Shown here: in pieces, positions 1 through 64,000 of the stretch
Position numbering within the stretch: position 1 is the first letter of the stretch
Layout of the letters: the number at the start of each line of letters is the position of its first letter
Source: Piezodorus guildinii
Lineage: Eukaryota; Arthropoda; Insecta; Hemiptera; Pentatomidae
Direction of reading: 5' to 3'
NCBI GenBank assembly: GCA_023052935.1
Contig: CM041297.1
Span: 97,114,484 to 97,178,483 of the forward strand
Length of the DNA stretch: 64,000 nt
Program-made: the position numbers and the translations under genes
Notes under the pieces: generated by a model
Databases searched by the model: none
What the model was told of the DNA's origin: nothing
The model's input: the letters and a program-made list of their open reading frames with translations, nothing else

Positions 1-1
1 T

Positions 2-1930
2 TTGAGCTTAGGTCCCAATTTTTCTACCCCTTCTTCTAATCCTTCAAAAATGATTCCCCAACTTATCACGGATTTGGAATATATTTATAAAGATGATATT
101 TTCAAAATAAGTGAGGAGGACAAGGAAATCTCCCGTTTACGTATTAGTAATATGATCTCCAACCATCTCCAACGCCCTCCACCTCAATCGTCTCTTTCCC
201 CCTCTTCTTCAAAGATCTTTCCTTCACTCGCTCATTCCTCAGATCCAATGAACAACTTATAGTTACTAGGGCTGACAAAGGTAACGTGACAGTTATAATG
301 GACAAAACTGAATATGACGACAAAATTAACTCACTCTTATCAGACCGATCGACATATACACGATCTTCCCGTGATCCCACCCGCCCTCTCATGATTAAAT
401 TCAATCAACATATCAAAAATCTCTTAGAAAATAAATTCATCAACCTAACCACGTACAGAAACTTGATCTCGTACAACTCCTTACCCCCGCGTTTATATGG
501 CCTTCCCAAAATTCACAAACCCGGCAATCCACTCCGTCCCATCATTTCAAACATCAACGCACCTTCCTCGAAACTTAGTAAATTCCTTCTACCTTCACTT
601 AAAATACTTAGCCGAACTAACCCCTATGACATTAACAATTCCCTTTACCTCCGAGAACAGTTACTATCATTGCATATTCCCCCCAACTACATTCTAACAT
701 CCTTTGACGCCGAAAGCCTATTTACCAATATCCCCATTGATAAAGTTATCCAACTAGTAGAAAAACACTGGAACATCATTGAACCCCACACCACACTCAA
801 TCTTCTTTCATATTTAGAATCACTAAAACTTTGTTGTAAAACCGGATATCTCACTTTTCAGAACAAATTTTACAATCAGATCTCGGGACTTGCAATGGGT
901 AACTGTCTCGCTCCTGACCTCTCTAATATCGTACTAAATGACTTACTCGACTCTATAACCGCAACCTATAAAAATGAAATTATATTTATTAAAAAGTACG
1001 TGGACGACCTCTTCCTTATAATAAACCCAGACAAAATCCCCGATATCCTAAAATCGTTTAATTCATATGATCCACGCCTCCGTTTTACCGTAGAAAGAGA
1101 AAACAACTTGACAATTCCCTGTTTAGAATTACTTATCACTAGAAATACTGACGGTTCTATTTCAACTGACTGGTACACCAAATCCACCTATTCCGGTAGA
1201 CTGCTCAACTTCTTCTCCCAACACCCATATCATCAGAAATTAAATGTTGCCAAGAATCTCGTCCACCGTTGCCTATCCTTGTCTGATCCAAAGTACCATC
1301 CTAATAATATCGAACGTATTAAAAAAATACTAACCTTAAACAGCTTCCCAAAAAAAGTCATTAAAAACCTTATAGATTCTTATAACACAAAAACCACCGT
1401 TACTTCCCCTACAATTCCCGACCATGATTCACCCATGATATTTTTATATAGATCCCTTACCTTACATTCCGCACCTTTCTGAAAATATAAAAAAAATCCT
1501 TAAATTTTCCTTACCTTCCTTAAAACTAGGACTAAAGACCCAGAACAAGCTTTCTCACCTTTTTACCAATACAAAAGACCCGGTTACTCCTATATATCGT
1601 TCCAATATTGTTTATAAAATTTCATGTTCAGATTGTGATGTATCCTATGTAGGAGAAACCAAAAATTACTTAAAAACCAGAATATCGCAACATAAACTCT
1701 CCGTATCCTCTCGAAACCCTATAGCCTCAAAACTTTCTGAACACTCCATACATTTCAATCATTCCTTTAACTTTGACGACTGCTCCATTTTAGATTATGT
1801 TCCAAACCATAAGAAAAGACTAATCGCTGAATCCGTCCACATCCACCTCCAATCCAATCCTGTTAACCACAAAACCGATAAACAATGCATTTCCTCCACA
1901 TATAGCCACATATTAAACTCTATTAAGTAG
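2..1930 (+). pseudogene. Penelope-like element RT plus GIY-YIG endonuclease, frameshifted and cut by the window edge
   Basis: This is the polyprotein of a Penelope-like retroelement: a reverse transcriptase followed by a GIY-YIG endonuclease that nicks the target. The reading frame changes at least twice. An N-terminal stretch runs in frame 2 to about position 200. The RT core runs in frame 1 from about 200 to 1482, with the block RADKGN near 268-285, the GLPKIHKP-type block near 500 and the catalytic YVDD near 1000. The C-terminal part returns to frame 2 from about 1448 to the TAG at 1928-1930. That last part has a CSDC pair, then YVGET and an arginine-containing helix, the hallmark of the PLE GIY-YIG domain, and ends in VNHKTDK. 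No ATG is visible because the element starts before the window. The frameshifts make it non-functional. Family assignment is secure from the RT and GIY-YIG combination. Confidence 0.9.
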
Positions 1931-3338
1931 CATATTTTTCTCTGTCTATCCCACCATATATATTGTTTTTGTTTTTTCATTATTATTGTTTGTTGGTTTT
2001 TATTAATATTTTTAAATCTATTTTAGGTATCCATATAATTCTATATATGTATTTATTTTGTTTTGTTTATGTATTTAAAATTTTCTAAATGTCTTCACTA
2101 TTCAATTTATTCCAACTCGTATTTATGTTTATTTAATTTTTTTATCAACCTGTAAGATTTGTCAATTAATGTATTTTACAATGTTCCATTATTATTTTTT
2201 CCACCCTGTTATCTTTGGATACCTAAAACAGAATTAGGGATGATTAAGTTGGGAGGTACAGTCAGTTTTTCTCCATATACATCTTCCATCACTGTTCTTA
2301 CTATTATATAGGTGATATTTCAAGAATTAAATCATAATTTTTTATCCTGTATCATTATTATAATCATAAGTTAAATTTCATTGATTCTTTGTATGGTAGT
2401 ATTAAGAATTTTAGTCATTGTTGTCAGGCCCTGTCCATAAATCAGTACGTATTTTCCATTCCACCTTTTCCTACGTATTTTCCATCCTACCTACCCCCCA
2501 TCTACCAAACAGTACCTAGTTTCCATTCTCCCACCATGCGGTACGTATCTCCACTCTACTTCATATTTTTATATTTCATATTTCATGTAAATTATTGATA
2601 CCTGTGTAAATTTTGTTTAGTGAACATTTTTATTTTTTCTGTATAACACTTTCATTATTGTAATATGGTCATTGTATTTTAATTAAGATTTTTTTTAAAG
2701 ATTTAATTCTTGAAATATCACCTATATAATAGTAAGAACAGTGATGGAAGATGTATATGGAGAAAAACTGACTGTACCTCCCAACTTAATCATCCCTAAT
2801 TCTGTTTTAGGTATCCAAAGATAACAGGGTGGAAAAAATAATAATGGAACATTGTAAAATACATTAATTGACAAATCTTACAGGTTGATAAAAAAATTAA
2901 ATAAACATAAATACGAGTTGGAATAAATTGAATAGTGAAGACATTTAGAAAATTTTAAATACATAAACAAAACAAAATAAATACATATATAGAATTATAT
3001 GGATACCTAAAATAGATTTAAAAATATTAATAAAAACCAACAAACAATAATAATGAAAAAACAAAAACAATATATATGGTGGGATAGACAGAGAAAAATA
3101 TGCTACTTAATAGAGTTTAATATGTGGCTATATGTGGAGGAAATGCATTGTTCATCGGTTTTTGTGGTTAACAGGATTGGATTGGAGGTGGATGTGGACG
3201 GATTCAGCGATTAGTCTTTTCTTATGGTTTGGAACATAATCTAAAATGGAGCAGTCGTCAAAGTTAAAGGAATGATTGAAATGTATGGAGTGTTCAGAAA
3301 GTTTTGAGGCTATAGGGTTTCGAGAGGATACGGAGAGT
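1696..3338. repeat. Large palindrome made from the PLE 3' end (two 640-bp inverted arms)
   Basis: The left arm (1696-2333) holds the last part of the GIY-YIG coding region and the 3' untranslated region. The right arm (2700-3338) is its reverse complement with few mismatches. They are separated by about 366 bases (2334-2699). A direct repeat of about 65 bases, beginning gtgaacattt, lies at 2620-2687 and again at 3345-3413, just outside the right arm. Inverted, partly truncated copies at one end are known for Penelope-like elements, so this is probably a product of PLE insertion. A later local rearrangement would look similar. Confidence 0.85.
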
Positions 3339-3411
3339 GTGTTTGGTGAACATTTTAATTTTTTCTGTATAACACTTTCATTATTGTAATATGGTCATTG
3401 TATTTTAATTA

Positions 3412-3413
<2 letters not shown>

Positions 3414-3467
<54 letters not shown>
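3414..3467 (+). repeat. Poly(T) run of about 54 bases
   Basis: An uninterrupted T tract separates the repeated PLE 3' segment from the segment with the hammerhead-like motif. Its true length is uncertain because homopolymers of this size are error-prone in sequencing. Confidence 0.8.
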
Positions 3468-3470
<3 letters not shown>

Positions 3471-3576
3471 TATACAGTTCTTCTGTTATTTTTTCAATAC
3501 CGACGTTCTCTAGCTAAATAGGTTATATAATATTGTATGTAATGTCATTGAAATTATATTCTTTTGTATCTTTTTA

Positions 3577-3615
3577 GCCCTGATGATGACCCACAAAGGG
3601 GGTCGAAACGTTGGC
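3577..3615 (+). ncRNA. Hammerhead-like motif in the PLE terminal region
   Basis: The core CTGATGA is followed by one base, stem II GACCC/GGGTC with a loop of about seven bases, then GAAAC and GTT. The triplet GCC just before the core can pair with GGC just after GTT as a short stem I. The order matches a type I hammerhead, but stem III would be only the self-complementary ACGT, and one extra base sits before stem II. Hammerhead motifs are reported from PLE terminal repeats; activity here is inferred only. Confidence 0.6.
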
Positions 3616-3799
3616 AAACAATAAAATAGTTGAAACTATTTAGTTGTTTCATTTAATGACCGCCACCCGGACTAATTCCTTCCAGTAATTCTCAACGGTC
3701 AACGAATTACATCCACAAGTATATACAAAATGTTCTCATATTTTAATCAAATACCCAGTTTAAGTACTCAGAAAAAGGTCTTACTCTAAAAAACCGCCA

Positions 3800-4310
3800 A
3801 TCTTGACTTGCAATACCAATTACAAAAAATCAAACAATACAAAATATATGTATGCGAATCATAAACAGCTACCCATGTATATTTCATATAATAATAATAA
3901 TAATAATTTCACGTATAATACTAAAATTTCAATAATGCACTACGAACTAAATATTCCCACATTACAACAGTTTGTCTACACAGAAACCAAAAACTATTTT
4001 GACAAAACCACATATTTCGAAAATCCTCTGATATACGAAAATTATAGTAAAACATCACTGAAGCGATACATACCATGTTTCCCAAAATAATTCGAAAACC
4101 CTGGTTCTCGGAAACCAATTCAAGTAAAGACATTTTATGAAGACATAAAAACATATATTAGAATAAGGAAAAATAATGGGATCTGCAACAAATATCTTCA
4201 TAAAATAGGCGTATTAGAAACTTCCCAATGTGACAAATGTGGTGACAGGGAGACCCTAAAACACATATTATTGGAGTGACTGGCATATAAAACTCAAAGT
4301 GAAAAATGAT
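3800..4310 (+). pseudogene. C-terminal remnant of a LINE polyprotein
   Basis: An open stretch to 4090 encodes a hydrophilic, Asn- and Tyr-rich segment. After a frame change it is followed near 4200-4270 by a CDKC...H pattern and an LLE motif, the Cys/His tail usual at the C-terminus of Jockey- and I-type LINE polyproteins. The last cysteine is replaced by a stop at 4277-4279. No RT core is present. It is a short decayed fragment and the clade is uncertain. Confidence 0.5.
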
Positions 4311-4480
4311 TTTTGAAATAATTAATAACCAGAACATTAGTTATGAAATTTATTGAAATTTACGAAGAAAAAGAAGGTTTACAGTATAAAAAAATATTTC
4401 GAATCGATTAACAAAAGAATTCGATAATATGGTAATTGTAATAGTTTTCACTAATAAGATATAATATTCAAAATGGCTGA

Positions 4481-4783
4481 GGGAGCGGTGTGGGCTAGTG
4501 GATAGAGCTGCTGCTCCGGGTCCTGGGTTCGAATCCCGGTTGCGGTAGAATATTATTTATTCTGTTAATTCAGTCAGGGGGCGACCCTAGGGCATGGAGA
4601 CCCCCCTGGGGCAGACCCAGGCTCTATAAAGTGGGTACCCAAAATAATTGGGAAAAACTTGGCGGCTGAGCGCGATTAAGGTCAGTCACCTCATTGCACT
4701 GCCGTTGGCCTAGAAACCTCCATATGTACTGAGCCCAAGAACCTTCATGGGTTGTAGTGGTACAGATAAAAAAAAACAAAAAA
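4481..4783 (+). mobile_element. tRNA-derived SINE, family 1, copy 1
   Basis: It starts with a tRNA-like head of about 70 bases holding an A-box-like segment (gggctagtggatag) and a perfect B box (ggttcgaatcc). A body shared with three other copies follows: an aatattatttattctg block, a gggcagacccag block and an end near gggttgtagtggtacag, then an A-rich tail. The internal promoter would be read by RNA polymerase III. No protein is encoded. A clear target duplication was not found. Confidence 0.9.
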
Positions 4784-4896
4784 ATATATACATATATATT
4801 TTTCCTGTTACTTTCCCTACAGTCTCAAACAAAATATTGTAATAATACTTAACTAATCCGAACTAAGATTTAAACTATGTTTTCTTGAAAAAAAAA

Positions 4897-5928
4897 TATC
4901 GATTTTAAAAAGGCTTATGATTCAATAGACTGTCAGAAGCTATATAACATCATGATTGAACAGGGAATACCTAGAAAGTTAGTAAACCTAGTAGAGATGT
5001 GTTTGTCGGAAACATTTCATAAAGTTAGAATCGGTCATAATTACTCCGAGAGATTTGAGGTGCGATCGGGTTTGAAACTGGGTGACTTCCTTTCACCTGT
5101 TTTGTTTAATATAGCTTTAGAATATGTCATAAAAAATGTGATGTGTACCGAGAAAGGCTTAAATATAGGTGATAAGATTTCGGTTTTGGGGTATGCCGAT
5201 GATTTGGTACTGCTAGGTGAAACAGGGAAACCAAATAACTATATACAAGTGTGTTAATAAAAACCGGTAAAGAAATAGGACTCGAATTAAATACCGATAA
5301 GAAATATATGATTAGTAGCAGAAACGGTGGCGATCTTGGCGATATTGATATATCAGGGCATACTTTTGAACACGTAGAGAAATTCAAGTATTTAGGCTCA
5401 ATGATGACAAGAAAAAATGAAATCCAGGAAGAAATAAATTTCCGGTTAAAGGTGGGAAATGCGTGTTATTATTCAGTTGCTAGATTACTTAGCTCGCGGC
5501 TTCTGTCTAAAAACTTAAAGGTTAGAATTTATAAAACTATTATTCTTCCGACGGTTCTTTACGGATGTGAAACGTGGCCGCTTACTTTGAAGGATGAACA
5601 ACGGCTTAAGGTTTTCGAAAATAAGGTGCTGCGTAAAATATTTGGTCCGAAGAGAGATGAGGCCACTGGGGAGTTTAGAAGGTTGCACAACGCGGAATTG
5701 CGGAACTTGTATGCTGTGAATATAATTGAGTTGATAGCGTCGAGGAGATTCAAATGGGCGAGTAAAATTGTTGGGCTCGGTGAGGAACGGATTCCGAGAA
5801 AGTTGGTAGTTGCTGATCCGACTGGTAGGCGTCCGAAAGGTAGACCGAAGCGTCGATGGGAGGATTGCGTTAAGGCTGATCTTTGGGGGCTTGGGCTTGA
5901 ACGGAGAAGTTTGGACGAGTCTGTGTAG
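4897..5928 (+). pseudogene. RTE-type reverse transcriptase fragment
   Basis: The fragment begins inside RT at DFKKAYDSID and contains the catalytic YADD near 5190. It continues into the C-terminal region with CETWPLT, IFGPKRD and a basic RRPKGRPKRRW stretch. One frameshift near 5225-5255 separates the part ending after LLGE from the part starting at the Leu-Ile-Lys-Thr-Gly block. The protein would copy the element's RNA at a nicked target site, but the endonuclease domain is missing here, so this copy cannot move alone. Its sequence is very close to the copies at 25308-26213 and 41881-44888. Confidence 0.88.
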
Positions 5929-5951
5929 ACGGAATATGGTGGTATCAGCAT

Positions 5952-5967
5952 CGAACCTTCGGGTTCG
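5952..5967 (+). other. 3'-terminal UUCG hairpin of the RTE element
   Basis: The sequence cgaaccttcgggttcg forms a perfect 6-bp stem closed by a TTCG tetraloop, a few bases before the ATT-repeat tail. The same hairpin is at 41885-41900 and, with changes, at 25327-25342. It is a likely recognition structure for the element's reverse transcriptase; this role is inferred. Confidence 0.65.
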
Positions 5968-5999
5968 GTAAGCCTATTATTATTATTATCTTGAAAAAA

Positions 6000-8900
6000 G
6001 GATAACTGAAATAAATCATGGTACAAAACATATTTGTATCTAGTGCACATTGTGAATATTCTTATCAATAAACCTTGCCAATTCCTTTGTAGTTAAGTTT
6101 TTTCAAATTCAACTCTCTTTTCGATGCATATTATAAAAAATTCGTAGAATTTTTCAACCTCACGATGAATTAATAAATATAATATACAAGATGTCTCGTC
6201 ATATCGTGAGAGCAGGAAACTGCTTCAAGTGGAACATGAAAGTACGTATGACCCATAGTCCGATTCTCAACGGTTAGGAAGAAAAAAAAATGTTCCATGT
6301 CATGCAGAAAATTAAATCTTACTAAGAATTTAATGTTACTAAGAATATTTGGTCATTTAAAGGATCTATTACTCTTTTATGAATAGGTTTTAAATTTCCC
6401 AGATCTTAAAAAAAACTTCTTCATTTGAATAGCTTTAATATTGTGCAAAAAAAAAAAAAAAAATAGTAAATAATAATAAAAAAAAACCCTTTAAACTCCA
6501 ATCATTGATGCAAGGAGGCACAAATAAAAAAGGAACATATCTAGTCATATTTTGGGAGCCAATAATAGACCTCCAGAGGATTAAAAATGTTCATATGGCC
6601 ATAGTCTGATCCAGGGTCATCATTGAACTGCAAAAATAGAGTCATTTTTAAGAAATTATTTTTTAGAGTCGTTGGCGTATTTAGCAAAAACCTTTTTTAG
6701 AATACAATTTTTTTAATAATTATGCATTTTATTAGCGAAAATTTAAAAAAATTTCGAATTAGAAGATGGGTAAAAATTCTTAGTTCTTATACATATTTTT
6801 AGAGCAGTTAGTTTCTTTATTGTTCCTAGGCCCAACTGTAGCGATATACTTTTCTAAATTATACTTTGAAAAATATATTACAATGGACAGTGGAAGAACT
6901 CAAAATATATGGATGATAAAAATTAACGATGTTGCTAATTTTATCATAAATATCACTTCATTTTTTTCTTATGAATATAGTAAACTTGATAAGCTTATTA
7001 CACAACGTATACATGTCAAAACATATTTTAAGAGAAAGATTGTATCCAAAATGAGTGCCGTTAAGTTATTTGAGTGTTCATGATAAATATCAACGTTCCG
7101 AATAACATGATTAGTCACGTAACAACTATTAAGAGTTTTTAAAAGGATTACGGATAAAAAGAACTGCTTTACTGGTATTTTTGTAGTTTGATTGGACCCC
7201 ACTTTTTTTTACATCGCAGTCACTTCACCAATCTACAAAATTTAACACTTCATCTTCTTTTTGAAAAAAAAAAACACCTTTAAAAATCCTTGAAACAACG
7301 AACATTCTGTTGTATAAAGGGTCTGAGAGATTAATTTCTTGATACAGCATTGAATGTCAGTGTAATTAATTCTTAATTAATCAATAATATTTTAAATAAT
7401 GTTTTATACGAATTGGTTTATTATTCATAGAATTGATTTTTTAATTTATCTTTCTACCAATGACTGATTGTATATAACTAAAACTACAAATCTACCTTTA
7501 GCCGTAAAATCTATGAAACTTATAATGCAAAATCCTTCCATCGGGTTTAAAAAAAAAAATAATCAGCAACTTTATTACGTTGATTATTTGTGTATTTCAA
7601 TAGGATTCTGACTTAGTTACAATGTTAATAATATAGATAAAGGAAAGAGAACAGTTTACTTACATCTCTATTAATAAACCATATTTAATATACAGAAACA
7701 TAGTCAGTATTTTTTTCTTGAACCGTATTTCCGAAATTTTCTTTTGCCAGGTTAGTCAAACTATCAAAGGACTTTAAGTCAATTAATTATAAAGTAAATT
7801 ATCAGCCAAAAACATTGCACATTACTGCATTATTTATTTCGTTAAATTGATCCTCCTTAGTTTCTAGTAATTTCTTCTTGAATTTTCTGTTTTATATTAG
7901 ACGTTACTTTAATCATGTTACACATAACTAACAACGATGACATTCGGTTGAGGTCTGAATAAAAATTCTATAAAAAATATTTTATCTTAACATATTACGA
8001 GTATTGCTGAGTGCCTAACACCCTGAACATACAATTAGCATTTAATTAAATAATCCACAAAATAATAAAACTTTACATGCATATCAGTTTAACGTTTCGA
8101 AGTCCACTGCTTCATTTAAAATAAAACATTGTAACAATCTAAGAACAATAATATATATACAATAATTTAAACATTTAAAAACAATCATATTAAAATTTAC
8201 ATGTATATTCTTATCACGTATTGAAATTCTGTTTCTTATTTTTTAACGTACCTTCTATAGTTGAACGTTAACAAAGGTCCCAAATTATTCAAATCATATT
8301 CTTCTTAAGTTGTCAAAAAGTCATTAAATAAAATTAGTCACTGTATTTATTTCATAACTTATTACTTATAGTTCGAACTTTTCATTATCATAAACTTTTA
8401 ATTTATTTATTAAAAGAAACGTTGATCTGATATCTATGTATTATGGTATATCTTCAATTTAATAATTTTAATATTCATACAACTGTATTGTAGGATTGTT
8501 TTCTTTTTGTTTTAAAGCCATTTATGTGGTCTTTATTTTATATTTTTGTTTTTTTAGAACAATAAAATTAGGAAAGGTAATTAAATAACAAAAACTTTAA
8601 TTTATAATTATTAAAATATATTATTATTTTAATTTAATATACATTTAGAAATAGAAGTGTTAACAGAAGGAAATGATAATAAGGAATATAATAATAACAA
8701 ACATGATAATAAGCAGCTTCTTGAAATATCATAGCATTCGAAGCCAGCGAGTGGCTAGTGGTCGGAGAAGAGATGAAAGGCTCAGCTTCTGCTATCTATC
8801 GGCAACCCGCTGAACTCTTTGGACTTGAAAGCCCGGGAAATACGAAGTCGCGTTTAATTTATTATAAATAGTTTTATTATTTGGTATAAACTATATTTAA

Positions 8901-10823
8901 TATATACTTAATGAAAGGCTATTTCATAAAAACAATTAATTCATGCGATATTATAATCATGAAATTAAATTTCAGTAATGAATTGATAGTTCAAATACGT
9001 ATAAAATATATTATAACGACACAAACATATTCATAATGTCGATTTAATCAATGCTGTTAGTGGCTGTCAGAATTTTGTTTGAAAATTCAAATTCATTACG
9101 GATTCATAAAATAATTCATTTATTCATAGGAATAATAAAATAAATTCATAAAAATCAACATCTAATTAGGGAACAGGTTTTTCGTTATTATGTTTATCTT
9201 TCGTTGATAACAATAATTATTTAAAAGCTGAATACAATTTATAAAACGAACTTATTATTACTTCTTTTTTAAAAATTAAAACCCATCTATATTATTACAG
9301 ATACTACGCATTAACATTTTCTTTTTTTAATCTGAAAACGTATTTCTGCAAATTGAAAATGACACATAGAGAACTTTTTTTATAAATGATAATTTTCATT
9401 TTTAATGTGCTTAAAGTAAATTTATATTATTTGTTCTTGAGAATAATTGTATATACTTTTCCTTAAAGGGAAAAACTAATCCATTAACGCAATTTATTAA
9501 TTGAAAAGCGAAAGTAATGAAACTAGACGATACATTATTTTGTTTTAATTTCCTCTGTCATTATATTCATAGATAAATAGTAAAAGTTTCGATTAAATAA
9601 TAATCTTTAAACGACTAAGTCTTCAATTTTTTTAAAATATTGTAACATACATAAATGAATTTTTCTACGTAAATAAAATAATTGACTTATAGCACAATTA
9701 ACAATTAAATATAAGTAATGGATAATCGTTATATAACAATTGAATTTTATCAATATCTAATAAGAGCCCGAAAAGTAGACATTTGATCATTTTGAAAAAT
9801 GTAATAATAAAATAAATATATTTGGAAGTAAAAGGTGCTCATTTATATAAATATTAGGAAACATCCTAAAGCTAAGGGAATAAAAAGAAAAATAAATGAA
9901 AATATTTCACAATCAATTGTTATAATCTGAAAAAAACTTTTATTCTTTAACTGTGACATAACTCTTCTTCAATGTATTCGTGTGAAATTCAAGGGTTAGA
10001 TGATAAATTCAAATAACAAGAACTTTTTGATATTTTTTTTTTTTAATAAAAGAGGCGGAAAATTAAACTTAACTTACACAAATAGTTAAGCTAAAGAGCC
10101 TTGTTATATTAAAATAACTCGAGAGTGAACTAAAAAATATTTATGATACATAACAGAACTATATTTTTTTCTTATCCTCCGACTTTATTTAAAATAAATA
10201 AATACATAATCATTCTATGTATATACAGTAATAACTGATATATACAGTCCACGGCTTAGGCCTCGTATTGCCAGTAGGCATAACTATAAATTAGACAGTT
10301 TTAATTGTTTTGGGTGTGATGAAAATTTCATTTTTATTTTATATTTCTCAATCTTTGTAGCCCGATCAGACGATATAAATCAATTGATTTTCATCCTTCT
10401 AAATTGCAAATAATCTGCAATATAACTAACTCACATTACATGGGCAAAACATAAGCTTGGAAGGACATTTTAAATATAGCATTTTGTAAATGAATTTGGA
10501 ATTCATATCAGACATAAATCAGTATTAATTTGAATTATAAAAGTTTTATTTTAGGTTTACTAGTAAATATATTATGTCCATAGTTTATCGGATTATTCCT
10601 ATATTAATTTGATGGTACTGAATATTTGCTTTGGGTAGGGATCAATCACGGCTTAATGAGATTAGATAATTATTTTTGTTATATACTTAAATTCATTAAT
10701 ATTATGGATGTTATAATAATTTAAAAAAGGTTAATTAAGAATCAGAATATTTAAAACATTGTTAAATCAATTTACAGCTTATAATAATGTAGAGTGATAA
10801 TAATGTAATTTAAAATAATCTTA
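6000..10823. other. AT-rich stretch without a recognisable gene
   Basis: Only short chance ORFs occur here; the largest, 6820-7083, has no recognisable motif. A less AT-rich patch at about 8745-8850 is open for some 40 codons on the + strand but matches nothing known to me. The rest is simple AT-rich intergenic sequence. Confidence 0.6.
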
Positions 10824-10920
10824 TGGGAGAAATTAGTTGAGGGTGCAAATACACAAATAAACACACAATTAAGTATAAACTTAATTTAATGATGCCGATT
10901 ATAGGCCTTCTTAAGGACGA
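10824..10920 (-). repeat. Decayed PLE tail with hammerhead-like remnant
   Basis: Read on the minus strand, this carries CTTAAGAAGGCC, then a damaged second half of the motif, a ttaaattaagttt...cttaattgtgtg block and gcaccctcaactaa. The same order is seen at 24159-24260 and 53047-53135, so it is a relic of the same PLE-tail family. Confidence 0.5.
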
Positions 10921-11889
10921 TTGAAGGAGTGAGAGTCAAACAAATAATCAAACTAACAAATTATAAAATAATCTTAATATAAGTAAGTGTAATATTCAGA
11001 GCATGAAGATTAGGTAGACGTTGAAAATTCAATTTTTTAAGTCGTTTAGGGGATGTTTATGTGAGATAAGCAGTCTGGTTTTATTTATTTAATTGCTGTA
11101 TTTGAAGATTTTTTTTTTTTTTTTTTTTACAGATTTATTTCATGCATAACATTAATGTTCAAATAATGTAACCTGTATTTCAACAGTTTATAATGACTGT
11201 AGTTATGCCCCGCGGCTTTGCTCACGAATTTTGTGTTTAGTAAAACAAACACAAATACGTATATATGCGTATATGTTAAGAGTAACTATGGTTATTGAAT
11301 ATAATCTCGTTATCAGTGTATATAACCTAATTACTACAAATATTTTTATTACGTCGAATTTATTTAGTGCTACAACAATAAAAATCGTTCAAAGTTTTTA
11401 TTTAGTTTCAGATATTAATTTTATACAGTCAAAGTTCCAATATCCCATTAGCAAATAGCCTCTTATCATTATTCAATACCAATGTTTTAGATTTTAAAAA
11501 TAACCCTTCCATATCATTAATATGTTTGCAACATAAGTACGAATTATCCCATTCACAGAGGAAGCATCTTCCATGAAAATAATCCTGTATTAGATATGCT
11601 ACGCAATAAAAATTAAATTATTTGTTAATAATTTTGAGAACCAACAATAATTTAGTTATTGTTACCATGCATCCATACATGGTAACCTGCCAATGAAATA
11701 TAGATCCCAAGTCAAACGCAATGTAAATTATTTGGCATAATTTTAATATTTTACTAATACAGATTTAGATTGCTACCATGTATTTATTTTTTCTGTAGAT
11801 TAAAATGGTTCATTATTTGTGTACTTCATTACTATTTCCTTTTCTTCCGATTTTCTTTCGCAAATTTAAAAAAAAATCCTTGATTTTAG
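10921..11889. other. AT-rich stretch without a recognisable gene
   Basis: No coding motif is visible. A short ccccgcggctttgctcac segment near 11207 resembles a common arthropod interspersed-repeat motif. A 75-codon ORF at 11231-11458 shows no family signature. Confidence 0.5.
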
Positions 11890-12854
11890 AACACCTTAAT
11901 TGTTTCCTCTTTATTCAATAATATCCAAGTTTTGGCTGAATTACATCTATTATAATTTGTTACTTCAATAAAGTGAGCAACTTTTTTTTTTTTTTGTCAC
12001 TTCTGTATATCGCGCTTTACTGATTTTAAAACGTTTTACACCTTTTTCTCTATTTATCTTCAAAAGTAACTGAGCTAATTTTAATTTATATTAATTAAAT
12101 TTAAAAAAAAATAACTTTTTTCTCTATCTTCGAAAAATTAACATCAAACGTATCCAATCCTTCCAATCCAAAGTCCTTCGAACAATAGTTAATGCTCCTT
12201 ATTACGTTACCAACTGTACCCTACACCACGACCTTAATATTCCATTTATTTTAGACCTGGTACCATCCAAATTTTCCAAATTCCATCAGAACCTTCTTCA
12301 TCACCCTAATCCTCTTGCTCAATCGCTCTCCAGCTCCACCCATCCCTACAATCCTCCTCGAAGATTGAAACGGCAGTGGCCCCGCGACGTTTTGTAAACT
12401 TTTATTCTGGAGTTCTGACACTGGTCAGATCCTCCACTCATGTACTGTATGTTTGTGGCTATTCCGCCCTAGCTCGGCCTCCACTGGCTTACACCAGTGA
12501 AGCGCCGGGTGAGAGGCGCTGGGATCTCTTGGATTCGGCTTCTCCCCCCACTTGTGGAGGGAGCAGCGGAGTCTAGGGTCCCTTTAGCAGATTGTATATA
12601 TTGTATATAGTTAAGTTTGCTTGTATGATTTTTGTTTATTTCCCAACTTGTATTTATCTCTGCTACAGGTTGTTGTTTTGATTTGTTTGTTGTTGTTTTT
12701 TTTTTAATTGTTATTTTCTTGTATAAATTCGAATTTATTTATTTCCGATTTTATGTAATTTGACTTTACTATCATTATTCTGTATATATTGTATGAATGT
12801 GTACTACATCTCTATTACTAATGTTCATTATGTAACAAACTGTAATATTTCTCA

Positions 12855-12897
<43 letters not shown>

Positions 12898-13200
12898 CGA
12901 AAATAACGGATTAACAAGGGTACAATAGTATAATATAGAATAGATTATATATTTTTTTTTTATCACGCTTTACTCATTCTAAAACTTTATACATACTTTT
13001 CTCCACAATCTTCAAAAATTACTGAGTTATCGGCTGCGGACGGTGAACAAACGGATTTTTTTTATTCATTATTCGGGTTCTACGCATCTTGAAACGTAAG
13101 CCCTCAAATTTTGCGGGCGGGTAATTTTTTTGGTCGATTACAAAGGTTCATTATTGAAAATAATAAAGCAATACTGAAAATTAATAAATATCTGAGATTA
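11890..13200 (+). repeat. Dispersed AT-rich repeat, family R, split by a LINE
   Basis: The two parts (11890-12137 and 12904-13200) share a recurring unit with gcgctttactgattctaaaa, a ctatcttcaaaaattactgag block, and further on a gggttctac and cgcaaattttg block. The same units flank the gypsy element at 29277-29470 and 36110-36560. No ORF is associated. The class is unknown. Confidence 0.6.
12139..12893 (+). mobile_element. 5'-truncated Jockey-type LINE tail
   Basis: Residual coding sequence from 12139 to the TAA at 12395-12397 encodes the C-terminus typical of the Jockey-type family here: a Q-S-x-VLR block, DLNIPF, then NPPRRLKRQWPRDVL. A 3' UTR of about 460 bases and a poly(A) run of about 36 bases (12858-12893) follow. 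An 11-bp target duplication, atcttcgaaaa, lies at 12126-12136 and 12893-12903, the first base of the second copy being shared with the poly(A). The insertion lies inside repeat family R. Confidence 0.82.
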
Positions 13201-14139
13201 CTTTGTGTGATATAATTAATATGATTCGTCTATTGTTAATTACCTTTTGATGATAAGTGTTGAAAATATGTGTTTTTGAAAGGGTTTGATTGGAGATTGA
13301 ATCAAGATACCATGATAATAAGGGCAGTACTTTCACTTCCGAACAAAGGCCTAATTAGGTAAGGTTTTTTTTCTCAATTAAAAAACAAAAGCAGAAGCTT
13401 CCACAATCTGAGTAAATTGCTTCCAGAGGCCGAGCTACTGCTGAATAGGACGAGTTCTCACTTCACTAACTCAAATATACAACAGACGGATGCATTAATA
13501 CCAAGCTGAGGCGGGGAACTGGTAGCAGCCGAGCCGCGTGTGGTCCTCCTCAATGTAAATAATACACGATAAATAATAGATAATAAATAATACAGGATAA
13601 ATAGCGTATGTTCCCGGAGGGGCTTCCAATTAAATAGCCAGAAGGAGTGGCTGCTAAATAACACTCACCATTACGGCTCTAGTGTATCTTTGTAAGGCCG
13701 ATTGGATTCCGGCCGTACATCAAGTTCTAGCCTCCGTCCCGGCCGATAATAAACCAAAAAGAATCAAAGACCGGGGATGAGAAATGGTACGCAGCGGCCG
13801 GTGACCGAGCGAGTACGATGTAGGGTTGCTTCACAGTCCCTATGAGTCACTCCAAGATACAGCCACGGAAATTATGTAAATTTATATATCTATTTGTTTT
13901 GTTGGAGATTTTTCTTCCCTTTTGATAAAACGAACAACAGATAATAAAACGAAGGTACCTAACCATTAAGTAAAAGATATTTTTATGAATGCAGAAGAAC
14001 TTTTTAGCTTGGGCAGAAAAGGATGGAAGACCATGTCCCCAAAATAATATTGGAAGTTGAATATAAAATAAAATATTCAAATAAAAAGGTGGTTATTTAT
14101 AGAGAATGTTTTAATTTCCGATTAAATTTAAATATATAT
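13201..14139. other. No recognised gene; GC-richer island at 13495-13860
   Basis: The island contains several cggccg-type words and ORFs of fewer than 80 codons on the minus strand without family motifs. Similar GC-richer islands occur near 18080, 23500 and 57780. They could be decayed 5' regions of retroelements or host exons; the sequence does not decide. Confidence 0.35.
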
Positions 14140-14606
14140 GTTTGTAGACAATTTTTGTAGACAACAACGCTGCTATTTAAAAATCTGACAAAGACTAAAT
14201 ACTTATACAATACATGCTTACTTAAACCCATAAGGACTTACGCCTCACACATTTATGGAATAGCGAAAAAGATTGAGAATAAAACAATTCAGACTTTTCT
14301 ATCGATAACTTTACGACACATCACTCGTTCACCCTATTACATCAGACTTATATGAATCCATGATACAAGACAGTATTGGGACATCATATATAAAATTGTA
14401 TGACAAACTTCACGGACATACTAACTCATACACAACGTGGCTACGACAGATATGCCAAAAAATATCCAAAGAAGGCTGAAAAGAAGCTGGCTAAGGGATC
14501 TCCTGAAGTAAGCTGTTTTTAAATACAAATTGTCATAAAATCCGCGTATGGTCACGATCTGAGCGAAAGGAGTGGACTAAAAATTAAATTTAAAAAAAAA
14601 AAAAAA
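14140..14606 (+). mobile_element. Jockey-type LINE tail, decayed
   Basis: Translation near 14170-14345 gives a P-I-R-T-Y-x-S-H-I-Y-G block and a Q-T-F-x-S block matching the other Jockey-type tails in the window. Near 14455-14515 it gives an R-R-L-K-R-S-W-L-R-D-L-L-K terminus, after several stops and frame changes. An A-rich tail at 14590-14606 ends the fragment. No intact RT motif remains. Confidence 0.7.
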
Positions 14607-15240
14607 TTGTGCTCCGCTAAAGGAAATCCTACCTACAGTCTTAAAATAAATTTTAATAGGTAACTTGTAGTCTACAAACAATTACATATAGTCTTTAATC
14701 TCATAATCTAGGTTGATTTTGATGTTGTGATCCTGTGCAACACAATTCTCTCAAAAAACCTTGTTATAGACTAAACATTTTCGAAATTCTATGCTTCTCC
14801 AATGTAAAGCTAGCCTACTAAGTCTACTCCAAAAACCTAACTAATTATTTATTTAAGGATTTGATAACAAATATTGTTTACCGAACGGTACTTCGATAAA
14901 CATTATTATTAAAATATTAATTATTTCTTTCTTTCAGTACCACTACAAACAACGTATACGAAATTGCTGTCAGCAGCTAATATAGGTAGGTACATTGTGT
15001 TCTATAATGATGGTGTTAATAGATAGATATTGAATTTATTGGCTATTATATACATATAAGCCATGGAGTTTGGCCCATTTAATGTTAGTGGTTGTTAGTG
15101 TTAAATGATAATATCATAGATATACATATATACATATGTCATAGTTAAATAAATACATAAATGATAATAGCATAAATACAAATGAATAGGTAAATACTGA
15201 TTGCTTACTGGGCCATATTAGTTAATATTGTTACAGAAAT
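14607..15240. other. No recognised feature
   Basis: The sequence is AT-rich, with tandem-like ataaat and atacat words near 15110-15180. No coding motif or repeat relation was noticed. Confidence 0.5.
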
Positions 15241-15260
15241 TATGTGGATTTGTCGTCTTC

Positions 15261-15540
15261 TTAAATGTGTATAGTTTTTAAAAGAAAAAAATAAATGTTA
15301 TTTATCTTATTCACATTATCGATATTTAAAATGTTTTCTAAGGATAATTGCTTGCTGTTTTGAACAATGTGATTCGCCAGGTAATATCCCCTTTCAGTAT
15401 TGAGTATAGGACATTCTAATAACAGGTGTCCTAAGTTTTTGGTGATATGTCCTTGACGCCATCTACATTTTCCCCCTGTTTTTATATTGAAAGTAGTTTT
15501 CTTATTAAAAAGTTTCAAATTTTCAGTATCTGCTGGTGTT
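15261..15540 (-). pseudogene. LINE C-terminal fragment with Cys/His tail
   Basis: An 85-codon minus-strand ORF contains K-C-R-W-R-Q-G-H followed by H-L-L-L-E-C-P, the degenerate C-terminal Cys/His signature of LINE polyproteins, and ends with a hydrophobic Asn-rich segment. RT and RNase H are absent. It belongs to a different family from the tails at 17369 and 49070, judged by poor similarity outside the Cys/His positions. Confidence 0.5.
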
Positions 15541-16381
15541 AATAATTAACACCTAAGCAGTGGTGAACACATAAGTGCAATTCAGGAAAAACTTCTCAAC
15601 GTATAGTGACTGTCTCAGCAGACTCAATTCTCTATAATCCTGTTTTTAAACATTACATTGTTGTTCGTTCTAAGCGCTCTACTTACCTGTAGACGCTAGA
15701 TACATGCACATCATTAAGTTTTAAAAACTTAACGCACCAAAAAGTTTTTATTAATAGCAAAGCACATCTCTTGGCTAAATCGAAATACAAAGAAACTGTA
15801 GGGTCATCCTCTTGCCCCATCCTTCCTTTAGCCTTGATGTTCTGACTCCTAACAATAGCCTTTTCCGGTGCGTCACATTTTTGGGGAAATATATTGATAT
15901 GTGAAATCAAGATAGAAAGGGTTCATGGTTCTGAACGAAGAGGAACATTATCATAGTACTCCTTTTCAATTCTTTTTATTCACAATAAATGATCACCGAC
16001 AAACGGTCTCGACATAGATATATAGTTTGGGATGCTATATTTCTTAAAAAACAATTCAATCCTAGATATCTTATCTGATTACACTTATTCATGTCATCCT
16101 CAAAGATTGAAAAAGCACTAGTTCCAAGGTTTGATTTAAAATGTAACAATTAGAATCCTTATATCTTCTTAAACTAAGTTAGAAGCTCTTGCAGCTGTGC
16201 AGATTTAGTGGTTTAAAAGTTAGAACCGTCTCATTTTAATATTTGTACTACATAAAATAAATAAATATTAGAATACTATTTAAACAATTTAATCGATCAA
16301 CTATGAAGTTATTATCCCAAATAGATATAGATAACGATTATCTTTTAGAAGTACGATTAAAATAAATAGTATGAATAAAAA
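15541..16381. other. No recognised gene
   Basis: A 75-codon minus-strand ORF (15683-15910) has no recognisable domain. It contains a short basic segment followed by a hydrophobic one and might be a relic of a coding element. The remainder is AT-rich. Confidence 0.4.
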
Positions 16382-16476
16382 TATTATGAAATATATTGAG
16401 GATGTATAGTCGACTGTAGAAAGTATTATAGGTGGAAATAATCAGGAGTTAGTCTTTATTTAAGTATTTTAATTTT

Positions 16477-16515
16477 GCGACGTTTCGGCTCAAGCTTGTG
16501 AGCCATCATCAGGGC
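16477..16515 (-). ncRNA. Hammerhead-like motif
   Basis: On the minus strand: CTGATGA, one base, stem II GGCTC/GAGCC with an eight-base loop, GAAAC and GTC. Stem II differs from that at 3577 but is fully paired. The base after the GTC pairs, the next does not, so stem I is damaged. Confidence 0.6.
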
Positions 16516-17205
16516 TACAAACATCAGAACAAAAGATATACATATTAATGTGATAATGAAATTTTTTTTTTTAATGTAGTGACAATGATAACATTTAAAA
16601 AAAAAAAATAGAAAATATGCCAACATACTTAAATATTATAGATACAAATAATGATAATATGATAGACAATATGATGATGATAAGCATAAAAACAAAACTT
16701 TAGACTTTAAATAGAAGTAAAAAATTATACATAAACGTACTATTACTGAGCCATGTCTAAGAATAAACTGATGAAAACCTAAAACAGGTGATATGGAGGG
16801 GGAGGTTGTTGTAAAACACTAACGGTTTTCCCCAAATATAAATACTACAGCTTGTCTTTTTTTTTTTTGTATGAAATGTTTTACGAAATTATAGAAAGGA
16901 AAAACAAAACAATATATGTACAATTAGACTCAACATTTTTAACAGAAATATATAAACACTAGAATCTCTCAGTTTATTCTTGGACATAACTCAGTAATGT
17001 TACGATTGTCTATAATTTTTTACTTCTATATTAAAGTCTAATGTTTTGTTTTTATGCTTATCATCATATTATCATTATTTGTATCTATAATATTTAAGTA
17101 TGTTGGTGTATTTTCTGTTTTTTTTTAAATGTTATCATTGTCACTACATTTTAAAAAAAATTCATTATCGGATTAATATTTATCTCTTTTGTTCTGATGT
17201 TCGTA

Positions 17206-17245
17206 GCCCTGATGATGGCTCACAAACTTGAGCCGAAACGTTGGC
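17206..17245 (+). ncRNA. Hammerhead-like motif
   Basis: CTGATGA, one base, stem II GGCTC/GAGCC, GAAAC, GTT, with GCC before the core and GGC after the GTT able to pair. It is the partner in inverted orientation of the motif at 16477-16515. Confidence 0.62.
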
Positions 17246-17368
17246 AAAATTAAAGTATTTAAAAAAAGACTGACTCCTGATTATTTCCACCTATTATGAA
17301 ATATACTTAATAATGTCCGGTACAAAATGCTGGTTTGAATCTGGCCTGTGTGGGTTTAATTGTATTTA

Positions 17369-17576
17369 ATGGCCACGAAAAGATCCACCTCGATGTCAAC
17401 TGTGTAAAGTGACTCTCACAGTAAGTCATATTTTCGAAGAGTGTCCTCGTTACAGTAGGGACTTAGTAAAATGTAGCGTACCACGTAAAGCCACGGAGGC
17501 ATTGAGCGATAATGATCGGGCCGTCGACGGTGTCATTCAATTGGTGAAGAACATTCGTTCATATCACCTCATTTAA
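17369..17576 (+). pseudogene. LINE C-terminal fragment with CxxC...H...C tail
   Basis: The frame from 17369 encodes a W-P-R-K-D-P-P-R segment, then C-Q-L-C, H-I-F-E-E-C-P-R-Y and about 40 residues to a TAA at 17574. The CxxC-x7-H-x4-C spacing is the typical end of I- and R1-type LINE polyproteins. No upstream RNase H or RT was found, so this is a heavily truncated copy. Clade assignment is tentative. Confidence 0.6.
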
Positions 17577-18928
17577 CACATTCAGGTTATTTTACGCACT
17601 TTCTGATATTTTACTCACACTTTTTATTTATTTTTTTACCTTTTTATGCTAATCATTGTGTTTGCACTTCCGAGTAAATCATAATGTTTATTGTTCCTAT
17701 TGTTCTGTTTTATTCTTATTGATTTCATCCGTTTTATTATTATTATATATATATATTTTTTCTTTTTCCCTCAACATAGGTAAGTTAATCGTCTTCTGAA
17801 GATGTTTTAGGCAACAATAACCACTCGTAGTTTTTTGCCCTTAAAACCAAAAAACAACAGCAGTAGCGATCCAACAAAATTAATCTGGACCTTACCGCTG
17901 TAGCTAGAATGGATTGGTTACCTATTATAAAATCAGTCTCGTTTGGTTCATTTCGAAATGGTGTGGTATTTAATTCATTTGCTTTCATCCCTGATAAAAT
18001 TAGTAAATTATATAAAATATAATTCAACAATTATATAATATAATGCATGTATTATACATTATTATTATTAACTTAATTTTTAATTTTAGAAGGATATTGC
18101 TATCCGAGGAGAAGACACAACTGCCAACAGGCTGAGAGGAGTGAGAAGATGGAGCCGCTATTCATGAGCATAACACCTAATTACCAGGCTATTAGTGAGC
18201 ACCTGCTCCGAATACACTCAGGTCTCTCGCAACCGCTGCCCCCTACCGATACAGATTTATCGATGGTATCTAATGGAATCGTAAGCTATACCATCATCAG
18301 CGAATCTAAAAGCAGTAGATAAGGGGTCCTCCGGGAAGGATACGATGAAAGATAATCGTCCGTAACGTTTTTTTCATTTCATAGATATATCAATTTCGAT
18401 TTCTTGAACCTAATTTAAATTTCAAAAGCACTGAATGATGAATTGCAGCCGAAGAGAAACATTTTTGAGCGTGATTTGCCAATTAGGTATTACGTCATTA
18501 ATTTAAAATATTAGGCTGGCTTCGAGAAAGTATCTCAAAAAGTGAGATTTTTGGGGATACTCTCTCGGATAAAAAATTACTTTTAAATCCTAAACCACAG
18601 GCTTTTAAAACTTTCTCTTGAAAAGCTTCACCTACGAATGGGATTAATTTACATGTAGATAACAAATGAATTGTAAAGATATATTGTAATTAAGTTTAGA
18701 AGCTAAAACATATTGGGTAACTGGGTGTATGCATACTTCTATTAGTATGTTATTATAAATTTGGCAGAATAAGTAAATTAAAAAAATTAAAGAATAAATA
18801 AAAACACTTTATTTATTGCTAATTGAAAAAATTTAAACACTAACTGATCGTCTGATAAGAAAGTCATATGTATTATAGTGACGTATGACTTCTAAAATCT
18901 ATTATACTAAAATAAAAAAAAATAAAAA
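17577..18928. other. No recognised gene; small ORF at 18149-18322
   Basis: A GC-richer patch at about 18090-18340 holds a 57-codon ORF from an ATG at 18149 to a TAA at 18320-18322, with Pro- and Ser-rich content and no known motif. The minus-strand ORF at 17785-18030 is also unrecognised. Coding status of both is uncertain; the rest is AT-rich. Confidence 0.35.
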
Positions 18929-18978
18929 AAATATGTATCACCGCAACCCATGAAGGGACTTGAGCTCCAGTACATATA

Positions 18979-19871
18979 TTTGGTCGTGTCACATGAAATG
19001 TTCGTTTACAAGGTAAAGGATTTTTATTAAAAATACGATATAAAAACAAGATAATTTTATTCGAAGTATTTACCTTCCTTTTCTACACATTTTTCCCAAC
19101 GTGACACCATTTTTTTTATCCCCGGACTGAAAAACTCTGAGCTTTGAAGTGAAACAAAATCTGAAAACGCAATTTTCTCTTGATCATCATTTTCAAAAAG
19201 TTTTCCATTGACAAAGTTGTCTAAATTCCTGAAAAGGTAGTAATCTGTTGGAGACAAGTCGGAATGATATGGTGGGTGTGGAAGAACTTCGTTGCCCAGT
19301 TCTTTCAATTTTTGCAGTCTTGCTGCCGCTCAGTGAGATCATTAGGCACACATGTATCGAGTTTTTTTAGTTTCCCAATATATTTTAAATGTCTGGAAAC
19401 GGTAGATACACTTGCATTTAGTTGTGCTGAGAGTCCTTTAACTGTATGGTAGGGGTTTCCTTCTACTGTATGTTTGAGGACAGTTACGGACGGAGGTCTT
19501 CCTCGGGGCAATTTTTCCAAGTCGGTATCCCTAGCTGAAAACTTAGCAAACTAACGGCGAATGGTCCGTTCATTAACACTTCCTTCCCCAAACGCCTTGC
19601 AAATATTTCTAGCGGCCTCAGCTGCTGAATGACCGAGTTTAAACTTCTACAAAAATATTACTCGAAACTCGCGTGTTTCCATGCTCATATTTGGAGGTAT
19701 ATTAAAAAGTGGGTAATTGATTGGGAAGCTAATGTTTATAATACAAAGGTAGAGGATTAGTAACTGTTTACTTTAATTATGTAACATTCGGAAGAAAACA
19801 ACAAAGACCTGCAAAATCCTTTATGTGTTTCAGAAACTATAAAAACGGACATTTCATGTGAAACAACCCAA
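18979..19871 (-). mobile_element. Internally deleted mariner transposon inserted in a SINE
   Basis: Terminal inverted repeats of about 28 bp are visible: the left begins ttggtcgtgtcacatgaaat and the right is its near reverse complement ending acatttcatgtgaaacaac. TA dinucleotides flank both ends (18977-18978 and 19872-19873), as expected for TA target duplication. Length is about 890 bp against roughly 1.3 kb for a full mariner, the difference being a central deletion. Confidence 0.88.
19057..19688 (-). pseudogene. Mariner transposase, disrupted
   Basis: The reading frame starts at the ATG at 19686-19688. The N-terminal part shows the helix-turn-helix DNA-binding region, including a GRPPSV linker and H-T-V-K-G-L-S-A-Q-L, but has in-frame stops near positions 19649 and 19555. 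The C-terminal part keeps H-S-D-L-S-P-T-D-Y-Y-L-F, which includes the third catalytic aspartate of the DD34D triad, and the usual W-E-K-C-V...G-K-Y-F end. The middle of the protein, with the first two catalytic aspartates, is deleted between about 19310 and 19300. It cannot be active. Confidence 0.9.
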
Positions 19872-20121
19872 TAGAAGATATCCGTACTGTTTCTCGGCCA
19901 ACTGCAATGCAACGAGGTGATTAGGCCTTGATCAAGCTCAGCCACCAGGTTTTTTCTAATTTTTTTCGGGTGCCCACTTTAAAGAGGCTGGGTCTCCATA
20001 CCCTAGGGTCGCTCTCCGACAGAATCAACAGAATAAATAATATTCTGCCACAACCGGGGTTGGGCCCAGGATTCGGAGAACAACAGACAAGTGCACTATC
20101 CACTAGACCACGCCGCTCCTT

Positions 20122-21452
20122 ATACTATAGTAGTATTATAAATATATATAAACATATACATAATAACAAAATATATAATAATAAATGTGTTTAATTATAT
20201 TGTTGATAAGTGGCTGTGTGCTTAGTTTATATGATCAGCAAATCATCAATAACGTAAATACTTTTTTTTTTTTATAGTAAAAATTATTAACAAAAAAAAT
20301 GGGTAGATGTTGAGGGATATTGGAATATAGGAATTAACTTAAGGAAGAATAAACTAATCGGTAACTCATACAACAAAAAATAAAAGGAATAAAACTTAGG
20401 TAAGGTTTTATTTTCTGTATCAGTCCTTTTTGATGGACCATTTTAAACGCTTATACAACGTCTAAAAGTATTGAATTAAAAGCTGAAATTTAGGTAATGC
20501 TCATTTAGCTAGAATTATATACAGATTCCGGGAAAATATATAAAATTAACGAGACAAACTTTTAAAAATGAGTAAGTAACTTAGGATATTAAGTATTTAA
20601 GTTAATTTTGCATGTTCTATATTATTTATCCGATACATACATACATAACAGAGAATTTGATTAAAAAAAGTAAAAATCAATAAACCATTTTGTGGGAATA
20701 AAGTTGTTGTTTAAGGTCGAACACGTGTTCTAAGGGTAACATAAGAAATGCACTCAATTCGAAATGTGACCTATCGGATCCCGTACCTTCCTCATTCCAC
20801 GAAAAGATACGATCGCTTTGCCAAGTAAAACCTGTTCCACGCCTTTTCCAAACGACCTCAAACACTGGAACCTCGGAGGAACTTAGAAAACAGAGGACAT
20901 ACAGTACTTTTTTATTTATCCAAGAATACTTATTATATCAGCGGTAGGTAAAAGAATACTCCCGTAAGGGCTTAAACCAGAGGAAGTGATTTCGCAACAC
21001 GTTCATAGAACAGTGAGTATCTGATTACGAGACAATGGTATTTAGGTTCAGTGTGTTTATGTCTGCAGAGTCTCGCTCTGGAGTCTTGTTCTTTTGTATC
21101 GGTCGTGCAAGACGTTAACTCCATCATGGGTTGCCTAACAATATCAGACCCATGTACACTAATAGCTAAGTACTTTTCTGTAATAAAACGTTCGTTTCGT
21201 GACACATGCTCTGCAATCCTAGAGTTGATATATTTACATGATTATTTGATTTTCAAAAATAAGTTAAACTAATTAATTGCATTACTTTTTTATTTCGAAG
21301 GATTGTAACAAATATTTTATATCACTCAGGATATCAAAAAAGTTGAAGCTGAATGTTAAATTATCTCATATTGGGTATAATTAGTTGACCGTTGAGAATT
21401 ACTAGCAGAAATTAGTTTATTAGGAAAATCAGTTTCCACTCGCCTACAATAC
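20122..21452. other. No recognised gene
   Basis: Short ORFs at 20677-20865 (minus) and 20972-21272 lie in a slightly GC-richer patch (about 20700-21200) and show no known motif. A possible exon cannot be excluded. The rest is AT-rich. Confidence 0.4.
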
Positions 21453-21489
21453 GCCCTAATGATGGCCCACAATGGGGGTCAAAAGTTGG
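21453..21489 (+). ncRNA. Degenerate hammerhead-like motif
   Basis: The core is CTAATGA instead of CTGATGA, stem II GGCCC/GGGTC still pairs with one G-U pair, and GAAAC is changed to AAAAG. Downstream sequence to about 21545 resembles that after the motif at 3577, so it is the same PLE-tail family in decay. Confidence 0.45.
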
Positions 21490-21545
21490 TAGAAAATAAA
21501 TGGTTAAAACTACCTAATTGTTTTATTCATTCCCACTCGGTCTAA

Positions 21546-24110
21546 TTTCTTCTAGTTAAATTATCTCGTAAATCATATAATATTCTGTAGAAAAATGTTC
21601 TAAAACATTGGTGTAACAGGTGGATTGTTTAAACTAAATTTTTACAGACAAATATAAAGGTTTCTTAAGGTATTATGGTGTTGTTTCGGCATAGCAAAGA
21701 AATTAGTAAGAAATAAAATAAAACTAAGTACATAGGTAAAGAGGAAGCAAAGGAGGCAATGTCTTTTTTCCAACTTTTATTTTTTACGACTTGACAATAT
21801 AGTTTTTATAGACCAAATATAGTTTTTCAACCAAAATGGATAAGGTTACGTTCACATACAATTCAACTCGCATGTATGGCAAAGTAAAATTAAACAATAG
21901 GTAAATGATCAATCGCTAATTTTCTAAATATAACGATAAAAGGTAGAATATATGTTTAAATTTACCATTTCTTCGGACTCACAAATCTTCTTTAATTTTC
22001 GAATTTCGGACAATCACTTGGAAGCTTTGTATTTCATCACACCTTCACATTACACAATACAGTATTACACCCGGACTTAACATTTAAAAAGTCATGACAA
22101 ACTTTACGGACATAATAGCGAACTTGCACAAAACATGGCTACGCTTCTCATGGGGGTGAATTATTTTTAGTATTCTTATTAAGAATATTTATCGATAGCT
22201 ATCTGATAGCTTATTGCTACAGGCACAGCGATGGGTGTAAATACTACAATAATGAAGACTAAATGAATTTTCGAATGTTTTAGCAATTAGACTAATTAAA
22301 ATTTTCGAATTTTTGGAGGGAGTGAGAACCTAATATTCCAATATTTTGTTGATTTGATCCCAACTAGGTAAAAATTCCTTTCACGACGAAGTACAAAGAA
22401 ACTCTAACCCACTAGCTTGGTCTTCAATTCCTAATAATCCTTTGAGGCGTCTATAAAGACGTCTTCGAGACGTTCTTGAATAGAATATTTTTGGGATTGT
22501 GATAATGTGGAGTTTCTCTATATGGGCATCACATCTTTGTTTTGTTAAATTCATAAAATTCACATTTCCTTGATATATTGATTAATATAGTTGTCCTATA
22601 ATGTGCATTTTTTTAAAATAGATATTTTCTACTATTTTAAACCTAAGTTAGGCTATAGTTACCCAATGGTCAATATATCACATGTATATACCACTTTAAA
22701 GTAACATGTAATTGGTGCAATACCACAACATTTTGAGGCTAGCGGCTACTTGTAAAAATAAAAATCTTTAAAAAAAATACATATGTATGAGTGTGAGTCT
22801 GGAACGGTGTAAGATCACAGGCCTGCCTAGTAGAAATTATATTTTAAGTTATGAGCTCATTTCATGTAAACTTTATGTTTATTAGTGTTAGTCTAAATTA
22901 GAATAATATTTTTGTGTCTTAACTGTTACCGTTTCATCTTTTATTAAATTTGTATTCATTTAATTGTTTTTTAATTCTGAGTAACTATTGTTGTTAACAT
23001 TTAACCTTAAATAACGAGGCTAAATTGGTGATCCGACGTGATTTGAACACGCAATTTATATAAATTATTTAGGTTTTATATGTGTAGTTGTAAATTTCAA
23101 TAAATATATCTTAAAAATCTTTGTAATAATCCTAAATCAACAGAACTAACAATGGATAAATTCCATCAACTACAGTTAATTACACATCTCATGTTTATAT
23201 TTTAGTTTTATTAAATAGCTTCTGCTACATTAAATTATGAATCATTATTGTGTATATAATATTATGGATTAATTTGTGCAAATATTTATTAAAATAAAAA
23301 CAAGAAAAAAGATTAAATGAACTGTATGTACAATATCATTCCATCTGTTTCTCCCTCTTAGGTTACGCTAACTAATAAGATAATTTTAGATAGGCAGTTC
23401 AAGATTTACGTTTTGATGACCATTTCAGATAGTCAAGAAATAATTGTATATAGATTATTGTTAATTAAAACTAAATAATTAATATTCATAAGATCCTCCC
23501 CTTTAGGGACTGACGGAGGAGAGAGGGGAGCCGATGGCTCCTGAGTGAGGTCTATGCTACACCTGATGGGAGTGTACCTGGATTCCAGGCCCCTCCTCCA
23601 GCCCTGGAGCCATCGCCTCCTCCGGCCTTCCAGCGAGATGAAGAAATAAACCTTTATTAATTAGCGCCCATTCATAAGGTACCTCCGAGGGTCGTTAGCT
23701 GGCACTGATGGACCATGAATTGTGCGGTTCTAGCCACGCCGTAGATCATCATTCTCACAGATCCCGTAGATAATGCTAACCTTCGCTAATGGCTCTCAGT
23801 TCCCACTCTGTGATCTCCCACTGCCGTCGGTACCTGCCAGTAGTATGGAGGAACCCTTGGGCGACTTGCGAATGGAATATTTTAGAGTTGAATTAAAAAT
23901 AAATTGGTCTTCTAATGCAAATATTATATATTTATTGATACCTTTAGATATTTTTTAATTAATTCGTGAGTAAAATATAATAATAAAAAAAATAATTTTA
24001 TGAATAATAATTATCTTATAAAATACAGAACGTGAATTTAAACAGTGTGGCTGTATATATAAATATATGTTATATATATATGTTATATGTAAAAATATAA
24101 CCAGTAGTAG
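21546..24110. other. No recognised gene; minor LINE scrap and GC-richer island
   Basis: A scrap near 22092-22145 resembles part of the Jockey-type tail at 14395-14445. A GC-richer island lies at about 23490-23880 and contains short ORFs without known motifs. Nothing else stands out. Confidence 0.4.
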
Positions 24111-24158
24111 AATACCAACAGTGGTGTTCTACTACTGGTTGTTATGTTTTGTTTTTTA

Positions 24159-24197
24159 GGCCTGAAGAAGGCCTGAAATTTAGGCCGAAGCGTAGGC
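24159..24197 (+). ncRNA. Hammerhead-like motif, tandem copy 1
   Basis: Core CTGAAGA (fits CTGANGA), one base, stem II GGCCT/AGGCC with a seven-base loop, GAAGC (changed from GAAAC), then GTA. Confidence 0.55.
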
Positions 24198-24444
24198 ATT
24201 AGTAAATTAAGTTTCCACTTAATTGTGTGTTAATTTGGCTGCACCCTCAACTAACTTCTCCCTTATATGCAGTCAACCATTCTCACTTCACACTCAAAAA
24301 ATTGTAATGTATTTTAGTTAAACCAATAGAGCTTCAAAACAGTATGTCCTGCCTACAAATGTTATATAACAAAAGATTCTTTACTATATTTTTGACCAAA
24401 AAACTGTTGGTATTCTACTACTGGTTGTTATATTTTGTTTTTTT

Positions 24445-24484
24445 GTTCTTTAAGAAGACTTGAAATTTAGGTTGAAGCGTAGGC
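24445..24484 (+). ncRNA. Hammerhead-like motif, tandem copy 2, degenerate
   Basis: The core has become TTTAAGA, yet stem II reads GACTT/AGGTT and can still pair using G-U pairs. The following GAAGC and GTA equal those of copy 1. Confidence 0.4.
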
Positions 24485-24690
24485 ACTATTAACTTAAATT
24501 AAGTTTCTACTTAATTGTGTGGTAATTTGATTGCACCCTCAACTAACTTCTTCCTTATATACAAACAGTCAACCATTCTCACTTCACACTAAAAAAAAAA
24601 ATGAAATGTATTTTAGTGAAGCCAATAGAGCTTCAAAACTGTATATCCTGCCTACAAATGTTATATAACAAAAGATTCTACCCTATATTT

Positions 24691-25180
24691 TTGACGGGAA
24701 AACTGTCATCAAAATTTTTATTGGAGTACCACCTACAGGGAAAAAGCATAGCAAAAAAGCGCAAATACTAAACCTTAGGAAAACATGACCTTGATTGCAA
24801 CAAATGTTATATACAAAAATAAGTTCAAATTTTCAATGCTAGCAACACTAACATAGCTTTTTTTTTACCCAGGGCGTGTCAATAAAGCCCCAACACTTAT
24901 TAAATGTTGACAAACGTGACTTTTTTCATTCGTACCGATATAGCTCCAAAACTTTATATCTGTAACTCCAAAAAATGTAGGTCCTAGCGACTAATGTTAT
25001 GCAACAAATATTATTTAATGTCAAATCAAACAAAAAAAGTCGTCAAATTTTTATCCAAGCTACACCAGCTAGAAGGTGCCAGCTGAGGGAGAAAAAAATG
25101 TACACAAAGAAAGTTACACACTTCCATCGAAAATACATATCCATGTCAAAATAAAATAATTTCTTGAACATGAAATAATT
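24691..25180 (-). repeat. Unclassified dispersed repeat
   Basis: The segment around 24880-25040 is related in reverse complement to 40990-41530, sharing a block with cgctaggacc, a block with catt...gtcacgtt and a repeated aaa-rich motif. No ORF was found in either copy. Confidence 0.45.
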
Positions 25181-25307
25181 AAATGGTTTTCATTTTGCAG
25201 AACTGAATAAAGCCAGATTAAATAAATACTTTAAGACAATGATCACTAAAGTTGAAGCAATACAATTCAATGGTTTATTTGTAAAACTTTTTTTTTATAT
25301 TAAAATA

Positions 25308-26213
25308 ATAATAATAATAGACTTACCGAACCTGAAGGTTCAATGCCGATACCACCAAATTCAGTCTACACAGACTCGTCCAATGTTCACCGTTCAAGCC
25401 CAAACCCCCGAGATCAGCCTTAACGCAATCCTTCCATCGACGCTTCGGCCTACCTTTCGGACGCCTACCAGTCGGATCAGCGAATACCAACTTTCTCGGA
25501 ATCCGTTCCTCACCGAGCCCAACAATTTTACTAGCCCATTTGAGTCTCCGCGAAGCTATCAACTCAATTATATATTCACAGGATATAAGTTCTGCAATTC
25601 CGCGTTGTGCAACCTTCTAAACTCCCCAGTGGCCTCATCTCTCTTCGGACCAAATATTTTACGCAGTACCTTATTTTCGAAAACCTTAAGCCTTTGTTCA
25701 TCCTTCGAAGTAAGCGGCCACGTTTCACATTCGTAAAGAACCGTCGGAAGAATAATAGTTTTATAAATTATAACCTTTAAGTTTTTAGATAGAAACCGCG
25801 AACTAAGTAACGCATTTCCCACCTTTAATCGATACTTTATTTCTTCCTGGATTTCATTTTTTCTTGTTATCATTGAACCTAAATAATTGAATTTCTCTAC
25901 GTGTTCAAAAGTATGCCCTGATATATTAATATCATCAAGATAGCAGTACCAAATCATCGGCATACCCTAAAACCGGAATCCTGTCACCCATATTTAAACC
26001 TTTCTTGGTACACATCACCTTTTCTATGACATATTCTAAAGCTATATTAAACAAAACAGGTAAATGGGAGTCACACTGTTTTAAACCTGATCGCACCTCA
26101 AATCTCTCGGAGTAATTATGACCGATTCTAACTTTATGGAATGTTTCCGACAAACACATCTTTACTAGGTTTACTAACTTTCTAGGTATTCCCTGTTCAA
26201 TCATGATGTTATA
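25308..26213 (-). mobile_element. 5'-truncated RTE-type LINE, copy 2
   Basis: The 3' end is at the left, with an ATT-type tail and the terminal hairpin in mutated form (25327-25342). A target duplication, tttatattaaaata, lies at 25294-25307 and 26214-26227. The element is truncated within RT at the start of M-I-E-Q-G-I-P-R. Confidence 0.85.
25323..26204 (-). pseudogene. RTE-type reverse transcriptase fragment with internal deletion
   Basis: The fragment keeps the GLKQ...PVLFNIALEYV region and YADD near 25960. An internal deletion of roughly 160 bases then joins the sequence after the L-V-L-L block directly to the D-D-I-N-I-S-G-H block. A further frame change near 25565 separates the last C-terminal part with its basic RRPKGRPKRRW stretch. 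Relative to the copies at 4897 and 41881 it also has an S-to-C type change at the L-K-Q-C-D position. It encodes no endonuclease and is dead. Confidence 0.87.
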
Positions 26214-26227
26214 TTTATATTAAAATA

Positions 26228-26572
26228 CACTAAAAATAAATAATCATTGCATGTAGTTATTATAAAAGAAAAATATTTGAATAAGAAATAAACCGATTTT
26301 ATTTTTACAGATAATCGAAATATTTACTAAAATGTTAACATATAATAAAAAAGAAGAAACTAAACAATATAGTATAAAAAGAAAAAGTAAAACTATTGTA
26401 CGGTGATAACTTCTTAATTAGATTTCAAATCACTATTTTTTTTTTTTTGGAATTATCATTTAAAATTATAACAATTGTAATTGACCAAAACAAAATATTA
26501 ATTCCCTTCAAGATTTGAGGTTTCCCGCTAGATTGAAATAAATTGACATACTCATGTATGTGCAGTGAAGTT
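26228..26572. other. No recognised feature
   Basis: AT-rich sequence between two LINE insertions, without a motif. Confidence 0.5.
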
Positions 26573-26585
26573 GTCATTATTTATT

Positions 26586-27965
26586 ATTTCAGATAATTCT
26601 TAATTACTTAAGAAACTTTTGTGAAGAAAATTCCGTCATTCCGTTTGAACAAACAGGTTTTCAAGCACAACTTAGCACTGAACATCACTTAATGAAATTG
26701 CAATATGAGATATGCAACAATTTTAATAAGAACAATGCAACTGCTATGATATCTATAGATTGCTCGAAGGCATTCGATTCCGTATCTCATTACATCCTTT
26801 GCCAGAAGCTAGCGGATCTTGAGTGCCAAGAACAACTCTATAATACCATTGCATCTTTCCTGGAAACTCGAACCCTATCAGTCCGAGTTCACGAAGAACA
26901 TTCTCGCACTGTTCTCCTTACTTGCGGTGTTCCTCAGGGTGCAGTTTTTATCTCCCGTCTTGTTCAATATATATACTGCAGACATAATAGGCCATAACTA
27001 TAAAACCGCTACAATAGCCGCATTCGCGGATGATATAGCCGTCTACAGTTCCAGTATGAGTCCAACTCAAGCTCTTACTCAGGCTGAATCGGTTTGTTAA
27101 ACCATTGTTCGGAAATTAGAGCAGTTGAACATCAGAGTGAATCCATCAAAAACGGATTGTATAGTGTTCTCTATCCAAAAAGGTAAAAAGTCTAGACTAC
27201 CAAAAGTTTTTCGAGTCGGCGGCACAGTTCAGCGACCCTCTCACGCTATTGTATACCTTGGTATCAAGATGGATCGCCATATGAAGCTCTCTGCTCATGT
27301 GTATAATAAAACAAGGTTGGTTAGAACCAAATTATACCGACTTCATCACCTTCTAACCTCTCCAGCGCTCTCACTAAGGCTTAAACTGTTAGTCTATAAA
27401 GGCATATTACGTCCTGCACTGATGTATGGCGCGCCATTGTTTACGCAACCAACTGAAACCACACCTTTAGCGATTTCAAAATACAATGCTCCGAAGAATG
27501 ACCCGTTCGACCTCAATGAAAAAGGTGAAAGCCGATCTCCTCCACGAAATTTTAGAAATACCAACAATTTCAGATTACATTAGGCAACGCCATGTTAAAT
27601 TTTTTGATTCTTTAAAAACATTAACTAACCCACTATTCAACACGATGACTCCAGCACCAGCTCCAGTACGATGGCAAAACACCACATAAATAAATGTTAG
27701 TTTTGATTAGGACTTTAGTTATAAATAAGTTAGTTAAGTTAGTAATAAGTTAGTCATAAGTCTTTCATGAACACGAAAAATGGGTGAGCCCCATCAGCTC
27801 TAATCTAATTTCAATCTAATCTATTTTGTAAACAACACAGTAACATAACACCCTCACACAATCTTAAAATGTAACATAGTTACAGTACAAGATATTTAAC
27901 TACATAAATTAATAATTAAATTTCATATTGTTAATAGGGGATCTGGAAAAAAAAAAAAAAAAAAA
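26586..27965 (+). mobile_element. 5'-truncated Jockey-clade LINE with poly(A) tail
   Basis: The fragment spans RT and the C-terminal domain, a 3' UTR of about 260 bases and a poly(A) tail at about 27948-27965. Flanking sequences gtcattatttatt (26573-26585) and gtcgttatttatt (27966-27978) match at 12 of 13 positions and are a probable target duplication. Confidence 0.82.
26594..27689 (+). pseudogene. Jockey-clade reverse transcriptase, frameshifted
   Basis: RT motifs appear in order: a T-G-F-Q block near 26650, D-C-S-K-A-F-D-S-V near 26757-26780, VPQG near 26930, L-S-P-V-L-F-N-I-Y near 26950 and F-A-D-D-I-A near 27020. The C-terminal region has V-N-P-S-K-T-D and a T-R-L-V-R-T block. One extra base near 26945 shifts the frame between VPQG and the S-P-V-L-F block. 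An in-frame stop lies at 27098-27100, and a further shift near 27480 leads to the C-terminal end with R-W-Q-N-T-T. It differs clearly from the 3'-tail family at 50593, 55861 and 61687. Confidence 0.85.
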
Positions 27966-28206
27966 GTCGTTATTTATTTAAATTTGTACAAGGTTGTATA
28001 ACATTAACAAATAAATTCAATTTATTTCATATTCTGTTATTTTATTATTGTTAATTCAAATGTATCATTGAACTAATAGCGGATATTATACCAATTTTAG
28101 ATCCTTTGAAAAATTAAAAGATAAATTTAAAATATGATTACTTTTATTGTCATTTACATTTACCCATCATGCAAAAGCTTAGTTATAAATAATTTTTAAA
28201 TACATC

Positions 28207-28327
28207 CTAGTTACAGGAGTGCTGCCATTGGGTAGTTCTTCAAGTCTGTTTCACGCCATTTATCTTTTGTCACATATACTTGTTGTGCTTTGAAGTTGTT
28301 CAAGTTCAATAAATGATGTTAAAAAAA
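28207..28327 (+). mobile_element. Extremely 5'-truncated Jockey-type LINE (3' UTR only)
   Basis: Only about 120 bases are present, matching the 3' UTR of the copy at 50593-51664 (block agtgctgccattgggtagtt, then tttcaagttc...aataaatgatgtt), followed by an A run. A 9-bp duplication, aaatacatc, lies at 28198-28206 and 28328-28336. Confidence 0.75.
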
Positions 28328-28339
28328 AAAATACATCAT

Positions 28340-29090
28340 TGAAGACAGTCATTGACTTATGTTAAATTATTACCTGAATACCATTTTATTTCATAATTAT
28401 ATTTTATTCAATGTTATGACCAAATAATTATTATTATAAAAAATGCTGTTAGTATGAAAAGCTTAATGAAAAAAATAAGGTTATTTTTTCTTGCATTGTA
28501 TCAACAACTTTCCTTTCTTTCTCTTTTCTTTATTATTTTTTTATTTTTATTAACTCTGTATATTTCAATGACAATAGATATAAATTTGATAATGTTAACT
28601 TAAGGGTATGCTAAGAGGGAGAAGGATTCCTTTGTCCATTTAAGAACACCGTCCATTTGCTTAAGGCCACGGGATTACTTTAGAAAGGCTTAGGTGACGG
28701 AATTAATTATATGTTTTGTATAAAGTGTTAACCTTAATAAGGTACCGAAAGACCAGACCCAGGTTTAAAAAGCTTTATCTCGGTCAAGCTATGGGTCAAA
28801 GAATTCAGATGCATTAGAATTCCCACTCACAGGGTCATCTTAAATTTAAAAAAAAACATATATCTGGTACGGGCGACATGACTTTCACTTACCTCAGTTA
28901 TTAAACTATTAAGAACTTCTCGTCATAATCCTATCTTTTCTTTTGGTTTAATTTAATATTTTTGGACAACCACAAAAAAAAAAAATTCATAATTTATAAC
29001 GTTTCGAAAATTCATAAATTTCACGTTTTTTATGAAATGCAAAGACAGTGCTAATGGAACGGTGAAACATTGCATTTAAGCGTTATAGGC
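28340..29090. other. No recognised feature
   Basis: AT-rich sequence with a mildly GC-richer part near 28600-28840. No ORF with a motif. Confidence 0.5.
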
Positions 29091-29124
29091 ACTTGAGGAT
29101 AGCCATAGAGGCCAAAACTAGTTG
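29091..29124 (+). ncRNA. Degenerate hammerhead-like motif
   Basis: The order is CTTGAGGA, TAGCC, a short loop, GGCC, AAAAC. It resembles the other motifs but with an altered core. It is kept at low confidence. Confidence 0.3.
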
Positions 29125-29276
29125 CGAAATAAAATTAATTTCTGCTGGGACTGTCCAAAAAATATATCTTACAATTAAATAAAATTAGAGCTGAAAACAC
29201 TGCAAATTGTTACACAATGGTTTATTATTCCCAAATAACTATATAAAAGTTTAACAGTTTATAGCTGCTAATCTTC

Positions 29277-29470
29277 CGATTCTCTATCTTCAATAATAAC
29301 TGAGTTTTGGTGGAATTACATCTATTATAATTTGTGTTGAATATGTAGATCAAGTATGGGTAAAATTTCAATATTTTTCTTTCTTCTATTTTTTATAATT
29401 ATTTGCAGTTAAAAACACTAATAAACTTTTTCTATATTTTTGAAAATAACGGAGTTACCAATGTATATAT
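29277..29470 (+). repeat. Repeat family R, left part, interrupted by the gypsy element
   Basis: It shares the ggaattacatctattataat block with the copy at 11930-11965 and the gaaaataacgga block with 12900-12911. The sequence continues after the gypsy element at 36110. Confidence 0.55.
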
Positions 29471-30035
29471 TGCTACGGTCAAGACAATGACGTGTGGACC
29501 ACGCCTGGAGGGGCCTAGATGAGGCTAGAGACTTCTGGACCTGGACAGTCCTCGAAGTGCCTGGAAAGGCCCACCACCCTACCTGCGCCCGGGTCTAGAA
29601 GATTCGGCGGTGGTACAAATAGCGGTCCCCTGAGCCTAGGTGAGTCAGTCTTAATCCGGCTCAACAAGTATCAGTGATGTGTCAGTGAACAGTGACAGTG
29701 AACAGTTCGTGACAGTGTGACAGTATAGTGAAACTGTGTGTCAATATTGTGATAACCGGTCGGTGGGAAATTAGAAGACTGTAGTTTATATATGTGTTTT
29801 ATAGTTGTAAGTTCTAGAATAAGTCTATCAGATTGTATGAATTTACGTAAGTAGTTTATTTGTTAGGAATACCTCATTTTATATGTATACTGTTTAGTAG
29901 TTAAGCTAGTGATTCCATTATTATTGTTAATATAGTGGTTAGTAATCCCTTTGTATTTGTGTTTTTTGTATTTAATAAATATTTGTAATTTGTAAACTGG
30001 AGTAGTTCATTTCTCACACCCCGTAGCCCGTAACA
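29471..30035 (+). repeat. 5' long terminal repeat
   Basis: The LTR is 565 bp, begins TG and ends CA (tgctacggtc ... cccgtaaca). A TATA-like tacaaata at 29614 lies about 30 bases before a TCAGTC initiator-like word at 29645, a plausible core promoter. AATAAA at 29974 is a plausible polyadenylation signal. Confidence 0.95.
29614..29650 (+). promoter_or_regulatory. Putative LTR core promoter
   Basis: A TATA-like tacaaata (29614-29621) is spaced about 30 bases from a TCAGTC word (29645-29650) that fits the arthropod initiator consensus. Transcription start is inferred, not shown. Confidence 0.45.
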
Positions 30036-30038
30036 ATT

Positions 30039-30055
30039 TGGTGTCAGAAGTGGGA
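30039..30055 (+). other. Primer-binding site
   Basis: The sequence tggtgtcagaagtggga begins three bases after the 5' LTR and starts with TGG, the complement of a tRNA CCA end. It would pair with a tRNA whose acceptor arm reads TTCTGAC, which fits insect tRNA-Leu. The tRNA identity is inferred from general knowledge. Confidence 0.75.
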
Positions 30056-30119
30056 TCATTGTAAATGGTTATAATTTTGGTTTTCTTGTTTTTGTAATTA
30101 TTGGGCTACTGTGTGGAAA

Positions 30120-32000
30120 ATGACTTCTCAGAGTGTTAGACTGAATGATTTAAAAGTTGCAGACTTAAGACGGGAGTTAGAAGAACGAGATCTGGATACT
30201 TTCGGAACGAAATCAGTACTGCAACAACGCTTGCGCCAATTTTTTGTTGATTCAGGGGAAAATCCAGACGAGATTACGTTTGAAAATGATTTCAGTAAGT
30301 TGTCTGCAACTTTTAAAAATGAGTTAAAGAAGTTAGGAAATGAGTTAGGTAATGTAGAAAAGAAGTTAGGAAATGAGTTAGGTAATGTAGAAAAGAAGTT
30401 AGGTAAAGAGTTAAGTACTGTTAAAAATACATTGGAGGCCAAGTTAGGCAATTTAGAAACTAAGTTAATGGAGAGTGTAGATAATAAGTTAGCTGATGTA
30501 GAATCTAGATTAGGAGAAAAAGTCGATTCAGTAGAAAATGAACTTAGGGTAAGAATAGAAGCTCTAGAAGAACGTATGAGCAACCCACCGACAATCCACA
30601 CCGACCAACCCTCTGAGAGAAGCCCTCACAACACCATTCCCCCCGCCAATGCTGGGATGCCACCAACGCACAACACCATCCCATTGTTCGACGGGAAGAC
30701 GCCGTGGGAGGACTACATGACTCTCTTCGAGACAGCGGCTTCGATCCACGGGTGGTCAAAGGAGACGCAAGCATCAGCGTTGTGCCTAGCCTTGCGTGGA
30801 GACGCCTTAGGAGTGCTACAGGGGATGCCCATGTCGGAGCGGTGCAACCACAGTAAGCTGATGAAAAGACTGGAGATGCGTTTCGGCCATCGCCACATGG
30901 ACCAACTATACCGTTCCCAGTTAAAGAACAGGGTCCAGAAGACCAACGAGACGCTGCAGGAATTTGAAGCAGATATCGCCCGGCTAGTGAGGAATGCCTA
31001 CCCAACGGTCACCGACGACGTCTACGAGAGCTTGGCTATCGACAAATTCCTGGATGGACTTCGAGACCCGGAAACCCAACAGGCAGTGAAACTCGCACGC
31101 CCTAAAACTTTGGGCGATGCATTGTCGCAGGCCATGGAATTCGAGGCTGTCAGGCAGTCGGTCCGTGGACATGCACGAGTTCGAGCGGCAGAAGCGGAGC
31201 CTAACGCGGCCCCCACCATCGAGGACATAGTAGCAAAGGTTTTAGAAGCCCTCAGGACCCGCAAAAAGGAGATACGCTGTTGGAGCTGCGGTCAACTTGG
31301 ACACCCCAGAAGCAAGTGTCCTACCAGGAAGCCGGAAAAAGCCACAGGAAAACTAAGGAGGGTTGATGGGAAGGGGCAACTGTCAACCCGTAGCATCAAA
31401 GGCCCCAGGGTCGCCGAGAGAATCGCGACAATAGGGAGCAAGACAAATAGTTTCTATGTGGATGGAATGGTGAACGGGCAGCTGCGGAGTTTTCTGCTGG
31501 ATACCGGCGCAACCATGACAATACTGAACCCGAAGGCAGTTAACGCTGAGAAGATATCACCTACCACTTGGGCGTTACGGACAGCCACAGGACAGCCAGC
31601 CGAGGTCTACGGGGAGACAGTTGCCACTTTCTTCATCGGGGGCCAACGTCTAGAGCACCGCGTTCTCGTGGCGAAAATAGACGAGGAAGTCATCTTCGGC
31701 ATGGACTTGATGATCAAATACGGGATCAAGCTGGACATGTCGAGAGGTGTGATGACGCTGGGAGACGAAGAGGTCATCCTTCGGCAGGGAAAGGACCTCT
31801 ATGCACGAGTACTCCTACTGGAAGACACCACTTTACCTGCACGGAGTCAAATTCTGACGCATGGGACGATCAATGGACGACTACCGGAGGGTCAATGTCT
31901 TCTACTTGAACCTGGGAAGCACGAGGAGCAGGAAGTCGGACGCGGTGTTCTGGTTGCAAGGTCTCTCATCAAGGTCGGACATACCACCCAATCCGACTGA
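30120..32000 (+). CDS. gag: Gag-protease with N-terminal SAP motif
   Basis: This 626-residue protein starts at the ATG at 30120. Residues about 8-42 match a SAP motif (L-K-V-A-D-L-R-R-E-L...K-S-V-L-Q-Q-R-L), a DNA-binding module unusual in Gag. Residues about 60-165 form a long coiled coil built partly from an 11-residue repeat. A retrotransposon-type capsid follows, with the W-E-D-Y and L-R-G-D-A signatures. A CX2CX4HX4C zinc knuckle lies near residues 386-400, and the aspartic protease has its catalytic DTGA at about 461. The protein would package the element RNA and process the polyproteins. It ends at TGA 31998-32000, sharing its last base with the ATG of pol. Confidence 0.93.
   Translation: MTSQSVRLNDLKVADLRRELEERDLDTFGTKSVLQQRLRQFFVDSGENPDEITFENDFSKLSATFKNELKKLGNELGNVEKKLGNELGNVEKKLGKELSTVKNTLEAKLGNLETKLMESVDNKLADVESRLGEKVDSVENELRVRIEALEERMSNPPTIHTDQPSERSPHNTIPPANAGMPPTHNTIPLFDGKTPWEDYMTLFETAASIHGWSKETQASALCLALRGDALGVLQGMPMSERCNHSKLMKRLEMRFGHRHMDQLYRSQLKNRVQKTNETLQEFEADIARLVRNAYPTVTDDVYESLAIDKFLDGLRDPETQQAVKLARPKTLGDALSQAMEFEAVRQSVRGHARVRAAEAEPNAAPTIEDIVAKVLEALRTRKKEIRCWSCGQLGHPRSKCPTRKPEKATGKLRRVDGKGQLSTRSIKGPRVAERIATIGSKTNSFYVDGMVNGQLRSFLLDTGATMTILNPKAVNAEKISPTTWALRTATGQPAEVYGETVATFFIGGQRLEHRVLVAKIDEEVIFGMDLMIKYGIKLDMSRGVMTLGDEEVILRQGKDLYARVLLLEDTTLPARSQILTHGTINGRLPEGQCLLLEPGKHEEQEVGRGVLVARSLIKVGHTTQSD
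30330..30395 (+). repeat. 33-bp tandem repeat inside gag
   Basis: Two identical 33-bp units (30330-30362 and 30363-30395) encode an 11-residue K-L-G-N-E-L-G-N-V-E-K step in the coiled coil. A third, diverged unit follows. The period fits three 11-residue coiled-coil turns. Confidence 0.85.
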
Positions 32001-34630
32001 TGAATCTGAACACCTTCCCGGTGACACTAAAGAGAGGAACACCAGTCGGAGAATGTACGGCCGCTACCTCAGTAGTTCGACAGCTACAACGCAACCCCAC
32101 CGAGCAACGAGGACTACCCGAAGAATTAAAAGGATTCGTGGAGGAATCATGCAGAGAACTTTCGCCTGAACAGAGCGAAATCGTGAAGAGATTGATTACC
32201 CGATGGCAGGACATTTTCGAGATCAGCTCAGGACCACGGGGTAGAACGAACATCGTCCAGCACAAAATTGACACCGGGGATACAAAGCCCATCCGACAGA
32301 TCCCGAGGAGGCTGCCGCTAGCTAAACGAAAGGATGCCGAGGAGATTATTAAGGATATGGCGAATGATGGTGTCATCGAGCCCTCGAGTAGCCCATGGAT
32401 GTCTCCTGTCGTACTGGTGAAAAAGAAAGATGGGACGACAAGATTCTGCGTAGATTACCGTCTTTTGAACAACGCCACGAAGAAGGACAGTTACCCACTC
32501 CCAAGGATTGACGACACGCTGGACACACTAGAGGGTTGCAAACTATTTTCTACCTTGGATCTCCGCAGTGGATATTGGCAGGTTGGATTGGCACCGGAAG
32601 ATAAGGAGAAGACGGCATTTTCAATCGGCACTGGCCTCTGGCAATTTACGGTAATGCCATTCGGGCTTTGCAATGCACCTGCAACGTTCGAGAGGCTGAT
32701 GGAAAGCGTCTTAAGAGGCCTTTCTTGGGAGATATGCCTGGTTTACTTGGACGACATCATTGTACTGGGAAAATCCTTCACTCACCATCTGGAGAATCTG
32801 GAGCGGGTCTTCGAACGGCTGCGTGCAGCTAATCTAAAACTGAACCCGAAGAAGTGCAATCTCTTCCGAAGGCAAGTCAACTACCTGGGGCATGTTGTAT
32901 CAGGCAACGGAGTTGCTGTTGACCCAGAGAAGATTACAGCGATCACCAATTGGCCAGCACCTCGAGATAAGCACCAAGTGAGAAGTTTCCTCGGGCTCTG
33001 CACCTACTACAGGAGGTACGTGAAAGGATTCGCCAACATCGCAAAACCTCTTACCAGGCTCACTGAGGAAAAACGGACTTTCCTTTGGGATCGCGAGTGT
33101 CAGGCTTCATTTGAGGAGTTAAAGAAGAAATTGAGTAGTGCGCCTATTCTAAGCTATCCACGTCCCGAGGGCAAGTTCATTCTTGACACAGATGCCAGCA
33201 ACACTGCTATTGGGAGCGTCCTTTCCCAACTCCAAGACGGGGAAGAAAAGGTTATTGGGTACTTCAGCAAAGCACTGTCAGCTCCAGAACGCAACTACTG
33301 TGTCACAAGGAAAGAGCTTCTGGCAGTGGTTAAGTCCATAGAGCACTTTCATAAATACCTGTATGGAAGAAGATTTCTACTGAGAACGGACCACGCTGCT
33401 CTAATGTGGCTGCTGCGATTCAAGTCACCGGAGGGACAAGTTGCACGGTGGATCGAGCGCCTTCAGGAATATGACTTCGAATCTGCTCATCGTTCTGGAA
33501 CGAGTCACCGGAATGCGGATGCGCTCTCAAGGAGACCCTGTGACGGAGAATGCAAGCATTGTTCTCGACAAGAAGAAAAGCAAGCAACAGTGTTGCGGAC
33601 TACGGTCGTTACCGACGGTTGGCAGGACACACAACTGGCAAAGGAACAGGACGAGGACCCGGACTTGAAGCAAATAAGGGAATGGAAGCTATCAGGCCAA
33701 AGGAGACCAAGCTGGCAGGATGTTGCTCCAATGTCGAAAAATATAAAAACCTATTGGGCTCAATGGGACTCCATTCTACTGGACAAAGGTCTGCTGAAAC
33801 GAGCATTGGAGAACACAGATGGAGATCAGCGGAGACTACAGCTCATCGTACCAAAGATTAAAGTGCCCGAAGTACTGAGGGAATTACATGATGGAGCATC
33901 TGGTGGCCACCTTGGAGTTCACCGGACATTAGAAAAGGTTCGTGAGCGCTTTTACTGGGCAAACCTCAAGGACGATGTGTTAGATTGGTGCCGGCGGTGT
34001 GCAACTTGTGCCGCCTCTAATGGACCGATAAGGAAAAAGAAGGCACCTATGAAGAAATACAACGTAGGAGCACCATTCGAGAGAATAGCGGTAGACATCG
34101 CTGGCCCTTTTCCTGTGACAGATAATGGCAACCGATATATTCTCGTGGCCATGGATTATTTTTCAAAGTGGGTGGAAGCTTACGCCCTTCCGAATCAGGA
34201 GGCCGCCACGGTTGCAGATGTTCTCGTGAAGCAGCTCGTCAGTCGGTTTGGGGTGCCCATGGAACTTCACGCTGACCAAGGAAGAAACTTTGAGTCGGCA
34301 GTCTTCACCAGGATGTGCGAGGCTCTAGGAATACGAAAGACCAGGACGACGCCTCTTCACCCTCAGTCCGATGGCATGGTAGAGCGCATGAACAGGACAA
34401 TGGGTCGATATTTGGCCAAGGTAGTTTCTGACCATCAGCGAGACTGGGACCAATATCTTCATCTGTTCCTGCTAGCCTATCGTAGTTCAGTTAATGAAAC
34501 GACAGGGCAGACCCCCGCCAATGTCGTGTTCGGCAGAGAACTACGCTTGCCTTGCGATCTGAAATTCGGTTTCAAGCTGATGAGGAGGTCGCCGGAGAAG
34601 ACTACGTCACGAACCTACGGAAGCGAATGA
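32000..34630 (+). CDS. pol: Pol: reverse transcriptase, RNase H, integrase
   Basis: The ORF opens at an ATG that overlaps the gag stop by one base. RT is at about residues 90-280, with L-D-L-R-S-G-Y-W-Q and the catalytic YLDD at about 249-252. RNase H has D-T-D-A-S near 396 and T-D-H-A-A. The integrase shows the HHCC zinc region (H-L-G-V-H...C-R-R-C-A-T-C) and then its catalytic D, D and E in V-D-I-A-G-P, H-A-D-Q-G and V-E-R-M-N. The reading frame is lost at about 34575 and runs to a stop at 34628-34630 after some 20 unrelated residues. The true continuation is in another frame (34552-35538). The protein makes cDNA and inserts it. Confidence 0.94.
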   Translation: MNLNTFPVTLKRGTPVGECTAATSVVRQLQRNPTEQRGLPEELKGFVEESCRELSPEQSEIVKRLITRWQDIFEISSGPRGRTNIVQHKIDTGDTKPIRQIPRRLPLAKRKDAEEIIKDMANDGVIEPSSSPWMSPVVLVKKKDGTTRFCVDYRLLNNATKKDSYPLPRIDDTLDTLEGCKLFSTLDLRSGYWQVGLAPEDKEKTAFSIGTGLWQFTVMPFGLCNAPATFERLMESVLRGLSWEICLVYLDDIIVLGKSFTHHLENLERVFERLRAANLKLNPKKCNLFRRQVNYLGHVVSGNGVAVDPEKITAITNWPAPRDKHQVRSFLGLCTYYRRYVKGFANIAKPLTRLTEEKRTFLWDRECQASFEELKKKLSSAPILSYPRPEGKFILDTDASNTAIGSVLSQLQDGEEKVIGYFSKALSAPERNYCVTRKELLAVVKSIEHFHKYLYGRRFLLRTDHAALMWLLRFKSPEGQVARWIERLQEYDFESAHRSGTSHRNADALSRRPCDGECKHCSRQEEKQATVLRTTVVTDGWQDTQLAKEQDEDPDLKQIREWKLSGQRRPSWQDVAPMSKNIKTYWAQWDSILLDKGLLKRALENTDGDQRRLQLIVPKIKVPEVLRELHDGASGGHLGVHRTLEKVRERFYWANLKDDVLDWCRRCATCAASNGPIRKKKAPMKKYNVGAPFERIAVDIAGPFPVTDNGNRYILVAMDYFSKWVEAYALPNQEAATVADVLVKQLVSRFGVPMELHADQGRNFESAVFTRMCEALGIRKTRTTPLHPQSDGMVERMNRTMGRYLAKVVSDHQRDWDQYLHLFLLAYRSSVNETTGQTPANVVFGRELRLPCDLKFGFKLMRRSPEKTTSRTYGSE

Positions 34631-35538
34631 ACACTATTCACGAGAAGGTTCGCACAAACATCCAGGGAGCAAGTGACAGAATGAAGGAGCGTTATGACAT
34701 CAAGGCAGAGAAAGGTGGCTTCCAACCTGGAGACTTGGTCTGGCTACACGATCCTCGAAGAAGGCAAGGCTACTCACCGAAACTTCAAAACTCCTGGGAC
34801 GGACCGTATGAGGTCATCAAGAGGATCAATGATGTCATCTATAGGATCAGGAAGCAGCCCAAAGGAAAACCCAAGGTAGTCCATTTCAACCGATTGGCTC
34901 CATACAAGGGAAACCATGGCCCTACAGAGGAACAGCAAGTGAGGAACCTCACCGACAAGGACCTAACTCCCCATCCTAAGGCGCCAGACTCCCGTAGGGT
35001 AACGCAGACAGTTTACAGAGACATATTCTCGTTACCGGTAGACTATGCTCTAGCACACTGTGTCGCCGAACATCTGAGGAATTCCCGGGGGATTGCGACG
35101 GTCTTCAGGAAGAAGTTCGCTGGAATTGAAGAGCTGGAACGCCAGGGACCAAGAGTTGGGAAGACTCTCCATCAAGAGCATGAAGGCCGGCACCTGTTTT
35201 ACTTGGTTACCAAGAGTTCATCAGAGCAGAAGCCGACATACGACACACTGCGCCGGAGTCTTGACGACCTGCGGAGAAAGCTTCTGGAACTGCGTGTCAC
35301 CAAGCTCGCCATCCCGAAGTTGGGTTGTGGATACGATGGCCTGGAGTGGAGGATTGTCAGGAACATGGTAGAAGAGACGTTCGCCAACTCTGGAGTCATC
35401 ATAATGGTATGCACGTTCAACCCCTGGAAAGACAAAACACCTACATCGGAGGAATATCAGCATCGCTCAGCTTCTGCAATCTGTGCTCTGGGGCAGAGCA
35501 CGTCTAAGGAGGGGGTAGTGCTACGGTCAAGACAATGA
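34552..35538 (+). CDS. Pol C-terminal part: integrase GPY/F region plus TARG1-like macro domain
   Basis: This frame has no ATG at its start; it continues Pol after the frame change near 34575. Residues about 10-120 are the integrase C-terminus, with the Asp-Glu-Glu-Val-Ala-Gly-Glu-Asp-Tyr-Val linker and a D-G-P-Y-E-V GPY/F core. Residues about 154-290 (35011-35421) fit a macro domain of the TARG1/OARD1 type: A-H-C-V-A-E, G-I-A-T-V-F-R-K-K-F, Y-L-V-T-K-S, K-P-T-Y, and a P-K-L-G-C-G-Y-D-G-L-E-W motif. Lys221 and Asp262 sit where TARG1 has its catalytic Lys and Asp. TARG1 removes ADP-ribose from acidic residues. The frame passes the polypurine tract and stops 20 bases inside the 3' LTR. Activity and protein processing are inferred. 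Confidence 0.85.
   Translation: MRSEIRFQADEEVAGEDYVTNLRKRMNTIHEKVRTNIQGASDRMKERYDIKAEKGGFQPGDLVWLHDPRRRQGYSPKLQNSWDGPYEVIKRINDVIYRIRKQPKGKPKVVHFNRLAPYKGNHGPTEEQQVRNLTDKDLTPHPKAPDSRRVTQTVYRDIFSLPVDYALAHCVAEHLRNSRGIATVFRKKFAGIEELERQGPRVGKTLHQEHEGRHLFYLVTKSSSEQKPTYDTLRRSLDDLRRKLLELRVTKLAIPKLGCGYDGLEWRIVRNMVEETFANSGVIIMVCTFNPWKDKTPTSEEYQHRSASAICALGQSTSKEGVVLRSRQ
35506..35515 (+). other. Polypurine tract
   Basis: The purine run aaggaggggg lies three bases before the 3' LTR and would prime plus-strand DNA synthesis. The pol-macro reading frame runs through it. Confidence 0.8.
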
Positions 35539-36078
35539 CGGGTGGACCACGCCTGGAGGGGCCTAGATGAGGCTAGAGACTTCTGGACCTGGACAGTCCT
35601 CGAAGTGCCTGGAAAGGCCCACCACCCTACCTGCGCCCGGGTCTAGAAGATTCGGCGGTGGTACAAATAGCGGTCCCCTGAGCCTAGGTGAGTCAGTCTT
35701 AATCCGGCTCAACAAGTATCAGTGATGTGTCAGTGAACAGTGACAGTGAACAGTTCGTGACAGTGTGACAGTATAGTGAAACTGTGTGTCAATATTGTGA
35801 TAACCGGTCGGTGGGAAATTAGAAGACTGTAGTTTATATATGTGTTTTATAGTTGTAAGTTCTAGAATAAGTCTATCAGATTGTATGAATTTACGTAAGT
35901 AGTTTATTTGTTAGGAATACCTCATTTTATATGTATACTGTTTAGTAGTTAAGCTAGTGATTCCATTATTATTGTTAATATAGTGGTTAGTAATCCTTTG
36001 TATTTGTGTTTTTTGTATTTAATAAATATTTGTAATTTGTAAACTGGAGTAGTTCATTTCTCACACCCCGTAGCCCGT

Positions 36079-36082
<4 letters not shown>
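35519..36082 (+). repeat. 3' long terminal repeat
   Basis: It is 564 bp, matching the 5' LTR except for one substitution (gacgtgtgg against gacgggtgg) and one missing base in a ccc run near 35996. The near identity shows a recent insertion. Confidence 0.95.

Positions 36083-36108
<26 letters not shown>
36083..36108. repeat. AT microsatellite
   Basis: A pure (AT)13 run directly abuts the 3' LTR, so the exact target duplication of the gypsy element is ambiguous. Confidence 0.9.
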
Positions 36109-36109
<1 letters not shown>

Positions 36110-36113
<4 letters not shown>

Positions 36114-36560
36114 GACTATATATATAGGTAAGATTCTATTTTTTTTCCTTTTTTTATTTTTAGTTTATCGCGCTTCACTGATTCTAAAATTCTATACATG
36201 TTTTTAAATTACTGAGTTATTAAATTAAATCACTTTTAATCGGACGCCATTTTAAAAATAACCAGCACATATCAACGTCTAGGTGTTACGATCATCGTTC
36301 CATGCCCTTAGTATTTTTGTGTTGAATTTCAAAACAAATGGTCTAGTAGTTTCGGATTATTGCCGTGGGCGGCGAACTGTGTACGGGGGTATATATATTA
36401 TTTTGGGTTCTACATATCTTAAAACGCAAGACCGCAAATTTTAAGGTTGGGCAATTTTTTTCTTTTTTTTTATTGTATGCAAAGGTTCCTTATTAAAAAT
36501 AATAAACTAAACAATTTAAAAAAAATATATTCAGTAATGTAATTATTATTATATTAAATA
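36110..36560 (+). repeat. Repeat family R, right part
   Basis: The block atcgcgcttcactgattcta and the later gggttctacatatcttaaaa and aaggttccttattaaaaata blocks match 12965-13180. A short perfect inverted repeat with 17-bp arms lies just beyond, at 36618-36634 and 36649-36665. Confidence 0.6.
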
Positions 36561-36789
36561 ATATAACAATATAAAACGTATATAAGAAATTTTTTCAAAA
36601 ATCTTTAGCTATCCAACAATAATAGTAATATATATGTTTAATATACCATATATATTACTATTATTTTATTAGGAAAAACCATTTACCTAAAAAATATTTT
36701 AACACCTTTCTCCTTTATTTTTAAAAAAAATTTTCCAACTTATATATTTGGTCGTTTTTTGTTTTTAATTCTAACACGATTAAGGGTTA

Positions 36790-37262
36790 ATTTTTTCGAA
36801 TTTACAAAATTAAAGGTACTTTAGAGAAAGAAAATTTAAAATATCGGCATTTAAGCCCTGTCAGACCATTTTAATCCGAATGAAACTTAAATTATATTAA
36901 AGCCCCATTAAATTTTACATCGATATAGCGAGTTTAATCAAAATCGTCGGAACCGTTTTTGAGAAAGTCGAAAAAAGGAGCAAAATGCATGGTAGAAAGT
37001 GCCTCTTCTGGTAAGCTCATTTTAATGAAAAAGGTTTTGTAACGTCTCGGGCGTATTATTGTCTTAAATATGAAATTTCAGTTTCATAGGACTTACCGTT
37101 TCCGCCTGGGAGTTACCACACACACATACACAGACTTTTTTGCGGGACTTGGTTATTTGGACTCAGGGGCCCCTAAAATGTGTATTTCCGTTGAAAACTG
37201 GAATTCGAAAATTTTCACGATCGCAATACTTTCCCTTACTATATATAGTAAGTGAAAGTAAA
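36790..37262 (+). repeat. Dispersed repeat S, plus copy, with terminal hairpin
   Basis: This unit recurs inverted at 39275-39770. Shared blocks include catttaagccctgtcagacc, tacatcgatatagcgagttt, gttttgtaacgtc and cgaaaattttcacgatcgca. It ends with a palindrome, ctttcccttac tatata gtaagtgaaag. A hairpin near one end recalls non-autonomous DNA elements, but no TIR or target duplication was identified. Confidence 0.65.
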
Positions 37263-38287
37263 AGTAAATATCGAATAGCTAATAATTATTCTCAAAGTCT
37301 TCAACAAATTTTGAACAGTATTTTTTTATATCACACAGGTCTGAATGAATCATATTAGCAATGTTAGCGCCCAACAGCACGAGTGTGAAGAGCCATGTGA
37401 GAGTGTATTGTAAACAAACCTTGAGAAACCCATACCCCAATTCAGAGTCCATAAGGACCAACATCATCATTATGAACTAATTATAATCATGAGCGTTTTC
37501 AATGCAATTGTTCACCGTTTTAGACCCAAATAGGAAAGAAAGAAAAGTAAAATAGCTTATTCTGGATTTAAAATGTACACCTTTACTACAACAAATTTAA
37601 ATTTACATTTTTGTAAAAAAAATTTATTTCTCATAGAATTAATCTTAATGTTTGTTGTTTATTTTTTTAATGTTAATTTATGCAAATATCGCTATTCGGA
37701 CGTTGATACAGTGGGATTCCTAAATTTTGCTCATCCAGGTTTAATTGAGATAGGAATTTTCGAAGAGCTCCTCGCAAGCTGCGGAACACCATTTCACGAC
37801 GACATATCCAAGGATTTATTATTTCGTATAAAAAATCTAAGAGCAATCTGCCGGATCCCAACCAATGAACACCTATGTCAAAGAAAGCTGTTATACTAGC
37901 CTTCTATGACCTAAGTCGACACTACACCAAAAGTGCCCTACTGAATCGTTATTATGTACTTAAATAACAGTAAAATTAAAGATGTAATAAAATTGTTATC
38001 TCTTCATCATGTCTATCATGCCACAACATCAACCATATTGTCATTCACATTCACTGAATGTCAACCGCATGGCAGGTGTAAATAGAAAAATGTAAAGTTA
38101 AAAAATTTTTTTTTTTTTTTATTGATCTTATCAAACTAAAAGGAGCACATTTAAGAGAGGTCATCAATTAAGTAAAATGCACTTGGATAATTATTTAAAT
38201 AACATAAGCCGTCGTAGTTTCTCAATGGACTATAACCGATTTTTAAAAAAATCTCTATTGAAGGAATAGTACGAGATTTTGAATATT

Positions 38288-38291
<4 letters not shown>
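37263..38291. other. No recognised gene; 108-codon ORF at 37573-37899
   Basis: The ORF has a hydrophobic N-terminal stretch and then a segment with S-C-G-T-P-F-H and K-D-L-L-F-R-I-K. I recognise no family. It might be a relic of a coding element or host exon. Surroundings are AT-rich. Confidence 0.3.

Positions 38292-38346
<55 letters not shown>
38292..38346. repeat. AT microsatellite
   Basis: A run of about 55 bases of alternating A and T. Confidence 0.9.
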
Positions 38347-38350
<4 letters not shown>

Positions 38351-39274
38351 CAATATATTTTTCCAAAAAAATCATCATTTTCTATGTTAATATTTTTAAT
38401 TATTTAACAATTTTGAAGCTTTGTCCAGAAAATCATCTTTTGAAATTATAATTTATAATTATTATATAAATATGTTTAATAAAGTCATATTTAATTGTAT
38501 CACACTAATTAGCTCTGCTGTTTTTTCTGTCCTTTTTTTTTGTTTCAGCTCGACTTTCTCAATTAATTTTTGTTTTTTTATTCCTTTATTAGCCCCCTCT
38601 CCTCCCATACCTTACTGTACGTCGCAGCAGCAGTACAGAAATATTGTACGACGGCAACATTGTTGTAGATTTCCTGTATTAATAAAATAAATAAATACAT
38701 TTATTCACTTGGGATCGAATTCGGTATACGATATTTACATGTAACTAGACTACTATAAACTATTTACTATATAATTTATCTATTTACCTTCTCCTGAACA
38801 ATACTCAATAGGAAATGAGATCCTGTTGGAAGGTAGTACAAGACCAAGGAGCCGTTGTATTGTTGGTCTCGTGATCTAGTGGATCGGATGGCACGAATAA
38901 ATTGTGGTTTCATACGATTATACCACGGCGACCACAAACATACCCGCCAGGTGTTAGTTACTGGATAAATACCCGGGTATTACTAATCCGAAGGCCATAG
39001 GTCTCCATAAAGAGGTCTTAGCTCAGAGTTATAGGTCTGGATGGTACCTCCTGCTGTCCTCTCAGCGGAGTTTTTTTGAATTATCTTTTTCAAATGGAAA
39101 TTTAAATTTATTTCCTTCCCTCGGTAACCCGCTTGCATATCTCGATTGCTCTTAAGGTGCATAAAATCACGTGGAAAAAAAAATTTACACCGTTGATTTA
39201 ACAGCCAAACGTTTAACTATAATTTCAGTTTTATAGTTAAACGTTAAAAAAAACACATTATTATTAGACATTAA
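38347..39274. other. No recognised gene
   Basis: The 38421-38690 ORF is low-complexity and Phe/Ser-rich. A GC-richer patch at 38800-39060 includes a gtgatctagtggatcgg word resembling an A box but lacks a convincing B box. Confidence 0.4.
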
Positions 39275-39770
39275 TAGCTTTTTATTACTTTCACTTACTA
39301 TATATAGTAAGGGAAAGTATTGCGATCGTGAAAATTTTCGAATTCCAGTTTTCAACGGAAATAGACATTTTAGGATCCCCTGAATCCAAATAACCAAGTC
39401 CCGCAAAAAGGTCTGTGTGTCTATTAGTGTCCGTGTGCGGTAACTCCCGGGCAGAAACGGCAAGTCCTATGAAACTGAAATTTCATATTTAAGACAAAAT
39501 AAACCTCCGAGACGTTACAAAACCTTTTTCATTAACTGAGCTTACCCGAAGAGCCACTTTATACCATGAATTTTGCACTTTTTTTTCGATTTTCTCGAAA
39601 ACAGTTTCGACGATTTTGATTAAACTCGCTATATCGATGTAAAATTTAATAGGCTTAAACGTCATGTAGGTTTTATTCTGATTAAAATGGTCTGACAGGG
39701 CTTAAATGCCGGTATTTTATATCTTCCCCTAAAGTACATTTAATATTGTAGATTCCATAAAATATAAATA
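39275..39770 (-). repeat. Dispersed repeat S, inverted copy
   Basis: Reverse complement of 36790-37262 with moderate divergence and the same terminal hairpin (near 39290-39322). The copies are about 2 kb apart and could fold together. Confidence 0.65.
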
Positions 39771-39779
39771 TTTATTAAT

Positions 39780-40030
39780 GGGGGACGCCTGTGGGGTAGT
39801 TGCTAGCATAAGAGCTACCAAAGGTTCAAATCCGGCAGATAGCAAGAGGATTTATTTTGTTTTAAAAAATTCTTTTTTATGCCGTTCTTCGAAGGGATTC
39901 GTAAAATCTTGGTCCCGACACTGTACGATGTAAATGGCTCGTTAAAGATCTAATAAAAGAAATTAAACCTGGATAGTCAAAATTAAGGACTCTCACTGTA
40001 GCATATTCCACATAGCCATAGTACCATAAA
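39780..40030 (+). mobile_element. SINE-like element, family 2, copy 1
   Basis: A tRNA-like head shows an A-box-like tggggtagttgctag and a B-box-like ggttcaaatcc about 40 bases later. The body (tttttatgccgttcttcg ... cctggatagtcaaaatt) recurs at 54077-54297. The combination suggests a second tRNA-derived SINE family. Confidence 0.6.
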
Positions 40031-40679
40031 ATGAAGTTAAATGAAAATAAAATTTCTATATGTATTATTTAAATGTATAGCCAACCGCAGGGTCAATACG
40101 CATTATGACAAGGTATTTATATATATATATATACAACACAAATGAAATTGAATTCAAGTACTATCATTCAGATGCTAAACAACAACCATTTATGTTCTGA
40201 GTTGGAAATTAATGACATAATAATAAACACCAGTTATTGGAATAATTATTTACATTAATCATTTTTATAACTAATTATGTACTTAGCAACGGTTTTCGGA
40301 AGCCCTTCACTATTATAAATACCCTTATTAAGGGGACGTATTTCCCAATTAAATTTAGTTTATATGCTCATAACTGTCGATTCAATTACACATACTCTTA
40401 TATTGATTCAGATTCGTTTGTTAGTTTTATTTATTTATTTAATGTCACATTCGACAGTGTCATTTGTAACCCTAATGATCTCTTGACAGTGAAATAAACA
40501 TCATTATATGTTTCGTTAACATAACCATTTAAATATGTCTTAAGCCTTATTCAAGGATAGAAACTGATTATGGTCTATAATGTTAGGACCCTTATGGTTG
40601 CTTAAAATGACAAATAAAAAATTAATAAAGTCTGCTTGTCATTGCATTTTTTTTCTTTGACATGGATATTATGTATTTA

Positions 40680-40962
40680 TGGGAGAGGCGTGGTCTACTG
40701 GATAGAGACCTAGTCTACGGTTCTCCGGATCCTGGGTTCGAATCCCCGGCCTTGACAGAATATTATTTATTCTGTTAATTCAGGCGAGGGACGACCCTAG
40801 GGTATAGAGACCCTCCTGGGGCAGACCCATCCTCTTTAAAGTGGGTACCCAAATTGATGGGAAAAAATTGGTGGCTGAGCTTGATCAAGGTTGCTGGCCT
40901 ATAAACAGTGCGAATCTCTATATGTACTGTAAAGATCCTTCATGGTTGTATAGGTACAATTT
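40680..40962 (+). mobile_element. tRNA-derived SINE, family 1, copy 3
   Basis: The head has gtggtctactggatag and a perfect B box ggttcgaatcc. The body follows the family order but is shortened near the end: the block with the cattgcactgccgttgg segment is partly deleted. The end is ggttgtataggtaca. Confidence 0.88.
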
Positions 40963-40989
40963 TTTTAGATGTGATGTCTTTGGGCTGGT

Positions 40990-41530
40990 GTAATTATTTT
41001 TATTTTAATCGCGTAAGGCTTTGTTTACCCTCAGTTTGGCACGTCCTAGCTCTGTTAGAGTTGCTTGGATGGACACAAATGTTACGAAAGTTCTATGTCA
41101 GAAAGTTAGTGGTTAATATTTATTGTTATATAACATTTGTCGCTAGGACCCATCCTTTAGAAGCTACGTTAGTTCGAATGAAAAAAGTCACGTTTTCCTA
41201 CATTTATTAAGCCTTCGGACTTGATTGGCACGCTCTGTTTCAAAAAAGATGTAATGGTGTTCGTCGCATTGAAAGTTGGAATTTATATCCGTGTAGTGTT
41301 TATTAGATTGCATTTTTTTAGACAAGCTCTATCTCTGGAGGTGTTGCTCTTATCAAAGTTTTTATCTTGAATTTCTTCAAAGTGGTCATGTCATAAATTT
41401 AGTAGAGAATATATTTTGTAATAAAACATATGTCTCAAGGGTCATTCGTTTAGGAGCTTTTTTGGTTTGAATGAAAAATGTTACCAATGTCTAAAAGTAC
41501 ACAGATGATTAAAAATATTTATTTTTAATT
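40990..41530 (+). repeat. Unclassified dispersed repeat
   Basis: Related to 24691-25180 on the opposite strand, sharing the cgctaggacc block and a gtcacgttttcctac block. The ORF at 40908-41210 has no recognisable motif. Confidence 0.45.
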
Positions 41531-41880
41531 GTTAGTAGATTATTTCTTGAATTATTTTCCACCTATAATTCATCAACCCTCCCGCCCGACCGCAAACTTA
41601 AATTCTCAAGGAGTAAATTATAGATAGGCAAATGCATACCTATTGTCTTTCCATGTCAGGAAATAATAAAGCAATGTTTTAGTGAGCCTGTTATTGAGAA
41701 TTGTCTATCCCAATTGAAGATATTATTTTTAGAACCTCTTTTAATCTTGTTTAATTGCCTAGGGCAGGAAAGATTTAATCGAGAAACCGTTAAAATATAT
41801 ATGTATATATATTTTTAAAAAATCATTTTATTGTTATTGACAACTGTATTAACAAAAATAATAATAATAATAATAATGGG

Positions 41881-44800
41881 CTAGCGAACCCGAAGGTTCG
41901 ATGCCGATACCACCAAATTCCGCCTACACAGACTCGTCCAATGCTCACCATTCAAGCCCAAGCTCCTGAGATCAGCCTTAACGCAATCCTCCCATCTCCG
42001 CTTCGGCCTACCTTTCGGACGCCTACCAGTCGGATCAGCAAATACCAACTTTCTCGGAATCCGTTCGTCATCGAGCCCAACAACTTTACTCGCCCATTTG
42101 AGTCTCCGCGATGCAATCAGCTCAATTAAATTCACAGGATGCAAGTTCCGCAATTCCGCGTTATGCAACCTTCTAAACTCCCCAGTGGCCTCATCTCTCT
42201 TCGGACCAAATATTTTACGCAGCACCTTATTTTCGAAAACCTTAAGCCGCTGTTCATCCTTTAAAGTAAGCGGCCACGTTTCACATCCGTAAAGAACCGT
42301 TGGAAGAATAATAGTTTTTTAAATTCTAATCTTTAAGTTTTTAGATAGAAGCCGCGAACTAAGTAACTTAGCAACTGAATAATAACACGCATTTCCCACC
42401 TTTAACCGGGACTTTATTTCTTCCTGGATTTCATTTTTTCTAGTTATAATTGAACCTAAATACTTGAATTTCTCTACGTGTTCAAAAGTATGACCTGATA
42501 CATCAATATCTCCAAGATCGACACCGTTTCTGCTACTAATCATATACTTCGTTTTATCGGTATTTAATTCGAGTCCTATTTCTTTACCGGTTTTTATTAA
42601 CACACTTGTATTTAGTTGTATGGTTTCCGTGTCTTCACCTAGCAGTACCAGATCATCGGCATACCCCAAAACCGGAATCTTGTCACCCATATTTAAGCCT
42701 TTCTCGGTACACATCACCTTTTCTATGACATATTCTAAAGCTATATTAAATAACACAGGTGAAAGAGAGTCACCCTGTTTTAAACCCGATCGCACCTCAA
42801 ATCTCTCGGAGTAATTATGACCGATTCTAACTTTATGGAATGTTTCCGACAAACACATCTCTACTAGGTTTACTAACTTTCTAGGTATTCCCTGTTCAAT
42901 CATGATGTTATATAGCTTCTGACGGTCTATTGAATCATAAGCCTTTTTAAAATCGATATAAAGTTGATGGACTACACCGTTGTATTCCAATTTTTTCTCT
43001 AATATTTGACGTAGGGAAAATATTTGGTCAATAGTCGAGCGATTCCGCCTAAAACCACATTGGTAATCTCCGATAATTTCCTCAGCGTATTCCGTGATTC
43101 GACTAGTTAGAATTGACGAGAATATTTTATAGCATACTGGGAGAAGAGAGATCCCACGATAGTTGTTACAATCCGACCTCGGTCCTTTTTTGTGAATCGG
43201 AATAAGTATTGATTCTTTCCATTCCTCGGGCATTTTTTCAGTTTCCCAGATCTTTTTAACTAAAAAATGTATTTTGGAAACGCCCGCTTCTCCACACGCC
43301 TTGATTAATTCACTCGTGATATTATCATTTCCTGCGGCCTTATAACGTTTTAATTTTCCTATCGCCATTTCGACTTCCTCTTTACTCGGTGCGTCTATCC
43401 ATGGTTCAGCGCTCTGATATTCAGAGAGAGGAGATTGATTATTATTTTCCGTATTTAAGATGCCGTCAAAGTGTTGTTTAAATTTATTTAATATCTCAGA
43501 AGGATCCGCAATTATATTGTTATTTGCATCTTTAATCGCATTCAATAGAGGTTCAAATCTTTTACGCGATTTGTTTATACCTTTGTACATCTCTCTTACG
43601 TCATTTTCGTTTCTGTGTTTTTCTATTTCTATTATTTTGCCTTTAAGATACTCTCTTTTCTTATTTTTTAAGAGTTTTGAAGTTTCATTCTTTACTAACC
43701 GAAAATAAGCCACATTATTATCGCTTGGATTATTTAAGGAATTCAGTTTAGCGGTTTTTCTTTTTTCGCACATATTTTGACAATCCCTGTCGAACCAAGG
43801 TTTGTTCTTTTTATTTTCAATTTTTCCAAGACATAAATTACCGACCTCTTTAATATTATCCCTGATCCCTTCCCATAGTTTGTTTACATCTTTGTGTTCC
43901 TCGTCTGAAGATTCCAAAGCTTCGAACCGATTTTTTACTTCTATCACGAATGGTTTTCTAATTTCGAGGTTGTTCAATTTAACTAAATCAAAATTCTCGG
44001 GACGAATATAGTTCGGTGTTCTCTTTTTTGTATTTAGTTTTTGTCGAAGTTTCGCGATTACTAATTCATGATCAGAACCGCATTCTGCACCCCGATACGA
44101 TCTCACGTTAATTATGCTACTTTGCCATCTGTTTTGTATTAAAACATGATCGATTTGATTCCGTGTTTGTCCATCCGGCGATGTCCACGTATACTTATGA
44201 ATATCCTTATGTTTAAATGTAGTACTTTTGATTACTAGGTTTTTCGAAATGGCAAAGTTTATTAGTCGGGTCCCATTATCATTACTATATTCGTGCAAAC
44301 TTTCTTTACCGATTGTAGGACGATATACTTCTTCCCTTCCAACCTTTGCGTTCGCGTCGCCTAGTATTATCTTAATGTAATTTCGTGGTAACTTATCGTA
44401 AACCGACTCTAGTTTATCATAAAATTCGCATTTTACTTCATCATCACTGTCTTCGGTGGGAGAATGAATGTTTATAAACGCGATTTTAAACCAACGCCCT
44501 TGAAATATAGCAACCGATATTCTTTCACTAAAGAACTGTACGTCCCGTAAAGCGGAAAGAAATCTATTCCTAATCAGAAACCCGGTACCTAGACAATAAT
44601 TAACGCTCCCCCGTACCAAATAGTATACTTTCCTTCTGTTAACGAACCCTCCCCTGGCCAGCGAACCTCTTGTAATGCAACGATATCTAAATGGTACACC
44701 TTAACTTCATTCGCGACCGACTTTAACCCACCTGCCGTATTTAAACTTCTAACGTTCCACGTCCCTATTGTTAGATCTCTAATTTTCATCTTGCGCCATG

Positions 44801-44888
44801 ATTCCCCTGAAGCAGTCCCCACCCGGAGACCCGAACGGGGGACTAGTTTACCTCCGGATAATGAGCGTTTTACCTCAGAGGAATCCAT
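41881..44888 (-). pseudogene. RTE endonuclease-reverse transcriptase, two lesions
   Basis: The frame starts at the ATG at 44886-44888. An exonuclease-endonuclease-phosphatase domain comes first, with T-W-N-V-R-S-L, L-Q-E-V-R-W, L-G-D-A-N and S-D-H-E motifs. RT follows, with D-F-K-K-A-Y-D-S-I-D, G-L-K-Q-G-D-S-L-S-P and catalytic YADD near 42660. The C-terminus has I-F-G-P-K-R-D and a basic RRPKGRPKRRW stretch. Two defects are seen: a frame change between about 44619 and 44589 within the endonuclease, and a stop at 42319-42321 where the copy at 4897 has a tyrosine codon. The product would nick DNA and prime reverse transcription. The RTE assignment rests on the domain order, the absence of a separate ORF1 and the short tandem 3' tail. 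Confidence 0.9.
41885..41900 (-). other. 3'-terminal UUCG hairpin of the RTE element
   Basis: Reverse complement of the hairpin at 5952-5967, with the same perfect 6-bp stem and TTCG loop, just inside the ATT tail at 41861-41880. Confidence 0.65.
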
Positions 44889-45605
44889 GACTTTTGGTGA
44901 TATTTTGTGAACTAAAATATGTGAGTAGGGCGTTCGAACCTACGTCACACCCTCCAGCAAGCCTGGGGGGCCGCTCTCATTGTTGGTCAGCGAGTCCATC
45001 GGACTTAGCCGGGAGGAGCTTCCGAGGAAATTCCACCGACCATCCCAACATCCGCCACCCGTGGGACGCTCCCCATACGCGGTAATGAGGTCCGCGCGAG
45101 GTATTAACAAAAATACATAAAGTAAATGTGATGTGTTATGTAATACAATGACTTGATATACATGTAGAAAAGCTTCCCATTGGAAGCACTCTAAAAATAT
45201 TCTAAACTAGAAGGTCCCGGGGCCATTTCCTTTTCAGGCGCCTCGGAGGATTATCCGGAATTGATGAGGAAGAAAGGATTGAAACTAGTGGGTTAGAGTG
45301 AAAATGGAGTTTGTCATGAAAGCATTGATATCTGGTCCGGGACAAATCAGTAACAAAGGGAACATTAAGGTCTTTATGGATATGTTTATTCGTGACAAAG
45401 TAAGGATCGTTGAGGATTTTACGAAGGATTTTGGATTGTAAGGATTGGATGCGGGAAGAATTTGATGGTTTAGTAGAGCCCCAAAGCTCTACTCCGTAAG
45501 TCCATATTGGTCTTATAATAGTCATGTAGATGAGCCTTATGTAGTTCAGAGGAAGGTTTGACCGTTTGTCTAGTAAGTGTTGAAGCAGCCTAAAGCGGCG
45601 AGAAA

Positions 45606-46300
45606 TATATTAAAAAAAAAAAAAAAAAAAACCTTTCCAGAGCTGCATATTATATATTTGTCTTTTGAAATGATCGCACCCTGCCTTGAACCATTAAAAC
45701 TGTAAATCCTCTAATTATAATATAAAATTTTGCCCGTCCATTTGAGAATCGAAAACACATAGCATTCTCATCCGCTTACCCTTTAAAAAACGACCTTATT
45801 TTTTTCTTGTTTTACATTCGTTTTAAAAAATAAAGGTGATAGCTTAAATTCGGGCTGATTAGGAAGTTCGTCGAGCCCTATTAACAGCCAAATGGAAATT
45901 TTTAAAAATAATAATAAGAAAAAGACTTATAATAATGAAGAGAGGAGGGAAATAAGAAAAGCGAAAATGATTACTTTAATTAGCCTATTATAAACCGGAC
46001 GTTGCGGCGCCTTGGGGTACGCCCTCAAGTACTGTCGGCAACTCAACCATGATTTCTTAGGGAACACTAGGCTCTAGAAGTTCACTAGGCTTCTGGTATA
46101 CCAAATTATCACAATCTGTACCATTTCTTGTCCCTGTTCCATAATCATTTCTGATATCTACACTTGGCATAACTATTATGGGAGTTTATCACGCAAGGGA
46201 CCTTCGAAATCAACTCTTCCAGTGTTTTACGGTTACAAATTACTGTATACAGTTAACTTAAGATATTTACAGTTGACTCTAGAGAAAATGGGAATTGATT
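45606..46300. other. No recognised gene
   Basis: An A run at about 45611-45630 follows the LINE fragment. Beyond it lies AT-rich sequence with a GC-richer patch near 46000-46100 and no motif. Confidence 0.45.
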
Positions 46301-46396
46301 ATGTAAAAATTTATATTGAGGATGTATAGTCGACTGAAGAAACTATTATCGGTGGAATAATCAGGAATCAGTCATTTCTTGAATTTTTTTAATTTT

Positions 46397-46436
46397 GCCA
46401 ACGTTTCGGCTCCAGCTTGTGAGCCATTATCAGGGC
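46397..46436 (-). ncRNA. Hammerhead-like motif, core mutated
   Basis: Minus strand: CTGATAA in place of CTGATGA, stem II GGCTC/GAGCC, GAAAC, GTT, with GCC and GGC able to form stem I. Confidence 0.5.
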
Positions 46437-46501
46437 TACAAACATCAGAACAAAAGAGATACATATTGATATGATAATGATTTTTTTTTTTTTTTTTTTC
46501 T

Positions 46502-46614
46502 CCGAAGCTATACACATTCATATGGAAAAAGATCGAGTACCCGTCAATCATAAAACTGACAAAGAAATAATCTCTCCCTCGTATGCCAACATCTTATGTC
46601 TCCTTAAGTTATAA
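46502..46614 (+). pseudogene. C-terminus of a PLE GIY-YIG endonuclease
   Basis: The frame encodes S-E-A-I-H-I-H, then V-N-H-K-T-D-K and a final S-Y-A-N-I-L segment ending at a TAA. It aligns by eye with the last 35 residues of the endonuclease ending at 1930. Everything upstream, including the catalytic part, is missing. Confidence 0.75.
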
Positions 46615-47208
46615 CTTTCTTACTTTATTGTACAATTTGCTTGTGGAATTTATATTTTATTTACTGTATATTTATCATTTCGTTTATAACACCTCTGGTT
46701 TTTGTTTTTTGTTATTTATTTTATTTTATTTTTATTATATACCCCATGGATCTATTACATACCTCAGATTCTAGTGTTTATAATTTTCTGTTAAAAATGT
46801 TGAGCCTTATTGTAAATACGAGTATATATTTTTTCCATTGTATAATTTTGTAAAACTTTTTAAAAACAAAGATAAGCTGTAGTATTTATATTTAGAGGGG
46901 AAAACCTTTAAGATTTTTACATGAACCCCTCCCCATACTACCTATGTTTATCGTTTTCCTCAGTTTATGTTTGGACATGGCTTAGTAATGGTACGTTTAT
47001 ATGTATATTTTTTTACTTCTATAATAAAGTCTAAAGTTTTGTTTTTATGCATATCATCATCAGATTGTGTATCATACTGTCATTATTTGTATCTATAATA
47101 TTTAAGTATGTTGGTATATTTTCTGTTTTATTTCAAATGTTATCTTTGTCACTACATTAAAAAAAAAATTCATTATCATATTAATATGTATCTCTTTTGT
47201 TCTGATGT

Positions 47209-47247
47209 GTGTGATGATGGCTCACAAGCTTGAGCCGAAACCTTGGC
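47209..47247 (+). ncRNA. Hammerhead-like motif, partly lost core
   Basis: TGATGA, one base, stem II GGCTC/GAGCC, GAAAC, then CTT instead of GTT. The bases before TGATGA are altered, so stem I is lost. Confidence 0.45.
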
Positions 47248-47301
47248 AAAATTAAAAAAATGACTGATTCCTGATTATTCCACCTTTAATGTAAAAATTT
47301 A

Positions 47302-47649
47302 CTTTATCTATTAAAAGTAAGGATGTTTTTGCTGAATTGATATAAATTTGTATATTCTTCCTAATATTATATCAATAAGAAAATAATAATTTTCGAGTAT
47401 TTGGAGCTTGATGTGCTATATGGTAAATGTTGGCAATACTTTATATTAAGTAAATACCAGAAAGCAATTACAATTTTCTGGTATTTCATCTACTTCGAAG
47501 ATTTCCTTAGGCGAAATTCTGAATTTTAGGAATCGTCAGATCTAAATACTCCAGAGCACATAAGGTGGAATCAATAAAAAATTATATCAATAGTTTCTGT
47601 TTAAAAAACAAATATTTTCATCAATAAAATTTTATTAAGAGTATTTAAT
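47302..47649. other. No recognised feature
   Basis: AT-rich spacer between two elements. Confidence 0.5.
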
Positions 47650-48270
47650 TTTAAAAGAAAAATATGTATTGAAATTTACAGCTTTATTATGGAATACAAC
47701 AGTTTAGTGTGAGTAAAAATATAAAAAAACATGTCACACATTTAGAGAAGTTCTCATTGGCAGCGCTCTAAAAATATTATGAACTAGAAGGTCTCGGGGC
47801 CATCTTCTTTTCAGACGGAGGATTATCAGAAATCGAAGAGGAAGAACAGATTAAAACTAGTAGATTAGAGGGGTAATAGAGTTTTTCATAAAAGGAATAG
47901 TAAGAGGTTCCTGTCAAATTAGCAACATATGGAACATTAAGGCCTTTATGGATCAGTTTATTCGTTACAAAGTAAGAAGCATTGAGTATTTTACGAGAGA
48001 TTTCAGATTGTAAGGGTTGGATACTGGAAGAATTCGAGTGTTAAGTACAGCTCCTAAACTCTATTCCGCAAGTCCATATTGGCCTTATGATAGTTCTGTA
48101 GATGAACCTTATTTAGTTAAGTGGAAGATTTGTAGTGCGTTTGTGTATTAAGTGTTGAAGTAACCGAAAAATTCGAGCAGTTCCTTATTGTTTCAGCCTT
48201 ATATGAGGGTTGCAAGTAACAAGTGGAGTATTATTAAGGGATACTGTTGGGCAGAAACTTGAACTAATTC
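47650..48270 (-). mobile_element. Jockey-type LINE tail, decayed
   Basis: Minus-strand similarity to 50593-51664 covers the UTR (atttacagctttattatgga ... gaacatgtcac region), the coding end near 47780-48130 and the segment up to about 48260. Several frame changes and stops are present, so this is an older copy. Confidence 0.75.
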
Positions 48271-48577
48271 CTTTCAACTTTTTTTTTTATATATATATAC
48301 AAGTGACCGTCAAGACTTGACACCAAACCCTCTATGGTCAATACGAGTTTGCTACAGTTTAATCAAAACTTAGGTTATGGAACCAAAAATAATAAAAAAA
48401 GTATTAATAAATTAAGTAGATAGAGAATAATATAAAATAATGTAAATGAGAGAGGAAGGTAACCTAAAAGAAATAGAAACAATAAAATAATAGCACTATT
48501 AACATTAAAATAAATTCTGTGAAGTTTTTTTTTTTTTTATTTTGCACTGAGCGTTAATAAAGAACTGCTTGATCAAC
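48271..48577. other. No recognised gene
   Basis: AT-rich spacer with poly(T) runs at about 48526 and 48580. Confidence 0.5.
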
Positions 48578-49715
48578 AATTTTTTTTTTTTTTTTTATCT
48601 AACTGTTGTAAAAACATCGCCTCTATTTCTAGGGGAACCATCGCTTCTCTTTGCCCTCCATATTTCCTGCATCGGAATAGAATGTGACGCGGGTCTTCAG
48701 GGACTTTGCATGTTACGCAATTGCCATCATTTTCTATTTTTATTAAATTTAGATAGGAGCTGCGTGGTCTAGTGGATAGAGCGCTAGTCTGCTGTGCTCC
48801 GTGTCCTGGGTTCGAATCCCGGCTGTGGCGGAATATTATTTATTCTGTTAATTCAGTCGGGGGGCGACCCCAGGGTATGGAGACCCTCCTGGGGCAGACC
48901 CAGCCTCTATAAAGTGGGTACTCAAATTAGTTGGGGAAAAACCTGGCGGCTGAGCGCGATTAAGGACTAATCACCTCATTGCACTGCCGTTGGCCTTGAA
49001 ACAGTACGAATCTCTATACGTACTGAGCCCAAGACCCTTCATGGGTTGTAGTGGTACAGGTTATTAAATTTAGATATTTTTTGTGCAGCCATGGTTAGTC
49101 CGTAGTCTTACAAGTTGGGAAATTTCTTTTCTATCGTTTTGTTGGATCTTTGAGGACCATGGTATCAGGCTGACGGTTGGCTGGGTTTGATAATAGTCCT
49201 TACCTTTAAATTGTGACTCCCAGTCATATTTATCCTGCCATTCCAGGACCGTATCTTTCAGCAGACATTTTAAAAGGTCTTGGAGAGGTACTTTCGCATT
49301 TTCATTTGTAGTTTATTTTTCCCGGCAGCTCTATCTGCCGCTTCATTTCCTGACAGTCCTACATGGCTCGGTCTCCATTGGAAGCAATAACTGTTGCTAC
49401 TGGTTTTTATATTCCGGATAATATCTAGGGCTATGTATGATGTTAATTTGTTTTTGTATACATGTTTCAATAATTTGCACGAGGAAGCCGAGTCTGTGAA
49501 TATGACTACATTGGCGCTAGAGTATTCGCGTTGACAGTAAAAAATTGCTTTGAGAATGGCATACTGTTCAGCACTAAGAATACTGAATTTAGAAGGTAGA
49601 GCGACCGAAATTGTAAATTCTTTGACTGAATCAATAACAGCTATTGAAGTTTGGTGAGCTCCTTTCAACTTACTTTCACCTACTCCCAAAAAAAAATCCT
49701 TGCTCGGGAAGATTA
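48578..49715 (-). pseudogene. I-clade-like LINE 3' part with RNase H, interrupted by a SINE
   Basis: Minus strand. The 139-codon ORF at 49689-49270 is an RNase H domain: S-A-E-Q-Y-A-I-L with the acidic residue after S-A, F-T-D-S-A-S, and a P-S-H-V-G-L-S-G-N-E-A-A-D-R-A-A end. The polyprotein continues downstream to a Cys/His tail, C-V-T-C ... H-I-L-F-R-C near 48720-48670, split by a SINE at 48756-49060. RNase H removes RNA from the hybrid in I- and R1-type LINEs. The 5' part, with endonuclease and RT, is missing. A T-rich run at 48580-48597 is the poly(A) tail on this strand. The first catalytic Asp region of RNase H is degraded. Confidence 0.8.
48756..49060 (+). mobile_element. tRNA-derived SINE, family 1, copy 4, complete
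   Basis: This is the best-preserved copy, 305 bp: gtggtctagtggatag (A box), ggttcgaatcc (B box), the family body, and the end tgggttgtagtggtacagg. A perfect 16-bp duplication, ttattaaatttagata, flanks it at 48740-48755 and 49061-49076, proving insertion into the LINE. Confidence 0.93.
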
Positions 49716-50581
49716 ATTAAATTAAATTCAAGTATCAATTCATTGTTGATTAATAAACATTCGTAACAATAGGGCCCAAAAAAGTTACCAGAAGTCAAGA
49801 AGCACAGAGCCGAGTGAACCCACTCTGTTGTGTTATTAAAGTATAATGTCATATTTCAACATTTTCGAAATATTGGTAAATTAATCTGGAAGAAAAATCT
49901 TTCTTCCACCAACAATCCTCCAACTGCTCAACACAAGGATCTCGATATGCTAACCCGTTGACAGTATTAGAAAAAAGAGAGCGAACGAGGAATCCTGTCT
50001 TCATTGACCATTCGCAAGGAACAGGATATATGTCAGTGGATTTCATTCTCAACCTCGTTAATTCCAACCTTCCATACTCAGAACATTACCAAGATGGGCA
50101 TCAGGGTCTGTAATCGACTGCCTAATCTGGCTACCCCTTCAAAAGGCTTCTTGTACGTGTGCCGCTTCTTCCTCGGTGACATATGGTCACTGGAATAGTA
50201 CATACTAGAAAAACATGAGCTATCTTAGTCTATAGCCATTAATAAATAAAGCCTACTAGATATCCATACATATTTTGTCGCTAACGTACAAATAGTAAGC
50301 TTAATGTATTCCAGCTGACTTCAGTGATAGTACTGGTTACTAAAAGTTCCAATTCTATTCACAAATACTCTCATGTCAAAAGTTTTTCAATACATATGGT
50401 TAAGTGTATATTCTGGTTACCAAATTATTTATCATTGATATACAATTGAAATATTACGAAGATAAACCCTTTAATCCTTAAAAAATCGTCGAACAAAGTT
50501 TATCAATCATCAGGAGTGAACAAAAATTCACGTACACAGAAAAAATACAGGACATCTTACAAAATTATTAAAATAGAGATA
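49716..50581. other. No recognised gene
   Basis: Short ORFs at 49849-50067 (minus) and 50004-50198 (plus) overlap in a mildly GC-richer patch and have no known motif. Otherwise AT-rich. Confidence 0.4.
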
Positions 50582-50592
50582 TTCGTCCGATT

Positions 50593-51664
50593 TTTTTTTT
50601 TTTTTTAACATCATTTATTGAAATTTACAACTGTATTTCAAAATACAACAAGTAAATGTGTAGATGACAAAAGATAAACAGCGTGATACAGACTTGAGGA
50701 AGAACTACCCAATGGCAGCACTCCTGTAACTTTTCTAAACTAGAAGGTCTCGGGGCCATCTTCTTTTCAGACGCCTCGGAGGATTGTCAGGAATGGAAGA
50801 GGAAGCAAGGATTGAAACTAGTGGGTTAGAGTGGGAGAAGAGTTTGTTATGGAAGGAGCGATATCTGGTTCGGGCTAGATCAGCAACAAATGGAATATTT
50901 AGGTCTTTATGGATGAGCTTATTTGTGACAAAGTAAGGAGCATTGAGGATTTTACGAAGGATTTTGGATTGTAAGGATTGGATCCGGGAAGAATTTGAAG
51001 GTTTAGTAGAGCCCCAAAGCTCAACTCCGTAAGTCCATATAGGCCTAATGATATTCATGTAGAGGAGTCTTTTGTAGTTAAGTGGAAGTTTTGAGCGTTT
51101 GTCAAGTAAGTGTTGAAGTAATCGAAAGCGACGAGCAGTTTCTTGTCATTTCAGTCTAGTGTGCGGATTCCATGTTAAACGTTTGTCAAGTAGAATCCCT
51201 AGGTAGCGGATCTGTTCAACTGGAACGAGCGGAATGTTATTAAAGGATACTGTAGGGCAGGATGTCATAGGTTTACGACGGAGGGTAAAGGTTATTTGGT
51301 GGGATTTTTCTGAATTTATTTTAATTCTCCAGTTCTGACACCATACCTGAAGGTCTCTGATGTGGGATTGTAGGGTTTGAGAGGCAATAGTAGGATCGTT
51401 ATTGACTGATAACACACAAGTGTCATCAGCATACGTAGAGAGGAAAGTGTTAGCATTGGTTGGGATGTCAGCTGTATAGACTGTGAAGAGAATGGGTCCG
51501 AGGACACTGCCTTGTGGGACGCCAGCGGACTGAACAAAAAGGGATGAATAGGAGCACTTGTGATTTATTTGGAAGGATCTGTCAGTGAGATAGGACTGGA
51601 TGATGAGGAAGTAAGTTGGAGGAAGGAATTTTCGGAGTTTGTAAAGCAGTCCTGGGTGCCAGAC
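50593..51664 (-). mobile_element. Jockey-type LINE, 5'-truncated, well preserved
   Basis: The 11-bp duplication ttcgtccgatt lies at 50582-50592 and 51665-51675. On the minus strand the 3' end is at the left, with a poly(A) tail (T run at 50591-50606) and a UTR of about 130 bases. This is the cleanest reference copy for the tails at 12139, 28207, 41812, 47650, 59570 and 61687. Confidence 0.88.
50735..51664 (-). pseudogene. Jockey-type reverse transcriptase C-terminal half, one stop
   Basis: The minus-strand frame runs open from the truncation point near 51664 with G-V-P-Q-G-S-V-L-G-P-I-L and the catalytic Y-A-D-D near 51430. It continues through C-Q-N-W-R-I-K-I-N, R-Y-L-G-I-L-L-D-K-R-L-T-W and W-T-Y-G-V-E-L-W-G to the N-P-P-R-R-L-K-R-R-W-P-R-D-L-L end at 50735. 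A single in-frame stop at 51146-51148 breaks it. Endonuclease and N-terminal RT are missing. The YADD motif and order fit the Jockey group; the exact clade is not certain. Confidence 0.87.
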
Positions 51665-51725
51665 TTCGTCCGATTAGCTACAGTTTCATAAAGTGACGTT
51701 ACACTGACAATAAAAATAATAGAAG

Positions 51726-52537
51726 GTCCGAACTTGAAACGATCTGCACCGAGCTGATAATAGAACGAAACATATTTATTAACAAATTTAGTATATTAGA
51801 AAAAATGTTAGGAATGGGTTTGCCTTATCCCCTAATCCTGGACAGACTATTTTTAATTATTTAAAAAAACAATTTTTAATTAAATGTTGCAACATCATGA
51901 TGATAAGAAAACTTTTACCCTGTAATTTGGTATTTGTGTAAAAAATGGTCCTGTAATTTTATATGGGATATCAAACTTTCTTATATTCAAAGTCCGATTA
52001 CGTGCGGCTGCAATGTCGGGTCCTTTATTATTACATGCTATACTCAACTCGGATCTCTCTGTCACGCATTTCCACTCGCGTTAAAATATAATATTTTAAA
52101 AATTCGGCAACCGAGATTAGAACCAAGTTTTTTTGCAGTCAACCCTATATCAATGTGTTTGCAATAAAACAACGCTTATATCGATATTATTTTTTTTTCT
52201 ATTATCAAACCGGTGCAGATAACTGATATCGAAATACCCGCTTTTACCTGACGACCAATTGCTTGTCCAGAAAAAGATTAGGCAACCCAACGGCTGCACA
52301 TTCTATACCTTTGATACTTTAAGTCAGGGTAAAAGTTTTCTTATTATCATGATATTGCAACATTTAATTACTTTTTTTTTTTTATAATTAATAATAGACT
52401 GTCCTGGATTTGTTTAGGCAACACATTCTTAACATATTTTCTAATATACTAAATGTGTTATAAAATATATTTCATTCTATCATCAGCTCGGTGCAGATTG
52501 TTTCAAGTTCGGGTCTTATACTAAAAGAGACATCCAT
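51726..52537. mobile_element. Fold-back (long-TIR) non-autonomous element
   Basis: Arms of about 200 bp at 51726-51923 and 52325-52537 are inverted copies, seen in ccgaacttgaaacgatctgc against gcagattgtttcaagttcgg, and in gttgcaacatcatgatgata against its complement. A third partial copy of the arm end (ccggtgcagataactgatat) lies near 52210. No ORF encodes a transposase. No confident target duplication was identified. Confidence 0.65.
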
Positions 52538-52890
52538 CGGAGACAGCACCTCAATAGATCTTAACAATACCATGTCATCAAATTAGGAGTATTAAGTGTT
52601 TGATCTTTTTTTATTTATACTAAAGTGGGATGTGCTGAATTTTATCAGAATTCAGTAATTTGGAAGTATCTGTCTTAATGAATAATGCATTGGCGTTATG
52701 TTGTCTGGTTATTATTTAATCATTATTTTAGAGATTCGAGATATTGTGTTCGGAATCTTCCAATCAAACTTTGGACCGAAGTTGGCTCTTGTTTAGTTCT
52801 CACATTCATATTATAATCATCATTTCTGAGGTAAGGAATAATATGGCTGATTTTCAATTTCTTCCCATTATTGACAGGTCAATCACAATT
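52538..52890. other. No recognised feature
   Basis: AT-rich spacer without coding motif. Confidence 0.5.
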
Positions 52891-52927
52891 CAACGTTCCG
52901 GTGTATTTCACCCGTCCTCAGGATGCT
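52891..52927 (-). ncRNA. Hammerhead-like motif, CTGAGGA form
   Basis: Minus strand: CTGAGGA (fits CTGANGA), a GGGTG/CACC stem with a short loop, then GGAACGTTG, a one-base change from GAAAC. It is a distinct variant from those above. Confidence 0.45.
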
Positions 52928-53046
52928 AGTAAGTAAAAATTCCTTATTTGTCCATCTACTTTTCATTAACTTCGTCATTTTTATGAGAGAAGTTGGTTCA
53001 GGGTCCAAGGAGGCGTCGGACTGACGCCTTCTCAGCTCACACAATT

Positions 53047-53085
53047 ACCCTGAAGAAGGCCTATAATTTAGGCCGAAACGTCGGC
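53047..53085 (+). ncRNA. Hammerhead-like motif, CTGAAGA form
   Basis: CTGAAGA, one base, stem II GGCCT/AGGCC with a seven-base loop, GAAAC, GTC. Two bases on each side of the core can form a short stem I. The following tail (ttaggtttacgcttaattgtgtg, gcaccctgaaccacc) belongs to the family at 24159. Confidence 0.6.
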
Positions 53086-53189
53086 ACCAATAAATTAGGT
53101 TTACGCTTAATTGTGTGTTACATTGACTGCACCCTGAACCACCTTTTCTCATCTATACACACAGTTAACCATTGTCACTTCATCGTCAT

Positions 53190-53845
53190 TTTTCATTTTA
53201 AAAACTAATTAAAATCGCTAGCAACATAAAACCCTAGGTAATGAATGCACTCTAGATCTTTGTATACACTGGATTTTAGAAATTACTTTATTTCCTCCAA
53301 ACGTTAGTGATAAAAACAATAAAATAATCACCATAGCTGTACGTAGATTACAATTAGCTTTTACTAATCAAATAACGCTCCGAGATAGATGACCAGATTT
53401 TATGTTCAAATTCAAACAAAAAACTATTCAAGTGTTACAATGAATTTTGTTTCTAGGTTTTATTTATTATTCGGCTCGAATAACCAAGAAAAAAAAGAGA
53501 AAGCTGACAAACATTTAACGTTGCCTGCTCTATCTCTTCATGGTGATTAGAAAGTTATTTTTTCTTTTGTTTAAATAAAACAAATACTTTGCTACGTATG
53601 CGGACTTTCAACAAGTTTTGGATCCAATGAAAATTTGATTTTTTCCGTCCTCTTTTTTTTCACTGCAATATATTATATTTTTCAAGAAAACGTCAAAAAA
53701 CTAAACACACGCGCATCTTTTGGGTGTGCGTAATTAAAACAAGTACATAATATTCCTTTATTTTTTTCTAGCCAATAGAATCCACATTATTGACACAGAG
53801 CATATTGCAAAAATATTCAGAAAAAATATGACACAGTGATAAATA
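53190..53845. other. No recognised gene
   Basis: AT-rich sequence without motif. Confidence 0.5.
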
Positions 53846-53846
53846 G

Positions 53847-53880
53847 TCTTGACAATGGGGAAAAGGTCCCGAAACGCCGA
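53847..53880 (+). ncRNA. Related stem-loop plus GAAACG motif
   Basis: CTTGACAA, then GGGG, a short loop, TCCC and GAAACGCC. The arrangement is similar but the CTGANGA core is not present. It may be a distant relative. Confidence 0.3.
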
Positions 53881-54076
53881 TTATACCATGTGTGATGTAC
53901 AGGAACAATAAAATGTTTTAAAATAATTTATAAATAATATTTTAGTTGTAGTCTTTATCAAAAGATCATTGATTTATCAACCGTAAGAAAGGAAACCACA
54001 TTTAAAAGTGTGGAAACTTAAAGTCATTTTATAAAAATTACATGAAATCTTTTTGAATTATATTTAACTTTAAAAA

Positions 54077-54297
54077 ATCCGGGTTTACGTAAAATCCTTC
54101 TATGTCCAAAGTCGCGAGATCGAACCCGGCAAATGGCTAAAAGATGTTTTTAAATGGAGAAAAAAATCCTTGGTTATGCCTTTCTTGAAAGGGGACATAA
54201 AACGGTACCGAGCCTATTCGATGTCAGGATCTCCTGATAAGAATACCTGCTCTTATTAAATCTGAATAGACAAAATTTAGAACTACCAACATTAAAT
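54077..54297 (+). mobile_element. SINE-like element, family 2, copy 2
   Basis: The B-box-like gatcgaacccgg and the body up to ctgaatagacaaaatt match the copy at 39780-40030; the A-box region is degraded. The end runs into a palindrome at 54279-54353. Confidence 0.5.
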
Positions 54298-54353
54298 AAA
54301 TAAACAAATATATTATATATATATTTGTTTATTTATTTAATGTTGGTAGTTCT
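54279..54353. repeat. Near-perfect 75-bp palindrome
   Basis: Arms of about 34 bp (agaactaccaacattaaata and onward, and its exact complement) surround a short AT centre. It directly borders a long TA microsatellite and the end of a SINE. Confidence 0.88.
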
Positions 54354-54355
54354 AT

Positions 54356-54358
<3 letters not shown>

Positions 54359-54433
<75 letters not shown>
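54359..54433. repeat. TA microsatellite
   Basis: About 75 bases of alternating T and A, next to the palindrome. Confidence 0.9.
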
Positions 54434-54438
<5 letters not shown>

Positions 54439-55846
54439 ATATATATATATATTCAATAGTTTAAATTAACTATTTTTGTTTTCTTTATATGTGATTAAAT
54501 ATGATTTTTTTTTATGTCAAATTTTCGTGAATTTTCTAACGTAATTTAAAAAAAAAAAAAAAAGTATCATTACCGGATGGAAAATAAACCTTTTTCCTTT
54601 AATTTTATTATTAATAATTATTTGTAAGCGATTTATGTGAAATGAATAAAAAGTTCAATTTGATACCTTGCGTTAGTTATTTTCCATGGTCTATCCATCC
54701 GATATGAAGTCTTTAGTTGTTAATTAATGTGAAATTAACATAATAACTTGATTAAATACCGATGAAAAACTTTGTGCTGTATTCTCTGCTAGTCTTAATA
54801 TTATTACACAACGAGGTTGATAATTGTTGTCTTATTCCTTTCTTTACCAAAACTGTAAAATTTCACAAGACAAAGTTTTCACGTGGAGAGTTTTATCTAT
54901 TAAATCTCCGCTAATGATTTGAAACTTTCCTGTCAGAAAAGGCTTGAGATTTCACAAAACACTTCTTTATGTGTTTTAACGCCCTGTTCATTATCGATGG
55001 AGAATCGTATACGTTGCTTCTCTGACGTTTATGTACGGCTCCTCTCAGGTTAATCTCATGTAAATTTATTCAAAAATTAGAAAAATCCATTACCAGTCTC
55101 GTTAACACCCAATTGGAAACAAACAACAATATTTCGCAAAGATATATATAGGACAACCTCCCCTTGCCCTAGTTCTGAATTTCTGTAATTGCGCCTAATT
55201 TCCTCGTGTTCCAGTTATTCAGTTGCCTAATGATAGTCCTTTTTAAAAATGGTCTCATTTGACGATAAGAAATAATTTATTTTGCTTTGATATACTGAAC
55301 TGAACTTTGTGTCATTATGATTGTATTTTTCCTTTTTTGCAAACTATTTTTATTAATGATTTATTTTAATCAATGACGGGTCTTACTAATAAGCTACAAG
55401 ATGATAAGAACAATATAAATAGTATCAATTCATTTATATAGTAACAGCGACAGCTGTTATATTGTATATAATATTATATTGTATAAACAAAATAAAACAT
55501 GGGTTAGGTGTCTTTACATAAGTTAGGTACATGACAGTTAAGTATTCTACAATTTATTTACATTCTATACAAAATATTAATTTAAGGTATTGTGATTATT
55601 AATATGAAATCGGGTCATTTTCTAGAGCAAATTGTAGCCCACTTTTGTATTCAACGTGGCAAACTCCAATAAGTCAAGCGTATGTCAGGGAAAAGTATAT
55701 ATTTGAATGTGGATAAAGATGAAGTATGACATATGTTGGAAGGAATAGGTTTCCGGAATTTAGCGGAACGAGTAAGAAAGGATGGATCGAAAGCTTTAGT
55801 TCCGTAGAAAGGGATATAAATGTTACGTTTTTGGTTTATTCATAAT
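54434..55846. other. No recognised gene
   Basis: AT-rich sequence without ORFs of note or repeat relations that I could see. Confidence 0.5.
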
Positions 55847-55860
55847 TTAAAGAGACACTA

Positions 55861-56256
55861 TTTTTTTTTTTTTTCACTCAACATTTTATTTCCACCCGTA
55901 AAAAAATTACAATAAGCAAATGTGCTAAAATAAAAACATGGCATGGGCAGGTATGAGGGAGACAGCACCCAGTGGTGCATCCTCCTGACATTAACCACAA
56001 CTATATTTTCAGGTCAGGAGGTCCCTCATCCAACTCCTTTTCAGCCTACGCCGAGTTCTGTCTGGTATGTCAGTTGTAGCCATGTTTTTTACAAGTTGGT
56101 TTATGTGTACATTTAGTTTGTTGTAAAATCGTTTGTAAGTTATTCGAATGTGGTTTGTTGTAGTTGGAATATGTAAGTCAGTATGAAGGGTATCGTTTGA
56201 AACATATGGTGGTGAGTTCGTTGCCAGCCTTAAAAATTGCGATTGAAAGATTTGTA
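55861..56256 (-). mobile_element. Jockey-type LINE tail with target duplication
   Basis: The perfect 14-bp duplication ttaaagagacacta lies at 55847-55860 and 56257-56270. Minus-strand coding sequence ends with D-I-P-D-R-T-R-R-R-L-K-R-S-W-M-R-D-L-L and, upstream, a Q-S-Q-F-L-R-L block. It is a different subfamily from 50593 by its many substitutions and a distinct UTR. The poly(A) tail is the T run at 55861-55874. Confidence 0.85.
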
Positions 56257-56406
56257 TTAAAGAGACACTAACAGCTCAAAAACACATTTCCACAGGCTGG
56301 CGTATTTAATATAATTATAATTATGTTATTTCAAATTAAATCATTGGGTTACCGTATTACGAATTATTTATTTTAATTTAAACAGTTCCAAATACGGTAA
56401 ATAATA

Positions 56407-56410
<4 letters not shown>

Positions 56411-56459
<49 letters not shown>
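56411..56459. repeat. TA microsatellite
   Basis: About 49 bases of alternating T and A. The flanking sequence at 56460-56530 (tcttattggtgtgtatttt, ccaaccaacttctcatcat) resembles the outer tail of the PLE pair at 59110-59440. Confidence 0.85.
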
Positions 56460-56462
<3 letters not shown>

Positions 56463-56754
56463 TGTCTTATTGGTGTGTATTTTGGAGACAACACTCCAAC
56501 CAACTTCTCATCATATAGTCAAAAAGGTTAACTACTTCATCCCTAATATTTGCTTTTATTTTTTTTTATCTTTCATCCTCCATTTGTTTTAAACAAAACA
56601 ATATATGCACATACATAAAACTTGATAATATTTCCTTGTTTTGCCCTAGGGCATTTTAAGCTGAATAATACATAAATATCCACTGTATGTATTGTCGTCA
56701 CTTAATAAAATCGGAGTTTACTCAATATAAAAAGAAATTAAAAATAGTGAAAAA

Positions 56755-56900
56755 AAAAACATTAACATTATCCAGTAATATTTGCTTACGTGAAATATAA
56801 CATACATGGCATAACATAAGATTTTTTTTTTTATTATCCTAACCAAAAAGAAAAGATAAATGGAATAAAGTAAATTATATAATTTAATATAATCCAGTAA
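56755..56900 (+). repeat. Dispersed repeat related to 60495-60630
   Basis: Shared blocks are attatccagtaat, ttgcttacgtgaaatataac and, at the far end, ataatccagtaa. Both copies are AT-rich and non-coding; the class is unknown. Confidence 0.45.
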
Positions 56901-58349
56901 TCTATAAATATACATATATTAAGTTATCAGCAATTATTTATGGCACGTGCGACAGGTTAAATTAAAATAAATAATTCATAATATCATAATATATTTTATT
57001 TCATTTGAAAAGTAATCATTATTTGTAACGTGCAATATGCAAGTCAGTGTAAATTATGTTTTTGAGCTATTGGCATCTCTAGAAATTATGAAAAACCGAA
57101 AACCTCACTCATAGATTTTTGATCTGAATATCAACAAATGACTGATGACAAACTGAATAAAGAACAAAATAAGAAAGTCAAAACATTTAATAGAAACTAG
57201 TTTATCAGGCTTTTTAGCCGTAATAACATATTTATTTTAAATCCTAGAGTTAAGGAATAATTCATTTATTTAATTTATTAAGACATTGTTCAGCTCTATT
57301 TTATTTCATTAATTTTATAGCAGTTTTTTTTCGTTAGTTTATATTTCATATATTTTGTATAGATTCATATATACTCGTATAGGTTTTCTTTTTCTTTTAC
57401 TCATTTGTGAATAAAAAATTATTCTATTGGTCTCTCAGCCAGACATATATATATATATATATATAAGTATATATTTAATTTACGAAATTTTAACAGAACA
57501 TAATAAAAGGGAAATAGTAACAGAATAAATTTATTTTTATAATTATTTAACTTAGTAATTGTAACGAACATTGCTTGATCAATATTGATTAACATAAAAG
57601 CACACATTGTTCGAGAAAACTGTAATGATTAGTTTTAATATGTTAATAATATATTAGTGGATATTTGGTAAACTTGTATTATTAAAAATTAAAAGTAGTC
57701 AAAAATCATACAATAATTCATCACTGAGATTTTACTAATTATTCATGAAGCGTTTCAGTATTGAATTTTTAAAAGTCAAACCCCATCTTCCCCTAGACGG
57801 TGGTAGAGAAGGGGAGATAGCTGGTAGAGGAAGAAAGGAGGAGACTAAGACCGCATGGCGGCCAGGAATCGATCAAACTCCGGAGCCGGTTCCTAGGGGG
57901 GCCTGCCCTCGGGACAAAAAGACCAAGAGTCCCGGGAGCTGTGACGCAGGCGCGGCCCACAATCCTATCTTTGCTCGGGATCCCGTTGAGCACCGGCTGT
58001 GTGAACTCAACATTAACATGTTTACATATGTACCTAGGCCTATGTGTGCGTCTGCCGAGCCGATCGTGGACAGTTAGCCCCGCATAATACTAGGGGATAA
58101 GACCGCTTTCTGTACCGCAACAGATACATATCTACGCTGATATTGAGTCAGGTTAAGAGGCACAATTCAACCCAGAACAATTTCCCCATTGGGGTGCGGT
58201 TGACGTTAAATAGAATCTGATTATTGTTTACCTTATGTGGATTAGATAAAGGAAATTCATGCCGTCGATCGTTTCGTTACCTTTTGCAAGGGAAATGCAG
58301 GGGTTCAGGAAGTGTACGAACTAGATAAGTATTGAAAATTAAATAAATA
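56901..58349. other. No recognised gene; GC-rich island with ORF at 57745-58077
   Basis: The island at about 57780-58200 stands out in an AT-rich setting and contains a 110-codon ORF rich in Gly, Arg and Pro with no known motif. It may be the remains of a retroelement 5' region or a host exon. The rest is AT-rich with a TA run near 57446. Confidence 0.35.
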
Positions 58350-58413
58350 TGAAAGGTAAGATGGTTCGAGTGACGGTAAAAAAAGTTGAGAAAATATTGA
58401 AATACTATTTAGT

Positions 58414-58455
58414 GTCCTACGTTTCGACCTACTATGCTAATCTTCATCAGGGCTC
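58414..58455 (-). ncRNA. Hammerhead-like motif
   Basis: Minus strand: CTGATGA, one base, GATT/GGTC stem with two G-U pairs, GAAAC, GTA. Two flanking G-C pairs could form stem I. Confidence 0.5.
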
Positions 58456-58509
58456 CCAGGCAAGAGCCGAGAAGCAAACTGTTGCAAACATCTTGACTCA
58501 TGTATCTAA

Positions 58510-58546
58510 GCCCTGATGAAGACTGACGTAGTAGGTGGAAATGGAC
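58510..58546 (+). ncRNA. Hammerhead-like motif, degenerate
   Basis: CTGATGA and one base are intact, but stem II (GACT/AGGTG) is weakened and GAAAC reads GAAAT. Confidence 0.42.
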
Positions 58547-58689
58547 AATAAATAGTTTTTCAATACTTTCTCAACTTTTTTGACCGCCACCTCATCCTTC
58601 ATAGATGAGTATTGCTTTAAAGAAGTCAACGGTCAGAATCAATGTAACCCAGTTTTCGTCTTGATCAACACCACACCGGGCGACGCTAA

Positions 58690-59012
58690 GCACAACACCA
58701 GGCGTCAACTTTCTTGGCCAACCCGCCTCCAGCTCGCGCGCTAGTTTACCACGACAAAGGCTATGGGTTCAAATCCCTGTCCCAGAAGGAATTTTTCAAA
58801 AACGTAATGAAATGGAGATTCAATCACAACCTCCCCTCGGTTAAATGAGACCCGCCATGCAACTGATGGTCGCTCACATAAAAAAGGCGTAGGGAGTGAT
58901 GATCCTACCGAATAAAATATTTTTCGAGAATCTCAATGTTGTACCCTTGGAAGCCATATCGCGCGGCCAAGAGTCTCCGAAGCCTGGCTCTCCAATCGCA
59001 AAAAAAAAAAAA
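58690..59012 (+). other. Possible SINE-like sequence with A-rich tail
   Basis: A B-box-like gggttcaaatccc near 58765 and an A run at about 58999-59012 delimit a moderately GC-rich unit. No second copy is in the window and no A box is convincing, so the call is tentative. Confidence 0.3.
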
Positions 59013-59174
59013 AGTGCGCTAATCCTTCAGTACTTACGATAATTAGTACTAAAGTAATAAACAAATTTGATATTCAACAATAATTAAACTTGAAAGGAAT
59101 TTAAAAAATCAGATGGTTGAGAAGTTGATTGGAGGTGCGGTTACCAAGAAAACACACCAATAAGACAACCTTAT

Positions 59175-59242
59175 TTTACTTTATCTGTGTTCCTTTCGAT
59201 GTCTTATGGTGTATTGAGGTCCTTCATCAGGGTTCACTCCGA
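59175..59242 (-). ncRNA. Hammerhead-like motif, degenerate
   Basis: Minus strand CTGATGA then a GGAC stem side, a longer loop than usual and GAAAG in place of GAAAC. Pairing of stem II is doubtful. Confidence 0.35.
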
Positions 59243-59315
59243 AGGATGTGATGTGACCGCTCAAAAGCGATTTCAAGAGACAGATTATCTCATTTTTTTT
59301 AGGTAATCTCTCGGA

Positions 59316-59365
59316 GTGAGCCCTGATGAAGGCCCGTTATGTAGGCAGAAATATAGGGACACAAA
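59316..59365 (+). ncRNA. Hammerhead-like motif, degenerate
   Basis: CTGATGA, one base, GGCC/GGC with a loop, GAAAT and ATA. Flanking GCC and GGG allow two stem I pairs. Confidence 0.4.
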
Positions 59366-59569
59366 TAAAATAGGTTTATCTTATTGATGTGTTTTCTTGG
59401 TGACCGTACCTCCAACCAACTTCTCATCAAATAGACTTAACTGTCATCAACTACTTCGTCTTTTTAAAAACAATCAGATTTTACTTAAGATAAAAATAGT
59501 TAAAATAAAATATTTAGGAATTTCAAATCTGTGGAAAACAAAATCTTATCTAAAAATAATTTTTGTTTT

Positions 59570-60482
59570 TAATTCTTTAATTGAAATTTGCAACTGCACA
59601 ATTTACATAGTACGCCCAAAAGCACTAATTTACTATTTCAAAAGATATGCCCGATTTTCATATTTTATGGACTGTTTTAATTTTTGTTTTTTTCATTCTA
59701 AGTTAAAGTCGCCATGGTAAGTAAATGTGCTATTTACAGACAAGTGGCTTGAAAAGTCATGAGAAGAATCTACCCAGCGGTAGCACTTCAATGTCTATTT
59801 GTTCAGTAGGTCTCGAGACCACCGTCTTTTCAGATGCCTCGGAGGATTATCGGGAATAGAAGTCGATAAGTTAAAGTCGCCATAGTAAGTAAATGTGCTA
59901 TTTACAGACAAGTGGCTTGAAAAGTCATGAGAAGAATCTACCCAGCGGTAGCACTTCAATGTCTATTTGTTCAGTAGGTCTCGAGACCACCGTCTTTTCA
60001 GATGCCTCGGAGGATTATCGGGAATAGAAGTCGATAAGTTAAAGTCGCCATAGTAAGTAAATGTGCTATTTACAGACAAGTGGCTTGAAAAGTCATGAGA
60101 AGAATCTACCCAGCGGTAGCACTTCAATGTCTATTTGTTCAGTAGGTCTCGAGACCACCGTCTTTTCAGATGCCTCGGAGGATTATCGGGAATAGAAGTC
60201 GATAAGTTAAAGTCGCCATAGTAAGTAAATGTGCTATTTACAGACAAGTGGCTTGAAAAGTCATGAGAAGAATCTACCCAGCGGTAGCACTTCAATATCT
60301 ATTTGTTCAGTAGGTCTCGATGACCACCGCTTTTCAGACGCCTCGGAGGATTATCGGGAATAGAATCGATGAGAGGATACGAACAAGCGGTTTGTATGGG
60401 CGGGTAATTTGGAATGAAAGGGGGTGTATTTTTCTTGGGCAATTTCTGCAACTAGTGGGATATTCAGGTCTCAATGATGAGT
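59570..60482 (-). mobile_element. Jockey-type LINE tail amplified as a tandem array
   Basis: Minus-strand similarity begins in the UTR (59570-59600, attgaaatttgcaactgc) and ends in coding sequence near 60482 (tgggatattcaggtctcaatg). Between them the coding end and UTR start are repeated four times (59701-60372). Residual coding translates to S-I-P-D-N-P-P-R and R-L-K-R motifs. Confidence 0.75.
59701..60372 (-). repeat. 168-bp tandem repeat, four copies, from a LINE tail
   Basis: Copies start at 59701, 59869, 60037 and 60205; the offset is 168 each time. The first three differ by about one base and the fourth has several changes, including tgtctatt to tatctatt and an indel in the gtctcgagacc block. 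168 is divisible by three. Copy number is limited to what assembly resolves. Confidence 0.92.
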
Positions 60483-60494
60483 TTAAAAATAATA

Positions 60495-60630
60495 TAAAAC
60501 TTAATATTATCCAGTAATTTTCGCTTACTTGAAATATAACGTACAAGTTATAGTTATTTTAACCTAACTGAAAATAAAAAAATTAACTTACTTGAAAAAA
60601 TATATAATTTTATATTATCCACTGGATGTT
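60495..60630 (+). repeat. Dispersed repeat related to 56755-56900
   Basis: It shares attatccagtaat and gcttacttgaaatataac with the other copy and ends near attatccactgg. Confidence 0.45.
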
Positions 60631-60639
60631 GTTTTGCTT

Positions 60640-61675
60640 GAATAAACATAAAAATATAAGGTTTATTCCATTAACAAGAAAAGTAATAATGAAATAGTCT
60701 TCATCATTTAATTATTTCATGAAAAAGTAACTAAATATGGTTTTCAGAATTGATTAATGTTTTTTACGACCTTATTCTTATGATGGATATTTTTCGGTGG
60801 TTAAGACCTTGGGTGAGAGATTAAATGTGATCTCTTATCCAGCTCTTTATCAGCTTTCTTCTGGGGTTATTTATGATAATATAATTAATGGGCTGATAAG
60901 AGTTACCATATAAATTAGGATAAAAATTCGTGATAAACAAGGGTCCGTGTGAATGAATATGTAAATTGTAATACTAAAGTGTGAAAAAGATGCTCAAAAA
61001 TGTGATTACGAAAATTCTAAAACCTTTTTTATTTCCTTTTTGACTAAATCATATGTTCGTAATATATATATTTAATTGGACGCCTATGAGCAATGTGATA
61101 AAAAAAAAAATTATCTTAATTTTGAATTTAGTATGAAACTTGTTTCCTTAATCATTAGTCAGTCAAACGTCAAGAAAACCAAAACGAGTTCTTCGTGAAA
61201 AAAACTTGGGATTCATCACGAAAGTTATGCTTTAAAAAGTTATCTATAATCTCGAATGCGAAACGGCCTGAATGCTTCGCGACTTTGTAATCTGGATACT
61301 TGACACGTCATTCAAAAAAGCTCGCCTTCTCAGCCATATTATGCAAATTGTAACTGCCGTGTTTTAGGATAAAATTTACATGGAAATGATGGATAAGGGC
61401 GGCTAGCCAGACATAAATTTTATTTTCGCCGTTCATAAGAAAAAAAAATCTACCACTTTTTTTTTTATATAAAGTATTCATGGAGAAAATACGTCTTCTT
61501 TGACTTGAGTATACTAACTATATATAATTTATTTGGCCTTGAAACGACGTTTATTATTTATTTATGAAAACTGAGGTGTATAATAGTTTCCTGTACCTAT
61601 AAATATTCTAGATACGGTGTCTAAGGTGAATTATTACTTTTTTATTATAATTAAAAAAAAGTTATTATTATTTTA
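60640..61675. other. No recognised gene
   Basis: AT-rich sequence with short patches of mixed composition and no motif. Confidence 0.5.
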
Positions 61676-61686
61676 TTTATATATAA

Positions 61687-62484
61687 TCAATAACGATCCT
61701 ACTATTGCCTCTCAAACTCTTCAATCCCATATCAGAGAGCTTGAGATATGGTGTCAGAATTGGAGAATCAAAATCAATTCCAACAAATCCTATCAAATTA
61801 CCTTTACCCTTCGTCGTAAACCTATGACATCCTGCCCTACAGTTTCCTTTAATAATATTCCGCTTGTTCCAGTTGAACAGATCCGCTACCTAGGACTACT
61901 ACTTGACAAACGTCTAACATGGAATCCCCACACACGACTGAAACGACAAGAAACTGCCCGTCGCTTTCGCTTACTACAACACTTACTGGACAGACGCTCC
62001 AACCTTCCACTTATCTACAAAAGGCTCATCTATATCATCATCATAAGGCCTATCTGGACTTACGGAGTTGAGCTTTGGGGCTCTACGAAACCATCAAATT
62101 CTTCCCATATTCAATCCTTACAGTCCAAAAACTTCGAAAAATCCTCAATGCTCCTTACTTTGTCACAAATAAACTCATCAATAAAGACCTTAACATCCCA
62201 TATGTTGCTGATTTGGCCCGAACCAGGTATCAATCCTTCCATGACAAACTCCACTCCCACTCCAATCCTCTAGTTTCAATTCTTGCTTCCTCTTCAATTC
62301 CTGACAATCCTACGAGGCGCCTGAAAAGAAGATGTCCTCGAGACCTTCTAGTTTAGTTACTTAGTGGAGTGATGCCAATGGGCATTTTCTCTTCTCGTTT
62401 TTTTCATGTATTTTATCATTATTAACATATTTACTTGTTGTATTACAAAATAAAGTTGTAAATTTCAATAAAAATATTAAAACA
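61687..62484 (+). mobile_element. Jockey-type LINE tail, plus strand
   Basis: An 11-bp duplication, tttatatataa, lies at 61676-61686 and 62485-62495, in AT-rich sequence and so only probable. The UTR after the TAG at 62354-62356 includes gagtgatgccaatgggcat and ends aataaaaatatt without a clean poly(A) tail. Confidence 0.75.
61690..62356 (+). pseudogene. Jockey-type RT C-terminal region, one frameshift
   Basis: The frame starts at N-D-P-T-I-A-S, directly downstream of where YADD would be, and contains C-Q-N-W-R-I-K-I-N, R-Y-L-G-L-L-L-D-K-R-L-T-W and W-T-Y-G-V-E-L-W-G. It loses frame near 62130 and continues in another frame with K-I-L-N-A-P-Y-F-V and the R-R-L-K-R-R-C-P-R-D-L-L end. Similarity to 50735-51664 is very high. 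The RT core is missing. Confidence 0.85.
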
Positions 62485-62949
62485 TTTATATATAAATATA
62501 CGTAAAAAGTCGTTCCTCAGTATTAATAAAACAATATATAAACTACTAAAATTAATTTTAAAGGTATTTTTATTTAATGTAATAACTAAATTACATTATG
62601 ATTTATGTGTGTTATTGGTCGTGTATGACGAACTGTAAAAATCTGCAGGTCGGGCACTTGTTCCATATCTTGTCAAATGAAAATAAACAAATAGTTTTTT
62701 TTTTAAAACTAAAGTATTTACTTTCAAGCCTTAACTATAAAAAAAAAAAAATTGATAATCAGATGAAATCAAATATTAATATCCTTTATTGACAAGTTTT
62801 GACAACTTATGAGACAATATTGACATTCTTCAATGTTATAATTCAAAACATTATAAGGTTACGAGGTTTAATTTTTTCATTTTACCATATGGACTATTTG
62901 CTGAATGATTGCAAACCTCTCACTATATATAAAACGGAAACCAAAATCA

Positions 62950-63080
62950 TATTTTATGTATTGGGGAGCTGCCAATGGGTAGTATCCCTACATATGAATC
63001 ATGTCAACATATCTTGTATCACATTTACTAAATTATTTTATTATACAGTTGTAAATACCTATAAATATATATATTTTTTT
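62950..63080 (+). mobile_element. Jockey-type 3' UTR remnant within a short inverted repeat
   Basis: The block ggagctgccaatgggtagta and the end acagttgtaaatacctataa match the UTR of the Jockey-type tails. Outside it, an inverted repeat (ggaaaccaaaatcatatttt near 62938 and aaaacatgattttggtttcg near 63118) brackets the fragment. Confidence 0.55.
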
Positions 63081-63149
63081 AAAATGTTTTATATATAATT
63101 TAATTCAAATTATATATAAAACATGATTTTGGTTTCGTGAACTCCTTCT

Positions 63150-64000
63150 AACGAAAAGACGGATTTTGATATCGTTTTTCACCATCATTTAGGGAATTCT
63201 CTCTTGAAGGTTTTTAAGTAAAATGCATTTCAAATTAGCTTTTCTTTAAATGGGAAAAATAAATTTTATGTAAACAAAGTCCTGAAGTATAATGTAGTAA
63301 CACAGACGTGTAATATACCGTTCGAAGGAGAAAGATTCAAGAAAATTAAATATGAAATTAAAAAAATCGTACAAGTTAGTATAAAGTTGCTGGAAGCCCA
63401 TAAAATGATTAACATATATTATTGTTAAAGAGTGAGGATATAACCATCGCAAGATTGTTGTTGTTAGCATAAATGGTAAGTTGTTATAAATCTATGTACT
63501 AACATTGTTATAAATTATTTCAAATTTATTACTATTTCATCAAAACAGAGGTTTCACTTTAAACTAAATGGGATTCCAATTGAAATTTAATTTATCTTTT
63601 AAAATGTAATTTAAATAGTTCATTTGAAATATAAAGTAGTAATAAACTGAATAAAATAGGAAACGTTTTAATTTCTATAGTTTTTGAATACATACATGTT
63701 TTCATTATGGAGGAAAATTAATTTTTGCTTTAATAATTAATGCTTCACTTTAAAATAAGAAACAAATAAACTTAAGCAATTTTGATTTATGATTTTCATT
63801 TCTGCCGATGATTTAATACAATAATAAATTGACGATATAAAATAAGAATATTTTCTGGCTAATTGTACTTACGATAAACTACATCTTCCAAAGCAATAAT
63901 GATATTTATTGCTCTTAGATGAACTGTAATATATGTGACAATAGTTTATTCTATAATTTAATATATTAAATAATGATATATGAGTCATTGACATTCAAAT
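63150..64000. other. No recognised feature
   Basis: AT-rich sequence with one 74-codon chance ORF (63246-63470) and no motif. Confidence 0.5.

Follow-up and report, generated by a model that had tools for sequence, protein, structure and literature searches.

The Pol polyprotein of a Ty3/Gypsy retrotransposon family in Piezodorus guildinii ends in a segment that is almost certainly a macro domain of the TARG1/OARD1 type, located downstream of the C-terminal GPY/F module of the integrase. The copy that we analysed lies in a stretch of 64,000 nucleotides of contig CM041297.1 (positions 97,114,484 to 97,178,483; hereafter the window), for which a preliminary description made from the letters alone had proposed such a fusion. 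As the best explanation overall we consider it somewhat probable that the domain is an ADP-ribosylhydrolase acquired by a Gypsy element, and that it would act in the integration complex.

Organization of the element and its reading frames

The following features of the element were mapped in window coordinates, and all are located on the + strand.

29465..29470 (+): left copy of a possible target-site duplication, ATATAT
29471..30035 (+): 5′ LTR with TG...CA ends, 565 bp
30039..30056 (+): primer binding site, TGGTGTCAGAAGTGGGAT, in the sequence 3′ of the 5′ LTR
30120..32000 (+): gag ORF, with a SAP domain and an aspartic protease that score over the Pfam cutoffs
32000..34630 (+): pol ORF, with reverse transcriptase (RT), RNase H, integrase zinc-binding domain and catalytic core; frame break 3′ of the integrase core
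34552..35538 (+): ORF of 328 amino acids in a frame other than that of the pol ORF (open from 34498), with GPY/F, linker, TARG1 macro domain and tail
34576..34917 (+): integrase C-terminal module, GPY/F (Integrase_p58_C / SH3_Tf2-1), by Pfam match
34918..34995 (+): linker between GPY/F and macro domain, with low pLDDT and little conservation across elements
34996..35427 (+): TARG1/OARD1-type macro domain, by sequence and predicted-structure match (the structural match extends to residue 289, at 35418)
35212..35214 (+): Lys221, equivalent to catalytic Lys84 of human TARG1 by structure register
35335..35337 (+): Asp262, equivalent to catalytic Asp125 of human TARG1 by structure register
35506..35518 (+): polypurine tract, AAGGAGGGGGTAG, read through by the macro ORF
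35519..36082 (+): 3′ LTR, 564 bp
36083..36088 (+): right copy of the possible target-site duplication, ambiguous owing to the AT microsatellite that forms the right flank

The element has the protease, RT, RNase H and integrase order and the GPY/F module of Ty3/Gypsy elements, together with TG..CA LTRs, a primer binding site (presumably a match to tRNA-Leu), a polypurine tract and the ambiguous target-site duplication. In pairwise comparison the two LTRs are one substitution and a single 1-base gap apart. The gag stop and pol start codons overlap in TGATG; matches of the gag ORF to capsid and zinc-knuckle models are weaker and remain under the Pfam cutoffs, and imperfect repeats of 33 bases (11 residues) follow one another 3′ of the SAP domain (30293-30535). 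No env ORF is present 3′ of pol in the ORF list of the window, and the element is thus not of the errantivirus or env-bearing retrovirus type. The only other ORFs of at least 80 amino acids on the pol side are frames of 92 and 80 amino acids, both of which overlap the macro ORF.

Elsewhere in the window, an ORF of 766 amino acids (42319-44619, − strand) encodes an RT and has an endonuclease match under the cutoff, another RT ORF is found at 286-1482 (+) and a weak RT fragment at 61617-62273 (+). The ORFs at 5251-5928 and 27125-27583 have no Pfam matches, and a tRNA scan of the window returned no tRNA genes.

Two Pfam models recognize the GPY/F module in the 34552-35538 ORF (PF22938, E 6.9e-15; PF24626, E 4.8e-8). 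This ORF continues past the macro domain and the polypurine tract and stops about 20 bases into the 3′ LTR (35506-35538). Several relatives end in C-terminal peptides resembling that of the window element (KEGAVLR, LRRGQC), which we take to be polypurine-encoded as well.

The window copy encodes the integrase core (ORF end at 34630) in one frame and GPY/F with the macro domain (frame open from 34498) in another, so that the macro domain shares its frame with GPY/F and not with the core. Frames were compared at the 18 best-match loci of two genome searches, one of which (L066) is the window itself. Because 13 of the 17 other copies carry the integrase core motif and the macro domain in one open segment, the family truly possesses the Pol-macro fusion, and it is the window copy that is broken at the junction. 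Three database proteins (P0002, P0015 and P0018, the last a gene model that is possibly spliced) likewise contain integrase core, GPY/F and macro domain within one predicted protein. Given these single-frame copies and proteins, it is unlikely that the macro ORF is reached by a programmed frameshift. The proposed fusion to the end of a Gypsy Pol therefore applies to GPY/F in the window and to the integrase core as well in most of the other copies compared, but not to the integrase core of the window copy.

The macro domain and its active site

A phmmer search matched the segment to human TARG1 (PDB 4j5r/4j5q) with an E value of 5.7e-32 over 135 aligned residues, corresponding to ORF residues 154-288. 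In the predicted structure, model residues 149..289 pair with TARG1 residues 12..152, a register in which the human number equals the model number minus 137. The predicted domain is closer to TARG1 than to the other macro classes compared, and a viral-type macro domain was rejected, TARG1 being much closer in the structure comparison. The overlay on OARD1 that had been suggested as a check thus supports the assignment, whereas the profile check is divided: Pfam Macro (PF01661) gives 16.2 bits against a cutoff of 22 (E 0.011), compared with 26 for the host-like protein P0068, and would by itself mislead where phmmer finds a clear match. Annotation that relies on the Pfam Macro model will miss the domain in the window. 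The preliminary description had set it at 35011..35421, which is the right position with a start about five residues late.

Ala172 occupies the position of human Ser35, presumably an active-site residue of secondary rather than defining importance; Ala is found here in 33 of 40 aligned rows, P0068 included. The first glycine loop reads SRG, compared with GAG in human TARG1. As had been proposed, Lys221 and Asp262 correspond through the register to human Lys84 and Asp125, described as the catalytic dyad of TARG1 (PMC9411070). We expect with good confidence that the domain binds ADP-ribose, and it is probably an active hydrolase in the lineage of the window element.

A residue census covered 39 elements (the window included) and P0068, with 22 of 61 macro-bearing proteins set aside as partial domains. 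Among these 40 rows, the catalytic Lys position holds K in 37 and R in three, and the Asp position D in 35 and G in two, with the residue absent in three. Both residues are kept in 33 of the 39 element rows, and one or both are lost in the other six: P0020 and P0027 lack both, P0022, P0030 and P0050 lack Asp, and P0038 has R for K. Five of these (P0020, P0022, P0027, P0030 and P0038) form one sub-clade with support of 100, and possibly represent reader-only versions. By sequence, then, the family of the window looks catalytically equipped, and some relatives look like readers only.

Relatives, genomic copies and selection

A protein database search yielded 91 homologues, many of which share a species and hence are not independent. 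With phmmer, GPY/F was detected in 87 and the macro domain in 60 (P0068 among them), and 56 of the 91 carry both within one predicted protein. Beetle sources of macro-bearing proteins include Aromia, Molorchus, Exocentrus, Callosobruchus, Diabrotica, Leptinotarsa, Gonioctena, Harmonia and Holotrichia, and the leafhopper Macrosteles is a source as well. Gypsy elements with the same fusion, a search for which had been proposed as a check, thus exist elsewhere. The remark that no standard Gypsy lineage with this fusion was known agrees with the literature matches listed, none of which describes one, but not with the elements themselves, as the fusion is typical of a lineage in beetles, a leafhopper and P. 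guildinii.

Between elements, median pairwise identity falls from 69% in GPY/F to 51% in the macro domain, 39% in the linker and 38% in the tail (22 complete-domain proteins including the window; 215 pairs with less than 85% GPY/F identity). Compared with 13 relatives, the window element has 12-31% identity in the linker and 44-59% in the macro domain. TARG1-like macro domains with 27-46% identity also occur on 61 IMG/VR viral contigs (L001-L061).

Some relatives are annotated as cellular genes. A macro-only protein search returned two proteins, each from a leafhopper. Macrosteles gene models named 'OARD1-like' share 67 and 63% identity with the domain in the window, and their N-terminal starts resemble the element linker. 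The OARD1-like labels of P0037 and P0092 (Macrosteles) and P0059 (Leptinotarsa) call for caution in annotation, as these leafhopper and leaf beetle models look like pieces of retrotransposons, with an element-type linker or GPY/F upstream of the macro domain.

The history of the domain was examined with a macro tree (LG+G4, 1000 ultrafast bootstraps) in which the host side consisted of host-like P0068 and eight vertebrate OARD1s taken from 115 host-like proteins (best 120 of 2384 matches); the mussel protein P0093 was left out by a span filter. On the question of a single gain of the domain, the 41 element rows group together with support of 89, lower than the 95 usual for ultrafast bootstraps, and elements plus P0068 are separated from the eight vertebrate OARD1s with support of 100. 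No insect host OARD1 was confirmed: a search of the P. guildinii genome with P0068 gave apparent element copies only (best 150 of 509).

A CCCH finger directly C-terminal of the macro domain is present in 26 of 40 element proteins (including P0002, P0003, P0005-P0011, P0015, P0017-P0020 and P0022); these 40 are drawn from 62 element-like macro proteins, and the other 14 include true absences, degraded fingers and truncated ends. Pfam detects the finger weakly in P0003, P0018 and P0034. The bearers form one clade (support 85), outside which lie the window element, P0028, two leafhopper rows, P0001, P0004 and P0013. On that rooting, the macro domain would have been gained first and the CCCH finger later. 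In a GPY/F tree of 71 tips, 41 of them with the macro domain, a macro-free group of 19 (0.99) is placed beside the macro bearers with support of just 0.17, and nine more macro-free tips are found among the carriers. On this tree, macro-free relatives may have lost the domain or may never have had it. The macro-free proteins P0047, P0048, P0054 and P0057 seem to be truncated or damaged. P0058, a GPY/F relative, looks like a true case of absence, and because it has GPY/F without the macro domain, not every element needs the latter.

The macro segment, searched against the 1.2-Gb P. guildinii assembly, had 558 candidate matches, of which the best 150 were scored. Each is 98-100% identical, and none of these 150 has a stop inside the matched segment. 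The surrounding open frame spans 1444 amino acids in 38 of the 150 (a hand count), compared with 346 in the window copy; some genome copies have open frames of more than 1800 amino acids around the segment. The element family is high-copy and very young. The recent activity that had been suggested from the near-identical LTRs is borne out, and with at least 150 copies, the segment is clearly not peculiar to the window.

So that the macro domain itself had no part in the choice of copies, those for a selection test were picked by the DNA of the integrase region (33700-34400). The best 40 of 480 candidates were scored, one being the window, and the downstream stretches of the other 39 were compared; as the best-scoring candidates, the compared copies are young. 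All 39 have a GPY/F match; the macro part is missing from L138, five stretches are gapped and L127 has 49 gap bases. L138 and L127 were kept in the comparison. The macro region of the 39 contains no stops in the reference register. Synonymous and nonsynonymous variants number 11:16 in GPY/F, 4:4 in the linker, 22:20 in the macro domain and 5:10 in the tail. With a neutral nonsynonymous/synonymous ratio of 2.54 for the macro region, derived from the observed transition bias of 56:36, nonsynonymous variants of the macro domain are at 0.36 of the neutral expectation (one-sided binomial p 0.0008), a deficit found by the kind of dN/dS check over the domain that had been proposed. The corresponding values are 0.52 for GPY/F (p 0.07), 0.40 for the linker (p 0.16) and 0.83 for the tail (p 0.46). 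The linker ratio taken alone is low too, the macro domain does not differ significantly from linker plus tail (Fisher p 0.44), and macro variants present in at least two copies number 5:5 (p 0.12). Selection on the macro domain is thus modestly supported within a young set of copies, and is not significantly stronger than on the flanks by the Fisher test. Overall, we regard it as highly likely that selection keeps the domain.

Proposed role and comparison with known systems

Viral macro domains are a well-known answer to host ADP-ribosylation. We propose that a Ty3/Gypsy ancestor gained a TARG1-type domain between the GPY/F module and the polypurine tract. The domain would be made together with integrase, or cleaved from it, and would ride in the particle or the pre-integration complex, where it could bind ADP-ribose and hydrolyse mono-ADP-ribose added by host ADP-ribosyltransferases to the integration complex, to chromatin at the integration site, or to DNA or RNA ends. 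PARP-linked repression might thereby be relieved, or adducts that block reverse transcription or the repair of integration gaps might be cleared. Known activities of TARG1 include the removal of ADP-ribose from Glu/Asp (PMC4245714), from thymidine in DNA (PMC8501950) and from RNA and DNA phosphate ends (PMC11833690). TARG1 is also reported to relieve the growth arrest that DarT causes in E. coli (PMC8501950).

Retroelements may plausibly be under pressure from ADP-ribosylation. SIRT6 silences L1 through mono-ADP-ribosylation of KAP1 (PMC4695847). In Drosophila parp-1 mutants, five elements were significantly up and three down, and 10 more, nine of them of the gypsy superfamily, were up without passing the FDR; the authors consider repression by PARP-1 possible, perhaps indirect (PMC7712786). 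Since the fusion is present in several insect elements, these may counter or exploit a host tagging system, and whether the domain has an anti-host or self-protective role seems to us an almost evenly balanced question. More tentatively, and with some doubt about so complete a scenario, an insect Gypsy lineage found in several beetles, a leafhopper and the family of well over 100 copies in the window genome may encode in its integrase an active TARG1-type hydrolase with which it clears its integration complex or nucleic acid of PARP/ART marks made by the host, the CCCH finger being added in one clade, as a counter-defence. Against the hydrolase explanation we count the six of 39 element rows without Lys or Asp, the changes of Ser35 to Ala and of GAG to SRG, the absence of the domain from P0058, the frame break in the window, the modest result of the selection test and the fly study, in which just eight elements were significant and the effect was maybe indirect (PMC7712786).

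Its main rivals are two roles that are not exclusive. Chromodomains, which are C-terminal integrase extensions, tether chromovirus integrases to histone marks, and the equivalent position of the macro domain would, by analogy, suit a module that chiefly reads ADP-ribose and anchors integrase to ADP-ribosylated chromatin at breaks or sites of active PARP, with hydrolysis secondary or serving to release the tether. The CCCH finger added beside the domain in one clade and the loss of Lys or Asp in six of 39 element rows, five of them in one clade, favour such targeting, but 33 rows retain both catalytic residues, which is beyond the need of a pure reader, and we consider this role unlikely. Rather doubtful, too, is a domain with little activity on proteins that strips ADP-ribose from the element's own cDNA bases or RNA/DNA ends, as TARG1 and DarG do; no insect host enzyme is known to place such adducts on retroelement nucleic acid.

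It is very improbable that the domain is a captured host segment without function and in decay. The lack of the domain in P0058, the lost catalytic residues of some rows, the frame break in the window copy and the non-significant comparison with linker plus tail would fit such a passenger, but the fold and active site are retained across elements that are about 50% identical, nonsynonymous variants stand at 0.36 of neutral (p 0.0008), and the matched segment is free of stops in all scored copies (best 150 of 558). We rejected, as practically negligible, an accident of assembly or annotation in which a cellular OARD1 gene adjoins the element: gene models named OARD1-like do exist in the leafhopper and leaf beetle, but one ORF takes in GPY/F, the macro domain and the polypurine tract and extends into the LTR, the genome holds at least 150 copies, and in 56 of 91 homologues a single predicted protein contains both GPY/F and the macro domain. 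Because a successful, recently amplified family keeps the domain with a nonsynonymous deficit, biochemistry and PARP knock-down in insects can be used to test whether ADP-ribosyltransferases police genome-resident retrotransposons.

A macro domain in a retroelement has a precedent in fish retroviruses, and fusion of the TARG1 type to a Gypsy Pol is apparently undescribed among the matches listed in the literature covered. In the full-text literature (titles and abstract openings; subscription papers and Repbase lie outside it), none of the matches listed describes this fusion, and the main text of a 2014 survey of ADP-ribosylation genes (PMC4245714) contains no word starting with 'transpos'. 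Epsilon-like endogenous retroviruses of fish carry extra ORFs for macro-domain proteins (Basta et al. 2009, as cited in PMC4977317). These teleost elements are likewise LTR-type retroelements with a macro protein, of unstated macro class and encoded by an additional ORF in a vertebrate retrovirus, whereas in the window it is a C-terminal Pol extension of an insect-type Gypsy element. The bdelloid Vesta and Juno LTR elements likewise have a captured enzyme, a GDSL esterase or DEDDy exonuclease, but as a separate ORF3 in the env position (PMC5408684); the main text of that report contains no word starting with 'macro' or 'ADP-ribos'. Macro domains of RNA viruses (alphavirus nsP3, rubella) are similarly virus-borne and ADP-ribose-binding. 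The macro domain of DarG, the DarT antitoxin, lacks the Asp of the Lys/Asp dyad, unlike the window domain (PMC9411070). Compared with human TARG1 (OARD1, C6orf130), a macrodomain hydrolase of the ALC1-like class, the window version is fused to the C-terminus of a retrotransposon integrase, has Ala at Ser35 and SRG for GAG, and its activity is predicted only. The element resembles other Ty3/Gypsy LTR retrotransposons in gag-protease, RT-RNase H-integrase order, GPY/F, LTRs, primer binding site and polypurine tract, and differs in the extra TARG1 domain that follows GPY/F and in having no env ORF.
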